Below are positions 1 through 64,000 of a stretch of DNA of 64,000 nt, in pieces. The stretch comes from a bacterium (lineage in GTDB: Bacteria > Electryoneota > RPQS01). Below the pieces are notes generated by a model. The model did not search any database. It was not told the origin of the DNA and worked only from the letters and a program-made list of their open reading frames with translations. The position numbers and the translations under genes are program-made. Positions within the stretch are counted from its first letter, which is position 1. Each line of letters starts with the position of its first letter. The stretch covers positions 188,932 through 252,931 of the forward strand of contig JABWCQ010000002.1 in NCBI GenBank assembly GCA_013360195.1, given 5' to 3'.

Positions 1-315
1 AAGCTTGGTCCATCGCACAAGCACGTGATGGCCGAGCTTGCGTGCGATCCAGTAATTGCACGAATCACCGAGAATCGCAGCGACATGAATTCCGACAACC
101 AGCTCATAGATGTTCAGATGTCCGGCTCCCGAGAATGCGCCCGCCGCGAACAACAGTGAGTCACCGGGCAGGAAAGCAGCAACGACCAACCCCGTCTCTG
201 CAAACACTGTCGCAAAGATGATCCAGTAGGTCCACGCTCCGTACTCAATTGCAAGCCGCTCAAGATGAATATCTAGATGCGTTACAAAGTCAGCAATGCT
301 TGAGAGGAATTCCAA
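1..315 (-). CDS. DedA family membrane protein, N-terminal part (runs off the left edge)
   Basis: About 105 codons of the N-terminus are visible; the rest lies outside the window. The translated segment contains the family signature FLPGDSLLFAAG near residues 50-61, followed by a GDSCNYWIARKLG-like stretch, which is typical of DedA/SNARE-associated integral membrane proteins. The family is linked to membrane homeostasis and lipid flipping at the inner membrane. I chose the TTG at 315 because an in-frame TAG lies just upstream (318-320) and no ATG follows before the conserved region. No convincing ribosome binding site is visible. The gene follows the tRNA-Pro terminator, so how it is transcribed is unclear. 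Confidence 0.85.
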   Translation of the reverse strand, partial: MEFLSSIADFVTHLDIHLERLAIEYGAWTYWIIFATVFAETGLVVAAFLPGDSLLFAAGAFSGAGHLNIYELVVGIHVAAILGDSCNYWIARKLGHHVLVRWTKL

Positions 316-344
316 TTCTAAACTTTCGTATTCACACGTATAAC

Positions 345-373
345 AAAAAAGCCGCACCTGCAACAGGGCGGCC
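345..373 (-). terminator. Rho-independent terminator after tRNA-Pro(CGG)
   Basis: On the minus strand a GCCGC...GCGGC stem with a second inner CCTG/CAGG stem is followed by six T residues. It lies 9 bases after the tRNA 3' end and closes the pcm/tRNA-Pro transcript. Confidence 0.85.
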
Positions 374-381
374 ATTTTGCG

Positions 382-435
<54 letters not shown>

Positions 436-458
<23 letters not shown>

Positions 459-1128
459 ACATATATTGTCTCGGATCCGACCCCGGATCACTGAACCCTT
501 CGCGCCCAATCAAAGGCACAAAGGATACCACCCCCATCTCCTGTATCTGAAGCTCGCCGCCAATTTTGTCAACGACCTTCAAGACCTGTTCACGTCCCTC
601 ACCCATCGGGAAAATCATTCGCCCACCCTCTTTCAACTGGTTTGAAAGAGTTTTCGGCAAATGAGGTGCTGAGGCCGTGATTAGTATTTTGTCAAACGGT
701 GCCTGTTCAGACCAGCCAATTGTCCCATCGCCGTGCTTCACAATCACATTCGCAAATCCTGCGGCTTCCAGCCTTGCTCTCGCAGTCCTTGCCAACGCAA
801 AATGACGTTCAATCGTAAATACTTTTCCGGCCAGCAAACACAGGATTGCGGCCTGATAGCCTGACCCGGTGCCAATCTCCAGAACCTTATCCGTTGATTG
901 GACATCGAGCAACTCTGTCATCTTCGCCACAATGAAGGGTTGGCTGATCGTCTGCCCATTTTCAATGGGGAGCGGAGTATCCTCGTAGGCACGATTCTGG
1001 AACGCCTCCTCAACAAACTCGTGGCGTTTGACTTGCCGCATTGCCTCAAGAACGCGCTCATTGGCGATACCTCGGCGGGCCAGCTGTGTCAACACCATCT
1101 CATCTCTCGATAACTTATAGTTTCTCAT
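436..1128 (-). CDS. pcm: Protein-L-isoaspartate O-methyltransferase
   Basis: Methylates L-isoaspartyl residues in aged proteins with S-adenosylmethionine, so that they can revert to aspartate. The 230-residue product has the usual PCMT layout: the family segment [13 protein letters not shown] at 58-70 and SAM motif I EIGTGSG at 84-90. The conserved end [10 protein letters not shown] is followed by about 20 extra residues. The reading frame runs through the 5' end of tRNA-Pro(CGG) and stops at the TAG of its D loop (436-438). The start is ATG at 1128, but the Met at codon 11, preceded by GAGAG, would also fit the family. A sigma-70-type promoter lies at 1189-1217. Confidence 0.93.
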
Positions 1129-1188
1129 ATATTTAAGTTAGAGATGATTGAATCGAAACTTCCAGTGCTGACATACAGACAGAACCAG

Positions 1189-1217
1189 AATATAGCATTC
1201 CCATGTTGGATTGTCAA
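1189..1217 (-). promoter_or_regulatory. Sigma-70-type promoter for pcm and tRNA-Pro(CGG)
   Basis: On the minus strand TTGACA (1212-1217) and TATATT (1189-1194) are separated by exactly 17 bases. The site lies between rlmI and pcm, about 60 bases upstream of the pcm start. Confidence 0.8.
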
Positions 1218-1236
1218 GCCCCGAAAAACTCGAAAT

Positions 1237-2418
1237 TTAGAACACCTGCAGTACCGCGAATTTCAGATACTCGGTTTCCGGCATAGCCGCCAGGACAGGG
1301 TGGTCAGGTGACTGCGTTCCAAAGGCGACAAAACGAACCCTTCGATGGCTCTTAAAGGCAGCATCCTCAAGAGCATTTCTCCAGTTTACCCGGGAGATTA
1401 GACCAGAGCAGCTCGATGTGAACAGCAGTCCGCCAGGCTTTACTCGCTTCATCGCACGAGCGTTCAGATCACGGTATGCTCGCAATGCCGTCATCGCTTT
1501 ACTTCGGTTCTTAGCCAGTGCGGGCGGATCAATGCTGACAAGGTCAAACTGCTCCTCTTGCTCCTTGATCCACTCAAAAACATCTGCCTCAATGAGACTG
1601 TACCTCGACAAGAAACCGTTCGCATCAGATACTTCTCCTGCCAACTCCAACGCGCGTCTTGAACCGTCAACAAAAGTGACGTGCCTTGCGCCTGCCTGCA
1701 ACGCATATACTCCAAATGCACCCGAATAGCAAAACAGATCCAGAAACGTGTCACCCCTTCTGACATAACTTTGCATAAGTTTGCGGTTAACTCTTTGGTC
1801 AAGAAAGAACCCGGTCTTTTGCCCTTTCAAAGGGTCAACGAGCAACCGCAACCCGTCCTGTCGGAACCAGGACATCTCAATAGGATCTCCAGTTACCTGC
1901 ACTCGTTCCCGCACCAAACCTTCGAGACTTCTCATCGAAGAGTCGTTTGCGGCAATTATTGTCGAACCCGCGAACCGGCTATCCAGCCACTCCTCAACTG
2001 CGGGTCGCATACGCTCCATCCCATAAGTAAGCGCCTGATAGACTGTCACAGATTCAAAACGGTCAACAATCAGGCCGGGAAGAAAATCGGATTCGCTGAA
2101 AACGATCCGGCAAACATTGCAATCGTCAATCAGGCGGCTACGACTTTCCAGTGCCCGTTCAAGCATTGCATGGAGAAATGAACGGCCAATCGCTTTGCAT
2201 TCACGGGACAAGATGCGGACTGAGATGAGGCTGTGCGGGTTAATCGAACCCACCCCATACGACCTGCCTTTTGTGTCAACGACTTCCACAATTTCGCCTG
2301 GTTGAAAGGACTGGAAACCTTCATGCAATTCGTTTGAAAAGATCCATAAGTGGCCGCCGAAAACTCTGCTCTCTGCAGCCCTCTTCAATGTTACCTTTGA
2401 AAATGCAGCACTGCTCAT
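1237..2418 (-). CDS. rlmI: Class I SAM-dependent rRNA methyltransferase, RlmI-like
   Basis: Probably a 23S rRNA cytosine-C5 methyltransferase of the RlmI/COG1092 family. The 393-residue product begins with a PUA-like RNA-binding domain (about 1-75, including GGHLWIFSNE). A linker and a Rossmann methyltransferase domain follow, with motif I DLFCYSGAFG at 227-236 and motif IV SIDPPA at 295-300. A Cys in FTSSCSGLI near 350 fits the catalytic position of m5C enzymes. The ATG overlaps the stop of the preceding HMCES/YedK gene (TGATG), which suggests translational coupling. Homology to RlmI itself, rather than a close paralogue, is inferred from length and layout. Confidence 0.88.
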   Translation of the reverse strand: MSSAAFSKVTLKRAAESRVFGGHLWIFSNELHEGFQSFQPGEIVEVVDTKGRSYGVGSINPHSLISVRILSRECKAIGRSFLHAMLERALESRSRLIDDCNVCRIVFSESDFLPGLIVDRFESVTVYQALTYGMERMRPAVEEWLDSRFAGSTIIAANDSSMRSLEGLVRERVQVTGDPIEMSWFRQDGLRLLVDPLKGQKTGFFLDQRVNRKLMQSYVRRGDTFLDLFCYSGAFGVYALQAGARHVTFVDGSRRALELAGEVSDANGFLSRYSLIEADVFEWIKEQEEQFDLVSIDPPALAKNRSKAMTALRAYRDLNARAMKRVKPGGLLFTSSCSGLISRVNWRNALEDAAFKSHRRVRFVAFGTQSPDHPVLAAMPETEYLKFAVLQVF

Positions 2419-3050
2419 CAGAAGAGAGAGGTCTGAGAGTTTGGAGGCCGAAAGTCGTCAGCAATCTTGATGAACTCACTTGAAACCGGTCTGAGAAATT
2501 CGCGAAGCTCAACAACCGAAGAATCAACACGAAGCCACCGGACACATTCCTCCGGCCTCAAAATAACAGGCATGCGGTCGTGCACCGGAGCCATGATGTC
2601 ATTAGCGGAAGTCGTCAGCATGACACAACTTTCAATCGTCTGAGTTCCGTCAGACCACGAGTCCCACATTCCGGCGAACATAAACTCCTCTTCCGTCGGC
2701 AGAAAAGTCACGCGTTGTTTGGTTCCTTTGATCCACTCATAGAACTCAACAGCAGGCATAATGCACCGTCTTTTCCGAAAGGCATCAGAGAACGAGCGCA
2801 AATCTTCGACTGTTTCAGACCGTGCATTTGTCAAAGGTCGCTCGGGCATTGACTTTGACCAGGCAGGTATCAGCCCCCATCTTAGCTCAGTCTGCTCAAG
2901 TCCCGATCCAGTTGACCGAATTACCGGGACTTTGTCGGTTGGCCTGACAATCCTTTTGGGACGGTCGTAGTCCAAATTCCGGGGTATTCCCAGCAAATCA
3001 TGTACAAACGCGCTCCGGGAATAACCTATTGTACCATAAGCATTACACAT
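2418..3050 (-). CDS. SOS response-associated peptidase / abasic-site DNA-protein crosslink protein (HMCES/YedK family)
   Basis: HMCES/YedK proteins shield abasic sites in single-stranded DNA by forming a thiazolidine crosslink through Cys2. Starting at the ATG at 3050 gives 210 residues opening MCNAYG, so Cys2 is exposed once Met is removed. The other active-site residues fall at the positions known from E. coli YedK or within three: Asn75 (TNARSET), Glu105 (EFYEW) and His157 (HDRMP). An in-frame start farther upstream exists but would bury Cys2, so I rejected it. A ribosome-binding-like AGGA stands 8 bases before the ATG. The gene lies directly after the terminator of tRNA-Pro(GGG) and overlaps rlmI. 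Confidence 0.93.
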   Translation of the reverse strand: MCNAYGTIGYSRSAFVHDLLGIPRNLDYDRPKRIVRPTDKVPVIRSTGSGLEQTELRWGLIPAWSKSMPERPLTNARSETVEDLRSFSDAFRKRRCIMPAVEFYEWIKGTKQRVTFLPTEEEFMFAGMWDSWSDGTQTIESCVMLTTSANDIMAPVHDRMPVILRPEECVRWLRVDSSVVELREFLRPVSSEFIKIADDFRPPNSQTSLF

Positions 3051-3065
3051 TTCTATGTCCTCACA

Positions 3066-3093
3066 CAAAAACACACGGGAAGAACCCGTGTGT
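3066..3093 (-). terminator. Rho-independent terminator after tRNA-Pro(GGG)
   Basis: Perfect 9-bp arms (ACACACGGG / CCCGTGTGT) with a 5-base loop are followed on the minus strand by TTTTTG. The structure lies 4 bases after the encoded CCA. Confidence 0.88.
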
Positions 3094-3097
3094 CCAT

Positions 3098-3151
<54 letters not shown>

Positions 3152-3174
<23 letters not shown>

Positions 3175-3535
3175 ACGTATTTAACAACTCGAGAATCTCG
3201 CGGAGTTCACTCTTGACCTCATCCAGAACACTTGTATTGTCTGCTCTTGCCGGAATATCGTCCAAACCGAGTTCAAGCTGCTTTCTTGCACCGGCAATCG
3301 TGAATTTCTTGTTATGCAGCAAGTCCTGGATTCTTGATAATAGCGCGAGATCGTTTTCCGTGTAAAGTCTGTTTCCGCCTCTGCCCTTCTTCGGATGCAA
3401 TTGGGGGAACTCACTCTCCCAATACCGCAGTACATGTGCCGGCACTCCTGTCATCTCTGCTGCCTCACTTATTGAATAGTAAAGCCTCTTGAGCTGAGGT
3501 ACTCGCGCGTCGCGCTTTTCAGACGGAATATTCAT
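3152..3535 (-). CDS. MerR family transcriptional regulator
   Basis: A 127-residue protein with a winged-helix MerR DNA-binding domain at about 18-87, including YYSISEAAEMTGVPAHVLRYWE and GGNRLYTENDLALL. A short tail replaces a ligand-binding domain, as in the small MerR proteins common beside housekeeping operons. I chose ATG at 3535 over the adjacent TTG at 3538. No clear Shine-Dalgarno is present. The C-terminus runs into tRNA-Pro(GGG) and stops at the TAG of its D loop, in the same geometry as pcm and its tRNA. It follows dut in the same direction. The regulated targets cannot be read from the sequence. Confidence 0.85.
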
Positions 3536-3578
3536 CAAGGAAAAAACATAAAGAATTCACGGGTCTTTTGCAAATTTC

Positions 3579-4019
3579 TCATCGGCCCGTACTGCCGAAC
3601 CCTCCAGATCCGCGATGGCTATCTGTTAGTTCGATCTCGCTCCTCCATTCAACACGTTCTACTGAACTGATAACCAGCTGGGCGAATCTCTCTCCTCGTT
3701 CAATCACCACGGTTTCATTCGAACCGTTCATCAGGAGCACGAGCAATTCACCACGGTAATCTGAGTCAATTGTTCCCGGGGCATTTGGCATGAAACACCC
3801 GGTCCGACGGGCAAATCCTGATCGAAGCCTTACTTGCCCTTCATAACCGGCAGGTATCGCAATCTGAAATCCTGTCGGAAGTAATTTGCGGTCCCCAGGT
3901 GTCAAAGTGACACTCTCGCCGGCAAGGCAAAGATCCATTCCCGCGGCACCGGCCGTGGCATAACACGGCAAGTCATCAGGTGCGTGACTCAAGCGGACAA
4001 TCGGAACTACCAGACTCAA
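3579..4019 (-). CDS. dut: dUTP diphosphatase
   Basis: Hydrolyses dUTP to dUMP and pyrophosphate, keeping uracil out of DNA. All trimeric dUTPase motifs are present in order: AGAAGMDL, LRSGFARRTG, GTIDSDYRGEL, RGERFAQLVI and the glycine-rich end RGSGGFGSTGR. I chose a TTG at 4019, 4 bases after the stop of the peptidase upstream, because it gives a product of about 146 residues starting at the usual point (SLVVPIVRLS). A GGAAAG lies about 10 bases before it. An ATG at 4052 would add 11 residues and overlap the upstream gene. Confidence 0.92.
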   Translation of the reverse strand: MSLVVPIVRLSHAPDDLPCYATAGAAGMDLCLAGESVTLTPGDRKLLPTGFQIAIPAGYEGQVRLRSGFARRTGCFMPNAPGTIDSDYRGELLVLLMNGSNETVVIERGERFAQLVISSVERVEWRSEIELTDSHRGSGGFGSTGR

Positions 4020-4023
4020 GATT

Positions 4024-5268
4024 TCAGGACTTTCCGTCAGGTTCAAGAACATTTGTGACAATGTTCTTTTCGTCAAAAAGCAAATTAGCCATGGCCTGGA
4101 CCTTGCGCGGAGTAACGGAATCGATTCGAGCGCTGATTTCATCAAGCGGAACATAACGTCCCTGATAGATCTCCATCCGCGCCAGTCGCATCATTCTGCT
4201 TGATGTATTCTCAAGCCCAAGCATCAGTCCGCCCTTATACTGAATCTTGATTTCCTCAATCTCTGCCTTCGAAAGCGGGCGGTCCTTCAAATCATGAAGT
4301 TCGTTCATGACCATTTCGCGGGCTCTGTCTACACGCTGCTTGTCCGTTGCAAGATAGATTCCATAATAACCGGTATCGGACAGTGAGTCGGCATAGGAAT
4401 ATACGGCGTAGGCAATACCGTGCTTTTCACGTATATTCTGAAAAAGTCGCGACGACATTCCACCGCCAAGTACCGTGTTGAGCATCGAAACCGCGATCCT
4501 GTCCTTAGACTTGTAGGGAATGCCACGGCCGCCCATCATCATATGTGCTTGCTGGATCGCCCTGCCTGCCCGCTCAAATCCGGGCTTGAGCGATTGCAAC
4601 ATCTGCGGCGAACGCTTTTGCTTTCTTCCTTTCAACGAAAGACTTCCCGAAACAAGTTTCTCAAGGTGAGAATGCTTCACGTTGCCGGCCGCCGCGACCA
4701 CAATTCTGTGCGGACTGTAATGCTCCTTCACAAAACCTTGAATATCTTCACGCGAGAACGAGGAGACATTCTCAGGCGGACCAAGGATTGGCCTCGCCAG
4801 CGGATGGTCGCGATATACTTGGTTGATAAATTGCTCATGAACAACATCGTCGGGCATGTCTTCATGATCCCGAATCTCATCGAGAATAACTTGCTTTTCC
4901 TTCTCGATTTCCGCGGGGTCGTAGACGGAATTCTGCAGAATATCAGTTAAGATATCGACAGCGGTCGGGATTTGTTCGTCGAGAACGTGAACGTAGAAGC
5001 ACGTCAGTTCCTTGCCTGTAAATGCATTGATATGACCACCGCCTCGCTCAATCGTCTTCGCGATATCCATCGCGCTGCGCGAGGCAGTACCCTTGAAAGC
5101 CATGTGCTCAATGAAGTGCGAGATTCCATTCAGTTTTTCACTTTCATGCCGAGATCCCACAGTCACCCAAATCCCAAGTGCTGCGGACCGGACACTTGGT
5201 ATCTTTTCGCTCACCAGACGAACTCCGCTTGGAAATTCCGTCTTTAGAAATGTCGAGGCCTTTGTCAA
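4024..5268 (-). CDS. M16 family zinc metallopeptidase (processing-peptidase-like)
   Basis: A 414-residue single-chain M16B peptidase. The inverted zinc motif HFIEH is at 51-55, with the third ligand Glu131 in VILDEIRDHED. The second half contains the inactive-domain landmarks of the family (RLFQNIREKHGIAYAVYSY). Homologues lie next to pnp and dut in many bacteria and resemble mitochondrial processing peptidase; the natural substrates are not known. The start is TTG at 5268 with a good AAGGA eight bases upstream. It follows pnp by 27 bases, consistent with one transcript. Confidence 0.9.
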   Translation of the reverse strand: MTKASTFLKTEFPSGVRLVSEKIPSVRSAALGIWVTVGSRHESEKLNGISHFIEHMAFKGTASRSAMDIAKTIERGGGHINAFTGKELTCFYVHVLDEQIPTAVDILTDILQNSVYDPAEIEKEKQVILDEIRDHEDMPDDVVHEQFINQVYRDHPLARPILGPPENVSSFSREDIQGFVKEHYSPHRIVVAAAGNVKHSHLEKLVSGSLSLKGRKQKRSPQMLQSLKPGFERAGRAIQQAHMMMGGRGIPYKSKDRIAVSMLNTVLGGGMSSRLFQNIREKHGIAYAVYSYADSLSDTGYYGIYLATDKQRVDRAREMVMNELHDLKDRPLSKAEIEEIKIQYKGGLMLGLENTSSRMMRLARMEIYQGRYVPLDEISARIDSVTPRKVQAMANLLFDEKNIVTNVLEPDGKS

Positions 5269-5295
5269 TTAATTTTCCTTGCTGTCATAGGAAGA

Positions 5296-7488
5296 CTAGT
5301 CTTCGTCCTTCACCTTTTCGTGCCTGGGCTTCTTGTCCCCGCGGTGCTTATCACGCCCATGACCGCCGCTTCGCTCTTTACGCTCCCTGGGCTCCTCTTC
5401 AGGCATACCCTCAGGACGCGGAAGTAGCGCTTTGCGAGAAAGATCGAGTTTTCCTTCAGGCGTAATTTTTACCAGTTTGACGTTGACCGGATCTCCAACA
5501 TTTAAATGGTCGGCAACCTTCGCCACACGGTGATGTTCGATTTCACTAATATGGAGAAGCCCTTCCCGGCCGGGGAGAATTTCAACGAATGCACCAAAAT
5601 CCGTAATCTTGGTAACTCGCCCGTCATAAACCTTGCCAACTTCGGGATTCTCGGTCATACCACGTAGAATACCGAGTGCCTTCTCAACTTCTTCCGAACT
5701 CGGACCCGAAATGCAGATCTGGCCGGTGTCTTCGATATCAATTTGCGCGCCGCTGCGGGCAATGATGTCACGAATCGTACGCCCACCCGGTCCAATAATC
5801 AGTCCGATTTTGTCAGGATCAACAGTGAAAAAGGCAATTCGCGGTGCAAACGGCGAAATCATCGGACGTGGCTCTGCTATTGCCGCGCGCATTTTCCCAA
5901 GTATATGGTCGATTCCCTGACGTGCCTGACGAATCGCGGTCCGCATCAGATCAATCGAAATACCTGTGATCTTGATATCCATTTGGCAGGCGGTAATTCC
6001 CTGCTCATTGCCAGTGACTTTGAAGTCCATATCACCAAGATGATCCTCGTCACCGAGAATATCGGAGAGAATGGCGAATTCGCCATCCTCTTCAATTAAA
6101 CCCATTGCAATGCCTGCAACCGGTGCCTTAAGCGGCACACCGCCCGCCATTAATGCCATGCAGCCGGCGCAAACAGTCGCCATAGACGAGCTTCCGTTGG
6201 ATTCAAGAACCTCAGAAACAACACGAATAGTGTACGGGAAGTCATCCCATGCAGGAAGAACCGGCTGAATCGCGCGCCAAGCCAAGTTTCCATGTCCGAC
6301 TTCACGCCGAGACTGTCCAAGAAATTTCCGTACTTCCCCTACGCTGAAGGGCGGGAAGTTGTAATGCAGCATGTAAGGCTTAAAGTAAACGCCGTCAATT
6401 CCGTCAACCTTTTGTTCGTCAAACTTTGCACCCAAGGTAATGGCACCGAGTGCTTGAGTTTGTCCACGTGTAAACAAAGAGCTGCCGTGCACACGCGGCA
6501 AGATGTCAACTTCACACGTAATCGGTCGAATGTCTGTGTGTCCACGTCCATCGAGCCTGACTTTATCTTTTACAGCGCGCCTGCGAACGATCAGATCAAA
6601 GCGTGCGTTCACCCATTCCTTGATCGTACCATCTTCCTCAGGGAATTCCTCATCCAATGCCGCAATTGCATCGGCCACAATTGCCTTCATGGCCTTCTTG
6701 CGCTCTTGCTTCTCGGCAATCTTACATAACTCGGCAACTCTACCTTCAAAGTCCCGAATCAATCTGTCTTCCAGCTCCTTGTTCTTTGCCGGAGGAGCAA
6801 ATTCAGCCTTCGGCTTGCCTACTTTGCGGCGAAGCTCCTCTTGCAGGCCGACAATTTTCTTGATCTCGCTATGCGCGATTTCGATGGCCTTGAGGAAAGT
6901 GTCCTCGTCAACCAGCTTTGCAATTCCCTCAATCATCATGATTGACTCAGCAGTGCCAGAGACAACGACGTCAAGCTTAGACTCATCAAGCTGCTTGAAA
7001 GTCGGGTTGACGACAAACTCGCCTTCAACGTAGCCCATTCTCACCGAGCCTACCGGGCCAAGAAACGGCACCGACGAAATAGTTAGTGCGGCCGACGCAG
7101 CGATAGTGCCAAGCACATCCGGATCATGTTCACCGTCGGAGGAGAACACATTAATCATAATCTGCACTTCTTTGTTGAATCCTTCCGGAAACAACGGGCG
7201 AAGTGGCCTGTCAGTCAAACGCGCTGATAGAGTCTCCTTCTCGGAAGGACGCCCCTCTCGCTTAAAGAAACCTCCCGGGATTCGACCGACCGCGTACATC
7301 TTTTCGCGGTAGTCGACGGTAAGCGGCATAAAATCAAAGTCTGTCTCAGAATCGAGATTTGCACAAACCGTGGCAAGAACGGTTGTCTCCCCGTAAGTCA
7401 GCCAGATTGCTCCATCTGCCTGCTTTGCCATTCGGCCGGTTTCAAGTGTCAACGGCAATCCGCCGACTTCAAGTGTTTCGCGTGTCAT
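5296..7488 (-). CDS. pnp: Polyribonucleotide nucleotidyltransferase (PNPase)
   Basis: Phosphorolytic 3'-5' exoribonuclease of RNA decay. The 730-residue product has two RNase PH domains (about 1-220 and 300-540), a KH domain with the GxxG loop IIGPGGRTI near 560, and an S1 domain near 625-690 (GKVYDGRVTKITDFGAF). About 40 very charged, Arg/Lys/Glu-rich residues close the chain. That tail is longer than in E. coli and could be an RNA- or protein-binding extension. The ATG has an AGGA-type ribosome binding site within a purine-rich GAGAAGGAGAAGGAG-like leader. It follows rpsO, the conserved order in which pnp is often autoregulated. Confidence 0.97.
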   Translation of the reverse strand: MTRETLEVGGLPLTLETGRMAKQADGAIWLTYGETTVLATVCANLDSETDFDFMPLTVDYREKMYAVGRIPGGFFKREGRPSEKETLSARLTDRPLRPLFPEGFNKEVQIMINVFSSDGEHDPDVLGTIAASAALTISSVPFLGPVGSVRMGYVEGEFVVNPTFKQLDESKLDVVVSGTAESIMMIEGIAKLVDEDTFLKAIEIAHSEIKKIVGLQEELRRKVGKPKAEFAPPAKNKELEDRLIRDFEGRVAELCKIAEKQERKKAMKAIVADAIAALDEEFPEEDGTIKEWVNARFDLIVRRRAVKDKVRLDGRGHTDIRPITCEVDILPRVHGSSLFTRGQTQALGAITLGAKFDEQKVDGIDGVYFKPYMLHYNFPPFSVGEVRKFLGQSRREVGHGNLAWRAIQPVLPAWDDFPYTIRVVSEVLESNGSSSMATVCAGCMALMAGGVPLKAPVAGIAMGLIEEDGEFAILSDILGDEDHLGDMDFKVTGNEQGITACQMDIKITGISIDLMRTAIRQARQGIDHILGKMRAAIAEPRPMISPFAPRIAFFTVDPDKIGLIIGPGGRTIRDIIARSGAQIDIEDTGQICISGPSSEEVEKALGILRGMTENPEVGKVYDGRVTKITDFGAFVEILPGREGLLHISEIEHHRVAKVADHLNVGDPVNVKLVKITPEGKLDLSRKALLPRPEGMPEEEPRERKERSGGHGRDKHRGDKKPRHEKVKDED

Positions 7489-7538
7489 TTGTTCCTCTTT
7501 CTCCTTCTCCTTCTCCCGATGTGATCTCGAAACACTTG

Positions 7539-7808
7539 TCAGCCGCGCAGGCCAAGTTGCTTAACGAGTTCGCGGTAACGGTTTACATCTTTCTTGTTCA
7601 AATACTTCAAGATCCTGCGGCGTTTTCCTACTAACAGTAGCAAACCGCGCCGTGAATGGTTGTCTTTCTTGTTGGTCTTAAGATGCTCGGTCAAATAGTT
7701 AATACGGTGCGTCAGAAGTGCAACCTGAACTTCCGGGCTTCCTGTATCATCTTTCGAGCGGCCGTACTGATCAATCAGCTGACGGCGGGGATTCACTGCT
7801 TCAGCCAT
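7539..7808 (-). CDS. rpsO: 30S ribosomal protein S15
   Basis: Primary 16S rRNA-binding protein of the small subunit. The 89-residue product matches family length and keeps the helical landmarks: [12 protein letters not shown] at 22-33, [21 protein letters not shown] at the middle and [12 protein letters not shown] at 57-68. It starts with ATG at 7808; the 30-base gap from ribF is A/C-rich and contains no purine-rich binding site. The ribF-rpsO-pnp order is the common bacterial arrangement. Confidence 0.97.
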
Positions 7809-7838
7809 GGTGTGTTGTCTGTTTATGTTTTGTTGTTG

Positions 7839-8822
7839 CTAAATTGCATTGGTAAGGGGAGCAAGTTTGTGCGGCTCCATAGAATACCCGTCTTCCGTGA
7901 GAATGCTGCGGATATCCTGGACATCCTGTTTCATTTGCGCGGAAAGGGCCTCTTCACCGCTAAACTTGATTTCGCCTCGTAGACGCTTGACAAATCTCAA
8001 AGTAACCAGTCGGTCATAGAGATCCGAATCAAAATCAAGAATATGTGCTTCGACTGAGTGCATTTGTCCGCCGAAAGTCGGATTGAAGCCGATTGATACA
8101 GCCGCTGGATATGCGTAACCGCCAGTTTCCGCAATCGCGGCGTAAATTCCATCTCGCGGAATGATCTTACCGGATCCGAATTCGGACAGATTTGCCGTGG
8201 GGCAGCCTAATCGCCTTCCCCTTCCAAAGCCTCTTACCACTCTGCCCGTCAATGAAAATTTTCTGCCAAGCATTTGATTTGCCAGCGGCAGATCACCCTC
8301 CATTATCAACCGGCGGATTGCGGTCGAAGATACAACCTGGTCATTCATGATCACCGGTGGTGCAATTTCCACCTGAAAGCCGTATTCCTTTCCAAGAGAA
8401 AGTAGGCTCTCGTGGTCACCTTCCCTGTCCTTGCCGAAAGTATGATCATAACCTGCGACGATTTGGACAGCGTTCCAGTTTTTAACAAAGAATTGCTCAA
8501 CGAATTTTCGCGGAGTAAGATTCCGAATGGACTCCATGAACTCGATGATATATACATGTTCGATGCCCACGGTCTCAATCAGTTTCAGTCGCTCTTCAAG
8601 GCTGTACAGCATTGAGATATTGCGCTGGTCTCCGGCTAAGAAGGAACGCGGATGAGGATCAAATGTCACTGCCATTGGGACTGCACCGCGTTGCTGTGCG
8701 TTGTTCATAACGCGATTCAAAATCTGACGATGCCCCATGTGCAGTCCATCAAAGCTTCCAATCGTTACTACCGTTCCGGCAGACCGGATTGTACTGGACA
8801 AATCACCTTTGTGAACTTGCAT
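7839..8822 (-). CDS. ribF: Bifunctional riboflavin kinase / FAD synthetase
   Basis: Converts riboflavin to FMN and FMN to FAD. The 327-residue chain has the nucleotidyltransferase domain first, with the phosphate-binding GSFDGLHMGH at 22-31 and the adenine-binding SSTAIRRLI motif near 165. The flavokinase domain follows, with GRGRRLGCPTANL near 200. The ATG at 8822 is preceded by AAGAG and lies 5 bases after truB. Confidence 0.95.
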   Translation of the reverse strand: MQVHKGDLSSTIRSAGTVVTIGSFDGLHMGHRQILNRVMNNAQQRGAVPMAVTFDPHPRSFLAGDQRNISMLYSLEERLKLIETVGIEHVYIIEFMESIRNLTPRKFVEQFFVKNWNAVQIVAGYDHTFGKDREGDHESLLSLGKEYGFQVEIAPPVIMNDQVVSSTAIRRLIMEGDLPLANQMLGRKFSLTGRVVRGFGRGRRLGCPTANLSEFGSGKIIPRDGIYAAIAETGGYAYPAAVSIGFNPTFGGQMHSVEAHILDFDSDLYDRLVTLRFVKRLRGEIKFSGEEALSAQMKQDVQDIRSILTEDGYSMEPHKLAPLTNAI

Positions 8823-8827
8823 TCTCT

Positions 8828-9490
8828 TTACCGCTGTCCTCTGAATTCCGGAACTCTAAGTGCATCCTCAATCCGCCACGCGTCTTCAACCTGATAGTCA
8901 CCTATACTTGTCCTTCGCAGCTTGGCAAGGCTTCCTCCGCATCCAAGCAGTTCTCCAATGTCGCGGGCGATTGAGCGAATGTATGTACCTTTGCCGCAAG
9001 TCACCTCAATTGTAACAAATGGACAACTGAGTTCCACCACTGTGATTTCATGAATCTTCACAGGGCGAGGTTCAAGCGATAGTTCTTTGCCACTCCTGGC
9101 AATCTTGTAACTGCGTTCTCCGTTGACTTTAATCGCTGAGATTGCTGGTGGACGCTGAAGTATCTCGCCGCGAAAAGAACTCACAATGTTCCGGACAAGA
9201 ACTTCATCCCAATTCACCGGTCTTTCACTTATGATATCACCGTCGAGATCATCCGTGCTTGTGGTCACGCCAAGCTTGACAACGCCTCGGTATTGCTTGC
9301 CAAGGTCCATGAATTCATCCGAAGATGATGTGCATTCTCCGAACAGTACAATCAGCAGTCCTGTTGCCATCGGGTCTAATGTACCGGCATGCCCCACTTT
9401 TCTCCAGCGGAGACCCGAACGAAGCTTGGCTACGACATCGAATGATGTCCATCCGGCCGGTTTGTCGACCGGAAGAATTATCCCGTTCAA
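8828..9490 (-). CDS. truB: tRNA pseudouridine(55) synthase
   Basis: Makes pseudouridine 55 in the T loop of tRNAs. The catalytic Asp39 lies in HAGTLDPMATGLL, and the opening LPVDKPAGWTSFDVV is diagnostic. At 220 residues it is short compared with E. coli TruB (about 314) and lacks the C-terminal PUA domain, a variation known from other phyla. The TTG start overlaps the TGA of nrnA (TTGA), as expected for coupled translation. Confidence 0.94.
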   Translation of the reverse strand: MNGIILPVDKPAGWTSFDVVAKLRSGLRWRKVGHAGTLDPMATGLLIVLFGECTSSSDEFMDLGKQYRGVVKLGVTTSTDDLDGDIISERPVNWDEVLVRNIVSSFRGEILQRPPAISAIKVNGERSYKIARSGKELSLEPRPVKIHEITVVELSCPFVTIEVTCGKGTYIRSIARDIGELLGCGGSLAKLRRTSIGDYQVEDAWRIEDALRVPEFRGQR

Positions 9491-10437
9491 CTGTGTGCCA
9501 ACTCCAGAGCTCTCAGCAAGCTCGGCAGCAGTCGTGCTTGAACAGAACGGAGTGTTCCGTACATTCTGAATCCGGCAGCGCGCTCATGACCTCCGCCGCC
9601 AAACATCTCTGCTATCGCAGAAACATTTACCCGGGATTTTGAACGAAGAGAAACCCGAATCTTGTCGTCTTTCATTTCAGACAAGAGCACGGCAACTTCT
9701 ACGCCCTCAATAGCCCGGCCTAAATCGATTAGGTTGTCTGGATCTTCGACGACATAGTCACGTGATACAAACATCGTTGAAATCGCGCCGTTTCCGTGCA
9801 GCTCCAGAGTTGCGAGTATCTGTGCGGTCGATCTCAGGTCTTTTGCTGGAATAGAGTAGTAGAGGTGCTCTGTCAAGGCAGGCAGTGAGGCGCCGGCTTC
9901 TACGAGTCTTGCAGCAATTCGAAGTGAAGACGGAGATGTATTTGAATGTCTAAATCTGCCGGTATCTGTTAGAATTCCCGCCAGGAGATTCGTCGCCATG
10001 CTTGACGTCATCTTCAGTCCCATGGCTTCGAATAGCTGAAACAACAACTCGCCCGAAGCCGAGGATTCTACGTCAACAATATCAATTGTTCCGAATCGAG
10101 AATTCGATATGTGATGATCAATATTGGCAATCCTCGCTCCGTCTGCAACAAAGGACTCGACACAGCCGATTCGATCTCGATTTCCGGCATCTACGACAAT
10201 CACGTCAGAAAATTTCTCTGCGCTCTTCATTTCTTTGGCCGTCAGAAGATGCTCTGACCCGCCAAGCACCCGGCATCGCACTGGACACTCATCCTCGAGA
10301 ATACATGTGGGAGTGCCGCCGCACTGCAAGACTGCCTCTCTGATTGCCAACACCGAACCGATTGCATCAGGGTCAGGACGGACGTGCGAAGAAATTAAGA
10401 CACGATTTGATTCAAAGAGCTGTCTCAACTGAGACAT
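9487..10437 (-). CDS. nrnA: DHH family nanoRNase / pAp phosphatase
   Basis: Bifunctional oligoribonuclease that degrades 2-5-mer RNA and may also hydrolyse 3'-phosphoadenosine 5'-phosphate. DHH metal motifs are present in order: HVRPDPDAIGS near the N-terminus, VVDAGNRD, and NIDHHISN. The C-terminal DHHA1 domain has GGGGHERAAGF. I chose the ATG at 10437, which puts 18 residues before HVRPDPD as in homologues; a TTG at 10458 would add 7. The rbfA-nrnA-truB order matches many bacteria. Confidence 0.92.
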   Translation of the reverse strand: MSQLRQLFESNRVLISSHVRPDPDAIGSVLAIREAVLQCGGTPTCILEDECPVRCRVLGGSEHLLTAKEMKSAEKFSDVIVVDAGNRDRIGCVESFVADGARIANIDHHISNSRFGTIDIVDVESSASGELLFQLFEAMGLKMTSSMATNLLAGILTDTGRFRHSNTSPSSLRIAARLVEAGASLPALTEHLYYSIPAKDLRSTAQILATLELHGNGAISTMFVSRDYVVEDPDNLIDLGRAIEGVEVAVLLSEMKDDKIRVSLRSKSRVNVSAIAEMFGGGGHERAAGFRMYGTLRSVQARLLPSLLRALELAHS

Positions 10438-10460
10438 AACACTTGCTGAGAACTCCAAGT

Positions 10461-10838
10461 TTACAGGTCTCCGCTCCGGACTTGCTTCAGAAGTTCTTCG
10501 ATGCGCGCCGCCTTGGCGGGCGTTTCATCGTATCTGAATTTGACGTCAGGATGATGCCGCATTACAAAGCGCTTCGCAATCGCGGTTCTAAACTTGCCTC
10601 TATTCTTATTCAGCAGCCGCTCAAGTGCCACTCCCGTCATCGATTGGCCGATTACACTGAAAAAGACCTCAGCGAGCGACAAGTCATCGGTCACTGAAAC
10701 CCCCGTTACAGAAACAATCATGTCCGTCGGCACATCTACGATTTCCCGAATCATTCCGGGCATCTCCCGCTCAAGCTCAGCACCAAGCCTAAGTGGTCTT
10801 CGAGGACCGTCACTATTCTGCCTTAGCAAATTAGACAT
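10461..10838 (-). CDS. rbfA: 30S ribosome-binding factor A
   Basis: Late maturation factor of the 30S subunit. The 125-residue KH-like protein contains the family core LSLAEVFFSVIG, and the end MRHHPDVKFRYDETPAKAARIEELL is typical. I preferred the ATG at 10838, which overlaps the end of ylxP, over a TTG three codons upstream. Confidence 0.93.
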   Translation of the reverse strand: MSNLLRQNSDGPRRPLRLGAELEREMPGMIREIVDVPTDMIVSVTGVSVTDDLSLAEVFFSVIGQSMTGVALERLLNKNRGKFRTAIAKRFVMRHHPDVKFRYDETPAKAARIEELLKQVRSGDL

Positions 10839-11118
10839 AGTATTCAACCGAAGGGCTTAATACGGACAGCCTGTCATCCTTCTCGAGTTCATTCAGAGAA
10901 TTGCGAAGCGCTTGATCAACTCGCGTTTCCGACTCACCTACGCAAGCAATTGCCAAATTGCAAATCTGCCATGACTCAGTCGGCTCTTCGAAAATTGACA
11001 GATTAAATTTCGACTTCAGCCTTTCTTTCGCGGAACTGACAGCGCTGCGGCGTTCTTTAAGTGAGTGACTGTGCGGCAAGTGAAGCGTAACCCTCAACAC
11101 CCCAACGCAGTATTTCAT
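10831..11118 (-). CDS. ylxP: DUF503 family protein (YlxP-like)
   Basis: A 95-residue protein of the DUF503/YlxP family, recognised from the opening VGVLRVTLHLPHSHSLKERR. In Firmicutes ylxP sits between infB and rbfA, exactly as here. Its function is not established; the position suggests a small RNA-binding or ribosome-assembly factor. The ATG overlaps the infB stop (ATGA). Confidence 0.88.
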   Translation of the reverse strand: MKYCVGVLRVTLHLPHSHSLKERRSAVSSAKERLKSKFNLSIFEEPTESWQICNLAIACVGESETRVDQALRNSLNELEKDDRLSVLSPSVEYYV

Positions 11119-13931
11119 GCGACCGACTGTTCCAATGTCCGTTTGACTTCCGTGATTTGTATCACTTCGATGGAATCACCTTCCCGAACGTCATTCATTC
11201 CGTTGAGGAGAATTCCGCATTCATAACCCGCCTTGACCTCGCTTACATCGTTCTTGAAGCGCTTAAGCGAACCGATTGTTCCGGACCAGATTTGCTTTCC
11301 GTCACGAAGCAGCCGAATTTGACTCTGGCGCCTAATCGCGCCGGAAACGACAAAGCACCCCGCAATTGTCCCTGCAGAAGGCACATGGAAAGTCTGCCGC
11401 ACTTCAATGAGACCAACAACGTCCTCGCGTTTGTCAGGTCTCAGCATTCCTTCAAGCGCCTCCTTGACGTTGCTTTCCATTTCGTAAATGATGCGGTACA
11501 CTCGAATATCAACGCTTTCACGCATTGCAAATTCGCGTGCTTTCAGATTCGGATGCACGTGGAATCCAAGAATGATCGAACCGGTAGCAGCTGCAAGCAA
11601 AACGTCGCTTTCGCTGATTGCGCCGACACCTCTGTGAACGATTTTTACAGCCACTTCTTTTGTGCCAAGACGTTGTAGCTGATCACAAATTGCCTCTACT
11701 GAACCATCCGCATCGCCCTTAATAATTAACGGCAATTCACGAACTTCGCCTTCCCGAATTCTCTGAGATATCTGATCCAGGCTGAGCATTTTGATCTGCC
11801 TGAATGTCTGCTCGCGTTGCAACAGCTGGCGCCTCATTGCAATGTCCTTTACCTCGCGTTCGCTGTCAAAGGCTACAAATGAATCTCCAGCCTGCGGCGC
11901 GCCTGAGAATCCAACGACCTGCGCCGGCCTGCCCGGGCCGACATTGTCAATAGGACGATGATTTTCGTCGAGTAATGTCCGAACCTTACCATACTGTTGG
12001 CCGGCAACAAAATGATCTCCAACATTCAATGTGCCGTTCGTGACAACAACCGTCGCAACAACGCCGCGACCCTTGTCAATTCGCGTCTCAATGACAGTGG
12101 CACGGGCACGGCGCTTCGGATTTGCCTTTAGCTCAAGGATATCGGCAGCCAACAAAACTTCTTCAAGAAGAGCATCTATGCCTTGACCGAACTTCGCCGA
12201 TATTTCCGCAGACTGAACCTTGCCTCCCCATTGCTCAACCAGAACATTGTGCTCAGCAAGCTGTTTTCTAATCTTCTCGGGATCCGCATTCGGTCGGTCT
12301 ATCTTGTTGATGGCAACAATCACGGGAACATCGGCCGATTGCGCGTGACTCAGGGCCTCGAGCGTCTGAGGGCGAACCTGGTCGTCGGCGGAAATGACCA
12401 ATATGACCAAATCCGTTACCTGTGCTCCACGTGCACGCATTGCTGTAAAAGCCTCATGACCGGGAGTATCCAGGAAGCTGATCGTACGTCCTTTATGAAC
12501 GACTTCATACGCACCGATGTGCTGTGTGATGCCGCCGTGCTCTTCCGAAATCACTGAGGTTTTGCGTAAGTAATCAAGCAACGAAGTCTTGCCATGATCG
12601 ACATGTCCCATTACAGTAACCACCGGCGGACGGGGAACGAGATCTTCGGGCGCATCCTGCTCATCTGAAAGATCCTGCTCAACTTCTTCCTCATCAGATA
12701 CGAACTCGACTTGGAACCCGAATTCGTCCGCCATGAGTTCGATCAAGTCGCGCTCAAGTCTCTGATTAATCGTGACGAGTTTACCCATCAGGAAGAACTT
12801 CTTGATGACTTCTGAAACCTCGACATCCATCAAGTTCGCTAGTTCCTGTGTGGAGACGAACTCAGTCAGCTGCAGGACATTGTCATGCGTCTCCACCAGT
12901 TCGCCGGTCACTCGGTCACGGCGTTTTGCTTTTCGCTTGCCTGTGTCCATCGACGCCAAGGTATGGCGAATGGACGCTTCGACTTCAGCCTGATTGACTT
13001 CTTTCCGTTTTGTCTTGACTTTCCGTCGCGAACGGCTGTCGTCTACAAGCGGTCGCTTCGACTTTTCTTGCTTTTGAGCGGCAATAAGCTTTTTTTGCTT
13101 CTCTATCCGCTCGATGTCTGCTTTCGTCGGAGCACGGCGCTTTCGTGACTCCGCACTTTCATCTCTTGCAGGAGCCTGTGCTGCAACTGCCGCGTCCGGA
13201 CGAGGAACTCTCGGTGCTGACGGCGCAGATCGGGGCCCGGCTGGTGCCCCTGGCCTTCCCCCAGTCGACGGCCTACCCGCCGCCGAATCTCTTTGCGGAT
13301 GCGCAGTCTTCTTTTCAGACTTTGCATCTCCCTTTGCGCCTTTCGATTCAGCCTTTGCTTTGGCAGCTTCTGCTCTCGCCTGTCGACGGGCTTCATCTGC
13401 CGCTCGTTGCGCCTCAATTTCCTTGCGGCGCTTTGCAATCTCTTCTTGCTCTTTCTTCGCGCGCTCAGCGGCTTTTTCCTCCGCCTCACGCTTCAGTCGC
13501 TCTTCTTCAGCTTCTTTGGCTTTGGCCTCAGCTTCTGCGCGACTTTGCTCCTTCTCTTCCTCTGTCTTTCGCTCTTCTTCACGCTTTGCTTCTTCAGCCT
13601 CAACCTGCTTTATCAACGTCGAGGCGGAATCAAATGTTTGAGCCGCAGCAGTTTGCAGCAATTCCTCAAGCTGATCGGTTCGGGCGCGTTCAGACTCTAC
13701 ACGCAGCTGCTGAGCCTCCGTTTGAGTCTCAGTTACGTGCATCTGCTGCCAGCGCGAAGGATCGAATTTCTTAACCACCTCATCATACATCTCGTCCGTC
13801 ATGGGGGACATATGCTTGGGCGATTTCGAAACATCGAATCCGCGATCTTCCAGGAACTCAACAATCGCGGGACTCGCGACGTTCAGCTCCTTGGCAACCT
13901 GATAGATCTTTTTCTGCTTGGCAGAGCTCAA
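11115..13931 (-). CDS. infB: Translation initiation factor IF-2
   Basis: GTPase that brings initiator tRNA to the 30S subunit. The 938-residue protein has an IF2_N helical module at about 5-50, then a long Glu/Lys/Ala-rich coiled-coil and basic linker (about 75-310), a second IF2_N-like segment near 355-405, and the G domain. Conserved GTPase motifs are GHVDHGKTS near 442, DTPGHEAF and NKIDRP; beta-barrel domains C1 and C2 follow. The start is TTG at 13931 with AAGGA 9 bases before it. It lies 12 bases after nusA. Confidence 0.97.
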   Translation of the reverse strand: MSSAKQKKIYQVAKELNVASPAIVEFLEDRGFDVSKSPKHMSPMTDEMYDEVVKKFDPSRWQQMHVTETQTEAQQLRVESERARTDQLEELLQTAAAQTFDSASTLIKQVEAEEAKREEERKTEEEKEQSRAEAEAKAKEAEEERLKREAEEKAAERAKKEQEEIAKRRKEIEAQRAADEARRQARAEAAKAKAESKGAKGDAKSEKKTAHPQRDSAAGRPSTGGRPGAPAGPRSAPSAPRVPRPDAAVAAQAPARDESAESRKRRAPTKADIERIEKQKKLIAAQKQEKSKRPLVDDSRSRRKVKTKRKEVNQAEVEASIRHTLASMDTGKRKAKRRDRVTGELVETHDNVLQLTEFVSTQELANLMDVEVSEVIKKFFLMGKLVTINQRLERDLIELMADEFGFQVEFVSDEEEVEQDLSDEQDAPEDLVPRPPVVTVMGHVDHGKTSLLDYLRKTSVISEEHGGITQHIGAYEVVHKGRTISFLDTPGHEAFTAMRARGAQVTDLVILVISADDQVRPQTLEALSHAQSADVPVIVAINKIDRPNADPEKIRKQLAEHNVLVEQWGGKVQSAEISAKFGQGIDALLEEVLLAADILELKANPKRRARATVIETRIDKGRGVVATVVVTNGTLNVGDHFVAGQQYGKVRTLLDENHRPIDNVGPGRPAQVVGFSGAPQAGDSFVAFDSEREVKDIAMRRQLLQREQTFRQIKMLSLDQISQRIREGEVRELPLIIKGDADGSVEAICDQLQRLGTKEVAVKIVHRGVGAISESDVLLAAATGSIILGFHVHPNLKAREFAMRESVDIRVYRIIYEMESNVKEALEGMLRPDKREDVVGLIEVRQTFHVPSAGTIAGCFVVSGAIRRQSQIRLLRDGKQIWSGTIGSLKRFKNDVSEVKAGYECGILLNGMNDVREGDSIEVIQITEVKRTLEQSVA

Positions 13932-13943
13932 TAGACAGTATCC

Positions 13944-15266
13944 TTAACCTTCGATTTTTCTCTCGGTCTGCGGCGAATGAGCCGGATTGGACGTATCGTC
14001 ACCGTCCTTTTTGTCGTCAACCGGCAGGTCTTCGTCCGTAACAAAGTACGTATTCAGAATGTTCATTATTTCCCGGACTCGGCCAAGTTCAAACTTGGTC
14101 GCTTCCATCACTTTCAAATCACCGGCATCCAGTATGTCATCGGCGGATTCAAATCCGGCCTCGATTAATCTGGACTTGGTTTCATCATCAAGTTCGCTCA
14201 CTTCACTGATTGAAAGCGGTTCCGGTGCAAGGTACTCGGATTCCTTGATTGGTTCAATCGGAATACCGGTGAGTTCAGATGCAAGTCGCAGATTCTGACC
14301 TCGCTTTCCAATCGCGAACTGAATCTGGTCGTCTGGAACAACGACGGTCGCCGTATGGGATTCCTGATCGTACACTACAAGCAGCGGTGTAGCCGGAGAC
14401 ATCGCACGCTTTACATAGATTTCCGGATCGGCACTCCAGTGGATGATATCGATCTTCTCTCCGCCAAGCTCGCGAACGACCGCTTGAATACGAATTCCCT
14501 TCATACCGACGCACGCGCCGACCGGATCTATTCTTTTGTCGTGACTGCGAACCGCAATCTTGGTGCGATCGCCGGCCTCACGGGATACACCCATGATTTC
14601 GATGATATTGTCAAATATCTCCGGCACTTCCAATTCAAACAGTCGGGTTACGAAGCCCGGAGCAGATCTCGAAATAATGACTTCTGGGTCTTTGGTTGTT
14701 CGGCGGACCTCTTTGATGATCCCGCGAACGGATTTGCCGCGAACGTACTTTTCGTTGTACACCTGCTCGGATTTCGGCATGATCGCTTCATAACGATCCA
14801 AATGTACGCGAATTTCCTTGCGATTGATCTGGTGAATTTCGCCTGTCACGATTTCACCAATCCGTGAAGAGAATTCCGTGAAAATGTTCTCTTTTTCAAT
14901 CTCACGGATCTTCTGCGTAAGGTTTTGTCTCGCAGTCATCACGAGCCTGCGGCCAAATTCCTCGATATTCACGAGTTCGGCATAGGTGTCGCCTATGTCG
15001 AGATCTTCGTCAATCTTCAGCGCACGGGACAACGGCATTTGAGTCACAGGATCAGTCACATCGTCATCGTCAACGATTTCCTTTTCACAGAAGATTTCGA
15101 TATCGCCCTTGTCAATATTGAAAATCACGTCGAAATTTTCAGCATTGCCGTATTTCTTCTTGATCATTGCATGGAATACGCCTTCAATGATCTCACGAAA
15201 CGCATCACGGTCAATACTTTTGTCCTGCAGAATCTGGCCGATAGCTTCAACAATCGGGGAATTCAT
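13944..15266 (-). CDS. nusA: Transcription termination/antitermination protein NusA
   Basis: RNA polymerase-associated factor for pausing, termination and antitermination. The 440-residue product has an N-terminal polymerase-binding domain, an S1 domain near 135-200 (GEIVTGEIHQINRKEIRVHL), and two KH domains (PVGACVGMKGIRIQAVV and the GKRGQNLRLASELTG stretch). A helix-hairpin-helix-like acidic C-terminus follows (residues about 355-415). The ATG overlaps the stop of rimP. Because a terminator-like hairpin stands in this operon's leader, NusA could influence its own expression; that is inference. Confidence 0.97.
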   Translation of the reverse strand: MNSPIVEAIGQILQDKSIDRDAFREIIEGVFHAMIKKKYGNAENFDVIFNIDKGDIEIFCEKEIVDDDDVTDPVTQMPLSRALKIDEDLDIGDTYAELVNIEEFGRRLVMTARQNLTQKIREIEKENIFTEFSSRIGEIVTGEIHQINRKEIRVHLDRYEAIMPKSEQVYNEKYVRGKSVRGIIKEVRRTTKDPEVIISRSAPGFVTRLFELEVPEIFDNIIEIMGVSREAGDRTKIAVRSHDKRIDPVGACVGMKGIRIQAVVRELGGEKIDIIHWSADPEIYVKRAMSPATPLLVVYDQESHTATVVVPDDQIQFAIGKRGQNLRLASELTGIPIEPIKESEYLAPEPLSISEVSELDDETKSRLIEAGFESADDILDAGDLKVMEATKFELGRVREIMNILNTYFVTDEDLPVDDKKDGDDTSNPAHSPQTERKIEG

Positions 15267-15733
15267 CTCTTCAACTCCACTGGTGACTTGAATTCAGGCA
15301 ACACGACTGCGGACAATACCTCTGATTGCCCAAATTGATGTACCTGTGACTCCGTTCGCAGGGTCAAGCCTGCTTGCTCGTCATATTCGGCCAGTCTGCC
15401 GCGAATCTCCTTGGGTCCCTTTGGCCCGGGAATTCGCACTTTCAACAGCCTGCCGATGTTCTTTTTAAATTGCCACGCTTCTCGAAGCGGGTAATCGAGT
15501 CCCGGCGAACTGACTTCAAGTCTGAAATCATCTGGCACAAGCTTCATTTCGATGATTAGATGCCGCAACTCACGGGTTAGCATGGCACACTCATCCACCG
15601 AAATACTGCCGGTCTCACGGTCACTCACAACTCGAAGCTGAGTCGTCCCGTTTCGAGTTATCTGGGAAAACTCAAGCAACTTGAATCCGTGCTCTGCAAG
15701 CAGTGCTCGTACGTGATCTTCTACTTTTTCCAA
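15263..15733 (-). CDS. rimP: Ribosome maturation factor RimP
   Basis: Helps assemble the 30S subunit. The 156-residue product from TTG at 15733 matches family length and contains the conserved LEVSSPGLDYPLREAWQF and IGRLLKVRI segments. A GTG at 15793 gives a 176-residue version, but its first codons would be encoded by the terminator-like hairpin and would begin only about 6 bases from the predicted transcription start. I consider the TTG more likely. Neither start has a clear ribosome binding site. First gene of the rimP-nusA-infB operon. Confidence 0.88.
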   Translation of the reverse strand: MEKVEDHVRALLAEHGFKLLEFSQITRNGTTQLRVVSDRETGSISVDECAMLTRELRHLIIEMKLVPDDFRLEVSSPGLDYPLREAWQFKKNIGRLLKVRIPGPKGPKEIRGRLAEYDEQAGLTLRTESQVHQFGQSEVLSAVVLPEFKSPVELKR

Positions 15734-15756
15734 TGCGCTGGTAAGGTGTAAATAAC

Positions 15757-15786
15757 GAAAAAAGCGGGCGTTGGCCCACTTTTTTA
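15757..15786 (-). terminator. Intrinsic-terminator-like hairpin in the rimP-nusA-infB leader
   Basis: On the minus strand AAAAAAGTGGGC-CAAC-GCCCGCTTTTTT forms a stem of up to 12 bp (one G-U pair) ending in six Ts. It lies between the promoter at 15806-15834 and the rimP TTG at 15733. It could end the transcript of the upstream TPR gene, act as an attenuator for the operon, or both. Confidence 0.8.
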
Positions 15787-15805
15787 TGTTCACTCGACTA
15801 CGAAG

Positions 15806-15834
15806 AGTATAGCAAAACTGGGCATCAAATGCAA
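15806..15834 (-). promoter_or_regulatory. Sigma-70-type promoter for rimP-nusA-infB
   Basis: TTGCAT (15829-15834) and TATACT (15806-15811) are separated by exactly 17 bases on the minus strand, in the gap after the TPR gene. The predicted transcription start is near 15799, so the hairpin at 15757-15786 begins about 13 bases into the RNA. Confidence 0.78.
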
Positions 15835-15847
15835 GCCAACATGGAAA

Positions 15848-16528
15848 TCAACGAAGCTGATCGGCCAAAGTCTTGGCCTTTTGGAATCCCTGTGATTCAG
15901 GGTAATCCCGAATGATTCTATCGAGCGCTTCAAGCGCCTTATCATTTTGATTTAACTTAACATAAAGTCTGGAAGCTTGGGTCAAAGCCTCTGGAGCGTA
16001 TGCCGATTCTGGGTATTTGCCGGCCACTTCCATGTACTTCGATGCTGCTTCATCCAATCGCCCAGTAGCCTCCAAAGCGCTCGCCACACCGGCCATTGCT
16101 CCCTGCGCCGTTGCTTCGTCAGGTGAATAACTCTTCAAGCACGCTTCAAAATCCATCAAAGCGCCCGAATAATCTCCCTTATCAAACTTGATTCTGGCAA
16201 GATAATATTGCGCCTCAGCAGCTGTTTCGCCGCCATAGTTGGCCTGCACTTGCTGGAATTTGGCTTGAGCATCAGCGAGTTGCCTTTGGCCGTAAGCGGT
16301 CTTCGCCTGCATGAGTGCGAAACTCTCTTCGTCTGCGGAGCTGCCCATCCAACCTACAAGTGCCATTATTGCCACAATCGCGGCAACCAAGCCTCCAGCT
16401 GCCATCCACACGGTCTGCTTGTGAGTCTCATAGAAACTCTCGACCTTCACCGCAGTTTCGACTAAGGTATCGTGCTTCAGGTCTTCTTTAGTGAGGCGTC
16501 CGCCTCGTTCGGCTGTAACTTTAGCCAT
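15848..16528 (-). CDS. Membrane-anchored tetratricopeptide repeat protein
   Basis: A 226-residue protein with a cytosolic N-terminus of about 38 residues and one transmembrane helix (about 39-61). The rest is a large alpha-helical part with TPR-like repeats (AEAQYYLARIKFDKGDYSGALMDF and similar units to residue 215). The layout resembles YfgM-type TPR proteins that associate with the Sec translocon, but the similarity is structural and the function is inferred. The gene stands alone between tRNA-Arg and the nusA operon. Confidence 0.8.
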   Translation of the reverse strand: MAKVTAERGGRLTKEDLKHDTLVETAVKVESFYETHKQTVWMAAGGLVAAIVAIMALVGWMGSSADEESFALMQAKTAYGQRQLADAQAKFQQVQANYGGETAAEAQYYLARIKFDKGDYSGALMDFEACLKSYSPDEATAQGAMAGVASALEATGRLDEAASKYMEVAGKYPESAYAPEALTQASRLYVKLNQNDKALEALDRIIRDYPESQGFQKAKTLADQLR

Positions 16529-16584
16529 CTTAAATGTTTAGAAAGTGAAGTGCTGATCGTTTTTCGAGAGTTCAAAGTCCATCG

Positions 16585-16658
16585 TACCCCCGAGAGGACT
16601 CGAACCTCCGACGCAGAGTTTAGGAAACTCTCGCTCTATCCATCTGAGCTACGGGGGC
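16585..16658 (-). tRNA. tRNA-Arg (anticodon CCT), CCA not encoded
   Basis: The cloverleaf on the minus strand has acceptor GCCCCCG/CGGGGGT, anticodon stem AGAGT/ACTCT around loop TTCCTAA, and a T arm GGAGG-TTCGAGT-CCTCT. The first pair is G1-U72, slightly unusual. The discriminator A is followed by CGA rather than CCA. It reads the AGG codon. It has its own strong promoter. Confidence 0.96.
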
Positions 16659-16678
16659 AAGTACCCGCCAAACTTATC

Positions 16679-16707
16679 AATATAAGGTGCTTGCGATAAA
16701 TTGTCAA
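16679..16707 (-). promoter_or_regulatory. Sigma-70-type promoter for tRNA-Arg
   Basis: TTGACA (16702-16707) and TATATT (16679-16684) are 17 bases apart on the minus strand, about 20 bases before the tRNA 5' end. Confidence 0.85.
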
Positions 16708-16713
16708 GTCTTT

Positions 16714-18111
16714 CTAAGTAGCCGGGTCAGGAAAGATTTTGCCCGGGTTGAGTATACCTTTGGGGTCCAAAGCCGATTTGATGGCTTTCATACTCGAAAT
16801 CGCCTGGTCCGACAATCCCAACCTCAGGTAATTCCTTTGGACCAGCCCTATCCCGTGCTCGCCACTTATTGTCCCGCCAAGTGATACAGTCAGTTCAAAA
16901 ATCTCTGGAATCGCTTCCGAACAGCGTCTCTGCCATTCAGCATCATCGGTTTTGTCACGCAGTAGATTCACATGAATATTGCCGTCACCAGCATGTCCAT
17001 AGCAAATCATCCGGACACGATGGCGGTCGCAAATTTCGTGGACTCCCCTTACCAACTGGGGCAGATTCGCGCGCGGAACAACCGTGTCCTCTTCCTTGTA
17101 CGCGGAAATGGACTTCACCGCCTCCCCTGCCGCTCTCCGAATTGCCCAGAGCTCTGCCTGCTTTGCCGGACTCTCAGCGACGTCCACATCAAGAGCACCG
17201 TGCTCATACAGGACTTCCCCGATTACTTCCATTTCACGGTCCAGAGTTTCCTCATGATTCCCGTCAACTTCGATAAGCAGTGTCGCCGCCGCATTGGAGT
17301 GAGGAACGCTGTCATTCCGCTTTTCCTCAATGGCCTTCAGACAAGCTTGTTCCATGAATTCCAGGGCACAAGGAACAACACCTCTTTGCAGAATCACCGG
17401 TACAGCCGTTGCCGCGCTCTCCAGCGATGCAAACGGTGCCATCAGTGTGCGGCGAAACTTGGGCAACGGCAATAGTTTCAGAGTGACCCCTACTATGACT
17501 CCCAGCGTCCCTTCGCTCCCTACGAACAATTGCACCATGTTAAATCCGGTCACATCCTTCAGTCGTTTACCGCCGTACCTAACGAACTCGCCGTTCGCCA
17601 GCACTATATCCAAGCCAAATACATAATCCTTGGTCGTTCCGTATTTCAACGCACGCGGTCCTCCTGCGCCTTCGGCGACGTTTCCACCAATCGTACAGGA
17701 GCCTCTGCTGGCCGGATCTACAGGATAAAACAGACCTTCAGCTTCAACCGCTTCCTGCAGAACTTGAGTAATGACGCCCGGCTCAGTTCGAACAAAGAAA
17801 TTGTCGCGGTCGATCTCAAGGATTCGATCCAACCTTTCGGTTGACAATACGATTCCGCCTTCTGAAGGCAATGCTCCGCCGGAAAGTCCTGTACCGCCAC
17901 CGCGTGTGACGACCGGCACTCCATACTCGTGCGCGAATCGCACCGCTTTCTGAACTCCGGCAACACTTCGCGGCCGCACCACAACATCCGGCGCAAAGTA
18001 CAGGTCTTCTGTTTCGTCTCTGCCGTACTTCTCGAAATTAAAGTCGCCCGCCAGCAGCAACTCGTCATCTCCCAAAATTCGGCGAAGTTCGTTCACAATC
18101 TTATTGTCCAT
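16714..18111 (-). CDS. FAD-linked 2-hydroxyacid dehydrogenase (GlcD / D-lactate dehydrogenase type)
   Basis: Flavoenzyme of the FAD_binding_4/FAD-oxidase_C family that oxidises D-2-hydroxyacids such as glycolate or D-lactate. The 465-residue product carries the FAD-binding loop VTRGGGTGLSGGALP near 65-79 and PASRGSCTIGGNVAEGAGG. The C-terminal signatures GTISGEHGIG and GILNPGKIFP close it. I chose the ATG at 18111 (MDNKIVNELRRIL), which overlaps acyP by 11 bases; the frame is open another 33 codons upstream inside acyP. No GlcE/GlcF partner is nearby, so the electron acceptor and exact substrate are unknown. Confidence 0.9.
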   Translation of the reverse strand: MDNKIVNELRRILGDDELLLAGDFNFEKYGRDETEDLYFAPDVVVRPRSVAGVQKAVRFAHEYGVPVVTRGGGTGLSGGALPSEGGIVLSTERLDRILEIDRDNFFVRTEPGVITQVLQEAVEAEGLFYPVDPASRGSCTIGGNVAEGAGGPRALKYGTTKDYVFGLDIVLANGEFVRYGGKRLKDVTGFNMVQLFVGSEGTLGVIVGVTLKLLPLPKFRRTLMAPFASLESAATAVPVILQRGVVPCALEFMEQACLKAIEEKRNDSVPHSNAAATLLIEVDGNHEETLDREMEVIGEVLYEHGALDVDVAESPAKQAELWAIRRAAGEAVKSISAYKEEDTVVPRANLPQLVRGVHEICDRHRVRMICYGHAGDGNIHVNLLRDKTDDAEWQRRCSEAIPEIFELTVSLGGTISGEHGIGLVQRNYLRLGLSDQAISSMKAIKSALDPKGILNPGKIFPDPAT

Positions 18112-18394
18112 TTGGAGCAATTCGAAAATCAGAGTGATGGCGTCCGCCCGATAACGGAAACGCTTGAACAGACTCGACATGTGAAAACGTCGGACCCTCT
18201 CGCATCGCATCGATTAGCATGTTGACCAAGTCGCTGTCGCCCTCAATCTCCGCTTCAACACGACCGTCTCTAAGATTTCTAACCCAACCCGTGACTCCAA
18301 GCGATACCGCCCGCTCCTGCACAAAGTAGCGAAACCCTACTCCTTGTACCAAACCGGTTACAATAACCCGAAATCGTACGAAATCTGTGCACAT
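18101..18394 (-). CDS. acyP: Acylphosphatase
   Basis: Small enzyme that hydrolyses acyl phosphates. The 97-residue chain has the catalytic Arg22 in VQGVGFRYF and Asn40 in VTGWVRNLRDG, the defining pattern. The ATG overlaps the stop of the secreted protein upstream (TAATG). Confidence 0.95.
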   Translation of the reverse strand: MCTDFVRFRVIVTGLVQGVGFRYFVQERAVSLGVTGWVRNLRDGRVEAEIEGDSDLVNMLIDAMREGPTFSHVESVQAFPLSGGRHHSDFRIAPNGQ

Positions 18395-20058
18395 TATCGA
18401 ATGGCACGCACCATGTATTGATGTGCGGGTCCGCCTGCGATCACACCGACGTCCGTGTAAGTCGTCGAAGTAGTACTTCCAAGGAAAGCAAAATCGCTTC
18501 CGTCACCAACCGAACCTCGATAGACGTCGTAGTGATCGATTACAGTCGGATTGTTATTGACATCCTGTGTAATCGCATCCCACCTGAGCAGAACGTCATT
18601 TTCGGAGATTGCAATCGTCAAATCATCAATTGCTTGTGGGTTAGCCGGTACAGTGAAAACCGCCTGAAAGACAATTGGCCCGGCTTGTCCGGCAGGCGGA
18701 TGAAATCCTGTATTAAAGAAACCGGAGTTGTCCACCGCTTCCAAGTAGTAACGGATAATCGTGGTCGAACTGATTTCCGGTATCGTAAACGAATACACGT
18801 TTCCTACGTTTCCGTCCGACGGCACCTCTTGCCATGCTCCCGCACCGAAGCGATAGTGCAGCGAAGCGAAGAGCACGCCATTATCGTCATTGATAGTCGC
18901 GTTCACCGGGAATGGTCCGTTGAAATTCGTCGGGGACGGCCACACCGTTACGTTGCTAAACGTCGGAGACAAATTGTCATTGATCCAATTGAATGACAGG
19001 TAACTTGTCGGTGCATTGCTCGGATTAGTCGCGGTGTTTTGATTTGACGCGTTTTCGCGCGCCCAGATATAATAGCGCACTTCCTGAATGGGTGAACCAG
19101 TGAGCGAAGGTATCTGGAACGTATAAACACTTCCGTTAACTTCCGTCGGAGCTGCACTTGTATAAGCTCCGCCGTTCGTGGAATAGTAGATCAGCGCAGA
19201 TTCGATTCCGCTTTCATCATTGATCGTGGCAAACACATTGTATGGCCCGGGGCTTGGCGTATCCGGCAAATCCGTAACGCCAGAAATACTTGGCGGAAGC
19301 AAGTCTCCGCCAAGATTAGTGTCATTCATTCGGAAGAATCCCGAAGCCGTGTTAAACAACCAGTTACTTTCACCTTCAACGGAGAGAATGGCGACAACGC
19401 TTCCAATTCCCGGCACTATCCACTCGTATGTCCTGTATAGATCGTCTACTAGTGGAATCCCCAAATACTCGGCATAGCTTGTTTGCAATGTTCTCATCAC
19501 AAGACATGGCATTGGCCCGCCAAACGGCGTTGTTACACTTCCCCACCCTACGATTTCACTGGTGCGAGTCTCTTGAATCGGTACACCAAGCGCGTCTTCT
19601 CCCCACGTCCAGCTTGAGCTCCAACTCGTCCCGTAGGTCATGGGATAATGGTAAATATTCCATTGAGGTGCATCATAAGGATACACCGTTCCGCCTTGCG
19701 CAAATCCGCGCGCCCATGTTCCTGCCGCAGATTCATCACTGTACAGCCACTGCGTGCTTCCGCCTTGAGTTTGATACTCCACGTACGAAGTCTGTGCAGG
19801 CGCGGGAGCCGGTGCATCGGCCGTCGCTCGGAGTTCACTTGATGCTGTCGAGGTTGTTGGTCCGGTCGTAAAATCCCACACACCGTTTACTTGTGCTGGA
19901 TTGATGATGCCCATGTTTACCGCGACATTCGAGGACGTATTGTAATAGTCCCAGAAGTTTCCAATCTGATCCGAACCGTAAGGCCAATTCGTCGCATCAA
20001 TCGTAACCTGACCAAACACTACCGAAACAGAAACCAACACGATTGCAAGAATCTTCAT
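18394..20058 (-). CDS. Secreted protein with tandem Ig-like domains and a C-terminal fibronectin type III-like domain
   Basis: I do not recognise the family of the N-terminal part. The 554-residue product has a signal peptide (cleavage near VVFGQ) and an aromatic-rich region of about 230 residues. Two similar beta-rich repeats follow, at about 250-335 and 355-450, each beginning with a Pro-rich strand and holding an xxxATIND segment and a YYxxAxDNS-like end. A fibronectin type III-like domain closes the chain (about 475-554). No PNPFN-type secretion tail is present. I chose the second ATG (20058), 6 bases after GGAGG. It follows asnS and probably acts at the cell surface or outside. Confidence 0.75.
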   Translation of the reverse strand: MKILAIVLVSVSVVFGQVTIDATNWPYGSDQIGNFWDYYNTSSNVAVNMGIINPAQVNGVWDFTTGPTTSTASSELRATADAPAPAPAQTSYVEYQTQGGSTQWLYSDESAAGTWARGFAQGGTVYPYDAPQWNIYHYPMTYGTSWSSSWTWGEDALGVPIQETRTSEIVGWGSVTTPFGGPMPCLVMRTLQTSYAEYLGIPLVDDLYRTYEWIVPGIGSVVAILSVEGESNWLFNTASGFFRMNDTNLGGDLLPPSISGVTDLPDTPSPGPYNVFATINDESGIESALIYYSTNGGAYTSAAPTEVNGSVYTFQIPSLTGSPIQEVRYYIWARENASNQNTATNPSNAPTSYLSFNWINDNLSPTFSNVTVWPSPTNFNGPFPVNATINDDNGVLFASLHYRFGAGAWQEVPSDGNVGNVYSFTIPEISSTTIIRYYLEAVDNSGFFNTGFHPPAGQAGPIVFQAVFTVPANPQAIDDLTIAISENDVLLRWDAITQDVNNNPTVIDHYDVYRGSVGDGSDFAFLGSTTSTTYTDVGVIAGGPAHQYMVRAIR

Positions 20059-20162
20059 CATATACCTCCGGTTGCTTATTCACCCCGGTCATTTCGAGGG
20101 GCAAGGGGGTCAATCAATCAGGCTATTCTCAGTACAAAGTCACTCGCGTTAGCGCAATTGGT

Positions 20163-20177
20163 CCAGCGTCACGCTGG
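20163..20177 (-). other. Short hairpin directly after asnS
   Basis: Perfect 6-bp arms CCAGCG/CGCTGG with a 3-base loop start at the base after the asnS stop codon. No T run follows, so it is not a convincing intrinsic terminator; it may protect the mRNA end. Confidence 0.5.
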
Positions 20178-21488
20178 CTATGGCTTCAATCTCGATATCA
20201 TCCGTGGGAACGGGATCGTCTCTCGTACATGCGGCAAACCGCACATCCACGCCACAGTCCGTTCAAGACCAAGGCCGAATCCCGAATGAGGCACCGTCCC
20301 ATACTTCCGCAAGTCAAGGAACCAATTGAAGTCCTCGACATTCAACCCGTGTTCCTTGATTCTCTCCACCAGAGTTTCGTAGTCATCTTCTCGTTGACCG
20401 CCGCCGACGACCTCTCCCTTGCCTTCAGGAGCCAGTACATCAAACCCTAAGGCCAGTTTCGGGTTCTGTGAATCACGTTTCATGTAGAAGGCTTTCAATT
20501 CCGCAGGAAAATGATAGAGAATGGTCGGGCGTTCGTGCTGATTAGAAATCGTCGTTTCCTCATCACCACCGATATCACCACCCCATTCAATGTCATGACC
20601 GCTTTTCTTCAGTACGTCAATCGCATCCGTATAACTAAGTCTGGGGAACGGTTTCTGAATTTTCTCAAGGACGCCCGGATCACGCTCGATGGTCTTAAGC
20701 TCCTCCATACGTGTCTCAAGTACTCGCTGGGCAACAAAACAGATCATGTCCTCTGCGAGCTCCGCGGCTCCCCACATATCCATGTAGGCGACCTCGGGCT
20801 CAATCATCCAGAATTCTGTCAAGTGACGTCGCGTCTTGGACTTCTCCGCTCGGAACGTCGGTCCGAACGTATATATCTTGCCGAGCGCCATCGCTCCGCA
20901 TTCTCCGTATAATTGACCGGATTGCGACAGATATGCCTTTTCTCCAAAGTAATCCGTCTCAAACAGCGTGGACGTGCCCTCACAGGCGGCATTCGTGAAT
21001 ATCGGAGGATCGAACAAAGTGAAACCGCGTCCGTCGAAGAAATCCCGAATTGCCTTCACAATGGCGTGACGAATACGCATGATGGCCACCTGGCGCTTGC
21101 TTCGAAGCCACAAGTGGCGGTTATCCATCAGGAATGCCGTCCCATGCTCTTTAGGTGAAATTGGAAACTCTCCCATCGCCGCATGAACCGGGATAACCTG
21201 CTTCAAAACTAACTCGTATCCTCCTGGCGCGCGCGGTTCGGCCTTCACGGTTCCAACGACCATCAGCGAAGATTCCTGTCCAAGGGAATCAACTGCGGCA
21301 AAACCCTCATCTCCGATGTCATGGATGGAGCCGACGCACTGAATCAAGCCAGTGCCGTCGCGCAGCATAACAAAGCGAATCTTGCCCGACGAGCGCTTAT
21401 TGTACAGCCACCCTTTTAGCAAAACATCCTTTCCGTCATACTTCGCAATGTCTTCCAAATAAACATGTGGCGCAGATGGCGTCACCAT
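20178..21488 (-). CDS. asnS: Asparagine-tRNA ligase
   Basis: Charges tRNA-Asn. The 436-residue class IIb synthetase has an N-terminal OB-fold anticodon domain ([24 protein letters not shown] near 24-47), motif 2 around [21 protein letters not shown], and motif 3 [15 protein letters not shown]. The end, [11 protein letters not shown], is the AsnRS-type end, as opposed to that of aspartyl enzymes. I took the ATG at 21488 with GAGG upstream rather than a GTG two codons earlier. Confidence 0.94.
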
Positions 21489-21501
21489 ATTCACCTCGCT
21501 C

Positions 21502-22497
21502 TTAGTCTTCTTCTTTAAGTTGTCGTTCCATCAATCCTCTTACGGCATCCTTTGCCGAGAGTCGTCCTTCGAGCACTGCACAGACACCTTCTGTAATCGG
21601 TACACTGACATTATGTTTGCGTCCGAGTTCCAACGCCGCTCGTGCCGTCCAAACTCCTTCCGCTACCTGCCCCGTTCGGCGCAGCGCTTCCTCGAGTGTC
21701 GCCCCGCGTCCGATATACTCGCCGACTTGACGGTTTCGGCTTCGCGGCGAGATGCAAGTTGTCACCAGATCTCCCATACCGGACAGGCCTGCGAATGTCT
21801 TTCGCTCCCCGCCGACAGCGCTTCCCAGTCTCGAAAGCTCGGCAAGTCCGCGTGTGACTAAAGTGCCCTTTGTGTTCGCGCCGAACTCCATGCCGTCCAC
21901 CATCCCGGCCGCTAGCGCAATGACGTTCTTCATTGCGCCGGCAAACTCGACTCCGATCACGTCGCTTGAACGGTAAAGTCTCAATCGATCCGATGAGAGA
22001 ACCCGTTGCATGGCGCTGCTTGTTTCCTCGCTCGCACTGGCAATCACCGCCGAAGTGGGCATTCCCATCGCCACCTCGCCTGCCAAAGTCGGACCGGAAA
22101 GGGCCGCATACTTCATCGGCTCAAAATCTGGCATCGTTTCCATCAAAATTTCGTGTTCCAGTTTGCCGGTTGATGATTCAATCCCCTTTGCCGTACCAAC
22201 GCAGTAAGCGTCAGGAAACAAATGTCCCTGAGCCTTGACAAACTCGCGCACGAATTGCAGCGGAATCACAAGCAGATATACTTCAGCGCTGTCCAATGCG
22301 GCTTCGAGATCATTCGTTGCTTCAACGGTGTCAGGCAGAATGCCCTCAGGAAGAAAGCGGGTATTCCTTCCGGTTGCCTTTATGTTGTAGACAATCTCCG
22401 GTTCGCGCGCCCACAACCGCACGTTATTGCCCAAACCACCGGCATGTATTGCCAGCGCCGTCCCCCAGCTCCCGGCTCCCAGTATTGCTATCTTCAT
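21502..22497 (-). CDS. gpsA: Glycerol-3-phosphate dehydrogenase [NAD(P)+]
   Basis: Reduces dihydroxyacetone phosphate to sn-glycerol 3-phosphate for phospholipid synthesis. The 331-residue product begins with the nucleotide-binding [10 protein letters not shown] at 7-16. The substrate-site segment [24 protein letters not shown] lies near 190, and [12 protein letters not shown] near 245. The ATG overlaps the plsY stop (TGATG). Together with plsY it supplies and uses the first glycerolipid precursor. Confidence 0.96.
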
Positions 22498-23093
22498 CAG
22501 AAGAACCTCGGCTCCTTGCCGAGAAACAACCGTGCAAGATTCTGACGGTGAGTGTACATCAGAAAAATGGCGATGATGATCCCGCCGATTAGAATCACAG
22601 TATCGACACCATCATGAATTTTCCACATCAGCACCGGAAATGCAATCGCCGCCAGCACGGATGCCGGTGAAACTCGCCTTGAAACGACAAATACTATTGC
22701 CCATACCCCCAGTGAAAACAGCAGCGCCAGCGGATCGATCGCCGCCATCGCACCTGCCGCGGTTGCCACGCCTTTGCCGCCCTTGAAATTCGCATATGGA
22801 GTGAAGACATGTCCCATGACTGCCGAGCACGCCATTAAGACCTGAGCGCTTGCCGCACTGTCTCGAAACAGCAAAGGTGCAAGCCAATACACGGGCGCAA
22901 ATCCCTTGAACGCGTCCAGCAGAAGCACGACGATACCCCACTTCTTGCCCAAGACTCGCGAGACATTTGTTGCTCCCGAACTCCCCGACCCCTCTTCACG
23001 CGGGTCCTTTCCTGCCACCAAGCGCGAAATCCAGATTCCTGTCGGTATCCCGCCGATGACATAGCCAATAAGTGCCGCAAGATACGAACTCAC
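22497..23093 (-). CDS. plsY: Glycerol-3-phosphate acyltransferase PlsY
   Basis: Integral membrane enzyme that acylates glycerol 3-phosphate from acyl phosphate. The 198-residue product has about five membrane helices and the PlsY motifs GSGSSGATNVSRVLGKK, GHVFTPYANFKGGKGVATAAG and MYTHRQNLARL. I set the start at the GTG at 23093, overlapping the purM stop (GTGA), which gives the normal length. Acylphosphatase, encoded a few genes away, acts on the same class of donor molecule. Confidence 0.95.
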   Translation of the reverse strand: MSSYLAALIGYVIGGIPTGIWISRLVAGKDPREEGSGSSGATNVSRVLGKKWGIVVLLLDAFKGFAPVYWLAPLLFRDSAASAQVLMACSAVMGHVFTPYANFKGGKGVATAAGAMAAIDPLALLFSLGVWAIVFVVSRRVSPASVLAAIAFPVLMWKIHDGVDTVILIGGIIIAIFLMYTHRQNLARLFLGKEPRFF

Positions 23094-24091
23094 ACCACGC
23101 GCCCTATCGTGAAAATCTTCTCGCCTGATCTCGCGAAGTGCGCATGAAACTCTTCCACGGAATCTTTTGCCACAATCAGCACCAACCCGATGCCGCAATT
23201 GAACACGCGCCGCATCTCTTCATCTTCCACACTCCCCCACTCCTGAATCCTTCTGAAGAGTTCAGGCAACTCCCAAGCATTCCAATCTACTTCGAGCTCC
23301 AGTCCCTCACGCAGCACACGTTCAGTATTTTCGACCAATCCTCCGCCCGTTATGTGCGACATCGCATGTAAACTCGGATGTGCAAGCAGCGACTCCATCT
23401 CATTCCAGTAACACCGATGCGGAGTCAAAACCGCATCCACAAACGGAGTTCCACTTGAGAGCTTCACCGCTCGAATCTCACCCGATTCAATTCTCGATTC
23501 AATTACTTTGCGAATGAGCGAGTAGCCGTTCGTATGTGGACCGCTTGAGGAAATTCCAAGTAAGACATCCCCCCTTTGCACTCTTGAACCGTCGAAGATT
23601 CTGTCCCGCCTCACCGTCCCCACGATAGTCCCGGCCAAGTCAAAATGACCTTCCGCGTAAAGCCCCGGCATCTCGGCCGTTTCTCCGCCAATCAACGCGA
23701 CACCATGCGCTTTGCAGCCTCGCGCCAGACTCTCAGCCAGAACTCCTGCAACTTCCGGCTCCAACTTTCCAAAAGCAAGATAGTCGAGAAAGAAAATGGG
23801 CTTCGCACCACAAACCAGAATATCATTAATGGAATGGTGAACCAAGTCCTCACCTAATCCTCCGATACCTCCCAGTTGTGCGGCAAGTAGAACCTTCGTT
23901 CCCACTCCGTCTGTTGAGGCAACGAGAACCTGTCCGTCAGGGGCTCCATCCAGCGCATAGAACCCGCCAAACAACCCAATACCCCTGACGACATTGGCAG
24001 TATGTGTGGACTTGGCGGCCTGTGCGATCAACTTCTTTGCCGCCGAGGCACGGTCGAGATTGACACCAGATGTGGCGTAAGTCGAGGACAA
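23090..24091 (-). CDS. purM: Phosphoribosylformylglycinamidine cyclo-ligase (AIR synthetase)
   Basis: Fifth step of purine synthesis. The 333-residue product carries the PurM/AIRS landmarks STDGVGTKVLLA, NDILVCGAKPIFFLDY, GGETAEMPGLY and SSGPHTNGYSLIRK. The start is TTG at 24091 with AGGAG six bases upstream. It is the first protein gene after tRNA-Leu. purD lies on the other strand about 19 kb away, so purine genes are dispersed. Confidence 0.95.
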   Translation of the reverse strand: MSSTYATSGVNLDRASAAKKLIAQAAKSTHTANVVRGIGLFGGFYALDGAPDGQVLVASTDGVGTKVLLAAQLGGIGGLGEDLVHHSINDILVCGAKPIFFLDYLAFGKLEPEVAGVLAESLARGCKAHGVALIGGETAEMPGLYAEGHFDLAGTIVGTVRRDRIFDGSRVQRGDVLLGISSSGPHTNGYSLIRKVIESRIESGEIRAVKLSSGTPFVDAVLTPHRCYWNEMESLLAHPSLHAMSHITGGGLVENTERVLREGLELEVDWNAWELPELFRRIQEWGSVEDEEMRRVFNCGIGLVLIVAKDSVEEFHAHFARSGEKIFTIGRVV

Positions 24092-24134
24092 ATTTTGCTC
24101 CTAACACTCAGAAAAACAAGACGTACCTAACCTA

Positions 24135-24165
24135 CAAACAAATAGGCCGCACCACAGGTGCGGCC
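24135..24165 (-). terminator. Rho-independent terminator after tRNA-Leu
   Basis: Perfect 9-bp arms GGCCGCACC/GGTGCGGCC with a 3-base loop (24145-24165) are followed on the minus strand by a T-rich TATTTGTTTG. It starts 12 bases after the tRNA. Confidence 0.85.
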
Positions 24166-24177
24166 CACCATGAAGGG

Positions 24178-24263
24178 TGCCGAGAGCCGGAATCGAACCG
24201 GCACGGGGGGTAACCCCCGGCAGATTTTGAGTCTGCTGCGTCTACCAGTTCCGCCACCCCGGC
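24178..24263 (-). tRNA. tRNA-Leu (anticodon CAA)
   Basis: A class II tRNA of 86 bases with acceptor GCCGGGG/TCTCGGC, anticodon stem GCAGA/TCTGC around CTCAAAA, a long GC-rich variable arm (CGGGGGTTACCCCCCG) and T arm GCCGG-TTCGATT-CCGGC. The discriminator A is followed by CCC, so CCA is not encoded. It reads UUG codons. Confidence 0.96.
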
Positions 24264-24490
24264 AGGGGGAAAAAATACCACCAGCAAAGCGGAGCTTAGT
24301 AATCGTGGGGGGCCAATTACTATAGCAGTCACGCAAATAGCTGGTGGAAAGCGGCTAAAACCGTAAGTTGGAATATAAAGACTTAGCGGATAATATGCAA
24401 GTAGTTCCCTCTCTGCCCTCCGGGAGAATTAGGGTGAAAATGCCAAGCACCCCCAACTTCCTCCAGCGCATTCACAATGGGGTAAAGCTT
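24264..24490. other. Intergenic stretch without a recognisable gene
   Basis: Upstream of tRNA-Leu. A TATAGT -10-like element near 24319-24324 on the minus strand could belong to the tRNA promoter, but no good -35 element stands at the right distance. No open frame here looks like a gene. Confidence 0.5.
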
Positions 24491-24596
24491 GTCATCCCGT
24501 AGGGACCTACCCAAGCACCACGAAAATCCTATGCGCAATCCACGATGTAAAGCATATTGTCATCCTGGAAGGATCTCGTCAAGCACCACGCAAATC
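24491..24596. repeat. Pair of imperfect 38-base direct repeats
   Basis: Two 38-base copies at 24491-24528 and 24559-24596, each starting GTCATCC and sharing the CAAGCACCACG core, are offset by 68 bases. They resemble the GTCATCCTGAGGGATCT-type dispersed intergenic repeats found in many genomes. Two diverged copies do not make a CRISPR array. Confidence 0.65.
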
Positions 24597-24612
24597 GAAA
24601 AATCATACTTCC

Positions 24613-24672
24613 GACGGCCTCCGGCCGTCTTCGCTCTGATCTCCCCCCAAAATCTGCCGCAGTTTTGGGGGG
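24613..24672. repeat. Two strong palindromes (7-bp and 10-bp arms)
   Basis: The first hairpin is GACGGCC-TCC-GGCCGTC at 24613-24629. The second has perfect arms CCCCCCAAAA (24643-24652) and TTTTGGGGGG (24663-24672), with an inner CTG/CAG pairing in the loop. They lie downstream of the FG-GAP gene and might end or protect its message. The dyads look like a mobile palindromic intergenic element. Confidence 0.6.
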
Positions 24673-24691
24673 ATTAAGGGGGGCCTCTGCC

Positions 24692-24754
24692 TTTCCTCTT
24701 TCCTTTTTCCTTTTTCCTCTTTCCTATTTCCTCTTTCCTTTTTCCTCTTTCCTA
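24692..24754. repeat. Tandem 7-base repeat, nine units of TTTCCTN
   Basis: Nine head-to-tail copies of TTTCCT followed by C, T or A make a pure pyrimidine strand on + apart from two A residues. The last unit contains the TAG stop codon of the FG-GAP gene (minus strand reads NAGGAAA units). Copy-number change would alter only the 3' untranslated region. Confidence 0.85.
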
Positions 24755-26314
24755 TTTTAGCAGCACCACCTTCACCAACTCACTCTGCTCCCCACTCACT
24801 GCCCTCAAAAAATAAACCCCGCTCGAGAGCCCCGCAGGCGCAGCATAAGAAATCGTACTCGAAGCCAATCGCCCCCGATAAACCACATCCACCTCTCTCC
24901 CCAACAAATCATACAGCGACAACATCACTTCTTGATGTAACGGGACATCAAGCGAAATGGAGAGTGTGCTGTTGAAGGGGTTGGGGAAGGCCGACACATC
25001 AAATATGTCCGGCACTCCAATAGGCATGTCATCGGCTTCCACTTGCATCGCTTGCCCGGCAAGGACGACGACTCGCCCCCGATAGCCGTCAAAGTCTGTG
25101 TTAAATGCCCCTAAGGCCACATCATCAAAGCCGTCACCATTGATATCCCCCACACCTGCAGCATATCGAATCCCAATCAAATCATAGGGCATTGTACGGC
25201 CACGGATTGTCCAGACCGGGAATTCGTTTAACCATTGATAACCTAAATAGAGTCGCCCAGTTCCCCATTGCCAGTTTGGCGCAACCGTAAGCAGATCATT
25301 AATCCCGTCATTGTTTACATCACCGGCGCCGGCTATCTCAGGGCCATAGTTGCGCGCCTCATCCAACCGACCGGGTTCACCGCTGAGATTGAAATCAGGT
25401 ATTGAAGCAAGTGTATCTCCTCCCAGAAATACATGATATTGTCCCGGCCAACCATCGTCACCAAACAAGATCAGATCATCCTTACCATCGCCATTCAAAT
25501 CGGGGACGATATCTACATGGACATGCTGCTGGCCCGAGATGAATATCTCCTGTTCAGGTATTGTATCAGGTACCGAACTGCCATGGTAGATGTAAAGCCA
25601 CATACTCCCGCCCGGATACGTTGTCGTGATGAAATCATCTATTCCATCCCCGTTCAAATCACCATAGGTATCGGGAGCTGCCTTTCCGATCTCGTTCGGC
25701 GGACTGTGCATTGCCAAGTCTGGAATTGTGTCGAATGGCAGTCCCCCAAAAAATATTTCTGTAGAATCCCCACCCCCGAAAATACCGTCATAGCGATACA
25801 AATCCCAATACCCATCTCCGTTGAAATCTCCAATGGTCCTTTTTGAAGTTTCAGTGTCCCTGCGTTGTCCATTCCAAATTACATCGGGTATGGTATCCAT
25901 ATCCGGACCGCCGAAATAGATCTTGACATTACCTGAGAACATCACATCTACAAATCCATCCCCATTAAAATCCAACGTCCGGATGTCTCCAGTCCAGATT
26001 CCGTCAGGCGGTGTGTCAATTCGCATGTATGGCTCTGTGCTGGGCGGATTCCCTCCAAGAAAGAAATCCAACCACACGCCCTCGTCTGTCCCCTGCGGCC
26101 CCACGCCAAAAGCCTGCACGGCAAAGTCATCAAACCCATCCAAGTTCTGGTCTCCCAGCGGCAAAATCTCACGCCCATAGCGCGAGCTATCCCCTTCGCC
26201 ATCCCGCTCCCAGATAATCTGCTGGGCATGTGAAGATGAACACGCCCCCAACAACAAAACCGCGAACCCCACCCGCTTCAAGAGATTGAATACAGATAGA
26301 ATTCGCGTGTCCAT
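24752..26314 (-). CDS. Secreted FG-GAP/VCBS repeat protein with a type IX secretion-like C-terminal tail
   Basis: A 520-residue exported protein. The N-terminus has a signal sequence; the stretch LLLGACSSSHAQ could be a lipobox or a type I cleavage site. Residues about 45-420 hold at least six FG-GAP-like repeats of the calcium-binding kind (NLDGFDD, NGDGFVDV, NGDGYWDL, NGDGIDDF, NGDGKDDL, NNDGINDL), predicted to form a beta-propeller. The last 80 residues are a Por-type sorting domain: FPNPFNSTLSISL, then YDLLGREV and the GVYFLRA..KVVLLK end. ATG at 26314 has GGAGG upstream. A good promoter lies at 26364-26392. Its stop codon sits in a heptamer repeat. Confidence 0.88.
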   Translation of the reverse strand: MDTRILSVFNLLKRVGFAVLLLGACSSSHAQQIIWERDGEGDSSRYGREILPLGDQNLDGFDDFAVQAFGVGPQGTDEGVWLDFFLGGNPPSTEPYMRIDTPPDGIWTGDIRTLDFNGDGFVDVMFSGNVKIYFGGPDMDTIPDVIWNGQRRDTETSKRTIGDFNGDGYWDLYRYDGIFGGGDSTEIFFGGLPFDTIPDLAMHSPPNEIGKAAPDTYGDLNGDGIDDFITTTYPGGSMWLYIYHGSSVPDTIPEQEIFISGQQHVHVDIVPDLNGDGKDDLILFGDDGWPGQYHVFLGGDTLASIPDFNLSGEPGRLDEARNYGPEIAGAGDVNNDGINDLLTVAPNWQWGTGRLYLGYQWLNEFPVWTIRGRTMPYDLIGIRYAAGVGDINGDGFDDVALGAFNTDFDGYRGRVVVLAGQAMQVEADDMPIGVPDIFDVSAFPNPFNSTLSISLDVPLHQEVMLSLYDLLGREVDVVYRGRLASSTISYAAPAGLSSGVYFLRAVSGEQSELVKVVLLK

Positions 26315-26363
26315 CCTCGCCTCCGTGCTTGGTCGCCCGACTTGTTATGCAAGTCCTGTAAAC

Positions 26364-26392
26364 AAGATAGCGTTTGCCCCTGGGATTGTCAA
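26364..26392 (-). promoter_or_regulatory. Sigma-70-type promoter for the FG-GAP gene
   Basis: TTGACA (26387-26392) and TATCTT (26364-26369) are 17 bases apart on the minus strand, about 50 bases upstream of the ATG. Confidence 0.78.
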
Positions 26393-26567
26393 GAAAACAG
26401 CGCCTCATTCCCCGTAAGCATCCCCGCCCCCGCACGTTGTCCCCCTTTCTAATTTCTCATTTCTTATTTTTGTTTTCCTCCCTCCCCAATACCTCTCTTT
26501 TGGCCACTTTTTTCCTAATTTGAAGCTGAACATATGTTTATTAAGTTCAATAAAATAGAAATAACTG
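26393..26567. other. Pyrimidine-rich then A+T-rich intergenic region, no gene seen
   Basis: 26438-26520 is mostly C and T on the + strand and includes several TTTCT/TTTCC runs, loosely like the heptamer tract on the other side of the FG-GAP gene. It is followed by an A+T-rich stretch leading into the + strand promoter at 26568. I found no coding sequence. Confidence 0.5.
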
Positions 26568-26596
26568 TTGACAACATGTATTTATAGTATTATATT
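26568..26596 (+). promoter_or_regulatory. Consensus promoter pointing antisense to the lipoprotein gene
   Basis: TTGACA (26568-26573), a 17-base spacer and TATATT (26591-26596) make one of the best matches to the promoter pattern in this window. No plus-strand gene follows; transcription would run into the 3' end of the lipoprotein gene at 26664. It may produce an antisense or small RNA, or be a chance match in A+T-rich DNA. Confidence 0.5.
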
Positions 26597-26615
26597 ATGG
26601 TCAAACACCGATATG

Positions 26616-26638
26616 AAAAAGCCGGACTCCCGCCCGGC
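26616..26638 (-). terminator. Rho-independent terminator after the small lipoprotein gene
   Basis: On the minus strand GCCGGGC-GGGA-GTCCGGC (7-bp stem with one G-U pair) is followed by five Ts. It ends the transcript that comes from the acyl-CoA carboxyltransferase and receiver genes. Confidence 0.8.
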
Positions 26639-26663
26639 CAATCAAAACCTCTATTTGAAGGAG

Positions 26664-27092
26664 CTACCTTCTCAAGAAGAAGCCTACCTGTGCCGTTGCA
26701 ACCGTATCACCCCCTGAAATCGCGTAACCGAATATCGCGTCCTTGGCCACCGTCGTATCATCGCAAATATACTTCGGACAAGGATTCGATCCGCACGGAT
26801 GTGCCAGCGTGTCCGATTGCGGAATAACAAGATGATCATCCATGAACCCGATTCCGGACTCCGTTCTGAATAGCACCGTGTCATTGACCGCCATGCCGCT
26901 GCCTTGAAACAGCCGGACAACTACCGCGTTGTCAATATTATAACGGAGCGTATCGTTCGCCCGAATCTCCAGCCGGAAATTCCCCGGATTGGGGTCGTCA
27001 GGCCCGGTAATCTTCTTGTCTTTGCAGGCAGAGGTCATCAGCAGAATGGCGGCACAAAGTGTCAACCAAAGATATGTCGCGCGACCGCTCAT
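26664..27092 (-). CDS. Small lipoprotein of unknown function
   Basis: Not recognised. The 142-residue product has a lipoprotein signal with Cys23 in LLMTSACKD, so it should be lipidated at the membrane. The body is about 115 residues, beta-rich and acidic. It includes NFRLEIRANDTLRY and a four-Cys cluster (CGSNPCPKYIC), giving a domain that could carry disulfides. I chose the ATG at 27092, seven bases after GGAGG, over one six codons upstream. It follows the receiver gene closely, and a terminator lies about 25 bases after its stop. Confidence 0.7.
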   Translation of the reverse strand: MSGRATYLWLTLCAAILLMTSACKDKKITGPDDPNPGNFRLEIRANDTLRYNIDNAVVVRLFQGSGMAVNDTVLFRTESGIGFMDDHLVIPQSDTLAHPCGSNPCPKYICDDTTVAKDAIFGYAISGGDTVATAQVGFFLRR

Positions 27093-27116
27093 AATCGTTC
27101 CTCCAAACATCGATGT

Positions 27117-27587
27117 TTACCGTCCCAGAAAGCGAAACAACAAGTATCCAAGCCCAAACCATAGCGGAATTGACAGGAACAATGCAATGTTCACGCCGCG
27201 CACCGTAGATAGATTGCTTTGCAGTTCAATTGTTGACAATGCGCGATGCATCACAGCGGCCAGCTGGTCCATTTCAACCGGCTTCTGCAAAATATCGTAA
27301 GCCCCGCGCCGCATCGCTTCCTTCGCCGTTTCAATGGAAGCAAAACCCGTCACCATGATGAACAACACCTTCGGATGGATTCTCTTCAACTCTGAAAGCA
27401 ATTCCATCCCCGACTTTTCCGGCATCATGAAGTCCGAGACAACCAAGTCAATCTTCTCCCGCAGGAAAACATCCGTTCCCGCCCGTGCGGAATCCGCTTC
27501 GAGAACCGTATGCCCCCTGTTCTCGATGAACTCGCGCAAAATCGCGCGATAGTCGTGATCGTCGTCAATGACGAGTATTCTGGCCAT
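27117..27587 (-). CDS. Response-regulator receiver protein with a C-terminal transmembrane helix
   Basis: Residues 1-120 form a complete CheY-like receiver: acidic pocket D8-D10, phosphoacceptor Asp52 in VVSDFMMP, Thr80 (IMVTGFAS) and Lys102 (ILQKPVE). Instead of a DNA-binding or enzyme output domain, the last 25 residues are a hydrophobic helix (about 131-152) flanked by Arg. This should tether the receiver to the inner membrane. No histidine kinase is adjacent. It lies between the acyl-CoA carboxyltransferase gene (gap 29 bases) and the small lipoprotein gene. What it signals to is unknown. Confidence 0.87.
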   Translation of the reverse strand: MARILVIDDDHDYRAILREFIENRGHTVLEADSARAGTDVFLREKIDLVVSDFMMPEKSGMELLSELKRIHPKVLFIMVTGFASIETAKEAMRRGAYDILQKPVEMDQLAAVMHRALSTIELQSNLSTVRGVNIALFLSIPLWFGLGYLLFRFLGR

Positions 27588-27616
27588 GTGCTTCTCCCTG
27601 TTTGACCGGCCACATT

Positions 27617-29167
27617 CTAAAGAGGTATGTTGCCGTGCTTTTTCGGAGGATTAGAGTCGACCTTGTTTTCAAGCATCTCCAGCCCGCTGATGATCCGCTC
27701 CCTTGTGCATGCCGGATCAATCACCTCGTCAATGTATCCATGGGCTGCCGCCTCAAACGGATTTGCGAAGAGATCCGTGTACTCCGAAACAAACTTGGCC
27801 TTTGCCACTTCCGGTTCCGGCGCCGATTGAATCTCTTTTGAGAAGATGATCTCTACTGCGCCTTGCGCCCCCATGACCGCAATTTCCGCGCTCGGCCAGG
27901 CAAAATTCAGGTCACCTCTAATATGTTTCGAACTCATCACGTCGTATGCGCCGCCGTAGGCCTTGCGAGTAATAATCGTAATCTTTGGCACGGTCGCCTC
28001 ACAATAGGCATACAGCAGCTTTGCACCATTGACGATGATACCGTTCCACTCCTGCTCCGTTCCCGGCAAAAACCCCGGAACATCCACGAAGGTGACAAGC
28101 GGGATGTTGAACGCATCGCAAAATCTGACGAATCTGCCGCCCTTTCTCGAGGAGTCAATATCAAGCACTCCGGCGAGCACCGACGGCTGATTGGCAACGA
28201 TGCCGACCGGCCTCCCGGCAAAGCAAGCAAATCCGACAACAATATTCATGGCCCAATCTGCATGAACTTCAAGAAAGGTGTCCCTGTCCACTACGCGCTT
28301 AATGACCTCTATAATGTCATACGGTTTGGACGGCTCCTCGGGAATTATGTTTCCAAGGGTATCGTCCGTCAACGGCTGGTGTGGCGCCGGACGGCGTGGA
28401 GGATCCTCTTGATTGTTTTGAGGCATGTAGCTCAACAGCTTGCGTAAAGTCAGAAGGCAGTGAGCTTCATTGGGACAGGCGAAATGCGCGACGCCCGACT
28501 TTGTTGCATGTGTCACCGCCCCGCCCAGCTCCTCGCTCGTGATATCTTCGTGCGTCACAGTCCTCACAACCTTGGGTCCGGTCACGAACATGTTGCTCGT
28601 GTTTTCAACCATTAGGGTGAAGTCTGTTATCGCGGGACTGTACACTGCTCCACCCGCGCACGGACCCATGATAGCCGAGAGTTGCGGAATAACACCCGAC
28701 GCAAGCGTGTTGCGCAGAAAAATGTCAGCATACGCACCGAGAGAAACGACACCTTCCTGAACTCTCGCGCCGCCAGAGTCGTTCAAACCAATGACCGGTG
28801 CTCCGACCTTCATGGCCAGGTCCATTATCTTGCAGATCTTCTTTCCGTGTGCTTCGGCAAGCGAACCGCCGAAAGCAGTGAAGTCCTGCGCAAAGACAAA
28901 CACCGTGCGTCCGTCAATCTTACCGTGACCCGTTACAACGCCGTCACCGTAAACAATTTGCTTATCAAGTCCGAACTGTTGCGACCTGTGCGTCACAAGG
29001 GCGTCAATTTCACAAAATGAACCCGGGTCGAGCAGAATATCGAGGCGCTCGCGGGCCGTCATTTTGCCTTTCTGATGCTGGGCATCGATGCGCTTCAGCC
29101 CACCGCCAAGTTTGGACTCTTTTCTCCGGCGGTGAAGTTCGTCTATGGTCTTTTTCATTGCAGTCAT
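27617..29167 (-). CDS. Acyl-CoA carboxylase carboxyltransferase subunit (propionyl-CoA carboxylase beta type)
   Basis: Transfers CO2 from carboxybiotin to an acyl-CoA, most likely propionyl-CoA, giving methylmalonyl-CoA. The 516-residue crotonase-fold protein has the two carboxyltransferase halves, with [19 protein letters not shown] and [17 protein letters not shown] in the first and [28 protein letters not shown] and [14 protein letters not shown] in the second. Biotin carboxylase, biotin carrier, methylmalonyl-CoA mutase and biotin ligase are clustered at 57-61 kb, so this subunit is physically separated from its partners. The start at 29167 is 1 base after the upstream stop; an ATG three codons later is equally possible. 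Confidence 0.88.
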
Positions 29168-29168
29168 T

Positions 29169-31337
29169 CTACAACATGCCGCTGCGTTTGCGCAGCAGCC
29201 ATTCAACAGCCAATAGGCCTATCAATATCCACAGAAAATAAGGTTTGTTCCAAAGCGGAATCTCACGCGAGTTTTCAATCACCCGCGAAGGTAATTGAAG
29301 GTAACGGAACAGGGAATCCGGCTGTGATGCCGTAACAAACACGCCGCCGGAATTCTGCGAGATACCTTGCAGAATATCCCAGCGAGCGCGCGAGTCCATC
29401 CACTCAAGATTAAATGCCTCCACAACAAATCCGCCGTCGTCTTTGCCAAGCGTATCGCTTCTCAAAACCGCCGATCCGGCAAAGGAGTAGTCCCCGCTCC
29501 CCCATGCGCTGAATTGTGATTCATACAGGCCATTCCCTTTTGACCGAAGTGAGACGACCTCTTTTCGATCACCTTGCTTCACTTCGACAAGCACGGAGGC
29601 ATCATTGACAGGAGTCAGGTCTGCGCCGTAAACTTGACCCTGCATACGCACCGGCTCGCCTGTGCTGTAAACCTTCTTGTCCGTCGAGAGTATGAATTGC
29701 TTCTCTTCCGTTGGAGCAAGCAGCCAAGCCGTTAATCGGGAAAGCAGCTCTCTTTGAAAAACTGATGCCTGCGGAGAGCGCGCTAAACCTAGAGTCCAAC
29801 GATATGTCTCAAACGTTGTGATAGCCGCGCACCTGCGGCGATTCAATTCGGACAAAACTACTGCCGGACCGCCGTTGACACTCGGAGTCAGTTCGTTTGC
29901 GAATGTGGCCACTGTCACAGCAGACGGCTTAGCAGATACTCGGTCAACAGCTCCAAGTGCCGGAGGCAAATCCGGCCAGCCCGCAGGAAGCGGACCTCGT
30001 CCACTTAGAGCGGCATGAGACTCGCCTTCGCGCAAAACCACCCGCTCGAAAGAAACGTCAGGCTGAAATTCCACAGGCAGCCGCGCCGCTATTCTCGACA
30101 AGCTTGATTGAGAAACTGCCGGACCATGCTGATACAGCAGAGGCACACCGTCCTCAACAAGCCTTTTTGAAACATCGTCCCAAAGTTGTCGATTTGAACC
30201 CGCAGCAGGATAATTGACAAAGACAAACAAATCTGTCTTGCTAACTACGTCCTCAGAGTACGTTTTGCCATTAACAAAACCGCCTTTTACTTCAACATAC
30301 GACTCCACTTCGACCGTGGTGTCCAGTCCGAGCGTTTGACGGACGAAAGTCACGTCAGCCGACGGGCTGCTCGCAAGAAGAAGGACATTGTACTTTGAGT
30401 CCAGCACCCGGACAATCTTCGATCTCCGGTTATTCTCTGCCGTCACTTCATTCGCAATCGTGTCAATGACAGCGGTCACCCTGATTTCGCCTTCGGAGTC
30501 CGCTGTTAAACTTGCATCGAAATTCTGCTCAAAAAGCGAACCGTCGAACGAAATGTTCTCATCGAGCAATGTGCGGGACTTGGAATCCAACAGCCGCAAA
30601 CGTGTTACTGCGCCTGCCCCCCCCTGCCCTCTCACACGAACTCTGACCGGGACCTGCGTGCCTTTGTAAGCGATGTCGTTGGTCAGCAAGTCGGCAATCA
30701 GCACATCCCTCCGAAGAACAGTATCTCCGATTCCAACGGTGTGAATCGGTATTCCAGATTCGGTGGCAGCACGCTCGGGATTGGGTCCCATATTATGTGC
30801 GCCGTCGGTGAGCAAAACGATTGCTCCGATGTCTTCCGACGATGTGGCGGAACGTGCAATTTGCCAGGCTTTCGCAGGGTCACTTCCCACAAGCGCGGGC
30901 GGCGTAACTTGAGCAGAATCTAGCGTCGTTTGCACGGCAGAGTCTCCGAAAACGAAGCTTCGCAGTTCACCGTCGGCCGCCAGCGCCTTTATCTCAGACC
31001 TGTTCAAGAAGTCTGCAAGCACGCTGTCCCGAATGATGCCGTTGTCGCTGATTCCCATTGAGGCCGACTTATCCACCAGCAGCAATATCTTCGCTCGCTC
31101 ATCTCGTCGGTCGAGCCATCGAAGTACCGGTTCGAAAATCAGGAACAGAATAAGGACCAGGACAAGTGCACGTATGGCCGCCAGCAACCTGCGCCGAGGA
31201 GTGCCGACCGGCGGCAATGTCCTCTGGTAAACAATAATGGCGAGAGCCGTGCAGGCGAGTGCAAATAGTGCAAACAGAAAGACCGGGGCACTGAGAGTGA
31301 CCCCGCGAATCGCCGCCAAAGTGATAAGTGTACTCAA
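29169..31337 (-). CDS. Membrane protein with von Willebrand factor A-like domain
   Basis: A 722-residue protein with two N-terminal membrane helices (about 15-37 and 48-68) and a VWA-like domain whose MIDAS-type motif is DKSASMG near 88-94, with a later [10 protein letters not shown]. Extracytoplasmic beta-rich regions follow, and one C-terminal helix ends in an RKRSG stop-transfer signal. The layout resembles the large membrane proteins of the BatA/glutamine-amidotransferase-like class in FCB bacteria. Its function is not established; the C-terminal beta domain ([16 protein letters not shown]) resembles macroglobulin-like modules. The TTG start overlaps the tsaD stop (TTGA). Confidence 0.78.
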
Positions 31338-32356
31338 TTCGTTAGAGTCGCTGTTTGTCGTAAATCAGAAAGCGGCCAGCGCGGTCTCACAGCGAGTGCG
31401 GCGGCAGGTAATCCTGCGGTTATCTGTTTCCACGCAGTGTAGCCAATCATAGCGGCATTATCGGCGCAGTACTTCATGGCTGGCAGCGCCAATTCGATAC
31501 CTCTCTCCTGAGCAATTACCTTCAGGCCATCCCGCAGCGAGCTGTTTGCTGCGACGCCGCCGGCAGCAGCAATAGCCCGAACGTCGAACTCACGCGCTGC
31601 ACGCGCGACTTTTTCAAGAACAGATTTCATTGCAGCCGCTTGAAACGAGGCGAGTAAATCTCTTCTCTTCTCTGCGTTTGCCCATTCCGGTTCATCGCGC
31701 AGCTTGTATGCAACAGCCGTTTTCAGACCGGAGAAACTGAAGTCATACGACGCATCGCGCATGGATACGGGAAAGGAAATCGCGGCCGAGTCACCGGACT
31801 TAGCTTCTCGATCAATGACGGCTCCGGCAGGAAAACCAAGACCGAGCAACTTCCCGACCTTATCGAACGCTTCACCAAGCGCATCATCGCGGGTTGATCC
31901 AATAATCTCATATTCCCGGAATCCGTTGACCAGCACCAACTGCGTATGACCACCGCTAACCAGTAACACGAGAAAGGGAACCGGCAGCGCCGAGCGGTCA
32001 ATTTCAACCGACCACAAATGCGCTTCCATATGATGAGTTGAAATGAGCCGGATACACAGAGACTCTGCCAATGCCAATGCGTATGAATGCCCGACCAATA
32101 GAGATCCGATCAAACCCGGCCCGGACGTGGCAGCGACATAATCAATGCGATTGTGCGCGACACTCGCGCTCTCTAAAGCGCGCGTAATATTATCGTCCTG
32201 CAGCTCAAGGTGTGATCGGCTTGCAAGTTCTGGCACGACTCCGCCAAACTGTTGATGCACGTTTTGAGTAACCGTCACAAGAGAGCGCACAACACCGTCT
32301 TCGATTACGGAGGCGGAATTCTCATCACAGCTTGATTCAATGGCCAGAATACGCAT
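31334..32356 (-). CDS. tsaD: tRNA N6-adenosine threonylcarbamoyltransferase
   Basis: Transfers threonylcarbamoyl to A37 of ANN-decoding tRNAs. The 340-residue ASKHA-fold protein opens LAIESSCDENSASV, keeps the metal-binding HHMEAH near 110 and VSGGHTQLV. Its partner TsaC is encoded at 45692-46327; TsaB and TsaE are not in the window. It follows the class II aldolase gene by 3 bases. Confidence 0.97.
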   Translation of the reverse strand: MRILAIESSCDENSASVIEDGVVRSLVTVTQNVHQQFGGVVPELASRSHLELQDDNITRALESASVAHNRIDYVAATSGPGLIGSLLVGHSYALALAESLCIRLISTHHMEAHLWSVEIDRSALPVPFLVLLVSGGHTQLVLVNGFREYEIIGSTRDDALGEAFDKVGKLLGLGFPAGAVIDREAKSGDSAAISFPVSMRDASYDFSFSGLKTAVAYKLRDEPEWANAEKRRDLLASFQAAAMKSVLEKVARAAREFDVRAIAAAGGVAANSSLRDGLKVIAQERGIELALPAMKYCADNAAMIGYTAWKQITAGLPAAALAVRPRWPLSDLRQTATLTN

Positions 32357-32359
32357 CGA

Positions 32360-32917
32360 TCAGAGCAGTTTCATGCGAAGCTGAACTCGCGCAAGAAACT
32401 CCGCCCGCTCAATTCTGTGCAGAGCCTCGCTGATGCTCGTTCCAACCGCAACGACTCCATGTCTCTCGAGCAAGAGTACGCCGCAATTTGCTCCGTGCTT
32501 AACCGCCAGTTCTCCGACTTTCGAAGTTCCGGGTTCAGCGTAGGGAATCATGGCAATTCGGCCTAGCGTCATTTCGGCTTCCATCAGCAACTTGACATCC
32601 GGAATTTTCCCTGCGGCGACAAAGACCGCCAATTCGGGAGCGTGAACATGGAGTATTGCGTTGACATCGTGACGCGCAAGATACAATTCGCGATGCAGTT
32701 TCCATTCCGAAGAAGCCTCGTGCGGCTGCACATCATCAATATCAACTTCAATCAAATCGGCACGGGAAAGACTTCGCTTTTCCAATCCTTTTCGAGTGAC
32801 AATTGCCTTACGGCTGCCGGAGCGGACAGAGAAGTTTCCGTCCGTAGCAGGAAGGCATCCGATACTATTCAGAACGGCAGCAGCATGAACAAGATGTTTG
32901 ACTAAATCGGCATCCAA
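32360..32917 (-). CDS. Class II aldolase/adducin family protein
   Basis: A 185-residue class II aldolase fold. The zinc-site pattern HVHAPE near 95 and the ERHGVVAVG segment near 150 match the L-fuculose-phosphate aldolase/adducin superfamily, and the N-terminal GNFSVRSG is the phosphate-binding loop. The substrate cannot be assigned: aldolase, epimerase and methylthioribulose-phosphate dehydratase types share these motifs. The start is TTG at 32917, directly after serS. Confidence 0.85.
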   Translation of the reverse strand: MDADLVKHLVHAAAVLNSIGCLPATDGNFSVRSGSRKAIVTRKGLEKRSLSRADLIEVDIDDVQPHEASSEWKLHRELYLARHDVNAILHVHAPELAVFVAAGKIPDVKLLMEAEMTLGRIAMIPYAEPGTSKVGELAVKHGANCGVLLLERHGVVAVGTSISEALHRIERAEFLARVQLRMKLL

Positions 32918-32920
32918 GGA

Positions 32921-34210
32921 CTATTTTGTACCTTTTGGAGTTATCAGGCCAAAGCCAGTATATTTCTTCAACACATCAGGCACGCTTACGGTTCCATCGT
33001 CGTTCTGGAAGGTTTCAAGCAGCACGACGAGCAGCCGCGGTGTCGCTAGTCCCGACCCGTTCAAGGTATGAACATAGTCTGTCTTGCCGGTATCGGCGCG
33101 CCGAAACTTAATGTTCGCCCGGCGGGACTGAAATCCTTCGAAGTTTGAACAGGATGACACTTCGAGCCACTTCTTCTCGGCGGGCGACCAGATTTCAATG
33201 TCATAACACTTGGCGGCACCAAATCCCATATCACCGGAGCAAAGCAGCACGACGCGATAGTGAATCCCCAGGAGTTCGAGAAGGTGAGTCGCATCGGCCG
33301 TTAGTTTTTCGTGCTCGCCGTAAGAATCCTCAGGGCGTGTGAACTTCACCATTTCGACTTTGTCGAACTGGTGCAGCCTCAGAAAGCCGCGAGTCTCCTT
33401 GCCGTACGAACCGGCCTCCCTCCTAAAACAAGGAGTGTATCCACAATAGCACAGCGGCAACTCGGCTTCAGGAAGTATTTCGTCGCGATGAAGATTCGTG
33501 ATGGGAACTTCAGCGGTCGGAATCAAGAAGAAGTCGTCTACGTCGCACCGATAGAGGTCCTCCTCAAACTTGGGAAGCTGACCTGTACCGGTGAGGCTAT
33601 CCCGGTTCACCAAAAACGGGACAGAGACTTCGGAATAGGTCCCGCGTTCCCGGTGCGTTTCCAGGAAGAAATTCAAGAGCGCACGTTCAAGGATAGCCCC
33701 TGCGCCTTTGTACACGGGGAATCCGCTACCTGTCAGCTTTGTGCCTCGTTCAAAATCACAAATGCCGAGAGACTTCCCTAATGTCAAATGGTCTTTCGGC
33801 TCAAAGTCGAACTTCGGTGCCTCACCCCAACTACGAACAACAACATTTTCATCGGCAGACTTTCCGAACGGAACAGATTCATGAGGCAGATTTGGTATCT
33901 GCATCAGTCGCGCTTGAATATTTTTTTCAATCTCCTTAAGTTCCGAGTCGCCGCGTGTAATTTCTTCACCGATTGCCCGGCTTTGATCTTTGAGCGGATT
34001 GACCATCTCACCGCGCTTGCTCGCTTCGGCAATCTCGCGCGTCAGCTCATTACGCTTGGCCTTCAGCGAGTCCGTACTCTCAATCAGCGCGCGTCGCTGC
34101 TTGTCCAGTTCGACCAGGCCGTCCAGGAGTTGAGCCTGCTCATTACCTCGCTGTTCAAGGCGGCTGCGGACAAACGATTCGTTCTCTCGTATAAGTCTGA
34201 TATCCAGCAT
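32921..34210 (-). CDS. serS: Serine-tRNA ligase
   Basis: Charges tRNA-Ser. The 429-residue product starts with the long antiparallel coiled-coil arm (about 30-100) that grips the tRNA variable arm. The class II motifs follow: motif 2 FRREAGSYGKETRGFLRLHQFDKVE and motif 3 near TLNGSGLATPRLLVVLLE. ATG at 34210, 14 bases after the stop of the sugar transferase gene. Confidence 0.97.
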   Translation of the reverse strand: MLDIRLIRENESFVRSRLEQRGNEQAQLLDGLVELDKQRRALIESTDSLKAKRNELTREIAEASKRGEMVNPLKDQSRAIGEEITRGDSELKEIEKNIQARLMQIPNLPHESVPFGKSADENVVVRSWGEAPKFDFEPKDHLTLGKSLGICDFERGTKLTGSGFPVYKGAGAILERALLNFFLETHRERGTYSEVSVPFLVNRDSLTGTGQLPKFEEDLYRCDVDDFFLIPTAEVPITNLHRDEILPEAELPLCYCGYTPCFRREAGSYGKETRGFLRLHQFDKVEMVKFTRPEDSYGEHEKLTADATHLLELLGIHYRVVLLCSGDMGFGAAKCYDIEIWSPAEKKWLEVSSCSNFEGFQSRRANIKFRRADTGKTDYVHTLNGSGLATPRLLVVLLETFQNDDGTVSVPDVLKKYTGFGLITPKGTK

Positions 34211-34223
34211 ATTCTATTTGGTA

Positions 34224-35530
34224 TTATCCTTCGCCTCTCAGAACCACGAACATCGTCATGAAGAGGATTTTCAGGTCGAGCGGTACGGACATGTTTTCAA
34301 TGTAGTAGAGATCCATCTCCAGCTTTTTTGCAGGGGCAAAAATGGTGGCGTCATACTGCAGATGCACTTGAGCCCAACCGGTCAGTCCCGGTTTGACATT
34401 CAGCCGTCTCAAAAAAAGCGGACTGGTCCTAGCAAACTCGTCAATAAACTCCGGCCTCTCCGGTCGCGGTCCGACAAGACTCATTTGCCCAAGCAAGACA
34501 TTGACGAGCTGCGGCAACTCGTCGATACGAGTCGAGCGAAGGTACTTACCGATTCGAGTAATTCTCGAATCTCCCTTTGTGACCAGCACCGGTCCTGTGC
34601 GAGATTCCGCATCCGGAATCATGCTGCGGAATTTTATCATCCGGAAGTGCTTACCCTTGTGACCGACTCGCGTCTGCAAATAGAAGATCGGCCTGCCGCT
34701 GTCAATCAAGATGGCAACTGCAGCGAGAATCCAGATTGGCAGAGTAATGATAAGCAGAGTAAACGAGGCGACAATGTCAAACAGTCTTTTCAGAATTCGT
34801 TCAACAGGAGTCAACAAGTCGCGGCGAATTTCAATGATCACTTGACCTCGTCGCCCAATCGGTTTCACTTCGCCAAGCAAATACTGATAGTGCTCAGCGG
34901 GAAGAAATTGTCTCACCGGGGTTGCGGCAAGGAGGCTAACAATCCTGCTCAATTGATGAATCTGTTTTTCACCGAGGGCAATGTAAACCAGTTCACAGCG
35001 GTTGTCCGAGATGATGTTACGAATCCGCGACACACCTCCCAGAAGCGGCCACTGTGTGGGGCCTGAGTGTCGTTGACCGACAATCCCGAGAATCTTTGCA
35101 CCGAGAGCTTTGTTCGTACTAAGATAATGAAGAACATCCGCAAGCGGTTTGCCTGACCCGACGACTACGGCTGGGAGTACAATGAAACCGCGCATTCGCA
35201 GTTCTTGCAGAATCGTGAGCAATAATAATCGAGTGAAGGCGATTCCGGCCATGACCCCGACACCGTAAGTCAGCAGAATGACCCGCGTCACAGGGAGTGG
35301 GTTAACCGGGTCAAATGTAGCGATAAAGATTATCAAACAACCATAGACCGCAGCGCGCGTGCAATTCACAAAGACGGCAGCACGCGACTCCAAAGGATCA
35401 AATCTGTAGAGACCGAAGATCGCGAAGTGCAGCCCGTCTGAAACCGCCACCAGTATATTCCAAAGAACGCGACTTCAAGAACCGCAAAATCCAGCAAAAA
35501 GAGCAGACTTCGGAGCCAGATATGCCGCAT
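34224..35530 (-). pseudogene. Polyprenyl glycosylphosphotransferase, frameshifted near its N-terminus
   Basis: Would transfer a sugar phosphate to undecaprenyl phosphate to start a polysaccharide repeat unit. The main frame (34224-35450, 408 codons) has a Rossmann-like domain and the full catalytic domain: KRLFDIVASFTLL helix, MIKFRSMIPDAE, STRIDELPQLVNVLLGQMSLVGPRPERPEF and GLTGWAQVH. The expected start, an ATG at 35530 nine bases after the O-antigen ligase, encodes a typical first helix (LRSLLFLLDFAVLEVAF..YWWRF). It is in another frame, which stops after about 48 codons. The first periplasmic loop and most of helix 2 also seem missing. This may be a deletion, an assembly error, or a gene re-started at GTG 35450. 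Confidence 0.75.
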
Positions 35531-35539
35531 AAGTCCAGT

Positions 35540-36922
35540 TTATGATGTTCGACCAGTCTGGCCGGCTCTGTAGTTGCGAACGGTCACTCCGAAAAATGCG
35601 CACATTGTAAAGAAGACCCAAAAAGGAATGAATCCTGCAGTGGTCATTGTGGCCACTGCAAAGACTGTAGCTACAAGACTTGCCCTCATTCCGGCATTCA
35701 GCATGGCCGGAATGTCAGATGGATCAACGTGCCATTGCCTCCAACTCAATCCTCTAAAGGCAAAGACAAGGCAAGCAATGTACAGTCCAAGGCCGATTAG
35801 ACCGGAGTCGACCGCGATATCAATGAAAGTGTTGTGCGAGAAAAAGTAGTACGGAAGATAGGGCATCAGAAACATGACATCGCTCTCGAAACTTCCGATG
35901 CCGCTGCCAATGATCGGGCTGTTCCAAAAGAGCTTCCACCCGCTCAGAAGTAATCCCAATCTTTCGCTGCTGGATTTATCCGTTCCCTCAAGAAGTTCAA
36001 AAACGCGGCCAAACAGGTCAACCGGCAGCACTGTGAGCAGCACTGCTACAAGTCCGGCGACAACAGCAGCAAGGACGAATCTATGTCTTTCGATTGCGAG
36101 CATCATTCCCAGCACAATAACACATCCGATGAGACCAGTGCGGGATAACGACATCAGTGTTGCAGCGATACTCAGGACTGCGGCAACAAACATCAGTGAA
36201 CGAATCCAGAAATTCAGCTTGCTTCGCCAGAGGGCCATGACGCCTCCGAGGTAGGCGATAATGGTCATGGACATGAAGTTCGGGTCATCCCAATGACCGA
36301 AAAACCTCGAAGATTCAATTGACGTGACCGTGTTCGCAATCTGATCGGCCACTCCGGATGTGTAAAATTCTACGGCCGTTTTTATTGCGGAAACGGATGT
36401 AAAAATCAAGCCGAAAGCGGCGCCGATAAAAAATGCAAGGTAGGTACGAGTTGATTTGAGGAGTTCACTGACCACAAAGATTGTAAGAAGTATTCGGATA
36501 ATGTGGCGTCCGTCCCACGGCATGTGAGTATCCGCCCATAGGATGGACGAATAATACCAGCCTACAAAAATCAAAACAGGTACAAAGAAGTTCCCGTATC
36601 TCCAACTCAACTCCTGAGATTGCAGTTTTCTCAAGATGAGAACGACGTATACACCGGCGAAAAAAAGCGTAGTAGAACCGGGTACAAAACTCGCGATATA
36701 TGACAGAATAAGGAATCCGGCCATGCCGGCACTTATCTCGGGGTATCGCCACAACGCAAGTCCAATACCAGCAGCCGTAACTCCAATCGCCATTTGCATG
36801 GCTCTGCCCCAAAACAGCCATACGGCAATCAAACCTAAGGCCAGCAGCGCCGCGACAAGTCCGTACCTCCAGCTCCTGGCAAACTCAATGGGACGTTCAG
36901 ATGGTATCTGATCAGCGACCAC
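35540..36922 (-). CDS. O-antigen ligase/polymerase family membrane protein
   Basis: A 460-residue protein with about 11 membrane helices and the Wzy_C pattern: a large periplasmic loop with SSSERLGLLLSGWKLFWNSPIIGSGIGSFE-like landmarks and the HNTFIDIAVDSGLIGL segment. Such proteins join or polymerise polysaccharide units from undecaprenyl carriers at the periplasmic face. I set the start at the GTG at 36922, five bases after GGAG and overlapping the chain-length gene. The neighbours are a Wzz-like protein and a priming sugar transferase, a minimal polysaccharide set with no other glycosyltransferases in view. Confidence 0.85.
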   Translation of the reverse strand: MVADQIPSERPIEFARSWRYGLVAALLALGLIAVWLFWGRAMQMAIGVTAAGIGLALWRYPEISAGMAGFLILSYIASFVPGSTTLFFAGVYVVLILRKLQSQELSWRYGNFFVPVLIFVGWYYSSILWADTHMPWDGRHIIRILLTIFVVSELLKSTRTYLAFFIGAAFGLIFTSVSAIKTAVEFYTSGVADQIANTVTSIESSRFFGHWDDPNFMSMTIIAYLGGVMALWRSKLNFWIRSLMFVAAVLSIAATLMSLSRTGLIGCVIVLGMMLAIERHRFVLAAVVAGLVAVLLTVLPVDLFGRVFELLEGTDKSSSERLGLLLSGWKLFWNSPIIGSGIGSFESDVMFLMPYLPYYFFSHNTFIDIAVDSGLIGLGLYIACLVFAFRGLSWRQWHVDPSDIPAMLNAGMRASLVATVFAVATMTTAGFIPFWVFFTMCAFFGVTVRNYRAGQTGRTS

Positions 36923-38111
36923 TCCAGCTCCGCCTGAATCGCAGGAGTTTGTCGTGGTCGGGATGATCCGGCGATGACATCGCGCCAAACGTGCTTAACA
37001 GACCGGCGATGATCAGCCCGATCATGAGACCAAATCCGGCGCCAATGCCAACAAGCATGCCTCGTTTTGGAAAGACCCGCTTGTAACCGATGCTGGCAGG
37101 TTCAACGACCGCCATGGTCGGCGTATTCCGCGCCTCCTCCATTTTGGCTTGTTCATGCTGTTGAGTGAGCAGCGCCAGCAGGATTGAATGGATTTCGATC
37201 TCTCGATAAAGCCGAAGATACGTTTTTCCATCTTCCGTCGCTGAATCGAGTCTCAATAAAAAATCGCGTTCACTTGCATCGCCTTTGGGACCGGTCAAGT
37301 TCTTGAGCGAGGAATCAAGACTTGCAAGTTTCAGCTTCGCCAAATTGAGTTCGGGGTTCTCGTTTGTAAAGAGTTTTGACTTCATCTCATACTCGGCGAC
37401 CGCCATGAATCTCTCCGCCTGAACGGCAGCTACTGCCTGTACGGTTGCTTTCGCTTGTTCTTCCAAATTGAAGATTCCACTCTCACGCTGAAAGGCAGCC
37501 ATGCTGTCCTCCAGCATAAACAAGTGAGCCTTTGCCTCCGCCAAAAGATTGCCGGCAAACTCTCTTTCCTTTCGCGCCTTGGTTGATTCCAATTCGCGAT
37601 TTCGCCTGTCAAGCTCTTGAATATAGAATTCAACAACCTCCCTTGCGAAATTAGGATCTTTGTCGTCAACTTGAATGCGAACAGTGTTGGTTGCGGCTTC
37701 GAACTTGAAATAGACGCGATTCTTCCAAGCGTCAATAACGTCTTCAATCGGATCGTCCGGCAATTCAAGGCGGTTCCGAATATCAAATTTCTCAAAGACC
37801 TTTTCACACATCGAGCGTTCACGAAGAATCATCAAGTAGTAGTCACCACGAATCTCACCAAGAGAAGCAGTGAATCCACCGATGCTGCCCAAACCGGCAA
37901 GCTTGGAGGCGAGCAGACTTCCAAGACCACCGGATTTGTTTTCCACTCCGCGAACCACTGCACTCGAGCGATAGCGGGGAGTCGCAGTAAAGGCATAGAT
38001 TCCGACTCCAATTGCGCACAGGAGCATTGCAGGAATCCAGACACGCCGCCACTTTGCAAGAAAGCTAAGTATGTCGAGAAGATTTATGCTGTCAGATTCT
38101 CGTTGCGACAA
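36912..38111 (-). CDS. Wzz/GNVR-type polysaccharide chain-length determinant
   Basis: A 399-residue inner-membrane protein with helices near 26-47 and 360-380 enclosing a periplasmic coiled-coil. The N-terminal LLDILSFLAKWRR, the first-helix/TPRYRSSAVV junction and the Pro-rich region before helix 2 (VVEPASIGYKRVFPKRG) are typical of Wzz/polysaccharide co-polymerases that set chain length. No tyrosine kinase domain is attached. The start is TTG at 38111 with GGAG upstream. Confidence 0.87.
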   Translation of the reverse strand: MSQRESDSINLLDILSFLAKWRRVWIPAMLLCAIGVGIYAFTATPRYRSSAVVRGVENKSGGLGSLLASKLAGLGSIGGFTASLGEIRGDYYLMILRERSMCEKVFEKFDIRNRLELPDDPIEDVIDAWKNRVYFKFEAATNTVRIQVDDKDPNFAREVVEFYIQELDRRNRELESTKARKEREFAGNLLAEAKAHLFMLEDSMAAFQRESGIFNLEEQAKATVQAVAAVQAERFMAVAEYEMKSKLFTNENPELNLAKLKLASLDSSLKNLTGPKGDASERDFLLRLDSATEDGKTYLRLYREIEIHSILLALLTQQHEQAKMEEARNTPTMAVVEPASIGYKRVFPKRGMLVGIGAGFGLMIGLIIAGLLSTFGAMSSPDHPDHDKLLRFRRSWSGR

Positions 38112-38142
38112 GTATAGTGCTCCGGGTCAGATTTGAGGGAGT

Positions 38143-39972
38143 TTAGAAATCGGTATAATAGAGGTAACGATTATCAACGACACCGATTTCCTCTTTGGCG
38201 AGCTTGAGCCAATCCGCGTAAACACGGTTTTGCTTGGTGCGCTCCAGATTCATCATCAGCTGGTCCTTCTGCGCGACAAACTGAGTTGAGTCCGCTTCGG
38301 TGATTTGTGTGACCGTTGCGACATAAGCGCCGCGCGAATTAGACATCGCCGGCGAAAGTTGACCGGGCGCGAGCGACAGTAGAGTCTTGGCGATTGCTTC
38401 ATCCTGACCGATTGCGCGGATGAAGTCGCGCTGACCATGTAAGCCGGTAGTGTCAATTTTCACACCTTCGGCCTGTGCAACGGGAACAAGCTGTTCCGCC
38501 GAGCCGATACGGCTGCGGAATTGCTGAGCGGCCTGCAGCGCCATTTCCTCTTGTCGCTTGCGGATGAGCGTGGTCCTGACGGTTGATTCGACATCGGACA
38601 AAGGCGCGACTCCTTCCGGCGCTTTATCGATGAGCTTAAACACAGAGTAGCCGTCTTGTCCCTTGATGCGGGTTTTCTGAACGTAGCTGATCTTTCCAAC
38701 ATCAGAACCGAAGGCGAAATCCATGACCGGTTTCAAAGCGCCGACACCGGGAATGGAGCCTGCCTCTTGGTAGGGGAACAGATTCGTGTTCTCAATGGTC
38801 AGGTTAAAGCTTTGTGCCGTAGCCTCAAATCCATCGGCCGCGGCCGCATCTGCGAAATCCTTAGCTTTTTGAGCCACTCGAGATTCAGTTTCCGGACCGA
38901 TGCTGTACTTCACAAGAATGTGACTAGCCAGCACAGAATCCGCAGTTCCGTTCAGGTCACGTGCCTCGACCTTAATGATATGAGCGCCGAAGCGTGTCAT
39001 CACCGGTCCAACAACCTTGCCGATTTCGGCGGTGAATGCGGTCGAGTCGAACTCCTTCACCATACGGCCACGCTGAAACCATCCGAGGCTTCCTCCCTGC
39101 TTGGCCGAGCCAGGGTCTTCCGAGAATTCAGTAGCCAGTTGACTGAAGCTGTCGCCTTGGCGAAGCATTGCGAGGATATCTTCAACCGTCTGGTCCACCC
39201 GCTCCGTGTCGGCAGCCGTCATCGTTAGGGGGATAGTGACATAGGCTAGTTTGCGGCGCTCCGGCTGCCTGTAATCCTGTGTATGGTCGCGGTAATACTG
39301 TTCAATCTCGCTTAGCGTAATTGAGGTTGTGTCCACGGTGTAACTAGTACTGGGAAATGACGCCACTATTGCTTGAAACTTGCGATTGGTCGCAACATAG
39401 TCGTCCCAAGCCTCCTGAGGCGAGACGAAGACTGGCTGGATGACCTTGTCAATCACCTTCTGATTGCCAATACTCTCACGGTAGTCCTGCTCGATTGCGA
39501 TAAGGACTTGCGCTTGGTTCGGATCTTCCACGAATTTTTGATAGAGCGCAGGATCAAACTGACCATTTGTTTGGAAATTCGCATTGTTGCGGATATATTC
39601 AGGTGGCGCGTTCATTACGGCGTATGCGACTTCATCGTCCGACGTCACGATACCCCATTTTTGCTGATAGTTTTTCATCAACTCAACCCGGACGAGGTCG
39701 TCCCAAACCTGCTGCCGAACCTGTTTAACCTGCTGATCTGTAATTTCCTGATCAGGTTTTTCCTGGCGCTGTTGGGCCAAGCGGTCCTGGACGAGCCTAT
39801 TATAACGGTCATACATGATTTCCGTTTGACCGACTTTTCCGACTACACCGTCAAGGCCGCCGGAGCTGCCTTGAAAACCTCCCATACCCCAGCTGAAGAC
39901 AATCGTGAGCACGAAGGCCAGCACGAGTGTCCACATGACCAGGGGCATGTTTTCCCGCATCGATTGAAGCAT
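38143..39972 (-). CDS. PpiD/SurA-like periplasmic peptidyl-prolyl isomerase, membrane-anchored
   Basis: A 609-residue periplasmic folding factor: short cytosolic N-terminus, one anchor helix (about 10-30), SurA_N-like region (about 40-200), and a parvulin rotamase domain at about 240-335. That domain contains AMLRQGDSFSQLATEFSEDPGSAKQGGSLGWFQRGRMV and GPVMTRFGAHIIKV. A second, more divergent parvulin-like region follows near 350-460. The layout matches PpiD, which works next to the Sec translocon. It is transcribed divergently from uvrB from a good promoter at 40017-40045. Confidence 0.88.
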   Translation of the reverse strand: MLQSMRENMPLVMWTLVLAFVLTIVFSWGMGGFQGSSGGLDGVVGKVGQTEIMYDRYNRLVQDRLAQQRQEKPDQEITDQQVKQVRQQVWDDLVRVELMKNYQQKWGIVTSDDEVAYAVMNAPPEYIRNNANFQTNGQFDPALYQKFVEDPNQAQVLIAIEQDYRESIGNQKVIDKVIQPVFVSPQEAWDDYVATNRKFQAIVASFPSTSYTVDTTSITLSEIEQYYRDHTQDYRQPERRKLAYVTIPLTMTAADTERVDQTVEDILAMLRQGDSFSQLATEFSEDPGSAKQGGSLGWFQRGRMVKEFDSTAFTAEIGKVVGPVMTRFGAHIIKVEARDLNGTADSVLASHILVKYSIGPETESRVAQKAKDFADAAAADGFEATAQSFNLTIENTNLFPYQEAGSIPGVGALKPVMDFAFGSDVGKISYVQKTRIKGQDGYSVFKLIDKAPEGVAPLSDVESTVRTTLIRKRQEEMALQAAQQFRSRIGSAEQLVPVAQAEGVKIDTTGLHGQRDFIRAIGQDEAIAKTLLSLAPGQLSPAMSNSRGAYVATVTQITEADSTQFVAQKDQLMMNLERTKQNRVYADWLKLAKEEIGVVDNRYLYYTDF

Positions 39973-40016
39973 GGATCTGCCTTAGTTTTACATCATGTTG
40001 ATATTTTAGAACCTAA

Positions 40017-40045
40017 AATATACGAACGTCAGGTGAAAACTGCAA
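40017..40045 (-). promoter_or_regulatory. Sigma-70-type promoter for the PpiD-like gene
   Basis: TTGCAG (40040-40045) and TATATT (40017-40022) are 17 bases apart on the minus strand, about 45 bases upstream of the ATG. Confidence 0.75.
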
Positions 40046-40102
40046 GGGCGGACATATAGGGTTCATTAGTTATACGTTGTCAGATGATTTAGCATAAATC
40101 AC

Positions 40103-40128
40103 TATAATATAATCACTTGAATAAGTGA
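40103..40128 (+). promoter_or_regulatory. -10 element and adjacent inverted repeat upstream of uvrB
   Basis: TATAAT at 40103-40108 is followed after 4 bases by the perfect inverted repeat TCACTT-GAAT-AAGTGA (40113-40128), which would cover the transcription start. The -35 region is weak. The position suits a repressor operator; a LexA-like SOS site is possible but the half-sites do not match the E. coli or Bacillus consensus. Confidence 0.5.
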
Positions 40129-40179
40129 CAGACTGCCAAATGGTTTGCAAGATTGGCAGGAAACAGCTATATTGCCATT

Positions 40180-42165
40180 ATGCGACCATTTGAACTGAAA
40201 ACTGACCTCACGCCTCGCGGAGACCAGAGCGAAGCAATCAGACAGCTTGTTGAAGGACTTAAGTCAGGTGAGCGGTTCCAGACTCTTTTGGGCGTAACCG
40301 GCTCAGGCAAAACCTTTACCATGGCAAACGTCATTCAGGCTGTGCAGAAGCCCACCTTGATCATGAGCCACAACAAGACTCTGGCTGCACAGCTGTTTGG
40401 GGAATTTAGAGGTTTCTTTCCTAATAATGCCGTCGAGTTCTTCATTTCGTACTACGATTATTACCAGCCGGAAGCGTATATTCCGACTTCGGACACGTAT
40501 ATCGAGAAGGATACACAGGTCAACGAGGAAATCGACAGGCTGAGGCTTCGCGCGACCTCATCGCTGCTCGAGCGGCGGGATGTTATCATTGTAGCTTCAG
40601 TATCGTGCATTTACGGCCTGGGCTCGCCGAAGGACTACAAGGACTTGCTGTTGCTGTTGGAAACCGGCAAGGAATATCAGCGGCGGGATATTCTCTCCAG
40701 ACTTGTTGAGATGCACTACACGCGGAACGACGTAGAGTTTCCCCGGGGATCGTTCAGAGTCAAGGGCGACGTTCTGGAGATTCACCCCGCCTACGAAGAA
40801 ACGGCTTTTCGGTTCGACTTTTTCGGAGACACTCTGGAGTCCATCGTACATTTCAAGATACTGACCGGAGAGACAATTGACCGCCGGGAGGCACTTGCAA
40901 TCTATCCGGCGAAGCACTTCGTGACGACTCCGCCGAATTTGAAACGCGCGATGATTTCGATTCAGCAGGAGTTGGAAGAGCGAATAGAAGAGTTGAGAGG
41001 TATGAATAAGCTTATAGAGGCACAGCGAATTGAGCAGCGGACGCGCTATGACCTCGAGATGCTTCGTGAAGTTGGTTTCTGCAGCGGAGTCGAGAACTAT
41101 TCAAGACATTTATCAGGCCGAAAGCCGGGCGAGCGGCCAGACACATTGTTCGACTACTTTCCGAAGGACTTTTTGCTTATCGTGGACGAATCGCATGTAA
41201 CCGTGCCTCAAATAGGCGGGATGTACCGTGGCGACAGGGCGAGAAAGGTCAATCTTGTTGATTTCGGGTTCAGGCTCCCGTCGGCATTTGACAACCGTCC
41301 GATGTACTTCCAGGAATGGGAGGATACAATTCATCAATGCGTATTCGTCAGCGCAACGCCCGCTGATTACGAAGTGGAGAAGAGCAAAGGCGTGTTGGTT
41401 GAACAGATAATTCGACCGACAGGACTGCTCGATCCGGAGATTGACGTTCGGAAGTCGAAAGGGCAGATTGACGATTTGCTGGGAGAAATTCGGGATACAG
41501 TTGACAGAGGAGAACGTGTTCTTGTATTGACATTGACGAAGCGAATGTCCGAACATCTCGCGGAGTACCTTGAGCAAATGCAATTGAGGGTGAAGTATCT
41601 TCACAGCGAAATAGACTCGCTTGAGAGAGTGGAGATTCTGCGCGACCTGCGGCTCAAGAAGTTTGACGTGCTTGTAGGAATAAATCTCCTGAGGGAAGGC
41701 CTGGATTTGCCGGAAGTGTCCCTGGTGGCCATATTGGATGCGGACAAGGAAGGGTTTCTGCGCAGTGAACGCAGTCTTTTGCAGATTGCGGGACGAGCCG
41801 CACGAAACGTGAATGGCAAAGTCATCTTCTATGCGGACAGAATCACGGAATCTATGAAGAAAGTGATTGACGAAACAAACCGGCGCCGCCAGCTGCAGAA
41901 GGAATACAACGAAGCCAATGGAATTACTCCGGCGTCGATTGTCAAGTCCATTGAAGAGGTGCTGCTTTCGACCACTGTTGCGGATGCGAAGATTTCGGAA
42001 ATAGTGCATGACGCACAATCCGAGTTCCTGTCCACATTTGATCTTGAGGACCTCATTGGCAGGCTTGAAAAGGAGATGAAGCGCATGGCGAAGGCGCAGC
42101 AGTTTGAGAAGGCAGCTGAATTACGGGATGAAATCAATCGTTTGAAGGAACAGGTTCGCGGATGA
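40180..42165 (+). CDS. uvrB: UvrABC excinuclease subunit B
   Basis: Damage-verifying helicase of nucleotide excision repair. The 661-residue product has Walker [15 protein letters not shown] near 38-51 and the beta-hairpin [12 protein letters not shown]. Helicase motifs [16 protein letters not shown] and QIAGRAARN follow. The C-terminal UVR domain ([23 protein letters not shown]) binds UvrC. I chose the ATG at 40180, which gives the normal N-terminus [16 protein letters not shown]; the frame is open 9 codons farther. The stop overlaps the next gene (ATGA). Confidence 0.97.
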
Positions 42166-42878
42166 CGAGAGTTGTATTGATAATAATTGGCATCGCGGCG
42201 ATGCTTGGCTGCAAAAACACACCGACGAATTCACCTGAACCTCCCGCCCCGGAAGCGGCAGGGACCTATGTTGGCTGGGGCAGACCGGGAGGAACCGGAT
42301 TCAATGTCAGGTTAACAGTAGCGGGGTCGGATACGACGGAATGGACGGGTGCAATTTACTATGGCGGTTCGAGTTCAACTTTGCTGATCACAGACGTCTC
42401 TGTGGATGAGGATTCAATCAGATTTGAGTATACTCGCGGTTCCGCATACAGGCATTTGGGAGTCATCTCGGGGGTTGCAATGACGATTTTCGTTCTCGAG
42501 CCGGCCGGCCAACCGACGTACGTTCTGAATAGAGTTCAGGGGAGTTTCAATATGAGCGGTGACTGGGACGGACTGGTTTACAGTCAATTCCTGAACATCA
42601 CCGAAGATGCCGATTTGTTCATGGATCATCAGGGGAATTTGTTTAACGGCGACCTCGAATCGCAGTTCGGGTTTTATTCTCTGCTTGGAAATATCACCAA
42701 CGGAGGTCAGCAAGGATCGGCTTTCTATCTTGCCGGCGATGCTCCGTACGGCGGGCAGTCTTATCCATTCCAGCTTGACGGTAATTATGTAAATCCAGAC
42801 AGTATCGTGGGGGTATGGATTCTGGATGTTGACGGCGGTGGAGACTCCGGATCGTTTGCCTTCGGACGGAGGTTCTGA
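42162..42878 (+). CDS. Lipoprotein of unknown function
   Basis: Not recognised. The 238-residue product has a lipoprotein signal peptide with Cys17 in AAMLGCKN, then a Pro-rich spacer and a beta-rich body with repeated Gly/Asp-containing strands ([46 protein letters not shown]). This pattern is seen in small lipocalin- or Svx-like surface domains. It overlaps uvrB by 4 bases and is followed directly by purD, so it is co-transcribed with housekeeping genes. Confidence 0.75.
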
Positions 42879-44144
42879 GTGAGAGTCGCAGTAATCGGGA
42901 GCGGAGGCAGAGAACATGCCTTACTATGGAAAATCAGGCAAAGTCCCCTTTGCACTGAACTCATCGCAGTTCCCGGCAATCCCGGGATGTTTGACGTACT
43001 CGACCGATGCGAAACGGACATGTCGGTCAATGATCTGGTAGATACGATCAGACGGAATAGGATTGACTTCGTCATCGTGGGACCGGAGCAGCCGTTGGCG
43101 GACGGGCTGTCGGATGAGCTTGACAGGCTGGGCATTCTTTGTTTTGGGCCAATCCAAGCGGCAGCCCGTTTGGAGTCGTCGAAAGTATTTGCCAAGCAGT
43201 TGATGAGAAGTTATGGTGTGCCAACAGCAGAATTCGAGGTCTTCACCGATTTCGAGTCAGTACAAAATCATATCTCCGCGCATCCGAGACCTAACGGCCG
43301 GGTGGTGAAAGCGGATGGGCTTGCCGCCGGAAAGGGAGCATTTGTTTGCGGATCGGACGCGGAAGCGATGGACGTTGCACGGCGACTGCTGGTAGACAAG
43401 GAGCTTGGCACAGCAGGGACAAGAATAGTCATTGAAGAGCTTTTGTCCGGCCGTGAAGCGTCACTGCATTTCTTCTGCGATGGCGAAAGATACGTCGCCC
43501 TCCCTCCTGCTCAAGACTACAAGCGGGCATTCGATGGAGACAAGGGAGCCAATACCGGCGGGATGGGAACCTTTTGTCCGGCAGCACACGTGCCATCGAA
43601 AACAATCCGTGAAGTTGAACGACAAGTGGTAGAACCGGTCCTGAACGCACTGCGCGCAATGGGGACTCCATACAGGGGACTGCTGTACGTGGGAATCATG
43701 CTGACTGAAACCGGTCCGCAGGTGATCGAGTTTAACTGCAGATTCGGCGATCCCGAAACGCAAGTCATGCTGCCATGTTTGGGCTACGACGCTTTGGAGC
43801 CTATGCTTGAATGTGCCAAAGGGACACTGTCACCTTCAAAGTACGCGCAGACTACTTCACGCTGTGCGGTATGTGTTGTGCTTTGTGCGGAAGGGTATCC
43901 GGCAACATATCGCAAATACGTTCCGTTGGTTCCAGTTGAATCACAAGCTGATCAATTGCTTTTCTCAGCAGGCACAGCAATGCTCAATGGATCGTGGGTT
44001 TCTTCCGGCGGAAGAGTCCTGAATGCGGTCGGACTTGGAGACACGATGGAGATCGCGCGAAACAATGCATACAAACTGGCCGACCGTGCGGTGGTTGAAG
44101 GACTGAGGATGCGGCGTGACATTGCGTTATCGGAGGTATTATGA
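42879..44144 (+). CDS. purD: Phosphoribosylamine-glycine ligase (GAR synthetase)
   Basis: Second step of purine synthesis. The 421-residue ATP-grasp enzyme opens VAVIGSGGREHALLWKI. It contains VKADGLAAGKGAFVC and EELLSGREASLHFFCDG, then the signature NTGGMGTFCPA and FNCRFGDPETQVMLP. The start is GTG at 42879, directly after the stop of the lipoprotein gene. Confidence 0.97.
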   Translation: MRVAVIGSGGREHALLWKIRQSPLCTELIAVPGNPGMFDVLDRCETDMSVNDLVDTIRRNRIDFVIVGPEQPLADGLSDELDRLGILCFGPIQAAARLESSKVFAKQLMRSYGVPTAEFEVFTDFESVQNHISAHPRPNGRVVKADGLAAGKGAFVCGSDAEAMDVARRLLVDKELGTAGTRIVIEELLSGREASLHFFCDGERYVALPPAQDYKRAFDGDKGANTGGMGTFCPAAHVPSKTIREVERQVVEPVLNALRAMGTPYRGLLYVGIMLTETGPQVIEFNCRFGDPETQVMLPCLGYDALEPMLECAKGTLSPSKYAQTTSRCAVCVVLCAEGYPATYRKYVPLVPVESQADQLLFSAGTAMLNGSWVSSGGRVLNAVGLGDTMEIARNNAYKLADRAVVEGLRMRRDIALSEVL

Positions 44145-45214
44145 CTGCAATTGACGCACTAATTGGCGAAAGCGATTCACTTCGTACTGTTAAGTCGCTC
44201 ATTCTTCAGGCAGCACCGACGGATATATCGGTCTTGATAGTCGGAGAAAGCGGAACCGGCAAGGAACTCGTTGCCCGAGCGATTCACGAGCATTCGCGAC
44301 GTGCCAAAGGGCCGCTTTTGTATGTGAACTGCGGGGCGATTCCACAAGGGATCTTCGAAAGCGAAGTGTTCGGACACGAACGCGGCAGCTTCACCGGAGC
44401 AGATCGAAAAAGGACGGGCTATTTTGAGCAGGCACAAGGCGGTTCGCTTGTTCTTGACGAAATCGGCGAGATGCCGCTCGAGTCACAGGTCAAATTGCTG
44501 CGTATTCTGGAATCTCGAGAGGTCTTGCGGGTGGGATCAAGCAGACCGGTTCCTGTGGACGTCCGGGTAATAGCGGCCACGAATGTGGAGCTTGCCAACG
44601 CGGTTGCTCGAGGCGACTTTCGCCACGATCTGTATTTCAGACTGAAAGCCGTGACGATACAGATTCCTCCGTTGCGCGAACGGCCGGGCGACATTCCTTT
44701 GCTCGCAATACACTTTGCGCGTGAGTTCGCGGAGCGAAACAGATTTGGGGCTCCACGGTTTACCACCGACGCGTTGGATATTCTGTCACAGCAATATTGG
44801 CCGGGAAATGTCAGGGAATTGAAGAATACGATCGAGTCAGTGCTGACACTGAACCGCGGACTTGGTGTACTGCATTCGGAGCATTTCCGCCCTCATCTGA
44901 GTTCGCCACGCGCATTGCTGCCAGTCATTGCAACGCGGGATTCCCAGCCGATTGGAAACGACTTGCTCATGGCGACCTTGCTTGAAGTTCGACGCGAAGT
45001 CAGGGAGCTGCGTAACTTACTGGAAAGCGCCATTGCCGCTTCCCAGTCTGTAACGGAAGAACCTTTGCCATCCAACAGGCTGACCGATCTTGAAAGAGAA
45101 CAGATACAAAAAATGCTTGAACAGAATAACGGAAACCGAAGAAAGACCGCCAAAGACCTTGGCATCGGTGAGCGAACTTTGTACAGGAAGCTGAAGGAAT
45201 ATAACATTGACTAA
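44141..45214 (+). CDS. Sigma-54-dependent transcriptional activator without a receiver domain
   Basis: A 357-residue enhancer-binding protein that begins almost at once with the AAA+ domain: Walker A GESGTGKE at 35-42, the sigma-54 contact loop as GSFTGA near 86, Walker B GGSLVLDEIGEMP, and the YFRLKAVTIQIPPLRERPGDI arginine-finger region. A linker and a Fis-type helix-turn-helix (about 320-355, NNGNRRKTAKDLGIGERTLYRKL) follow. There is no N-terminal receiver, GAF or PAS domain, so its activity may be set by concentration, a partner protein or unregulated oligomerisation. ATG overlaps the purD stop, with GGAGG upstream. No -24/-12 promoter was found in the window. Confidence 0.93.
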   Translation: MTAIDALIGESDSLRTVKSLILQAAPTDISVLIVGESGTGKELVARAIHEHSRRAKGPLLYVNCGAIPQGIFESEVFGHERGSFTGADRKRTGYFEQAQGGSLVLDEIGEMPLESQVKLLRILESREVLRVGSSRPVPVDVRVIAATNVELANAVARGDFRHDLYFRLKAVTIQIPPLRERPGDIPLLAIHFAREFAERNRFGAPRFTTDALDILSQQYWPGNVRELKNTIESVLTLNRGLGVLHSEHFRPHLSSPRALLPVIATRDSQPIGNDLLMATLLEVRREVRELRNLLESAIAASQSVTEEPLPSNRLTDLEREQIQKMLEQNNGNRRKTAKDLGIGERTLYRKLKEYNID

Positions 45215-45692
45215 AGCAATTGCGGTTTTAGCCTCGCTTTTGCTGTGCGGCTGCTACACTTTCAAGGGTCAGATTGCTGGCGACATCAAAACTATTGCCA
45301 TCCCGACGTTCGCGAACGAATCTTCTGAATTCGGACTCTCTGAAACCGTGACCGACCAGCTGATTCGCGGCTTCCAGAAGGACGGCACGCTGCGGGTGGT
45401 TTCTGAGAGTTCCGCAGACGCAATCTTGATGGGCACTCTTGTCGATGCTAAGGACGAACCGTACACAGCCCGCAGCGGCGAAACGATCACCGTTGACGAG
45501 TACCGTTTTTCGATGACGATTCGCATTGATCTTGTCCAAAGAGAGAGCGGTGAAACCAAGTGGACGCAGAGCTTTCCTGCCTGGTCAATTTATGCCTATG
45601 GCGGAGACCTTTCCAACCGGGATCGGGCAATTACAGAAGCTACAACGAAGTTGGTCGAGGATTTGCTGAACAAAATTGTCGGGAGCTGGTAG
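45207..45692 (+). CDS. lptE: LptE-like outer-membrane lipoprotein
   Basis: A 161-residue lipoprotein (signal with Cys16 in LLLCGCYTFKG) of the LptE/RlpB-type family. The motifs IKTIAIPTFANESSEFGLSETVTDQLIRGFQKDG and the C-terminal DRAITEATTKLVEDLLNKIV are characteristic. LptE plugs the LptD barrel that inserts lipopolysaccharide into the outer membrane, so this supports a Gram-negative envelope. Start TTG at 45207 with AAGGA upstream, overlapping the activator gene by 8 bases. LptD is not in the window. Confidence 0.85.
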   Translation: MTKAIAVLASLLLCGCYTFKGQIAGDIKTIAIPTFANESSEFGLSETVTDQLIRGFQKDGTLRVVSESSADAILMGTLVDAKDEPYTARSGETITVDEYRFSMTIRIDLVQRESGETKWTQSFPAWSIYAYGGDLSNRDRAITEATTKLVEDLLNKIVGSW

Positions 45693-46327
45693 TGGAGCTA
45701 ATCGAATTGACAGAGTCGACATATGAGGAGTGCATTGAACGAACCTGTCAATCAGTATTGGCAGGTGAATTGATCGCTTTCCCGACGGACACCGTATATG
45801 GACTTGGGGGCATGGCTTTCAGCCGGAAGGTACTGGACCGGCTCATGACGGTGAAGCCCGATCGCTCGTCCAAGCCAACGGCAATTCTCATTGAGAGCAT
45901 GATTCGATTAAGTCAATTTGGCGGAGAAGTTCCCGGACCCAAGATCGTGCACTTGGCCGAAACCTATTGGCCGGGTCCTCTGACGTTGGTTTGGCATGTT
46001 TCCAAGGCAGTTCCCGAGGAATTTCACGGGAAGGACCGCTCTTTGGGATACAGAATCCCCAATTACGAGTTCATATTGGAAGTGATGCGGCGGACGGCAC
46101 GGCCGCTCTGGGCAACAAGTGCCAATCTGGCGGGAAAGCCGCCTCCGAGATTGTTTGGCGAACTTGACCCTGTTGTCATTGAAGCCTGTGATTTGGTGGT
46201 GAAGACTAAGGCACTGCTGGGAGGCAAGGCCTCGACAGTGGTGGACGTACGAGGTAAGCAGCCTCTTGTGGTTCGAGAAGGGGCAGTGATGGAATCAGAC
46301 ATTGAGAAGATTTGGAAGAAAGGATAG
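45692..46327 (+). CDS. tsaC: L-threonylcarbamoyladenylate synthase (YrdC/Sua5)
   Basis: Makes threonylcarbamoyl-AMP for the t6A modification completed by TsaD. The 211-residue YrdC-domain protein keeps AGELIAFPTDTVYGLGGMAF, YWPGPLTLVW, GYRIPNYEF and the nucleotide-binding ATSANLAGKPPP. I set the start at GTG 45692, overlapping the lptE stop by one base, because the longer frame merely runs back inside lptE. Confidence 0.93.
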   Translation: MELIELTESTYEECIERTCQSVLAGELIAFPTDTVYGLGGMAFSRKVLDRLMTVKPDRSSKPTAILIESMIRLSQFGGEVPGPKIVHLAETYWPGPLTLVWHVSKAVPEEFHGKDRSLGYRIPNYEFILEVMRRTARPLWATSANLAGKPPPRLFGELDPVVIEACDLVVKTKALLGGKASTVVDVRGKQPLVVREGAVMESDIEKIWKKG

Positions 46328-46334
46328 CCATACA

Positions 46335-47234
46335 TTGAGACTTTTGCCCGCACTTCTTTGCGCGATGACCTTGTATTGGGCATTCCCTGGATTCGCGTTG
46401 GCGGACTCCATGGAGACATCCGATTCGACGACGATCTATGCGGTTCGCCGGGACTCGGTGGGAATCCCTCCACACATTCCTTTTTCAGTTGGCGAGCGGA
46501 TGACCTATCACATTTCTTTCAGCTCAGTTCCGGCCGGAAAAGCGGAGTTGCAGGTAGTTGATACAGTCAAAGTTGGTGATCAGTGGGCTTGGCGAATTCA
46601 GTCAAGCGCGCGCTCGGCCAAGGGCTTTGATTGGGTGTTCAAAGTCCGGGATACCATTACGACTTGGGTAGACACCGACTCCATCTATAGCCACAAGTTT
46701 CACAAGAAGCTCATGGAAGGCTTCTTCAATGATGAGAAGCTGGTGAAATTCAGCCTTGCCGACAGCCTTGCCTATTGGTGGGATGAAAAGACTGAAAAAG
46801 TTCCCAAGAAGGTTGAACCGCGAGTTCAGGATGTTCTTTCGGCCGGTTACAGAACAAGGACGGTCTCGCTGGAAGTTGGGGATACGATCGCCATCAGAAC
46901 CCATGACGTAAAGGTCACGTACGATCTGCTGGTCGTTGTTCATGCCCGAGATACCGTTCAGACTCTTGCCGGTGAGTTTGATTGTTTTGTCTGTGAACCT
47001 GTGTTGAAGAGCGGCGGGTTGTTTCAGAAGGAGCGGAAGGCAAGAGTGTATGTTTGGGTAACAGCTGACGAAAGAAGGATACCGGTCATAATGAGTTCCA
47101 AAGTGTCTTTCGGTTCGTTTATCGTTGAATTGGAGAGTTATGTTCCCGGGTTTGCCAAACCGGGAGTAAGCGAATCTGAGAAATCAAGAGCCCGAAAGGA
47201 TGGGCGAGCAGACCTCGGGGATTTCGCCCCCTAA
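46335..47234 (+). CDS. DUF3108 family exported protein
   Basis: A 299-residue secreted or periplasmic protein. After the signal peptide (cleavage near FALAD) comes the DUF3108 pattern: PFSVGERMTYHISFSSVPAGKAEL, repeated beta strands with WRIQSSARSAKGFDWVFKVRD, then GEFDCFVCEPVLKSGGLFQKE and VWVTADERRIPVIMSSKVSFGSF. The family is found in the envelope of Gram-negative bacteria and has no settled function. I took a TTG at 46335, 11 bases after AAGGA. Last gene of the uvrB-to-tsaC run. Confidence 0.82.
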   Translation: MRLLPALLCAMTLYWAFPGFALADSMETSDSTTIYAVRRDSVGIPPHIPFSVGERMTYHISFSSVPAGKAELQVVDTVKVGDQWAWRIQSSARSAKGFDWVFKVRDTITTWVDTDSIYSHKFHKKLMEGFFNDEKLVKFSLADSLAYWWDEKTEKVPKKVEPRVQDVLSAGYRTRTVSLEVGDTIAIRTHDVKVTYDLLVVVHARDTVQTLAGEFDCFVCEPVLKSGGLFQKERKARVYVWVTADERRIPVIMSSKVSFGSFIVELESYVPGFAKPGVSESEKSRARKDGRADLGDFAP

Positions 47235-47326
47235 GTTCCCCATCTCAAGGGTTTAGGAAGAATTTTGGTGAGTTTTGACAAAGGACGACGAATCCCAAAC
47301 TATTTAATAAATTTGCCTTTAAGAGC

Positions 47327-47355
47327 TTGACACATAGTCTTTAAATAGCTAATTT
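47327..47355 (+). promoter_or_regulatory. Likely promoter for the four-gene membrane unit
   Basis: TTGACA (47327-47332) and TAATTT (47350-47355) are 17 bases apart in the 242-base gap before the unit. The leader would be about 115 bases. The -35 is perfect, the -10 is moderate. Confidence 0.6.
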
Positions 47356-47476
47356 TGGTCATATTCTGGTAAATAGCCGGAATAATTGCAGTCCTCAGGT
47401 CCCCCCTGCTGTCCTACCGAGTTCCTCGGAGTTCACGATCCGACAAGACCCTTATTACAAACCAGGATGGAGGAGT

Positions 47477-48718
47477 ATGCTCCTTAAGTCCCTTTTGTTG
47501 GCATTCATACTCACAGTTCAAAGTTTTGCCGCGCTCGGTCAGTCTGACACGGCAATTGTTGTTTTGGGACAGGGAGCGGCACCGACGCAAGTCGTTGTTA
47601 CAGATGTTCCGAACGACGGCGGCGAGGCCTTCAGCGTTACATGGAGTCCGACTTCTCAGGTCGGATTCTCTGTTTTGCGCTTTCTCGTGATGGCAGCGGA
47701 AACGCCAAGCGGACCATTTCAGATCATGGCTGAAACCGACTCAAAGACGTCACAGGCGAGGATTTCGAGCGGTGAAGGCTGGAAGGTGGAGCCAGAAAAG
47801 TCGTTTTGGGTGAAGGTTGTTGCAGTCGATTCAACAACTGTAGCCGTTCCCGACTCGTCGAATCCCGATTCCGTTTCAGTTCGATTTGAAAAACGACTGC
47901 GCTTAAGTGAATCGGCTATTGTCGGCCCAGTGTCCTCTGAGGTTTCGTGGTTTAACTGGAATCGCGTCAACATTTTTCTCATCGTCGTCTTGTTTTACGT
48001 GTTAGTGATGTTCATGGTGAAGCGCGCGAAAACAGGTCAACCACTTTGGTTCAGGCGAATTGCAGGAATTGACGCGATAGACGAGGCTATTGGCCGCGCG
48101 ACGGAGCTCGGCAAACCGGTTCTGTATGTTCCGGGAACACAGAACATTGAGAACATCCAGACAATCGCCTCTATTCAGTTACTTACGTCCGTCGCCTCTA
48201 AGGCGGCAAATTACGATATACCGATCATCGTGCCTCTTAACCGGGCCTTCATGGTCACAGTGGCGGAGGAGGCCGTTAAGCAGGGCTTCCTCAATGCAGG
48301 GCGTCCCGATGCGTTTATGCGTGACAATGTGCGATACATGTCAGACGAACAGTTCGCGTTTACGAGCGGTGTTACAGGAATCATGATGCGTGAGAAAACC
48401 GCGGCGCACTTCTTCCTTGGTGCATTCTATGCGGAATCACTGATTCTCTCGGAAGTCGGTTTCACTTCGGGTGCCATTCAGATTGCCGGAACAGCAAACA
48501 CACACCAGCTACCGTTCTTTGTGGTCGCGTGCGATTACACGCTGATCGGAGAGGAATACTTCGCAACGAGCGCGCTTGTCACCCGCGATTTGGAGATGAT
48601 GGGCACGCTGAAGGCTACGGACTACATGAAGGGGTTCATTATCGTTTGTCTGCTTGCTTCAATGGTACTCGAAATGTTTGGCGTGCAGTTTCTGCGCTCC
48701 TGGTTCCAAGTAATTTAG
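47477..48718 (+). CDS. Exported/membrane protein of unknown function with fibronectin-like and cytosolic alpha/beta domains
   Basis: Function not recognised. The 413-residue product has a signal peptide (1-21) and a beta-rich extracytoplasmic part (about 30-155) that looks like a fibronectin type III module. A membrane helix (about 170-188) ends in positively charged KRAKTG. A cytosolic alpha/beta region of about 195 residues follows (GKPVLYVPGTQNIENIQTIASI, KAANYDIPIIVPLNRAF, GTANTHQLPFFVVACDYTLIGEEYF), and a second helix (about 388-405) near the C-terminus. The strong GGAGGAGT site fixes the ATG. It is first in a four-gene unit closed by a terminator at 50902-50929. The cytosolic part holds no catalytic motif that I can name. 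Confidence 0.82.
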   Translation: MLLKSLLLAFILTVQSFAALGQSDTAIVVLGQGAAPTQVVVTDVPNDGGEAFSVTWSPTSQVGFSVLRFLVMAAETPSGPFQIMAETDSKTSQARISSGEGWKVEPEKSFWVKVVAVDSTTVAVPDSSNPDSVSVRFEKRLRLSESAIVGPVSSEVSWFNWNRVNIFLIVVLFYVLVMFMVKRAKTGQPLWFRRIAGIDAIDEAIGRATELGKPVLYVPGTQNIENIQTIASIQLLTSVASKAANYDIPIIVPLNRAFMVTVAEEAVKQGFLNAGRPDAFMRDNVRYMSDEQFAFTSGVTGIMMREKTAAHFFLGAFYAESLILSEVGFTSGAIQIAGTANTHQLPFFVVACDYTLIGEEYFATSALVTRDLEMMGTLKATDYMKGFIIVCLLASMVLEMFGVQFLRSWFQVI

Positions 48719-48732
48719 GTGATTACCGATAG

Positions 48733-49356
48733 ATGAAACGCGAAATACCCATTCTAATTACGCTGATTTTCGGCGTATTCATGATCGTCCAGTTCTTCAT
48801 TCCGCATCCGACTGTCAATGAGATTGCGAACAGGCTGCAGAATTGGGCAATCATTGTGATATCATTCTCGTATGTTCTGGGCTCAGCGAACATTTTGCGC
48901 ATCAACGGTGAACTTGTTTATCGTCGCGGCCCTGGCTGGCTGTACAAGCTTGTGCTTGTTGTGGCCTTTTTCATGATGATGCTTCCCGGTTTGTTCATTG
49001 GAATTTCTGAGGGCACGTGGACAAACGATCGTTTGTTCACTTACACTTATGTGCCGCTGGCTTCAACAATGTACGCGTCATTGGCGTTCTTCATTGCTTC
49101 TGCGGCCTTTCGGGCGTTCCGGGTGCGCACGTGGCAGGCATCCGTACTGGCAATTACAGCCTTGGTAGTGATGCTTGGCAGAATTCCGATCAGCCATCTG
49201 ATTTGGGATGACCTGCCGGCAGTTGTCGATTGGGTTATGAGTGTTCCTAATGCTGTTGCGCAACGTGGAATTTTGATCGGCGCGGCGCTTGGTGCAATCG
49301 CCACGGGTCTGAAGGTGATCCTTGGCATTGAGCGCAGTTACCTGGGAAGAGAGTAA
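48733..49356 (+). CDS. Multi-spanning membrane protein of unknown function
   Basis: A 207-residue integral membrane protein with about six predicted helices (about 5-24, 36-54, 70-90, 103-127, 135-152, 178-196). Short polar loops join them, including a basic segment NGELVYRRGPGWLYK. No family was recognised and no conserved catalytic motif stands out. It lies 14 bases after the gene upstream and 9 bases before the next; all four genes seem co-expressed. Confidence 0.8.
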   Translation: MKREIPILITLIFGVFMIVQFFIPHPTVNEIANRLQNWAIIVISFSYVLGSANILRINGELVYRRGPGWLYKLVLVVAFFMMMLPGLFIGISEGTWTNDRLFTYTYVPLASTMYASLAFFIASAAFRAFRVRTWQASVLAITALVVMLGRIPISHLIWDDLPAVVDWVMSVPNAVAQRGILIGAALGAIATGLKVILGIERSYLGRE

Positions 49357-49365
49357 GGAGATATA

Positions 49366-50205
49366 ATGGCTCACACAACTTTACAACGACTTGAGAAGCT
49401 CGATCGTCGCTGGGTGTTTCTGGCGATGGCGATCGCCGTAGCCTCTCCCTTATTCTTCAAGCTTGGTCTGGCTCCGAAGACCACTCCGCCTGTTAAAGCA
49501 TTCTATGACTACATAGAAGCGCTTCCTCCGGGATCGCGAGTGTTATGTTCGTTCGATTATGATCCAGGATCAAAAGCAGAGTTGAACCCGATGTGCATCG
49601 GAGTTCTTGAGCACTTGATGGTGAAGGGACACAAACCTGTTATCATTACACTTTGGTCTACCGCACCTGCACTTATCGAGCGGAATATCAATCTTATTTG
49701 CAGGGACAAATACGGCAAACAGTACGGCACTGACTACGCGTATTTGGGACTCAAAGAGGGACGGGAAGCAGTAATGGTAGCAATGGGCAAGTCGATAAGG
49801 TCAACATTCCCTGTTGACTTTTACCGTACCCCTGTAGACCAGCTACCACTCATGAACGGTGTGGAGAATTACGAACAGTTCTCGGCCCTAATCAACGTTT
49901 CAGCAGGCTATCCCGGCACAAAGGAATATGTCCAGTATGTGACATCACGCTTCGATATACCGATGCTGAGCGGATCGTCTGCCGTGTCTGTCCCAGAGTA
50001 TTCTGCTTACTTTCAGAGCGGTCAGTTGAAGGGCCTGTTGACCGGTATTACGGGCGCGGCGGAATATGAAACGCTGATCAACAAGCCGGGATTGGCAATG
50101 ACGTCGATGGACGGCCAAACAATGGGACACTTCGTCATCATAGCGTTCATTCTGTTCGGAAACATTGTGTACTTCATCATCCGTCGCGAAAAGAGCAAGG
50201 GATAA
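49366..50205 (+). CDS. Membrane protein with an extracytoplasmic alpha/beta domain, unknown function
   Basis: A 279-residue protein with a membrane helix at each end (about 16-35 and 254-272). The soluble domain of about 215 residues between them should face the periplasm. It contains GSRVLCSFDYDPGSKAELNP, KPVIITLWSTAPALIER, DYAYLGLKEGREAVMVAMG and GLLTGITGAAEYE. Its alternating strands and helices suggest a Rossmann-like fold, but no catalytic pattern was identified. A strong AAGGAGATATA ribosome binding site precedes the ATG. Third gene of the unit. Confidence 0.82.
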   Translation: MAHTTLQRLEKLDRRWVFLAMAIAVASPLFFKLGLAPKTTPPVKAFYDYIEALPPGSRVLCSFDYDPGSKAELNPMCIGVLEHLMVKGHKPVIITLWSTAPALIERNINLICRDKYGKQYGTDYAYLGLKEGREAVMVAMGKSIRSTFPVDFYRTPVDQLPLMNGVENYEQFSALINVSAGYPGTKEYVQYVTSRFDIPMLSGSSAVSVPEYSAYFQSGQLKGLLTGITGAAEYETLINKPGLAMTSMDGQTMGHFVIIAFILFGNIVYFIIRREKSKG

Positions 50206-50214
50206 GGAAGAAAT

Positions 50215-50874
50215 ATGGACTTCTTTTGGTTGTCAATAGCCGGTTTGGCGACAGTTGCCGTGCTGAGCTTCCTGTACAAGGACAATCCGCTCTATAAAAT
50301 AGCAGAGCATTTCTTTGTCGGCATCGCCGCGGGATACGTTGTGTGTACACAATTCTACAACGTATTCATACCGAATCTTTGGGATCCATTGACCAGCGGC
50401 CGCGACATGTGGCTGATAATACCATTAATCCTCGGGCTGGCACTTTTCACGCGATTCTCAAATAACTTGGGCTGGATTTCCCGCTGGCCGATGTCCGTCA
50501 TTATCGGGACGTATGCCGGCCTGGCTGTCATCGGATTCGCGTCCGGCGACATGGTGCTCCAAGTGCAGGCAAGCCTCATACCGGTGTTTGAAACGGCAAC
50601 TGTTTCGGATTTCACAAATAGTCCGAGCATCATGAATTTTCTGCAGATTCTCACAAATCCGCTTTTCACACTTGGACTGGTGTCTGTACTGTTCTACTTT
50701 TTCTTCTCAGTTGAGCATAAAGGCGGCTTGCGGCACGTCGCCTCGGTCGGCACGACTTTGTTAATGATCGGCTTCGGTGCCGGGTACGGGTATACGGTCA
50801 TGACTCGTATCGCGCTGCTTTTCGACCGATTCTACTTCCTGTTCGTCGAGTGGCTGCAGGTAGCTTCGGCGTAA
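50215..50874 (+). CDS. Multi-spanning membrane protein of unknown function
   Basis: A 219-residue protein with about seven predicted helices, starting at residue 4. Conserved-looking polar patches are KDNPLYKIAEHFFVGIAAGY near 22-41, an N/D-rich turn NLWDPLTSGRD, and a histidine in VEHKGGLRH near 167-175. No family was recognised. AAGGAAG lies 5 bases before the ATG. It is the last gene of the unit and is followed by a terminator 27 bases on. Confidence 0.8.
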   Translation: MDFFWLSIAGLATVAVLSFLYKDNPLYKIAEHFFVGIAAGYVVCTQFYNVFIPNLWDPLTSGRDMWLIIPLILGLALFTRFSNNLGWISRWPMSVIIGTYAGLAVIGFASGDMVLQVQASLIPVFETATVSDFTNSPSIMNFLQILTNPLFTLGLVSVLFYFFFSVEHKGGLRHVASVGTTLLMIGFGAGYGYTVMTRIALLFDRFYFLFVEWLQVASA

Positions 50875-50901
50875 TTCAAAGAATAGCTGCAAGAGCCAGA
50901 A

Positions 50902-50929
50902 GGCCGGTTCATGAAGAACCGGCCTTTTT
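50902..50929 (+). terminator. Rho-independent terminator of the four-gene membrane unit
   Basis: GGCCGGTTC-ATGAA-GAACCGGCC, a perfect 9-bp stem, is followed by five Ts on the + strand. On the minus strand it lacks a T run, so it mainly serves the + strand unit; lepB converges on it. Confidence 0.9.
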
Positions 50930-50957
50930 GTTCCATAACGACAAATAGGTGGACTTA

Positions 50958-51710
50958 TCAGACTATCCAATCGCCAATTCTGTTAAAGCGGATGGACTTA
51001 TAAATCTTCGATAGACCCTGGTTCTTGTCCCAACTGAAGTAGATGATTAGAGCCTTCCCGACTATGTCCGATTCAGGCAGAAATCCCCAGTAGCGTGAAT
51101 CGGCGGAATTGTCCCGGTTATCGCCCATCATGAAGTAATGGCCTTCCGGAACTGTAACGGGGCCGAAGTTGTCATGATTCCACGATGCTCCCCACCTTCT
51201 CACAATTTCCGGTTCACCGATTCCCGCTCGAATAGGTGCTGGTCCGGTGAACTTGGATTCCGGCGGATTTGGCCAGACTTTGCCGTCAACATACACTTGA
51301 CGGTCTCTAATTTCTACTGTCTGTCCCGGCCCGGCTACACATCGTTTGATATAGTTTAGATTTCGGTCAAGCGGATACTTGAAAACAACGATGTCCCCTG
51401 GTTTGACCTCTGAGGGTGCCGGTAATCTCGTTGACGGAATGCTAAATCCGATTTCAGTGAACGGGATACCAATCCAATCAGGCGTCCTGATTCCATATAC
51501 GAACTTGTTCACCAACAGGAAGTCGCCAACCAACAAAGTATTTTCCATTGAACCGGTTGGAATTCTAAAAGCTTCGACGGTGGTGACCCGAATGAAAAAC
51601 ACCATGATAATCAGGGTGACAAAGAACTCCGTCCATTCCCGAACGGTGCTCTTGCTGCGTTTGTGCTGGATCAGACTTTCCGAACTCGTTGCCGAACTGA
51701 CGACAGACAT
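50958..51710 (-). CDS. lepB: Signal peptidase I
   Basis: Membrane serine protease that removes signal peptides. In the 250-residue product one N-terminal helix (about 26-46) precedes catalytic Ser54 in RIPTGSMENTLLVGDFLLVNK-type box B and catalytic Lys122 in NYIKRCVAGPG. Box E GDNRDNSADSRYWGFLP lies near 200. ATG with AAGGA. It follows lepA by 61 bases, the order after which both genes were named. Confidence 0.96.
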   Translation of the reverse strand: MSVVSSATSSESLIQHKRSKSTVREWTEFFVTLIIMVFFIRVTTVEAFRIPTGSMENTLLVGDFLLVNKFVYGIRTPDWIGIPFTEIGFSIPSTRLPAPSEVKPGDIVVFKYPLDRNLNYIKRCVAGPGQTVEIRDRQVYVDGKVWPNPPESKFTGPAPIRAGIGEPEIVRRWGASWNHDNFGPVTVPEGHYFMMGDNRDNSADSRYWGFLPESDIVGKALIIYFSWDKNQGLSKIYKSIRFNRIGDWIV

Positions 51711-51771
51711 TTTGTTCCTTAGGAGTGTGAGCTTCTGCTGTTCCTGATACTCTGCGACATCTTTACAGGTT

Positions 51772-53565
51772 TCATTCCGCTTTCAGAATGGCAAGGAACG
51801 CTTCCTGCGGGATCTCGACATTACCAACGGCCTTCATGCGCTTCTTGCCCGCCTTCTGTTTTTCAAGCAGTTTGCGTTTGCGTGTGATATCGCCGCCATA
51901 GCACTTTGCGAGAACGTTTTTTCTCATTGCACGCACAGTGGAACGCGCGATGATCTTGGATCCAATCGCAGCTTGAATCGCAACTTCGAACATTTGCCGT
52001 GGAATCAGGTCAACCAATCTGTCACAGACCCTCCTTCCCCAGTCGTAGGCCTTGTCCTTATGCACAATCACAGATAATGCGTCCACTATTTCACCATTGA
52101 CAAGAATATCCAGGCGGGTCAAATCGCTCTGTCGATAGTCCATGATTTCGTAGTCAAACGAGGCATAACCGCGAGATATGCTTTTGAGTCGATCATAGAA
52201 GTCAAAGATTATCTCCGCGAGCGGCAACTCGTAATGCAGATTCACACGGGTGCCGTCCAGATATTCGGTATTGATGTATGTTCCGCGTGCTTCAATACAG
52301 AGCTGCATGATAGCCCCGATGTATTCTTCCGGTGTTATAATGGAGGCCCTCACGTAGGGTTCCTCCATATACTCGGTGTCACCGGCAGAGGGCATTTTGA
52401 CCGGATTCTCAACCAATACGACTGACTGGTCGGTCATCACAGCCCTGTATTCGACAGAAGGTACTGTACACACCAAATCCAAATTGTACTCACGCTCGAG
52501 GCGCTCCTGAATCACTTCAAAATGAAGCAGGCCAAGGAAGCCCACTCGAAAACCGAATCCGAGCGCAACAGAAGTCTCCGGTTCGTAATTCAAGGCGCTA
52601 TCGTTTAAGCTAAGCTTGGCAAGCGAATCCCGCAACAACTCGTAGTCGCTAGTGTCAGCAGGATACACGCCAGCGAACACCATCGGTTTGACTTCGCGAT
52701 AGCCAGCAAGGGGCTCCGCAGCCAAATTAGCGGCATCAAAGATCGTATCCCCAACCCGAATATCGCGCACATCCCTGCAGCCGCTAACAACATATCCGAC
52801 ATCACCAGCAACCAGTTCATCCCGCCGAATCTGTGCAAGTCGAAGGACTCCGACCTCCTGAACGTCAAACTCTTTTTGAGTTGCTCCAAAGACGATTTTC
52901 TGACCGGGCTTGATTACACCGTCTACAACTCTAACATGGCCGATTGCACCGCGGTACATGTCATACTGTGAATCAAAGATCAGCGCACGCAAAGGCAATT
53001 CCGCGCTGCCTCTTGGGGGAGGTATTCTATCGACTATCGCTTCAAGCAATGCAGGAACACCGATGCCGGTCTTGCCACTTACTCGGAGAATAGAATCGGG
53101 ATCCATTCCTAATAAGTCACCGACCTGATGGGCGATTTCATCAGGTCGGGCTACTGGCAGGTCCACCTTGTTCAAGACAGGGAGAATTTCGAGGTCGGCG
53201 TCGAGGGCAAGATACAGGTTTGAAAGGGTCTGGGCCTCCATTCCCTGGCTGGCATCTACAACAAGAATTGCGCCCTCACAGGCCTTTAAGCTTCGGGAAA
53301 CTTCATACGTGAAATCCACGTGTCCCGGTGTATCAATGAGATTCAGTGTATATGTGTTCCCATTACTGTGCTTGTACAGCATTGTAATGGGATGCATCTT
53401 GATCGTGATCCCTCGTTCCTTTTCAAGATCCATGTTGTCAAGCACCTGCGTCGTCATCTGCCGCTGGTCTAAGGTGCGAGTCTCCTCAAGCAGTCTGTCA
53501 GCGAGAGTGGACTTGCCGTGATCGATATGAGCTATAATGCAGAAATTGCGAACGTCAGGTCGCAT
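51772..53565 (-). CDS. lepA: Elongation factor 4 (LepA)
   Basis: Ribosome-associated GTPase. The 597-residue product has G1 [14 protein letters not shown] at 12-25, switch [29 protein letters not shown], and domains II, III and V. The LepA-specific C-terminal domain ends near [26 protein letters not shown] at 53565, 8 bases after the PspC gene. Confidence 0.97.
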
Positions 53566-53573
53566 GAAGTTCC

Positions 53574-54242
53574 TTATGTTTGACTGCGGGAGACGAGGTC
53601 GGGATCGACATCAAGCGGCATGACAATCCAGAGAATCAAATAGAGAAGCAAACCCGTGCCACCGAGCAGAACAGTCAAAATCCACAATACGCGCACAAAC
53701 GTTGGATCGACATTGAAGTACTCGCCGAAACCACCGCACACACCACCAATCTTCTTGTCCTTGCTCGAGCGCTTCAAGCGCTTTGTTAGTGAATTCGAAT
53801 TACTCACGATCTCGCCTTCCACTGAGTATGTATTACTGTTCACTGCCGCATCTGACTTGCGCGCAAGCAGAATAACGGCGAGAATAATAACGAGCACGGG
53901 GCCAACGTATGCCAGACCATTATCGCCGTTATCGTTCATGAGAGTTGCAATTCCCAGTCCGAGCAATCCAATAGCCAGAAGCATGAACGCCATGACACGG
54001 CGACTTTTGGACACTGTTGCCGAATTTACCCGATGCATTGAACCGTCATCCTCAGGGACGAGAATCCAAGCCGCGATGTAAACGAGAATTCCCGGGCCAA
54101 CACCTGTAATCAAAGTGACAGCCACAAACAGAATTCGTGCCAGGGCAGGGTCGATGCCGAGATAGTTAGCGGCTCCGCCGCAAACACCGGCAAAAATTCT
54201 TTCCCGGGTTGAACGAGTCAGGCGTCTGACGGTAGTTTCCAT
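53574..54242 (-). CDS. Protein with two PspC domains
   Basis: A 222-residue membrane protein with tandem PspC-like domains. The first is at about 7-65 ([28 protein letters not shown]). The second is at about 155-215 ([28 protein letters not shown]). Two extra helices lie between (about 83-100 and 110-126). PspC domains are linked to envelope-stress sensing, but tandem copies have no defined role and no PspA or PspF is nearby. I chose the ATG at 54242, preceded by AGGA, over an upstream start within greA. Confidence 0.87.
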
Positions 54243-54262
54243 GGTTTCATCCTTTCCTCCGC

Positions 54263-54739
54263 CTATTCGAGCGGAAAGATTTCCAGAATTGTCCATTCCA
54301 CGACACCAGCTGGAATTGTAATTTCTACAGTATCACCGACCTTGCCACCCATTAGTCCTTGGCCAATGGGCGATTGGTGGCTGATTCGGCCTTCTGCGGG
54401 GTTGGCCTCGGCGGGCGAAACAATTGTGAATTCGCGTTCTGACTTCTTCTTCTTGTCAAGAACTTTGACACGAGTCAGCAAACGAACCTGGTCTGCGACA
54501 ATCTTGCTTGAATCAATCATTACCGCCGAATGCATCATAGCTTCAAGCTGATGAATCTTCGCGTCAATTCTGGCAAGATCTTCCTTCGCGGCATGGTATT
54601 CGGCGTTTTCAGAAAGATCGCCATGCTCACGGGCAATCTGAAGCTGTTTCACCATTGCCGGCCGCTTAACGTATTTCCATTCATTTAGTTCAGCCTGCAA
54701 TTTTTCCATGCCGGCACGAGAAATATACTGTTTCTCCAA
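54263..54739 (-). CDS. greA: Transcription elongation factor GreA
   Basis: Rescues backtracked RNA polymerase by stimulating transcript cleavage. The 158-residue product has the coiled-coil tip with acidic residues in HGDLSENAEYHAAKEDLARID and the C-terminal FKBP-like domain with ISHQSPIGQGLMGGKVGDTVEI. The start is TTG at 54739 with GAGGT at 5 bases, 2 bases after the amidase stop. Confidence 0.96.
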   Translation of the reverse strand: MEKQYISRAGMEKLQAELNEWKYVKRPAMVKQLQIAREHGDLSENAEYHAAKEDLARIDAKIHQLEAMMHSAVMIDSSKIVADQVRLLTRVKVLDKKKKSEREFTIVSPAEANPAEGRISHQSPIGQGLMGGKVGDTVEITIPAGVVEWTILEIFPLE

Positions 54740-54741
54740 AC

Positions 54742-56208
54742 TTACCTCGCGGGTGCATTTCTGAAATAGTCGAGGAGTCCGTTAACGACTCCGCGGGACA
54801 ACGTATGCAGAAACTCCTTATCAGCAAGTTTCAGCTCTTCGTCGGGATGCATCATGTACGCGGCCTCAATGAGCACCGCGGGAAAGTCCGTGGGGCGAAC
54901 CACGGCGAAATTCGCGTCGAAAACTCCATCATCGCCAAGAGAAGTTGCCTGAAGAATCTCTCTCTGAATACTCTCGGCAAGCGGACGACTCAAAGTCTGG
55001 TAATAGTACGTGCCACAACCCCGGCGACTAAACGGATTTTCTCCGTCCGGCAACGCGTTACCATGCAAGCTCAGAAAAGCGTCGCAATTCTGCCAACGTG
55101 CCATCTGGACACGATCATGCAAGCCGATGGCCACATCCTGTGTCCTGGTTCGAAAGACATCCGCACCCGCTTTCCGAAGCTGCTGTTCAAGAATCTCCGA
55201 CCAAACCAGAACAACGTCCTTTTCCTTAAACCCTCGAGGTCCTATTGCGCCGTCTGCTGTCCCGCCATGCCCGGGGTCAAGTACTATCTTCTTCCCGCGT
55301 AAGGACTTTGCCTCGACTGACTTGGCATATATATCCAGACGCAGTGCCGTTGCGGATGCAGTAAGTGAATATCCGTGAGTAATCTGCATCGCAAGATTGA
55401 TGTCGAGCTCAGTTCCCCACGAATGCTGGCGCCATGAGATGTCTTCGACAAATTCTCTCGCCGGGCCGACATAATGCACTCGGTCAATTGCACATACAGC
55501 TCCCGGAATCCCTATCGTAAATCTCCGTCCAGCGGGATCGGTTCTGCATTCTGTCAGAAAAGCCCAGTCCGTCTCGAACAGAATCCGTATCGTATCCTGC
55601 TGAACTGACACTTCGCCGTTTTTAATGAAGTTTGCAGTCCAGTTTTGCCACATACCAACACTGTCCGCATATCGTCGCTCAATTACACCTGCGAGACCAG
55701 GACCTGCTTCAAACTCGAGCCAATTGGGCGACACCTTGTTAACTGCCAACATTGTGCCCGAGTCGGGAAAGAAATAGTAGCTTCCACCCACAGCTGTTCT
55801 CGTGTGAGCGTTAGATACCCCGACCCGAAACGCGGCGGCCTGTTCAAGGGCTGTCCAGTCAACTGGCTCGGGTTCAGCCTGGGCGGCAAAAGGAAAGAAA
55901 AGCGTCGAAGTTCTTTGTCCCCTATCAGTTAGACTCGCATGCCAGCCTAAAGTTTCTGCCTGCCAAAAGAGCGGCAGGTACGCCAAAAATGCCCCATCCT
56001 CCGTCAAATCGACTGGAATGCCATTAAAATCCAGCTGACTTCCAGGTTCACTGGGAGCGATATGACCGAAGACGAAGGTCGAATCCAAGTTTGCCGGGTA
56101 ACGAAAAGTGTCCTGGCCTGATTCAAGTCTGGGATAGATCAACAGGATTTCTGCACCATATCCGGTTGCAAAGATCAGAAATGCCGCAAGAGTGTGGGTC
56201 AGGACCAT
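54742..56208 (-). CDS. N-acetylmuramoyl-L-alanine amidase (Amidase_3) with a long N-terminal region
   Basis: Periplasmic cell-wall hydrolase. A signal peptide (about 1-18) is followed by about 280 residues of largely beta-rich, aromatic sequence of unknown fold. The catalytic domain has zinc-site motifs in order: IVLDPGHGGTADGAIGPRG (His), the Glu in FKEKDVVLVWSEIL, SLHGNA (His), and catalytic Glu in PAVLIEAAYMMHPDEE. The N-terminal region is about twice the length of an AMIN domain, so it may be a lineage-specific localisation module. The ATG at 56208 overlaps coaX by 10 bases. Confidence 0.9.
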   Translation of the reverse strand: MVLTHTLAAFLIFATGYGAEILLIYPRLESGQDTFRYPANLDSTFVFGHIAPSEPGSQLDFNGIPVDLTEDGAFLAYLPLFWQAETLGWHASLTDRGQRTSTLFFPFAAQAEPEPVDWTALEQAAAFRVGVSNAHTRTAVGGSYYFFPDSGTMLAVNKVSPNWLEFEAGPGLAGVIERRYADSVGMWQNWTANFIKNGEVSVQQDTIRILFETDWAFLTECRTDPAGRRFTIGIPGAVCAIDRVHYVGPAREFVEDISWRQHSWGTELDINLAMQITHGYSLTASATALRLDIYAKSVEAKSLRGKKIVLDPGHGGTADGAIGPRGFKEKDVVLVWSEILEQQLRKAGADVFRTRTQDVAIGLHDRVQMARWQNCDAFLSLHGNALPDGENPFSRRGCGTYYYQTLSRPLAESIQREILQATSLGDDGVFDANFAVVRPTDFPAVLIEAAYMMHPDEELKLADKEFLHTLSRGVVNGLLDYFRNAPAR

Positions 56209-56966
56209 ACGCCGGTTGCCAAGACTCTAATACCGTCCAACACAAGCCTTGAATTGACGTGGTTGATAGTAGCGCTCTGTCCCTCCAACAGTTTGGCAAA
56301 ACCACCAGTCGCAACTACAGTTGCAGGTCCGTATTCCTGGTGAATTCGTAACACCAATCCATCTATCATGGCGATTGCGCCATTCAGAATGCCGCTTTGA
56401 ATGGCCTCAATAGTATTTCTTCCAACAACTTGAGGTGGAAAAGCAAGTTCGGCTTTTGGTAGTAGTGCGGTGGACTGGTGAAGGCTTTCGGCGGCAGTTG
56501 CAACCCCAGGGGCGATGATTCCACCAAGGTACGTCCGCGATTCGTTGACAACATCTATAACGGTCGCAGTACCTAAATCAACAACAATGACTGGAACACC
56601 ATAGTCGTGAATAGCTGCAGCAACACCACAGAGCCTGTCCGGGCCTACTGCACTTGCCGGTTCATAAGCAATATTCAGACTCTTCACATCATCAATTCCG
56701 ATTACGCGAGTCGGCAAACCGAGCTGCTCAGAAGCAAAGCTTAAATGTCCGGTCATCGCCGGAACAACCGACGAAATTGCAATCATCTGTATCCGGGAAT
56801 CCGGAAAACCACCTCGCCGGAGAATACCATCAAGAATCACAGTCCATTCGTCTCGTGTCCGCACAGCCTTTGTGGTCAAGCGCCACTCATGTTTCCATCG
56901 GTCCTCGTCCCACCATCCGATAGTCGTATGTGTGTTCCCGATATCAATTGCAACGAATGCGCTCAT
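56199..56966 (-). CDS. coaX: Type III pantothenate kinase
   Basis: First step of coenzyme A synthesis. The 255-residue ASKHA-fold protein opens AIDIGNTHTTIGWW and contains GPDRLCGVAAA, VVDLGTATVIDVV and GGIIAPG. The ATG overlaps the birA stop (ATGA); the birA-coaX pair is common in bacteria. Confidence 0.96.
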   Translation of the reverse strand: MSAFVAIDIGNTHTTIGWWDEDRWKHEWRLTTKAVRTRDEWTVILDGILRRGGFPDSRIQMIAISSVVPAMTGHLSFASEQLGLPTRVIGIDDVKSLNIAYEPASAVGPDRLCGVAAAIHDYGVPVIVVDLGTATVIDVVNESRTYLGGIIAPGVATAAESLHQSTALLPKAELAFPPQVVGRNTIEAIQSGILNGAIAMIDGLVLRIHQEYGPATVVATGGFAKLLEGQSATINHVNSRLVLDGIRVLATGVWS

Positions 56967-57742
56967 TGAAGCTGAATGTCTCCGCTAAAAACTTCCTGGA
57001 TTTCGCCTGACGATAGCCGCAGCAGAAGTTGCCCATTCAAGCCAAGGCCGACAAACTCTCCTTCAGACACACTGTTGAATTCGACGCGTCGCATCCTCGA
57101 ACCGTACCGAGGCCCCAATTCTTCCCACGATTCGCGAATTGAATCAAACGCACCATCCATATACGCGTCAAACAGCGGCTCCCACGCATTAAGCAGTTCA
57201 GCAAGCAGCACTTCTCTGCTCGGATGCCATGCAGATCCTTGCCAAAGCGAAATAGCCGGCCAAGCGAACTCGATCGACGGAATAGAGTTGACATTAATGC
57301 CAACGCCAATCACAATAGTCTCACCGCTTTCCGTTGAACTCGACTCAGCGAGTATACCTGCGACTTTTCGATGGCTTAGCAAGACGTCATTAGGCCACTT
57401 GAGCTCAACATCGGCGCCTGTATCATGATTGCGAATCGTGCGTCCGAGTGCAATTGCAGGCAACAAAGACAACATTCCCTTGCTGTCACTCTGACCGTGA
57501 AGTCGAAGGGCAAGTGAAAACAGCAAAGAAGAATCCGCACAATCCGACCACAATCTGGACTGCCGGCCTCGTCCAGCTGACTGGTGACCCGCAATAAGAA
57601 CACCACCCGATAGTGTAAAAATCTCAGGGTTCTCCTTCAAGAAGCGATTGGTGGAATCCACTTCGTCCAAATAAACGAACTGCCTACCAAATCGCCTTGT
57701 CGTAAGATGCCAATGCAGCTGCTTCTCGTCCCAGGCTCTCAC
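56963..57742 (-). CDS. birA: Biotin-[acetyl-CoA-carboxylase] ligase, catalytic type
   Basis: Attaches biotin to the carrier protein encoded three genes upstream. The 259-residue product has [11 protein letters not shown], the biotinoyl-AMP loop [43 protein letters not shown] and [10 protein letters not shown] short C-terminal domain follows. It lacks the N-terminal DNA-binding domain of E. coli BirA, so it is probably not a repressor. I set the start at GTG 57742, overlapping the mutase stop (GTGA); a TTG at 57778 is the longer alternative. Confidence 0.93.
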
Positions 57743-59370
57743 TTTTCCGAATAAACTCCCCAAGTCTGCCGCAGGCAATTCGAAATCTCGCCTAAGGTGG
57801 CCTTCTGCTGCACTGCGCCAATCAAATGTGGCATCAGATTAGAATCGCCTTTCGCCGCCGAGACGAGTTGATCGAGTGCGCTCGAGACCTTTGAATTGTT
57901 CCGTGCTCTGCGAAGATTAGCAAGTCTGTCACGCTGCTTCTGTTCGATCGATGCGTCCACGTTCAGCACAAGCTGCTCAGCAGCGTCACCAGTCTGAAAT
58001 CGATTTACGCCAACAATTACACGTTGCGCTTCCTCAATTTCACGCTGATACCTATAAGCTTCCGTTGATATCGAGTCCTGGAAATAGCGCTTTTCAATCG
58101 CACTTACAGCACCACCCAGCTTTTCAATGTGCTCCATCTCTTTCCAGACTGCAATCTCGATACGATTTGTGAGATCTTCGACAAAGTAACTTCCACCCAC
58201 GGGATCCACGGTATCGGCAACTCCACTTTCGTGTGCGATAATCTGTTGAGTTCGAAGCGCTAGTTGTGCCGTCCGTTCAGTAGGTAACCCAAGCGCTTCA
58301 TCCAGGGCATTTGTATGCAAGCTTTGTGTCCCCCCCAGAACCGCTGCCAGCGCCTGAAGCGTGACGCGCACTGCATTGTTGTCCGGCTGCTGTGCAGTTA
58401 AAGTGCAACCAGCAGTCTGCGTATGAAAGCGAAGCATCCACGATCGATCATTCTGGGCTCCGAACTTTTCACGCATCAGTTTCGCCCAGATGCGGCGCGC
58501 GGCGCGAAATTTTGCAATTTCCTCAAAGAAATTGTTGTGGCAACCCCAAAAGAACGCAAGTCTCGGAGCGAAACTATCTACATTCATCCCACGGTCAATC
58601 GCAGACTGCACATAAGCCATCGCATTCGAAAACGTGAACGCAAGTTCCTGCACGGCGGTCGAGCCCGCTTCGCGAATGTGATAACCCGATATGGAAATCG
58701 TATTCCACTTGGGCATATTCACACGGCAGTAGTCAATGATGTCTGTCACCAACCTCAGAGACTCGCGGGGAGGATAAATATAGGTTCCCCGGGCAATGAA
58801 TTCCTTTAGAATGTCGTTTTGGACCGTACCTTCAAGGTCCCTTTCCGATAAATTTCTTGAACGCGCGACTGCAATGTAAAGTGCCATCAGTACAGCCGCA
58901 GTCGCATTGATAGTCATCGACGTGCTGACTTTGTCAAGCGGAATATCGTCAAACAGCACAGTCATGTCATCAATACTTGAAATTGCAACACCAACGCGTC
59001 CCACCTCGCCCACCGCTTCGGGTGCATCGCTGTCGTATCCAACTTGAGTCGGCAAGTCAAAAGCGACCGAGAGGCCGGTCGTTCCCTGACTTAGCAAATA
59101 CTTGTATCTGGTGTTCGACTCTTCCGCCGTCCCGAAACCGGCGTATTGCCGCATCGTCCAGAAGCGGCCGCGATACATGTTGGGCTGAACTCCGCGCGTG
59201 AACGGAAAAAAGCCCGGAAAACCGATATTTGGATCTGCACTCAAATCACCGGAAGGACCGTACAATGGCGCAACTTCAAGGTGACTCTCAGTCTCAAAAC
59301 GGTTTCGGCGCTCCTTTTGGCTTGAGATCAGCTTTTCGAGCGCAGCCAGCCATTGATCACGCGAACTCAT
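57739..59370 (-). CDS. Methylmalonyl-CoA mutase, catalytic subunit without the B12-binding domain
   Basis: Interconverts methylmalonyl-CoA and succinyl-CoA. The 543-residue TIM-barrel subunit carries [28 protein letters not shown]-type landmarks, [52 protein letters not shown] and [19 protein letters not shown]. It ends before the cobalamin-binding domain present in single-chain mutases, so a separate small subunit should exist elsewhere. None is in the window. It sits between the biotin carrier and the biotin ligase, consistent with propionyl-CoA carboxylation feeding it. Confidence 0.94.
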
Positions 59371-59385
59371 TTGTGGGCGAATACG

Positions 59386-59886
59386 CTACAATTTGAGATT
59401 GACAAGATGAGCACCTTTTTCGACAGAGTCTCGTTCCTTGACATGTATATCACTAACCATTCCATCCGCCGGTGCACGAACCTCATTCTCCATTTTCATT
59501 GCTTCCAGAATCAGTATGGTCTCGCCCCGCTTAACCTGCTGACCTACGTGCGCTACAGTTCTCACAACCAGACCCGGCATGGCAGCTTTCACGATTATGC
59601 TTCCGCCTTCACCAGTGGTCGCTTGTGCCGCAACTTTGAGCAATCTGTCTCTTTCGGTTTCGATTGACAGAGGTAAAACCCTGCCACTCATTATTAACCA
59701 CAAATCATCGCCATTTCGATTGACGGCAAATCGCACAACGCGATCTGAGAGTCGCACTGTAACTAGTCGTTTCTCCAGGGAAAACTCCGGAAAGTCAATC
59801 CTTGTGTCATTCACAAACAAATCAGTATCTGATCGCCTAACGTCAAACTTTGCATCGCCAATGTGAATTGTTGTCCTATCATACAT
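59386..59886 (-). CDS. Biotin carboxyl carrier protein of an acyl-CoA carboxylase
   Basis: A 166-residue carrier with an N-terminal beta-rich region of about 90 residues and a C-terminal biotinyl domain. The biotinylated Lys is in the EAMKMEN motif, followed by GMVSDIHVKERDSVEKGAHLV. The N-terminal part resembles the docking region between carboxylase and carrier in propionyl-CoA carboxylase alpha chains. I chose the ATG at 59886, 4 bases after the biotin carboxylase stop and behind GGAG. Confidence 0.9.
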   Translation of the reverse strand: MYDRTTIHIGDAKFDVRRSDTDLFVNDTRIDFPEFSLEKRLVTVRLSDRVVRFAVNRNGDDLWLIMSGRVLPLSIETERDRLLKVAAQATTGEGGSIIVKAAMPGLVVRTVAHVGQQVKRGETILILEAMKMENEVRAPADGMVSDIHVKERDSVEKGAHLVNLKL

Positions 59887-59890
59887 AACG

Positions 59891-61402
59891 TCAACTCCGC
59901 AGTGCACGCTTGCGACCTGTGAATTTCCAGTCATTGCGTGCTTCAATTGATTTCACAGCGTAAGGATGCGCTGCTTCGGTTCGATAGGCCTTATTTGCCA
60001 GTGCAATCGCGGCAGGCAACCAATCCGGCAAGTCGACGGTTTCACGAGTATACTCGCGATAATCGGGAAGAAACTCTCTTTCAACCGAGCCCGTGTCAAA
60101 CGCAGCCGTTCTGAACTCTTCTCTTTGCAGCACAAAATTACAAAAGCCCACATTATTCATAACTCCCGCAATGAAATACTCGTTGAGAGCGCGGCGCATT
60201 CTCTGGATTGCGGCTTCCCGCGTTTCACCATATGCAATGAGCTTTGAAATCATTGGGTCATAGTGTCTGCTGATCTCTGCTCCTTCATACATCGCGCTAT
60301 CCTCGCGAAGTCCTGGTCCTGACGGCGGTCTCCAGACTTCAAGTGTACCGGTGGACGGTAGAAAACCAGCCAGCACATCCTCAGCGTAAATTCTGACTTC
60401 AATAGCATGGCCACGGAGACTCACTTCACTTTGAGTGTATGGCAGTTTCTGCCCACGTGCCGTCTCAATCTGCAATCTGACCAAGTCAATTCCCGTTACC
60501 ATCTCAGTAACGGCATGCTCCACTTGCAAACGCGTATTCATCTCGAGAAAGTAATACTCCCCGTTTCGATCGAGCAAGAATTCGCATGTACCAGCGTTCA
60601 CATAGCCACATGCCTTGGCAGCCATGACGGCAGTCTCCCCAATCTTCATGCGCAGTGATGGTGATACTGCTGCAGAAGGAGCCTCTTCGATTATCTTTTG
60701 GTGACGACGCTGCAACGAGCACTCCCGTTCACCGAGATAAACTGCATTGCCGTATGAGTCCGCGAAGATCTGAACTTCAATGTGCTTTGGCCGCTCCAAA
60801 TATTTCTCCACATACACTGAACCGTTCCCGAAGGCTGAAAGAGCCTCGCGCTGAGCGGCAGCCAGCGCGGTTTCAAGGTCCTGCTCCTCACGGACCACTC
60901 TCATTCCTTTTCCGCCTCCTCCAGCGGCAGCCTTCAATAGCACGGGGTAACCGAATTCTCGCGCAAAACCAAGAGCTTCGTCAGCAGTCTCCACTGCTGT
61001 CTGCGTACCCGGCACGACCGGAACATTGGCCGATATCATCAAAGCTCTCGCCTCGGTCTTTGAGCCCATTGCCTGTATAGCAGATGCCGGGGGGCCAATC
61101 CAAATCAGTCCGGCCTTGACAACACGATCGGCAAATGCTGCGTTTTCAGAGAGAAAGCCGTATCCAGGATGAATTGCTTCCGCTCCACAATGCTCTGCAA
61201 TTCCAATTAACTTCTCTTGACTTAGATAACTTTCGGCCGGTGTAGCTCCACCAAGTGAATATGCAGAATCAGCTTCAGTGACATGCAGACTATTTTTGTC
61301 AACATCAGAATACACAGCTATGGTCCTGATGCCCATTTCGCGGCAAGTACGCGCAATCCGTACTGCGATTTCGCCACGATTTGCAATCAACACTGACTTC
61401 AT
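59891..61402 (-). CDS. Biotin carboxylase subunit of an acyl-CoA (propionyl-CoA) carboxylase
   Basis: Carboxylates biotin with ATP and bicarbonate. The 503-residue ATP-grasp protein has LIANRGEIAVRIARTCREMG at the start and HPGYGFLSENAAFA. The glycine-rich KAAAGGGGKGMRVV, ERECSLQRRHQKIIEEAPS and EMNTRLQVEHAVTEMVTGIDLV follow. The end is longer than AccC of fatty-acid synthesis and, with the carrier and mutase next door, favours propionyl-CoA carboxylase over acetyl-CoA carboxylase; that assignment is inference. ATG overlaps the helicase stop (ATGA). Confidence 0.93.
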   Translation of the reverse strand: MKSVLIANRGEIAVRIARTCREMGIRTIAVYSDVDKNSLHVTEADSAYSLGGATPAESYLSQEKLIGIAEHCGAEAIHPGYGFLSENAAFADRVVKAGLIWIGPPASAIQAMGSKTEARALMISANVPVVPGTQTAVETADEALGFAREFGYPVLLKAAAGGGGKGMRVVREEQDLETALAAAQREALSAFGNGSVYVEKYLERPKHIEVQIFADSYGNAVYLGERECSLQRRHQKIIEEAPSAAVSPSLRMKIGETAVMAAKACGYVNAGTCEFLLDRNGEYYFLEMNTRLQVEHAVTEMVTGIDLVRLQIETARGQKLPYTQSEVSLRGHAIEVRIYAEDVLAGFLPSTGTLEVWRPPSGPGLREDSAMYEGAEISRHYDPMISKLIAYGETREAAIQRMRRALNEYFIAGVMNNVGFCNFVLQREEFRTAAFDTGSVEREFLPDYREYTRETVDLPDWLPAAIALANKAYRTEAAHPYAVKSIEARNDWKFTGRKRALRS

Positions 61403-64000
61403 TGTAATACACGGCTACGTTTCTTAAAGTAGCGCTCCAGGTCAATACATAGAGGCAACTTCACGTGCGCACCCGATTTGTCCTCATACAAAATAAAACC
61501 ATTTAACAACGCAAAAGTAAGAACGTCGCGAGTAATCTCCACATCCTTTATGCAATATTCCCGCACCAAATCAATTCGCCCATCACGAAACCATTGGAGT
61601 GACTGCAGACCGTCCGCGCTCTTACCGACTCCAAGAGTCGCTTTTGCAATCGTATCCAATTTCAGTCGACCTCCGCGATTTGCGACAACTTCATCTATTA
61701 AGTCGAGCACAGGAAGCGATTGAAGGTTCTCGAACGTATACCCGCGCAGGACTTCCAGATCAAAACTCCGAACATTGAACCCGCAAATCAGGTCTGCTAA
61801 CTTCATGTGCTCTAACAAACTGTCAACGGTGGATTCATCATAAGTTAGCACTTTATCTTCAATACTATCCCAGACCGCGGCAACGGCGACCCTCATTTGG
61901 CGAGCCTCATTCCAGCCGCCGACTTCGTCCGCAGCAAGCTGTGTTTCCAAGTCAAAGACCAGCACTCTCTTATCAGCCGGCAGAACTTGAGCTTGGTACA
62001 CACTTTCCACTACTTCCGAAACTTTTTCAGAAGTTTGCACAATCTGGCATGGAACCACAGTCTCTGCAACCAAAGAACCAAGAACATCAAGAGTGAACAC
62101 AGAACCAGACTTATCCAGAGGTCTATTTCCAGATCCGCACTTCGGTGACTGAATACACGAAGGGCACCCCTCATCGCACACACACGACGCAATCAGATCT
62201 CGAGTACGTTGAAGCAAATCCTCCATCGAAGTGTAAATACATTCAGCGATGCCGACACCGCCAGGATAACCGTCATAAAAGAAGATCGCCCCATTAGAAA
62301 GCTGCGGGTGGCGTGTGAAGCTGATGCCTCCTAGATCATTTCGATCACAAAGCGCAAGCAGAGGAGTCAAAGATATTGCTGCGTGTTCAATTGCATGAAT
62401 TGAACCCATGAAATGGAAGTCTTCTTCATCAAGCATGGCTTTCAATCCTGCCGGCAATTCGATCCAACAACCAAGAGTATTGAAGCTCTGTGGCGGTAGT
62501 TCCAATGGCTCAACGCTCAATAACTCTTGCGAATAAAGATGTCGTCTCTCGTAGCCGACAAAATATTCAGTAACCTTTAGCAACCCTAATCGGGTGACAA
62601 ATGAACCTGCAATTCGAGTATCACGCACATCAAGGATTTCTGTTTCCTTCTGTGAACGTACCATCGTGTACACTCTATCGTCAAACGGGCGAACATGCAC
62701 AGACTTCCGGCGCAGATCAAGTTTCTCTACCAGATAAGGTTCACCGCGATGTAAGTAAACAGCACCATCATGACATTCACGAAATACGGAATTGCCAGCG
62801 AGCGAACCAATAGCCTTCTTGTCATTCCGAGATTCATCGATAATGTCGAATACCCCACCCACGTTCCTCAAATTCACGTATGCATGCGGTCTCGGTCTGC
62901 CGGGAAACCATTGTTTTCCGGATGCACTCCTAAGCAACATCCGCTTTCTTTCCAGATCGGCGATTGTCTCAGCATGTTCGGCAACATTAATGTATGGGTC
63001 GTCATACATGAGAGGAACTTCGGCTGCAGCGGCAGGCAAGTGTTGCTTCAAGATGTGATCATTCCTGGCATTCACAAGCGCTCGTTCTAACGGACGGCTC
63101 AGGAGTGAATCAACATTTCGCGCGAAGTACTGATCCAATTGATCAGCACCAGTTACTAGAATGATTCCGCTTGGCGAACCCCGTCGGCCAACTCGTCCAG
63201 CCCTTTGCCACAAGGACATCATGCTCCCGGGAAAACCCGCAAGAATGCAAACATCCAGGCCCCCTATATCAATGCCAAGTTCAAGCGCGCTAGTGCTTAC
63301 AACACCCTGCAGTTTTCCGGAAGACAAATCATGCTCAATTTCGCGGCGCTCTTCAGGCAGAAACCCAGCCCTATACGAGCTAATTCTCGACGCAAGATCC
63401 GGCCGGGACTCTTTTATTGAACGGTAGATGATCTCGGTCGCTACTCTGCTCTTCGTAAAGACAATTGTCTTGTACCCAAGATCAAGGGCATGAGTCATTG
63501 CCCGTGTAACGGTGCCTGATAACGACATTTCAGGCGCATTCAATACCATGAAATCGCGTTCAGGGACTGGAGCACCAGATTCCTTAATGACTGAGACTCT
63601 CTCTCCAATCAGCCCCGATGCGAACTCTGCGGGATTCGAAATGGTTGCGGACAGGCAGACAAATTGCGGCCTGCTGCCATAGTAATGCAGCAGGCGCTTC
63701 AGGCGTTTGAATACTTGAAGAATATGCGAACCGAAGACGCCGCGGTAGGCATGAAGCTCGTCGAGAACGATGAACCTAAGACGCCTGAAGAGTTTCTCCC
63801 ATCCCTGATGATAGGCCAGGATACCCATGTGAAGCATGTCCGGATTGCTGATTAGCAAATTAGGCGGACTCTTCTTGATTTTCTGCCGAATCGCCGAAGG
63901 AGTATCTCCATCAAAGATGGCCTTGGAGAAGATCAGATCATTCTTCAGCAGCTGTTGCCAAACGTCAAGTTTCGCTGACTGATCTTGCTCGAGAGCCTTT
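61399..64000 (-). CDS. DEAD/DEAH helicase (MrfA/YprA-like, DUF1998) fused to a DEDDy 3'-5' exonuclease domain; 5' end outside the window
   Basis: About 867 residues are visible; the frame continues through the right edge, starting in the motif Ia region (KALEQDQ). Helicase motifs seen are VLDELHAYRG (motif II), CLSATISNPAEF (III), TALELGIDIGGLDVCI and QRAGRVGRRG (VI). A DUF1998-type cysteine cluster (CVCDEGCPSCIQSPKCG, 62139-62183) follows. The last 200 residues are a separate RNase H-like domain: VFDLET (DxE, about 61948-61958), GFNVRSFDLEVL (Asp), and YCIKDVEITRDV (Tyr-x3-Asp). This is the YprB/MrfB exonuclease type. In Bacillus, MrfA and MrfB are separate proteins acting together on mitomycin-damaged DNA. 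First visible gene of the long minus-strand run. Confidence 0.88.
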   Translation of the reverse strand, partial: KALEQDQSAKLDVWQQLLKNDLIFSKAIFDGDTPSAIRQKIKKSPPNLLISNPDMLHMGILAYHQGWEKLFRRLRFIVLDELHAYRGVFGSHILQVFKRLKRLLHYYGSRPQFVCLSATISNPAEFASGLIGERVSVIKESGAPVPERDFMVLNAPEMSLSGTVTRAMTHALDLGYKTIVFTKSRVATEIIYRSIKESRPDLASRISSYRAGFLPEERREIEHDLSSGKLQGVVSTSALELGIDIGGLDVCILAGFPGSMMSLWQRAGRVGRRGSPSGIILVTGADQLDQYFARNVDSLLSRPLERALVNARNDHILKQHLPAAAAEVPLMYDDPYINVAEHAETIADLERKRMLLRSASGKQWFPGRPRPHAYVNLRNVGGVFDIIDESRNDKKAIGSLAGNSVFRECHDGAVYLHRGEPYLVEKLDLRRKSVHVRPFDDRVYTMVRSQKETEILDVRDTRIAGSFVTRLGLLKVTEYFVGYERRHLYSQELLSVEPLELPPQSFNTLGCWIELPAGLKAMLDEEDFHFMGSIHAIEHAAISLTPLLALCDRNDLGGISFTRHPQLSNGAIFFYDGYPGGVGIAECIYTSMEDLLQRTRDLIASCVCDEGCPSCIQSPKCGSGNRPLDKSGSVFTLDVLGSLVAETVVPCQIVQTSEKVSEVVESVYQAQVLPADKRVLVFDLETQLAADEVGGWNEARQMRVAVAAVWDSIEDKVLTYDESTVDSLLEHMKLADLICGFNVRSFDLEVLRGYTFENLQSLPVLDLIDEVVANRGGRLKLDTIAKATLGVGKSADGLQSLQWFRDGRIDLVREYCIKDVEITRDVLTFALLNGFILYEDKSGAHVKLPLCIDLERYFKKRSRVLQ

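Follow-up and report, generated by a model that had tools for sequence, protein, structure and literature searches.

A four-gene membrane block conserved across bacterial phyla as a possible part of a multi-protein envelope machine

The four consecutive genes D1–D4, found in the 64,000-nucleotide stretch of Electryoneota DNA analysed here (the window), belong to a set whose composition and order are conserved across more than ten bacterial phyla, far beyond chance. With a probability of roughly 0.4, we interpret D1–D4 as the inner-membrane part of a conserved multi-protein bacterial envelope machine, because their order is kept across phyla, and nearly always where the genome also encodes an ATPase and two helper proteins, here called c1 and c3. 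An earlier note, made from the letters of the window, had described D1–D4 as a self-contained unit that might encode one envelope-spanning complex. The idea of a single conserved complex gains from the shared order across phyla, the duplication of the block and the identical presence of D1 and D3, but the unit cannot be called self-contained, since the genes for the ATPase, c1 and c3 co-occur with D1–D4 and are their direct neighbours in other phyla.

The four-gene unit and its products

The features of the unit are as follows.

47327–47355, + strand: weak promoter-like site (exact TTGACA, 17-base spacer, poor −10 box)
47477–48718, + strand: D1, open reading frame of 413 amino acids
47585–47935, + strand: fibronectin-III (Fn3)-like domain of D1, residues 37–153, extracytoplasmic (titin Fn3 profile matches; Foldseek)
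47942–48703, + strand: DUF6754 domain of D1, residues 156–409, cytosolic alpha/beta domain between two transmembrane (TM) segments (Pfam, AF2)
48733–49356, + strand: D2, open reading frame of 207 amino acids; six TM helices, N and C termini predicted inside
49366–50205, + strand: D3, open reading frame of 279 amino acids; TM, periplasmic six-strand alpha/beta domain, TM
49471–50091, + strand: periplasmic domain of D3, residues 36–242 (AF2; positive-inside charge pattern)
50215–50874, + strand: D4, open reading frame of 219 amino acids; six to seven TM helices
50900–50929, + strand: intrinsic terminator (fold z-score −5.2)

The compact layout reported in the earlier note, with gaps of 9–14 bases, agrees with the coordinates of the reading frames, which leave 14, 9 and 9 bases between D1–D2, D2–D3 and D3–D4, respectively. 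Ribosome binding sites had been judged strong or reasonable at all four genes; those of D1 (GGAGGA), D3 (AAGGAG) and D4 (AAGGAA) are good, but that of D2 is weak and distant. The proposed terminator is borne out as a perfect, GC-rich hairpin, AAGGCCGGTTC-ATGAA-GAACCGGCCTT, followed by T, with a folding energy of −27.2 kcal/mol (z −5.2) that was equalled by none of 200 shuffled sequences. The proposed promoter stands in part. Its −35 box (TTGACA, 47327–47332) is exact and the spacer measures 17 bases, but the −10 candidate TAATTT at 47350–47355 matches the −10 box in only three of six positions, the site is absent from the consensus hits of the promoter scan, and such hits occur in the region at chance level (8 found versus 7.8 expected). 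On the 5′ side, a DUF3108 gene (46302–47234) of the same orientation stops 242 bases short of D1, and on the 3′ side two genes, which we take to encode signal peptidase-like and LepA-like proteins, read in the opposite direction. These surroundings are unchanged in a relative from the same genus (G028, locus L040).

None of the four products had been considered nameable, which no longer applies to D1. It is a full-length, strong member of DUF6754 (Pfam PF20539), scoring 349.2 bits against a curated cut-off of 27 (E 1.4e-104). The Pfam entry gives no function, and the partners D2–D4, the link to the ATPase, c1 and c3, and the membrane topology are additions of the present analysis. From its N terminus, D1 comprises a signal peptide, an outside fibronectin-III domain, a TM segment, the cytosolic DUF6754 domain and a C-terminal TM segment, in agreement with the topology proposed earlier, i.e., a cytosolic alpha/beta domain combined with an outside fibronectin-like module. 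The Fn3 region gives profile matches to titin Fn3 domains and a Foldseek probability of 1.00 to Fn3 structures. The AF2 model of D1 has a pLDDT of 89.8; the Foldseek search with whole D1 was dominated by the Fn3 domain and so gave no assignment for the DUF6754 fold itself. At least 97% of 114 homologues keep 46 residues of D1, 45 of which lie within the DUF6754 part, and the periplasmic Fn3 region is variable or missing among homologues.

As for the remaining proteins, there are six hydrophobic helices in D2 and six to seven in D4, and the charge pattern of D2 fits both ends being inside. The membrane layout thus confirms the composition given earlier, two multi-spanning proteins and two with soluble alpha/beta domains. 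D3 is modelled with a mean pLDDT of 95.3 and a pTM of 0.89 as a confident periplasmic alpha/beta domain between membrane helices, and both this model and the charge pattern support the periplasmic orientation claimed for it. Foldseek gave no match for D3 in the PDB at E≤0.001; the matches are generic and Rossmann-like, with TM scores (query) of at most 0.36 among the top 50 matches listed. Nothing exceeds the curated cut-offs of Pfam or NCBIfam for D2, D3 or D4, their homologues yield only scattered weak family hits, and sequence-profile searches of the PDB with the three proteins found nothing. Conserved polar residues lie in or at membrane segments (His255 and Asn266 in D3, Arg198 in D4). 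The models of the D1 cytosolic and D3 periplasmic domains show the same order of strands and helices. Homology between these two domains was considered and rejected, as the profile–profile score was no better than reversed controls, and a distant relation between D2 and D4 fared alike: the two align from end to end, but with a score of 23.0 against 20.4 and 22.3 for reversed controls.

The presence of alpha/beta domains in both the cytosol and the periplasm would suit a transmembrane sensor, in which a ligand bound at periplasmic D3 or at Fn3 alters the cytosolic DUF6754 domain. We regard this as improbable. The strictest conservation falls on the cytosolic domain and the membrane motifs, and not on the Fn3 module that homologues vary or lack, and the annotated neighbours of D1–D4 include no recurrent kinase, receiver or DNA-binding partner.

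Conservation of D1–D4 as a block

Across 84,980 species genomes, a scan for D1 relatives returned at least 585 places, the best 80 of which were analysed as named loci. These 80 include Zixibacteria, Eisenbacteria, WOR-3/Stahlbacteria, Cloacimonadota, Latescibacterota, Planctomycetes (among them Scalindua), Nitrospira, Fermentibacteria, Coatesbacteria, Edwardsbacteria and others, and 63 of the best 80 show the intact order D1-D2-D3-D4. Among those that do not, many are truncated at the end of a contig, and in several D1 lies apart from D2-D3-D4. The check proposed in the earlier note, a search for co-occurrence and order in other genomes, thereby came out in its favour, and its worry that the set might be missing from relatives was not borne out, as D1–D4 are present there as a set. 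A close search of a viral collection found no relatives.

Tandem sets are present in 22 of the best 80 loci (of at least 585). The median within-set gap is 4 bases. Tree congruence among paralogues was evaluated with 45 sets from 19 loci, each holding at least two complete sets. For all six pairs of D1–D4 genes, the distance matrices agree (r 0.80–0.92), whereas permutation of sets within loci gave null means of 0.19–0.25, and none of 300 permutations reached the observed r for any pair. It follows from the congruent matrices that D1–D4 are duplicated and maintained together, a behaviour that would not be expected of unrelated neighbours. A conserved operon of membrane proteins with unrelated functions is therefore highly improbable; block duplication with congruent trees, together with identical presence and absence, is hard to explain without a joint function.

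Partner genes and genomic co-occurrence

In other genomes, three genes precede D1 in the order c3 (~125 amino acids), an ASKHA ATPase of the MutL/GlmL family (~610 amino acids) and c1 (~375 amino acids). The c3-ATPase-c1 cluster sits immediately 5′ of D1 in Nitrospira, Planctomycetes, Eisenbacteria, Fermentibacteria and others. Near D1–D4, genes for c1 occur in 33, for the ATPase in 31 and for c3 in 20 of the best 80 of at least 585 loci, and within this sample the loci with partners span at least eight named groups. Identity across phyla is ~63–68% for the ATPase, relative to the copy of our own genome, and ~50–60% for c1. In our genome, the ATPase and c1 are encoded on C14 (G000:C14) and c3 on C18, none of them linked to D1–D4.

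The genes nevertheless travel together. Among 39 Electryoneota genomes, D1 and D3 are present in an identical set of 16, and c3 occurs in 17, i.e., these 16 and one weak case. The gene for c1 is found in 16 of the 39, 15 of them in common with D1, and the ATPase gene in 14, with 13 in common. The genes for the ATPase, c1 and c3 are scattered away from D1–D4 in these genomes, yet they track the presence of D1. Much of the presence and absence in Electryoneota is clade-level and Fisher values therefore overstate independence; within the two mixed families only, the association with D1 has a p of 0.005 for c3, is weaker for c1 (p 0.03) and is not significant for the ATPase (p 0.12). In Nitrospirota, DUF6754, c1 and the ATPase share one distribution, the three being encoded together in 31 of 148 genomes. 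For a sample of 50 genomes carrying DUF6754 loci, c1 is encoded in 48 (45 strong cases and three weak or broken) and the ATPase likewise in 48. Among the exceptions to joint occurrence are G029 (97% complete), where D1, D3 and c3 are present and the ATPase and c1 absent, and G023 (100% complete), which is without the ATPase.

The partner ATPase, encoded outside the window, belongs to the MutL/GlmL-family ASKHA proteins (PF13941, E 1.5e-129). Both phosphate motifs are retained (DxGSTTTK, 22 of 23; DIGGATTD, 23 of 23). Within the family, the ATPase is set apart by its greater length (~610 amino acids), by a score below the NCBI equivalog cut-off for GlmL, the accessory protein of methylaspartate mutase (241 versus 475 bits), and by its link to membrane genes in place of glutamate mutase. 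The c1 protein shares an N-terminal barrel-sandwich hybrid domain with RnfC and NqrA: RnfC_N is matched in 10 of 20 members (best 4.9e-8) and NQRA_N at best with 1.5e-5, and the barrel-sandwich match of the reference member is weak. The remainder of RnfC/NqrA is not recognised in c1; SLBB, 51-kDa flavin and ferredoxin domains are absent from the 20 members, and D1–D4 include no Rnf or Nqr membrane subunits. Because the ATPase and c1 are found fused in proteins of 930–980 amino acids, e.g., in genomes of Cloacimonadota, Fermentibacteria and Zixibacteria loci, the data suggest that the two act together. The genes around the fused ATPase-c1 paralogue offered no hint of a function.

Gene neighbourhoods point in two directions. 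In WOR-3, genes for ExbB, ExbD and TonB lie just downstream of D1–D4, and in Zixibacteria TolQ-, TolR-, TolB- and Pal-like genes are found beside those for the ATPase and c1. Eisenbacteria and certain other lineages carry glycine-cleavage genes upstream and a lipoate-ligase gene just downstream; glycine dehydrogenase genes appear in eight loci and lipoate-ligase genes in eight, in several lineages and often next to D4. Since these links are limited to certain lineages and disagree in what they imply, they do not fix the function.

The first type of neighbourhood, the barrel-sandwich matches of c1 to RnfC_N and NQRA_N, and the conserved polar residues in or at the membrane segments of D3 and D4 would be consistent with an ion- or electron-coupled membrane transducer, with c1 as RnfC/NqrA-like peripheral subunit and D2/D4 as ion-conducting core beside ExbB/ExbD or TolQ/TolR. 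Such a transducer is rather unlikely, considering that c1 has the barrel-sandwich part without the flavin, SLBB and iron-sulfur parts of RnfC, that a cofactor motif was not seen in D1–D4, and that the ExbB and Tol neighbours are confined to few lineages. The second type agrees with a membrane-attached complex of metabolic or cofactor function, tied to glycine cleavage, lipoylation or B12-type chemistry, where the ATPase would be a GlmL-like reactivating chaperone. Its family membership fits this alternative, as does the fact that the cytosolic DUF6754 domain is very highly conserved. We nevertheless hold such a complex to be unlikely: the ATPase falls short of the GlmL equivalog cut-off, in most lineages glycine-cleavage genes are missing around D1–D4, a B12-binding protein was not seen in the vicinity, and half of the conserved set is membrane-embedded or periplasmic.

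A possible envelope machine

We infer that D1–D4 associate physically, which goes beyond the joint inheritance, topology, domains and partner genes described above. In the envelope machine that we favour, D2 and D4 would form a helical core, the DUF6754 domain of D1 would present a cytosolic docking face to the ATPase-c1-c3 module, and D3 and the D1 fibronectin domain would reach into the periplasm. ATP-binding cycles of the ASKHA protein may assemble or switch the D1–D4 complex, such that the state on the cytosolic side would be relayed to the periplasmic side, or something moved there. The ExbB/ExbD/TonB and Tol genes near the system in WOR-3 and Zixibacteria also speak for the envelope-machine reading. 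Several observations weigh against it. Genes may co-occur because their products serve one pathway, without touching each other, the genes for the ATPase, c1 and c3 are unlinked to D1–D4 in our genome, G029 and G023 depart from the pattern, and c1 is weak or broken in three of its 48 cases. Furthermore, no transported substrate or ligand is indicated, and the recurrent glycine-cleavage and lipoate-ligase neighbours hint at metabolism.

By analogy only, D1–D4 and the ATPase may be compared with the PilM-PilN-PilO-PilP system, in which a cytosolic ASKHA protein, PilM, serves a platform of membrane proteins with periplasmic domains. The resemblance would lie in the way of working, and membership is not claimed: Pfam gave no PilM, PilN, PilO or PilP hit in D1–D4 or the partners, and pilus genes do not recur among the annotated neighbours. 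The likeness to Tol-Pal and ExbB-ExbD consists of the neighbouring genes in WOR-3 and Zixibacteria and the envelope setting, and no MotA_ExbB, ExbD or TonB domain was detected in D1–D4 with Pfam or NCBIfam. The seven proteins (D1–D4 and partners) match none of the PADLOC defence models, consistent with the earlier view that a defence role is not indicated.

The possibility that all four proteins are homologous to a described complex, raised in the earlier note, did not materialise. No described system of this composition was found in Pfam, NCBIfam, PADLOC, the PDB or open-access PMC papers, the PDB yielded no solved structure of the D1–D4 system, and the open-access PMC literature held nothing relevant on DUF6754/PF20539, PF13941, GlmL or Hatepunaea. 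We propose, tentatively, an undescribed class of ATPase-powered envelope machine in which a MutL-like ASKHA ATPase and a barrel-sandwich adaptor would drive a D1–D4 complex with alpha/beta domains on either face. It would be a core system of Nitrospira and many uncultured phyla, expanded to two or three paralogous sets in Zixibacteria. A system so conserved in Nitrospira and many candidate phyla should serve something basic in the envelope or in the handling of energy.

Flanking genes and gene order

Immediately 5' of D1, the Fn3/DUF6754 gene that opens the four-gene unit D1–D4, lies a gene for a DUF3108 secreted protein (46302–47234, + strand). A DUF3108 gene (neighbour cluster c9) precedes D1 in other Electryoneota families as well, in some cases with an intervening gene that weakly resembles the ArgZ Rossmann domain. 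At two loci of Electryoneota relatives (L029 and L031), D1 is located several kilobases 5' of D2-D3-D4 and is a long form with an additional extracytoplasmic stretch, and another copy of D1 is found 3' of D4. In WOR-3/Stahlbacteria (L067, L076, L085, and L110), the genes 3' of D1–D4 encode, in order, a DUF4388 protein plus two proteins with no name, two small membrane proteins, and finally ExbB, two ExbD, and TonB.

ATPase and c1 genes

In the genome that carries the window, the MutL/GlmL-family ATPase (620 residues; L137:6848–8710) and the RnfC/NqrA-like partner c1 (L137/L138 junction) are both encoded on contig C14, separated by ~11 kb of unrelated genes. At loci L155–L160, a MutL-like ATPase and a c1-like domain are joined in an uncharacterised stand-alone protein of 930–980 residues; D1–D4 do not adjoin these fusion genes.

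Tandem sets in Zixibacteria

Zixibacteria carry three D1–D4 sets in tandem (L059, L070, L071, L082, L092, and L111), with orthologous positions conserved from genome to genome, as if each of the three versions were specialised and required.
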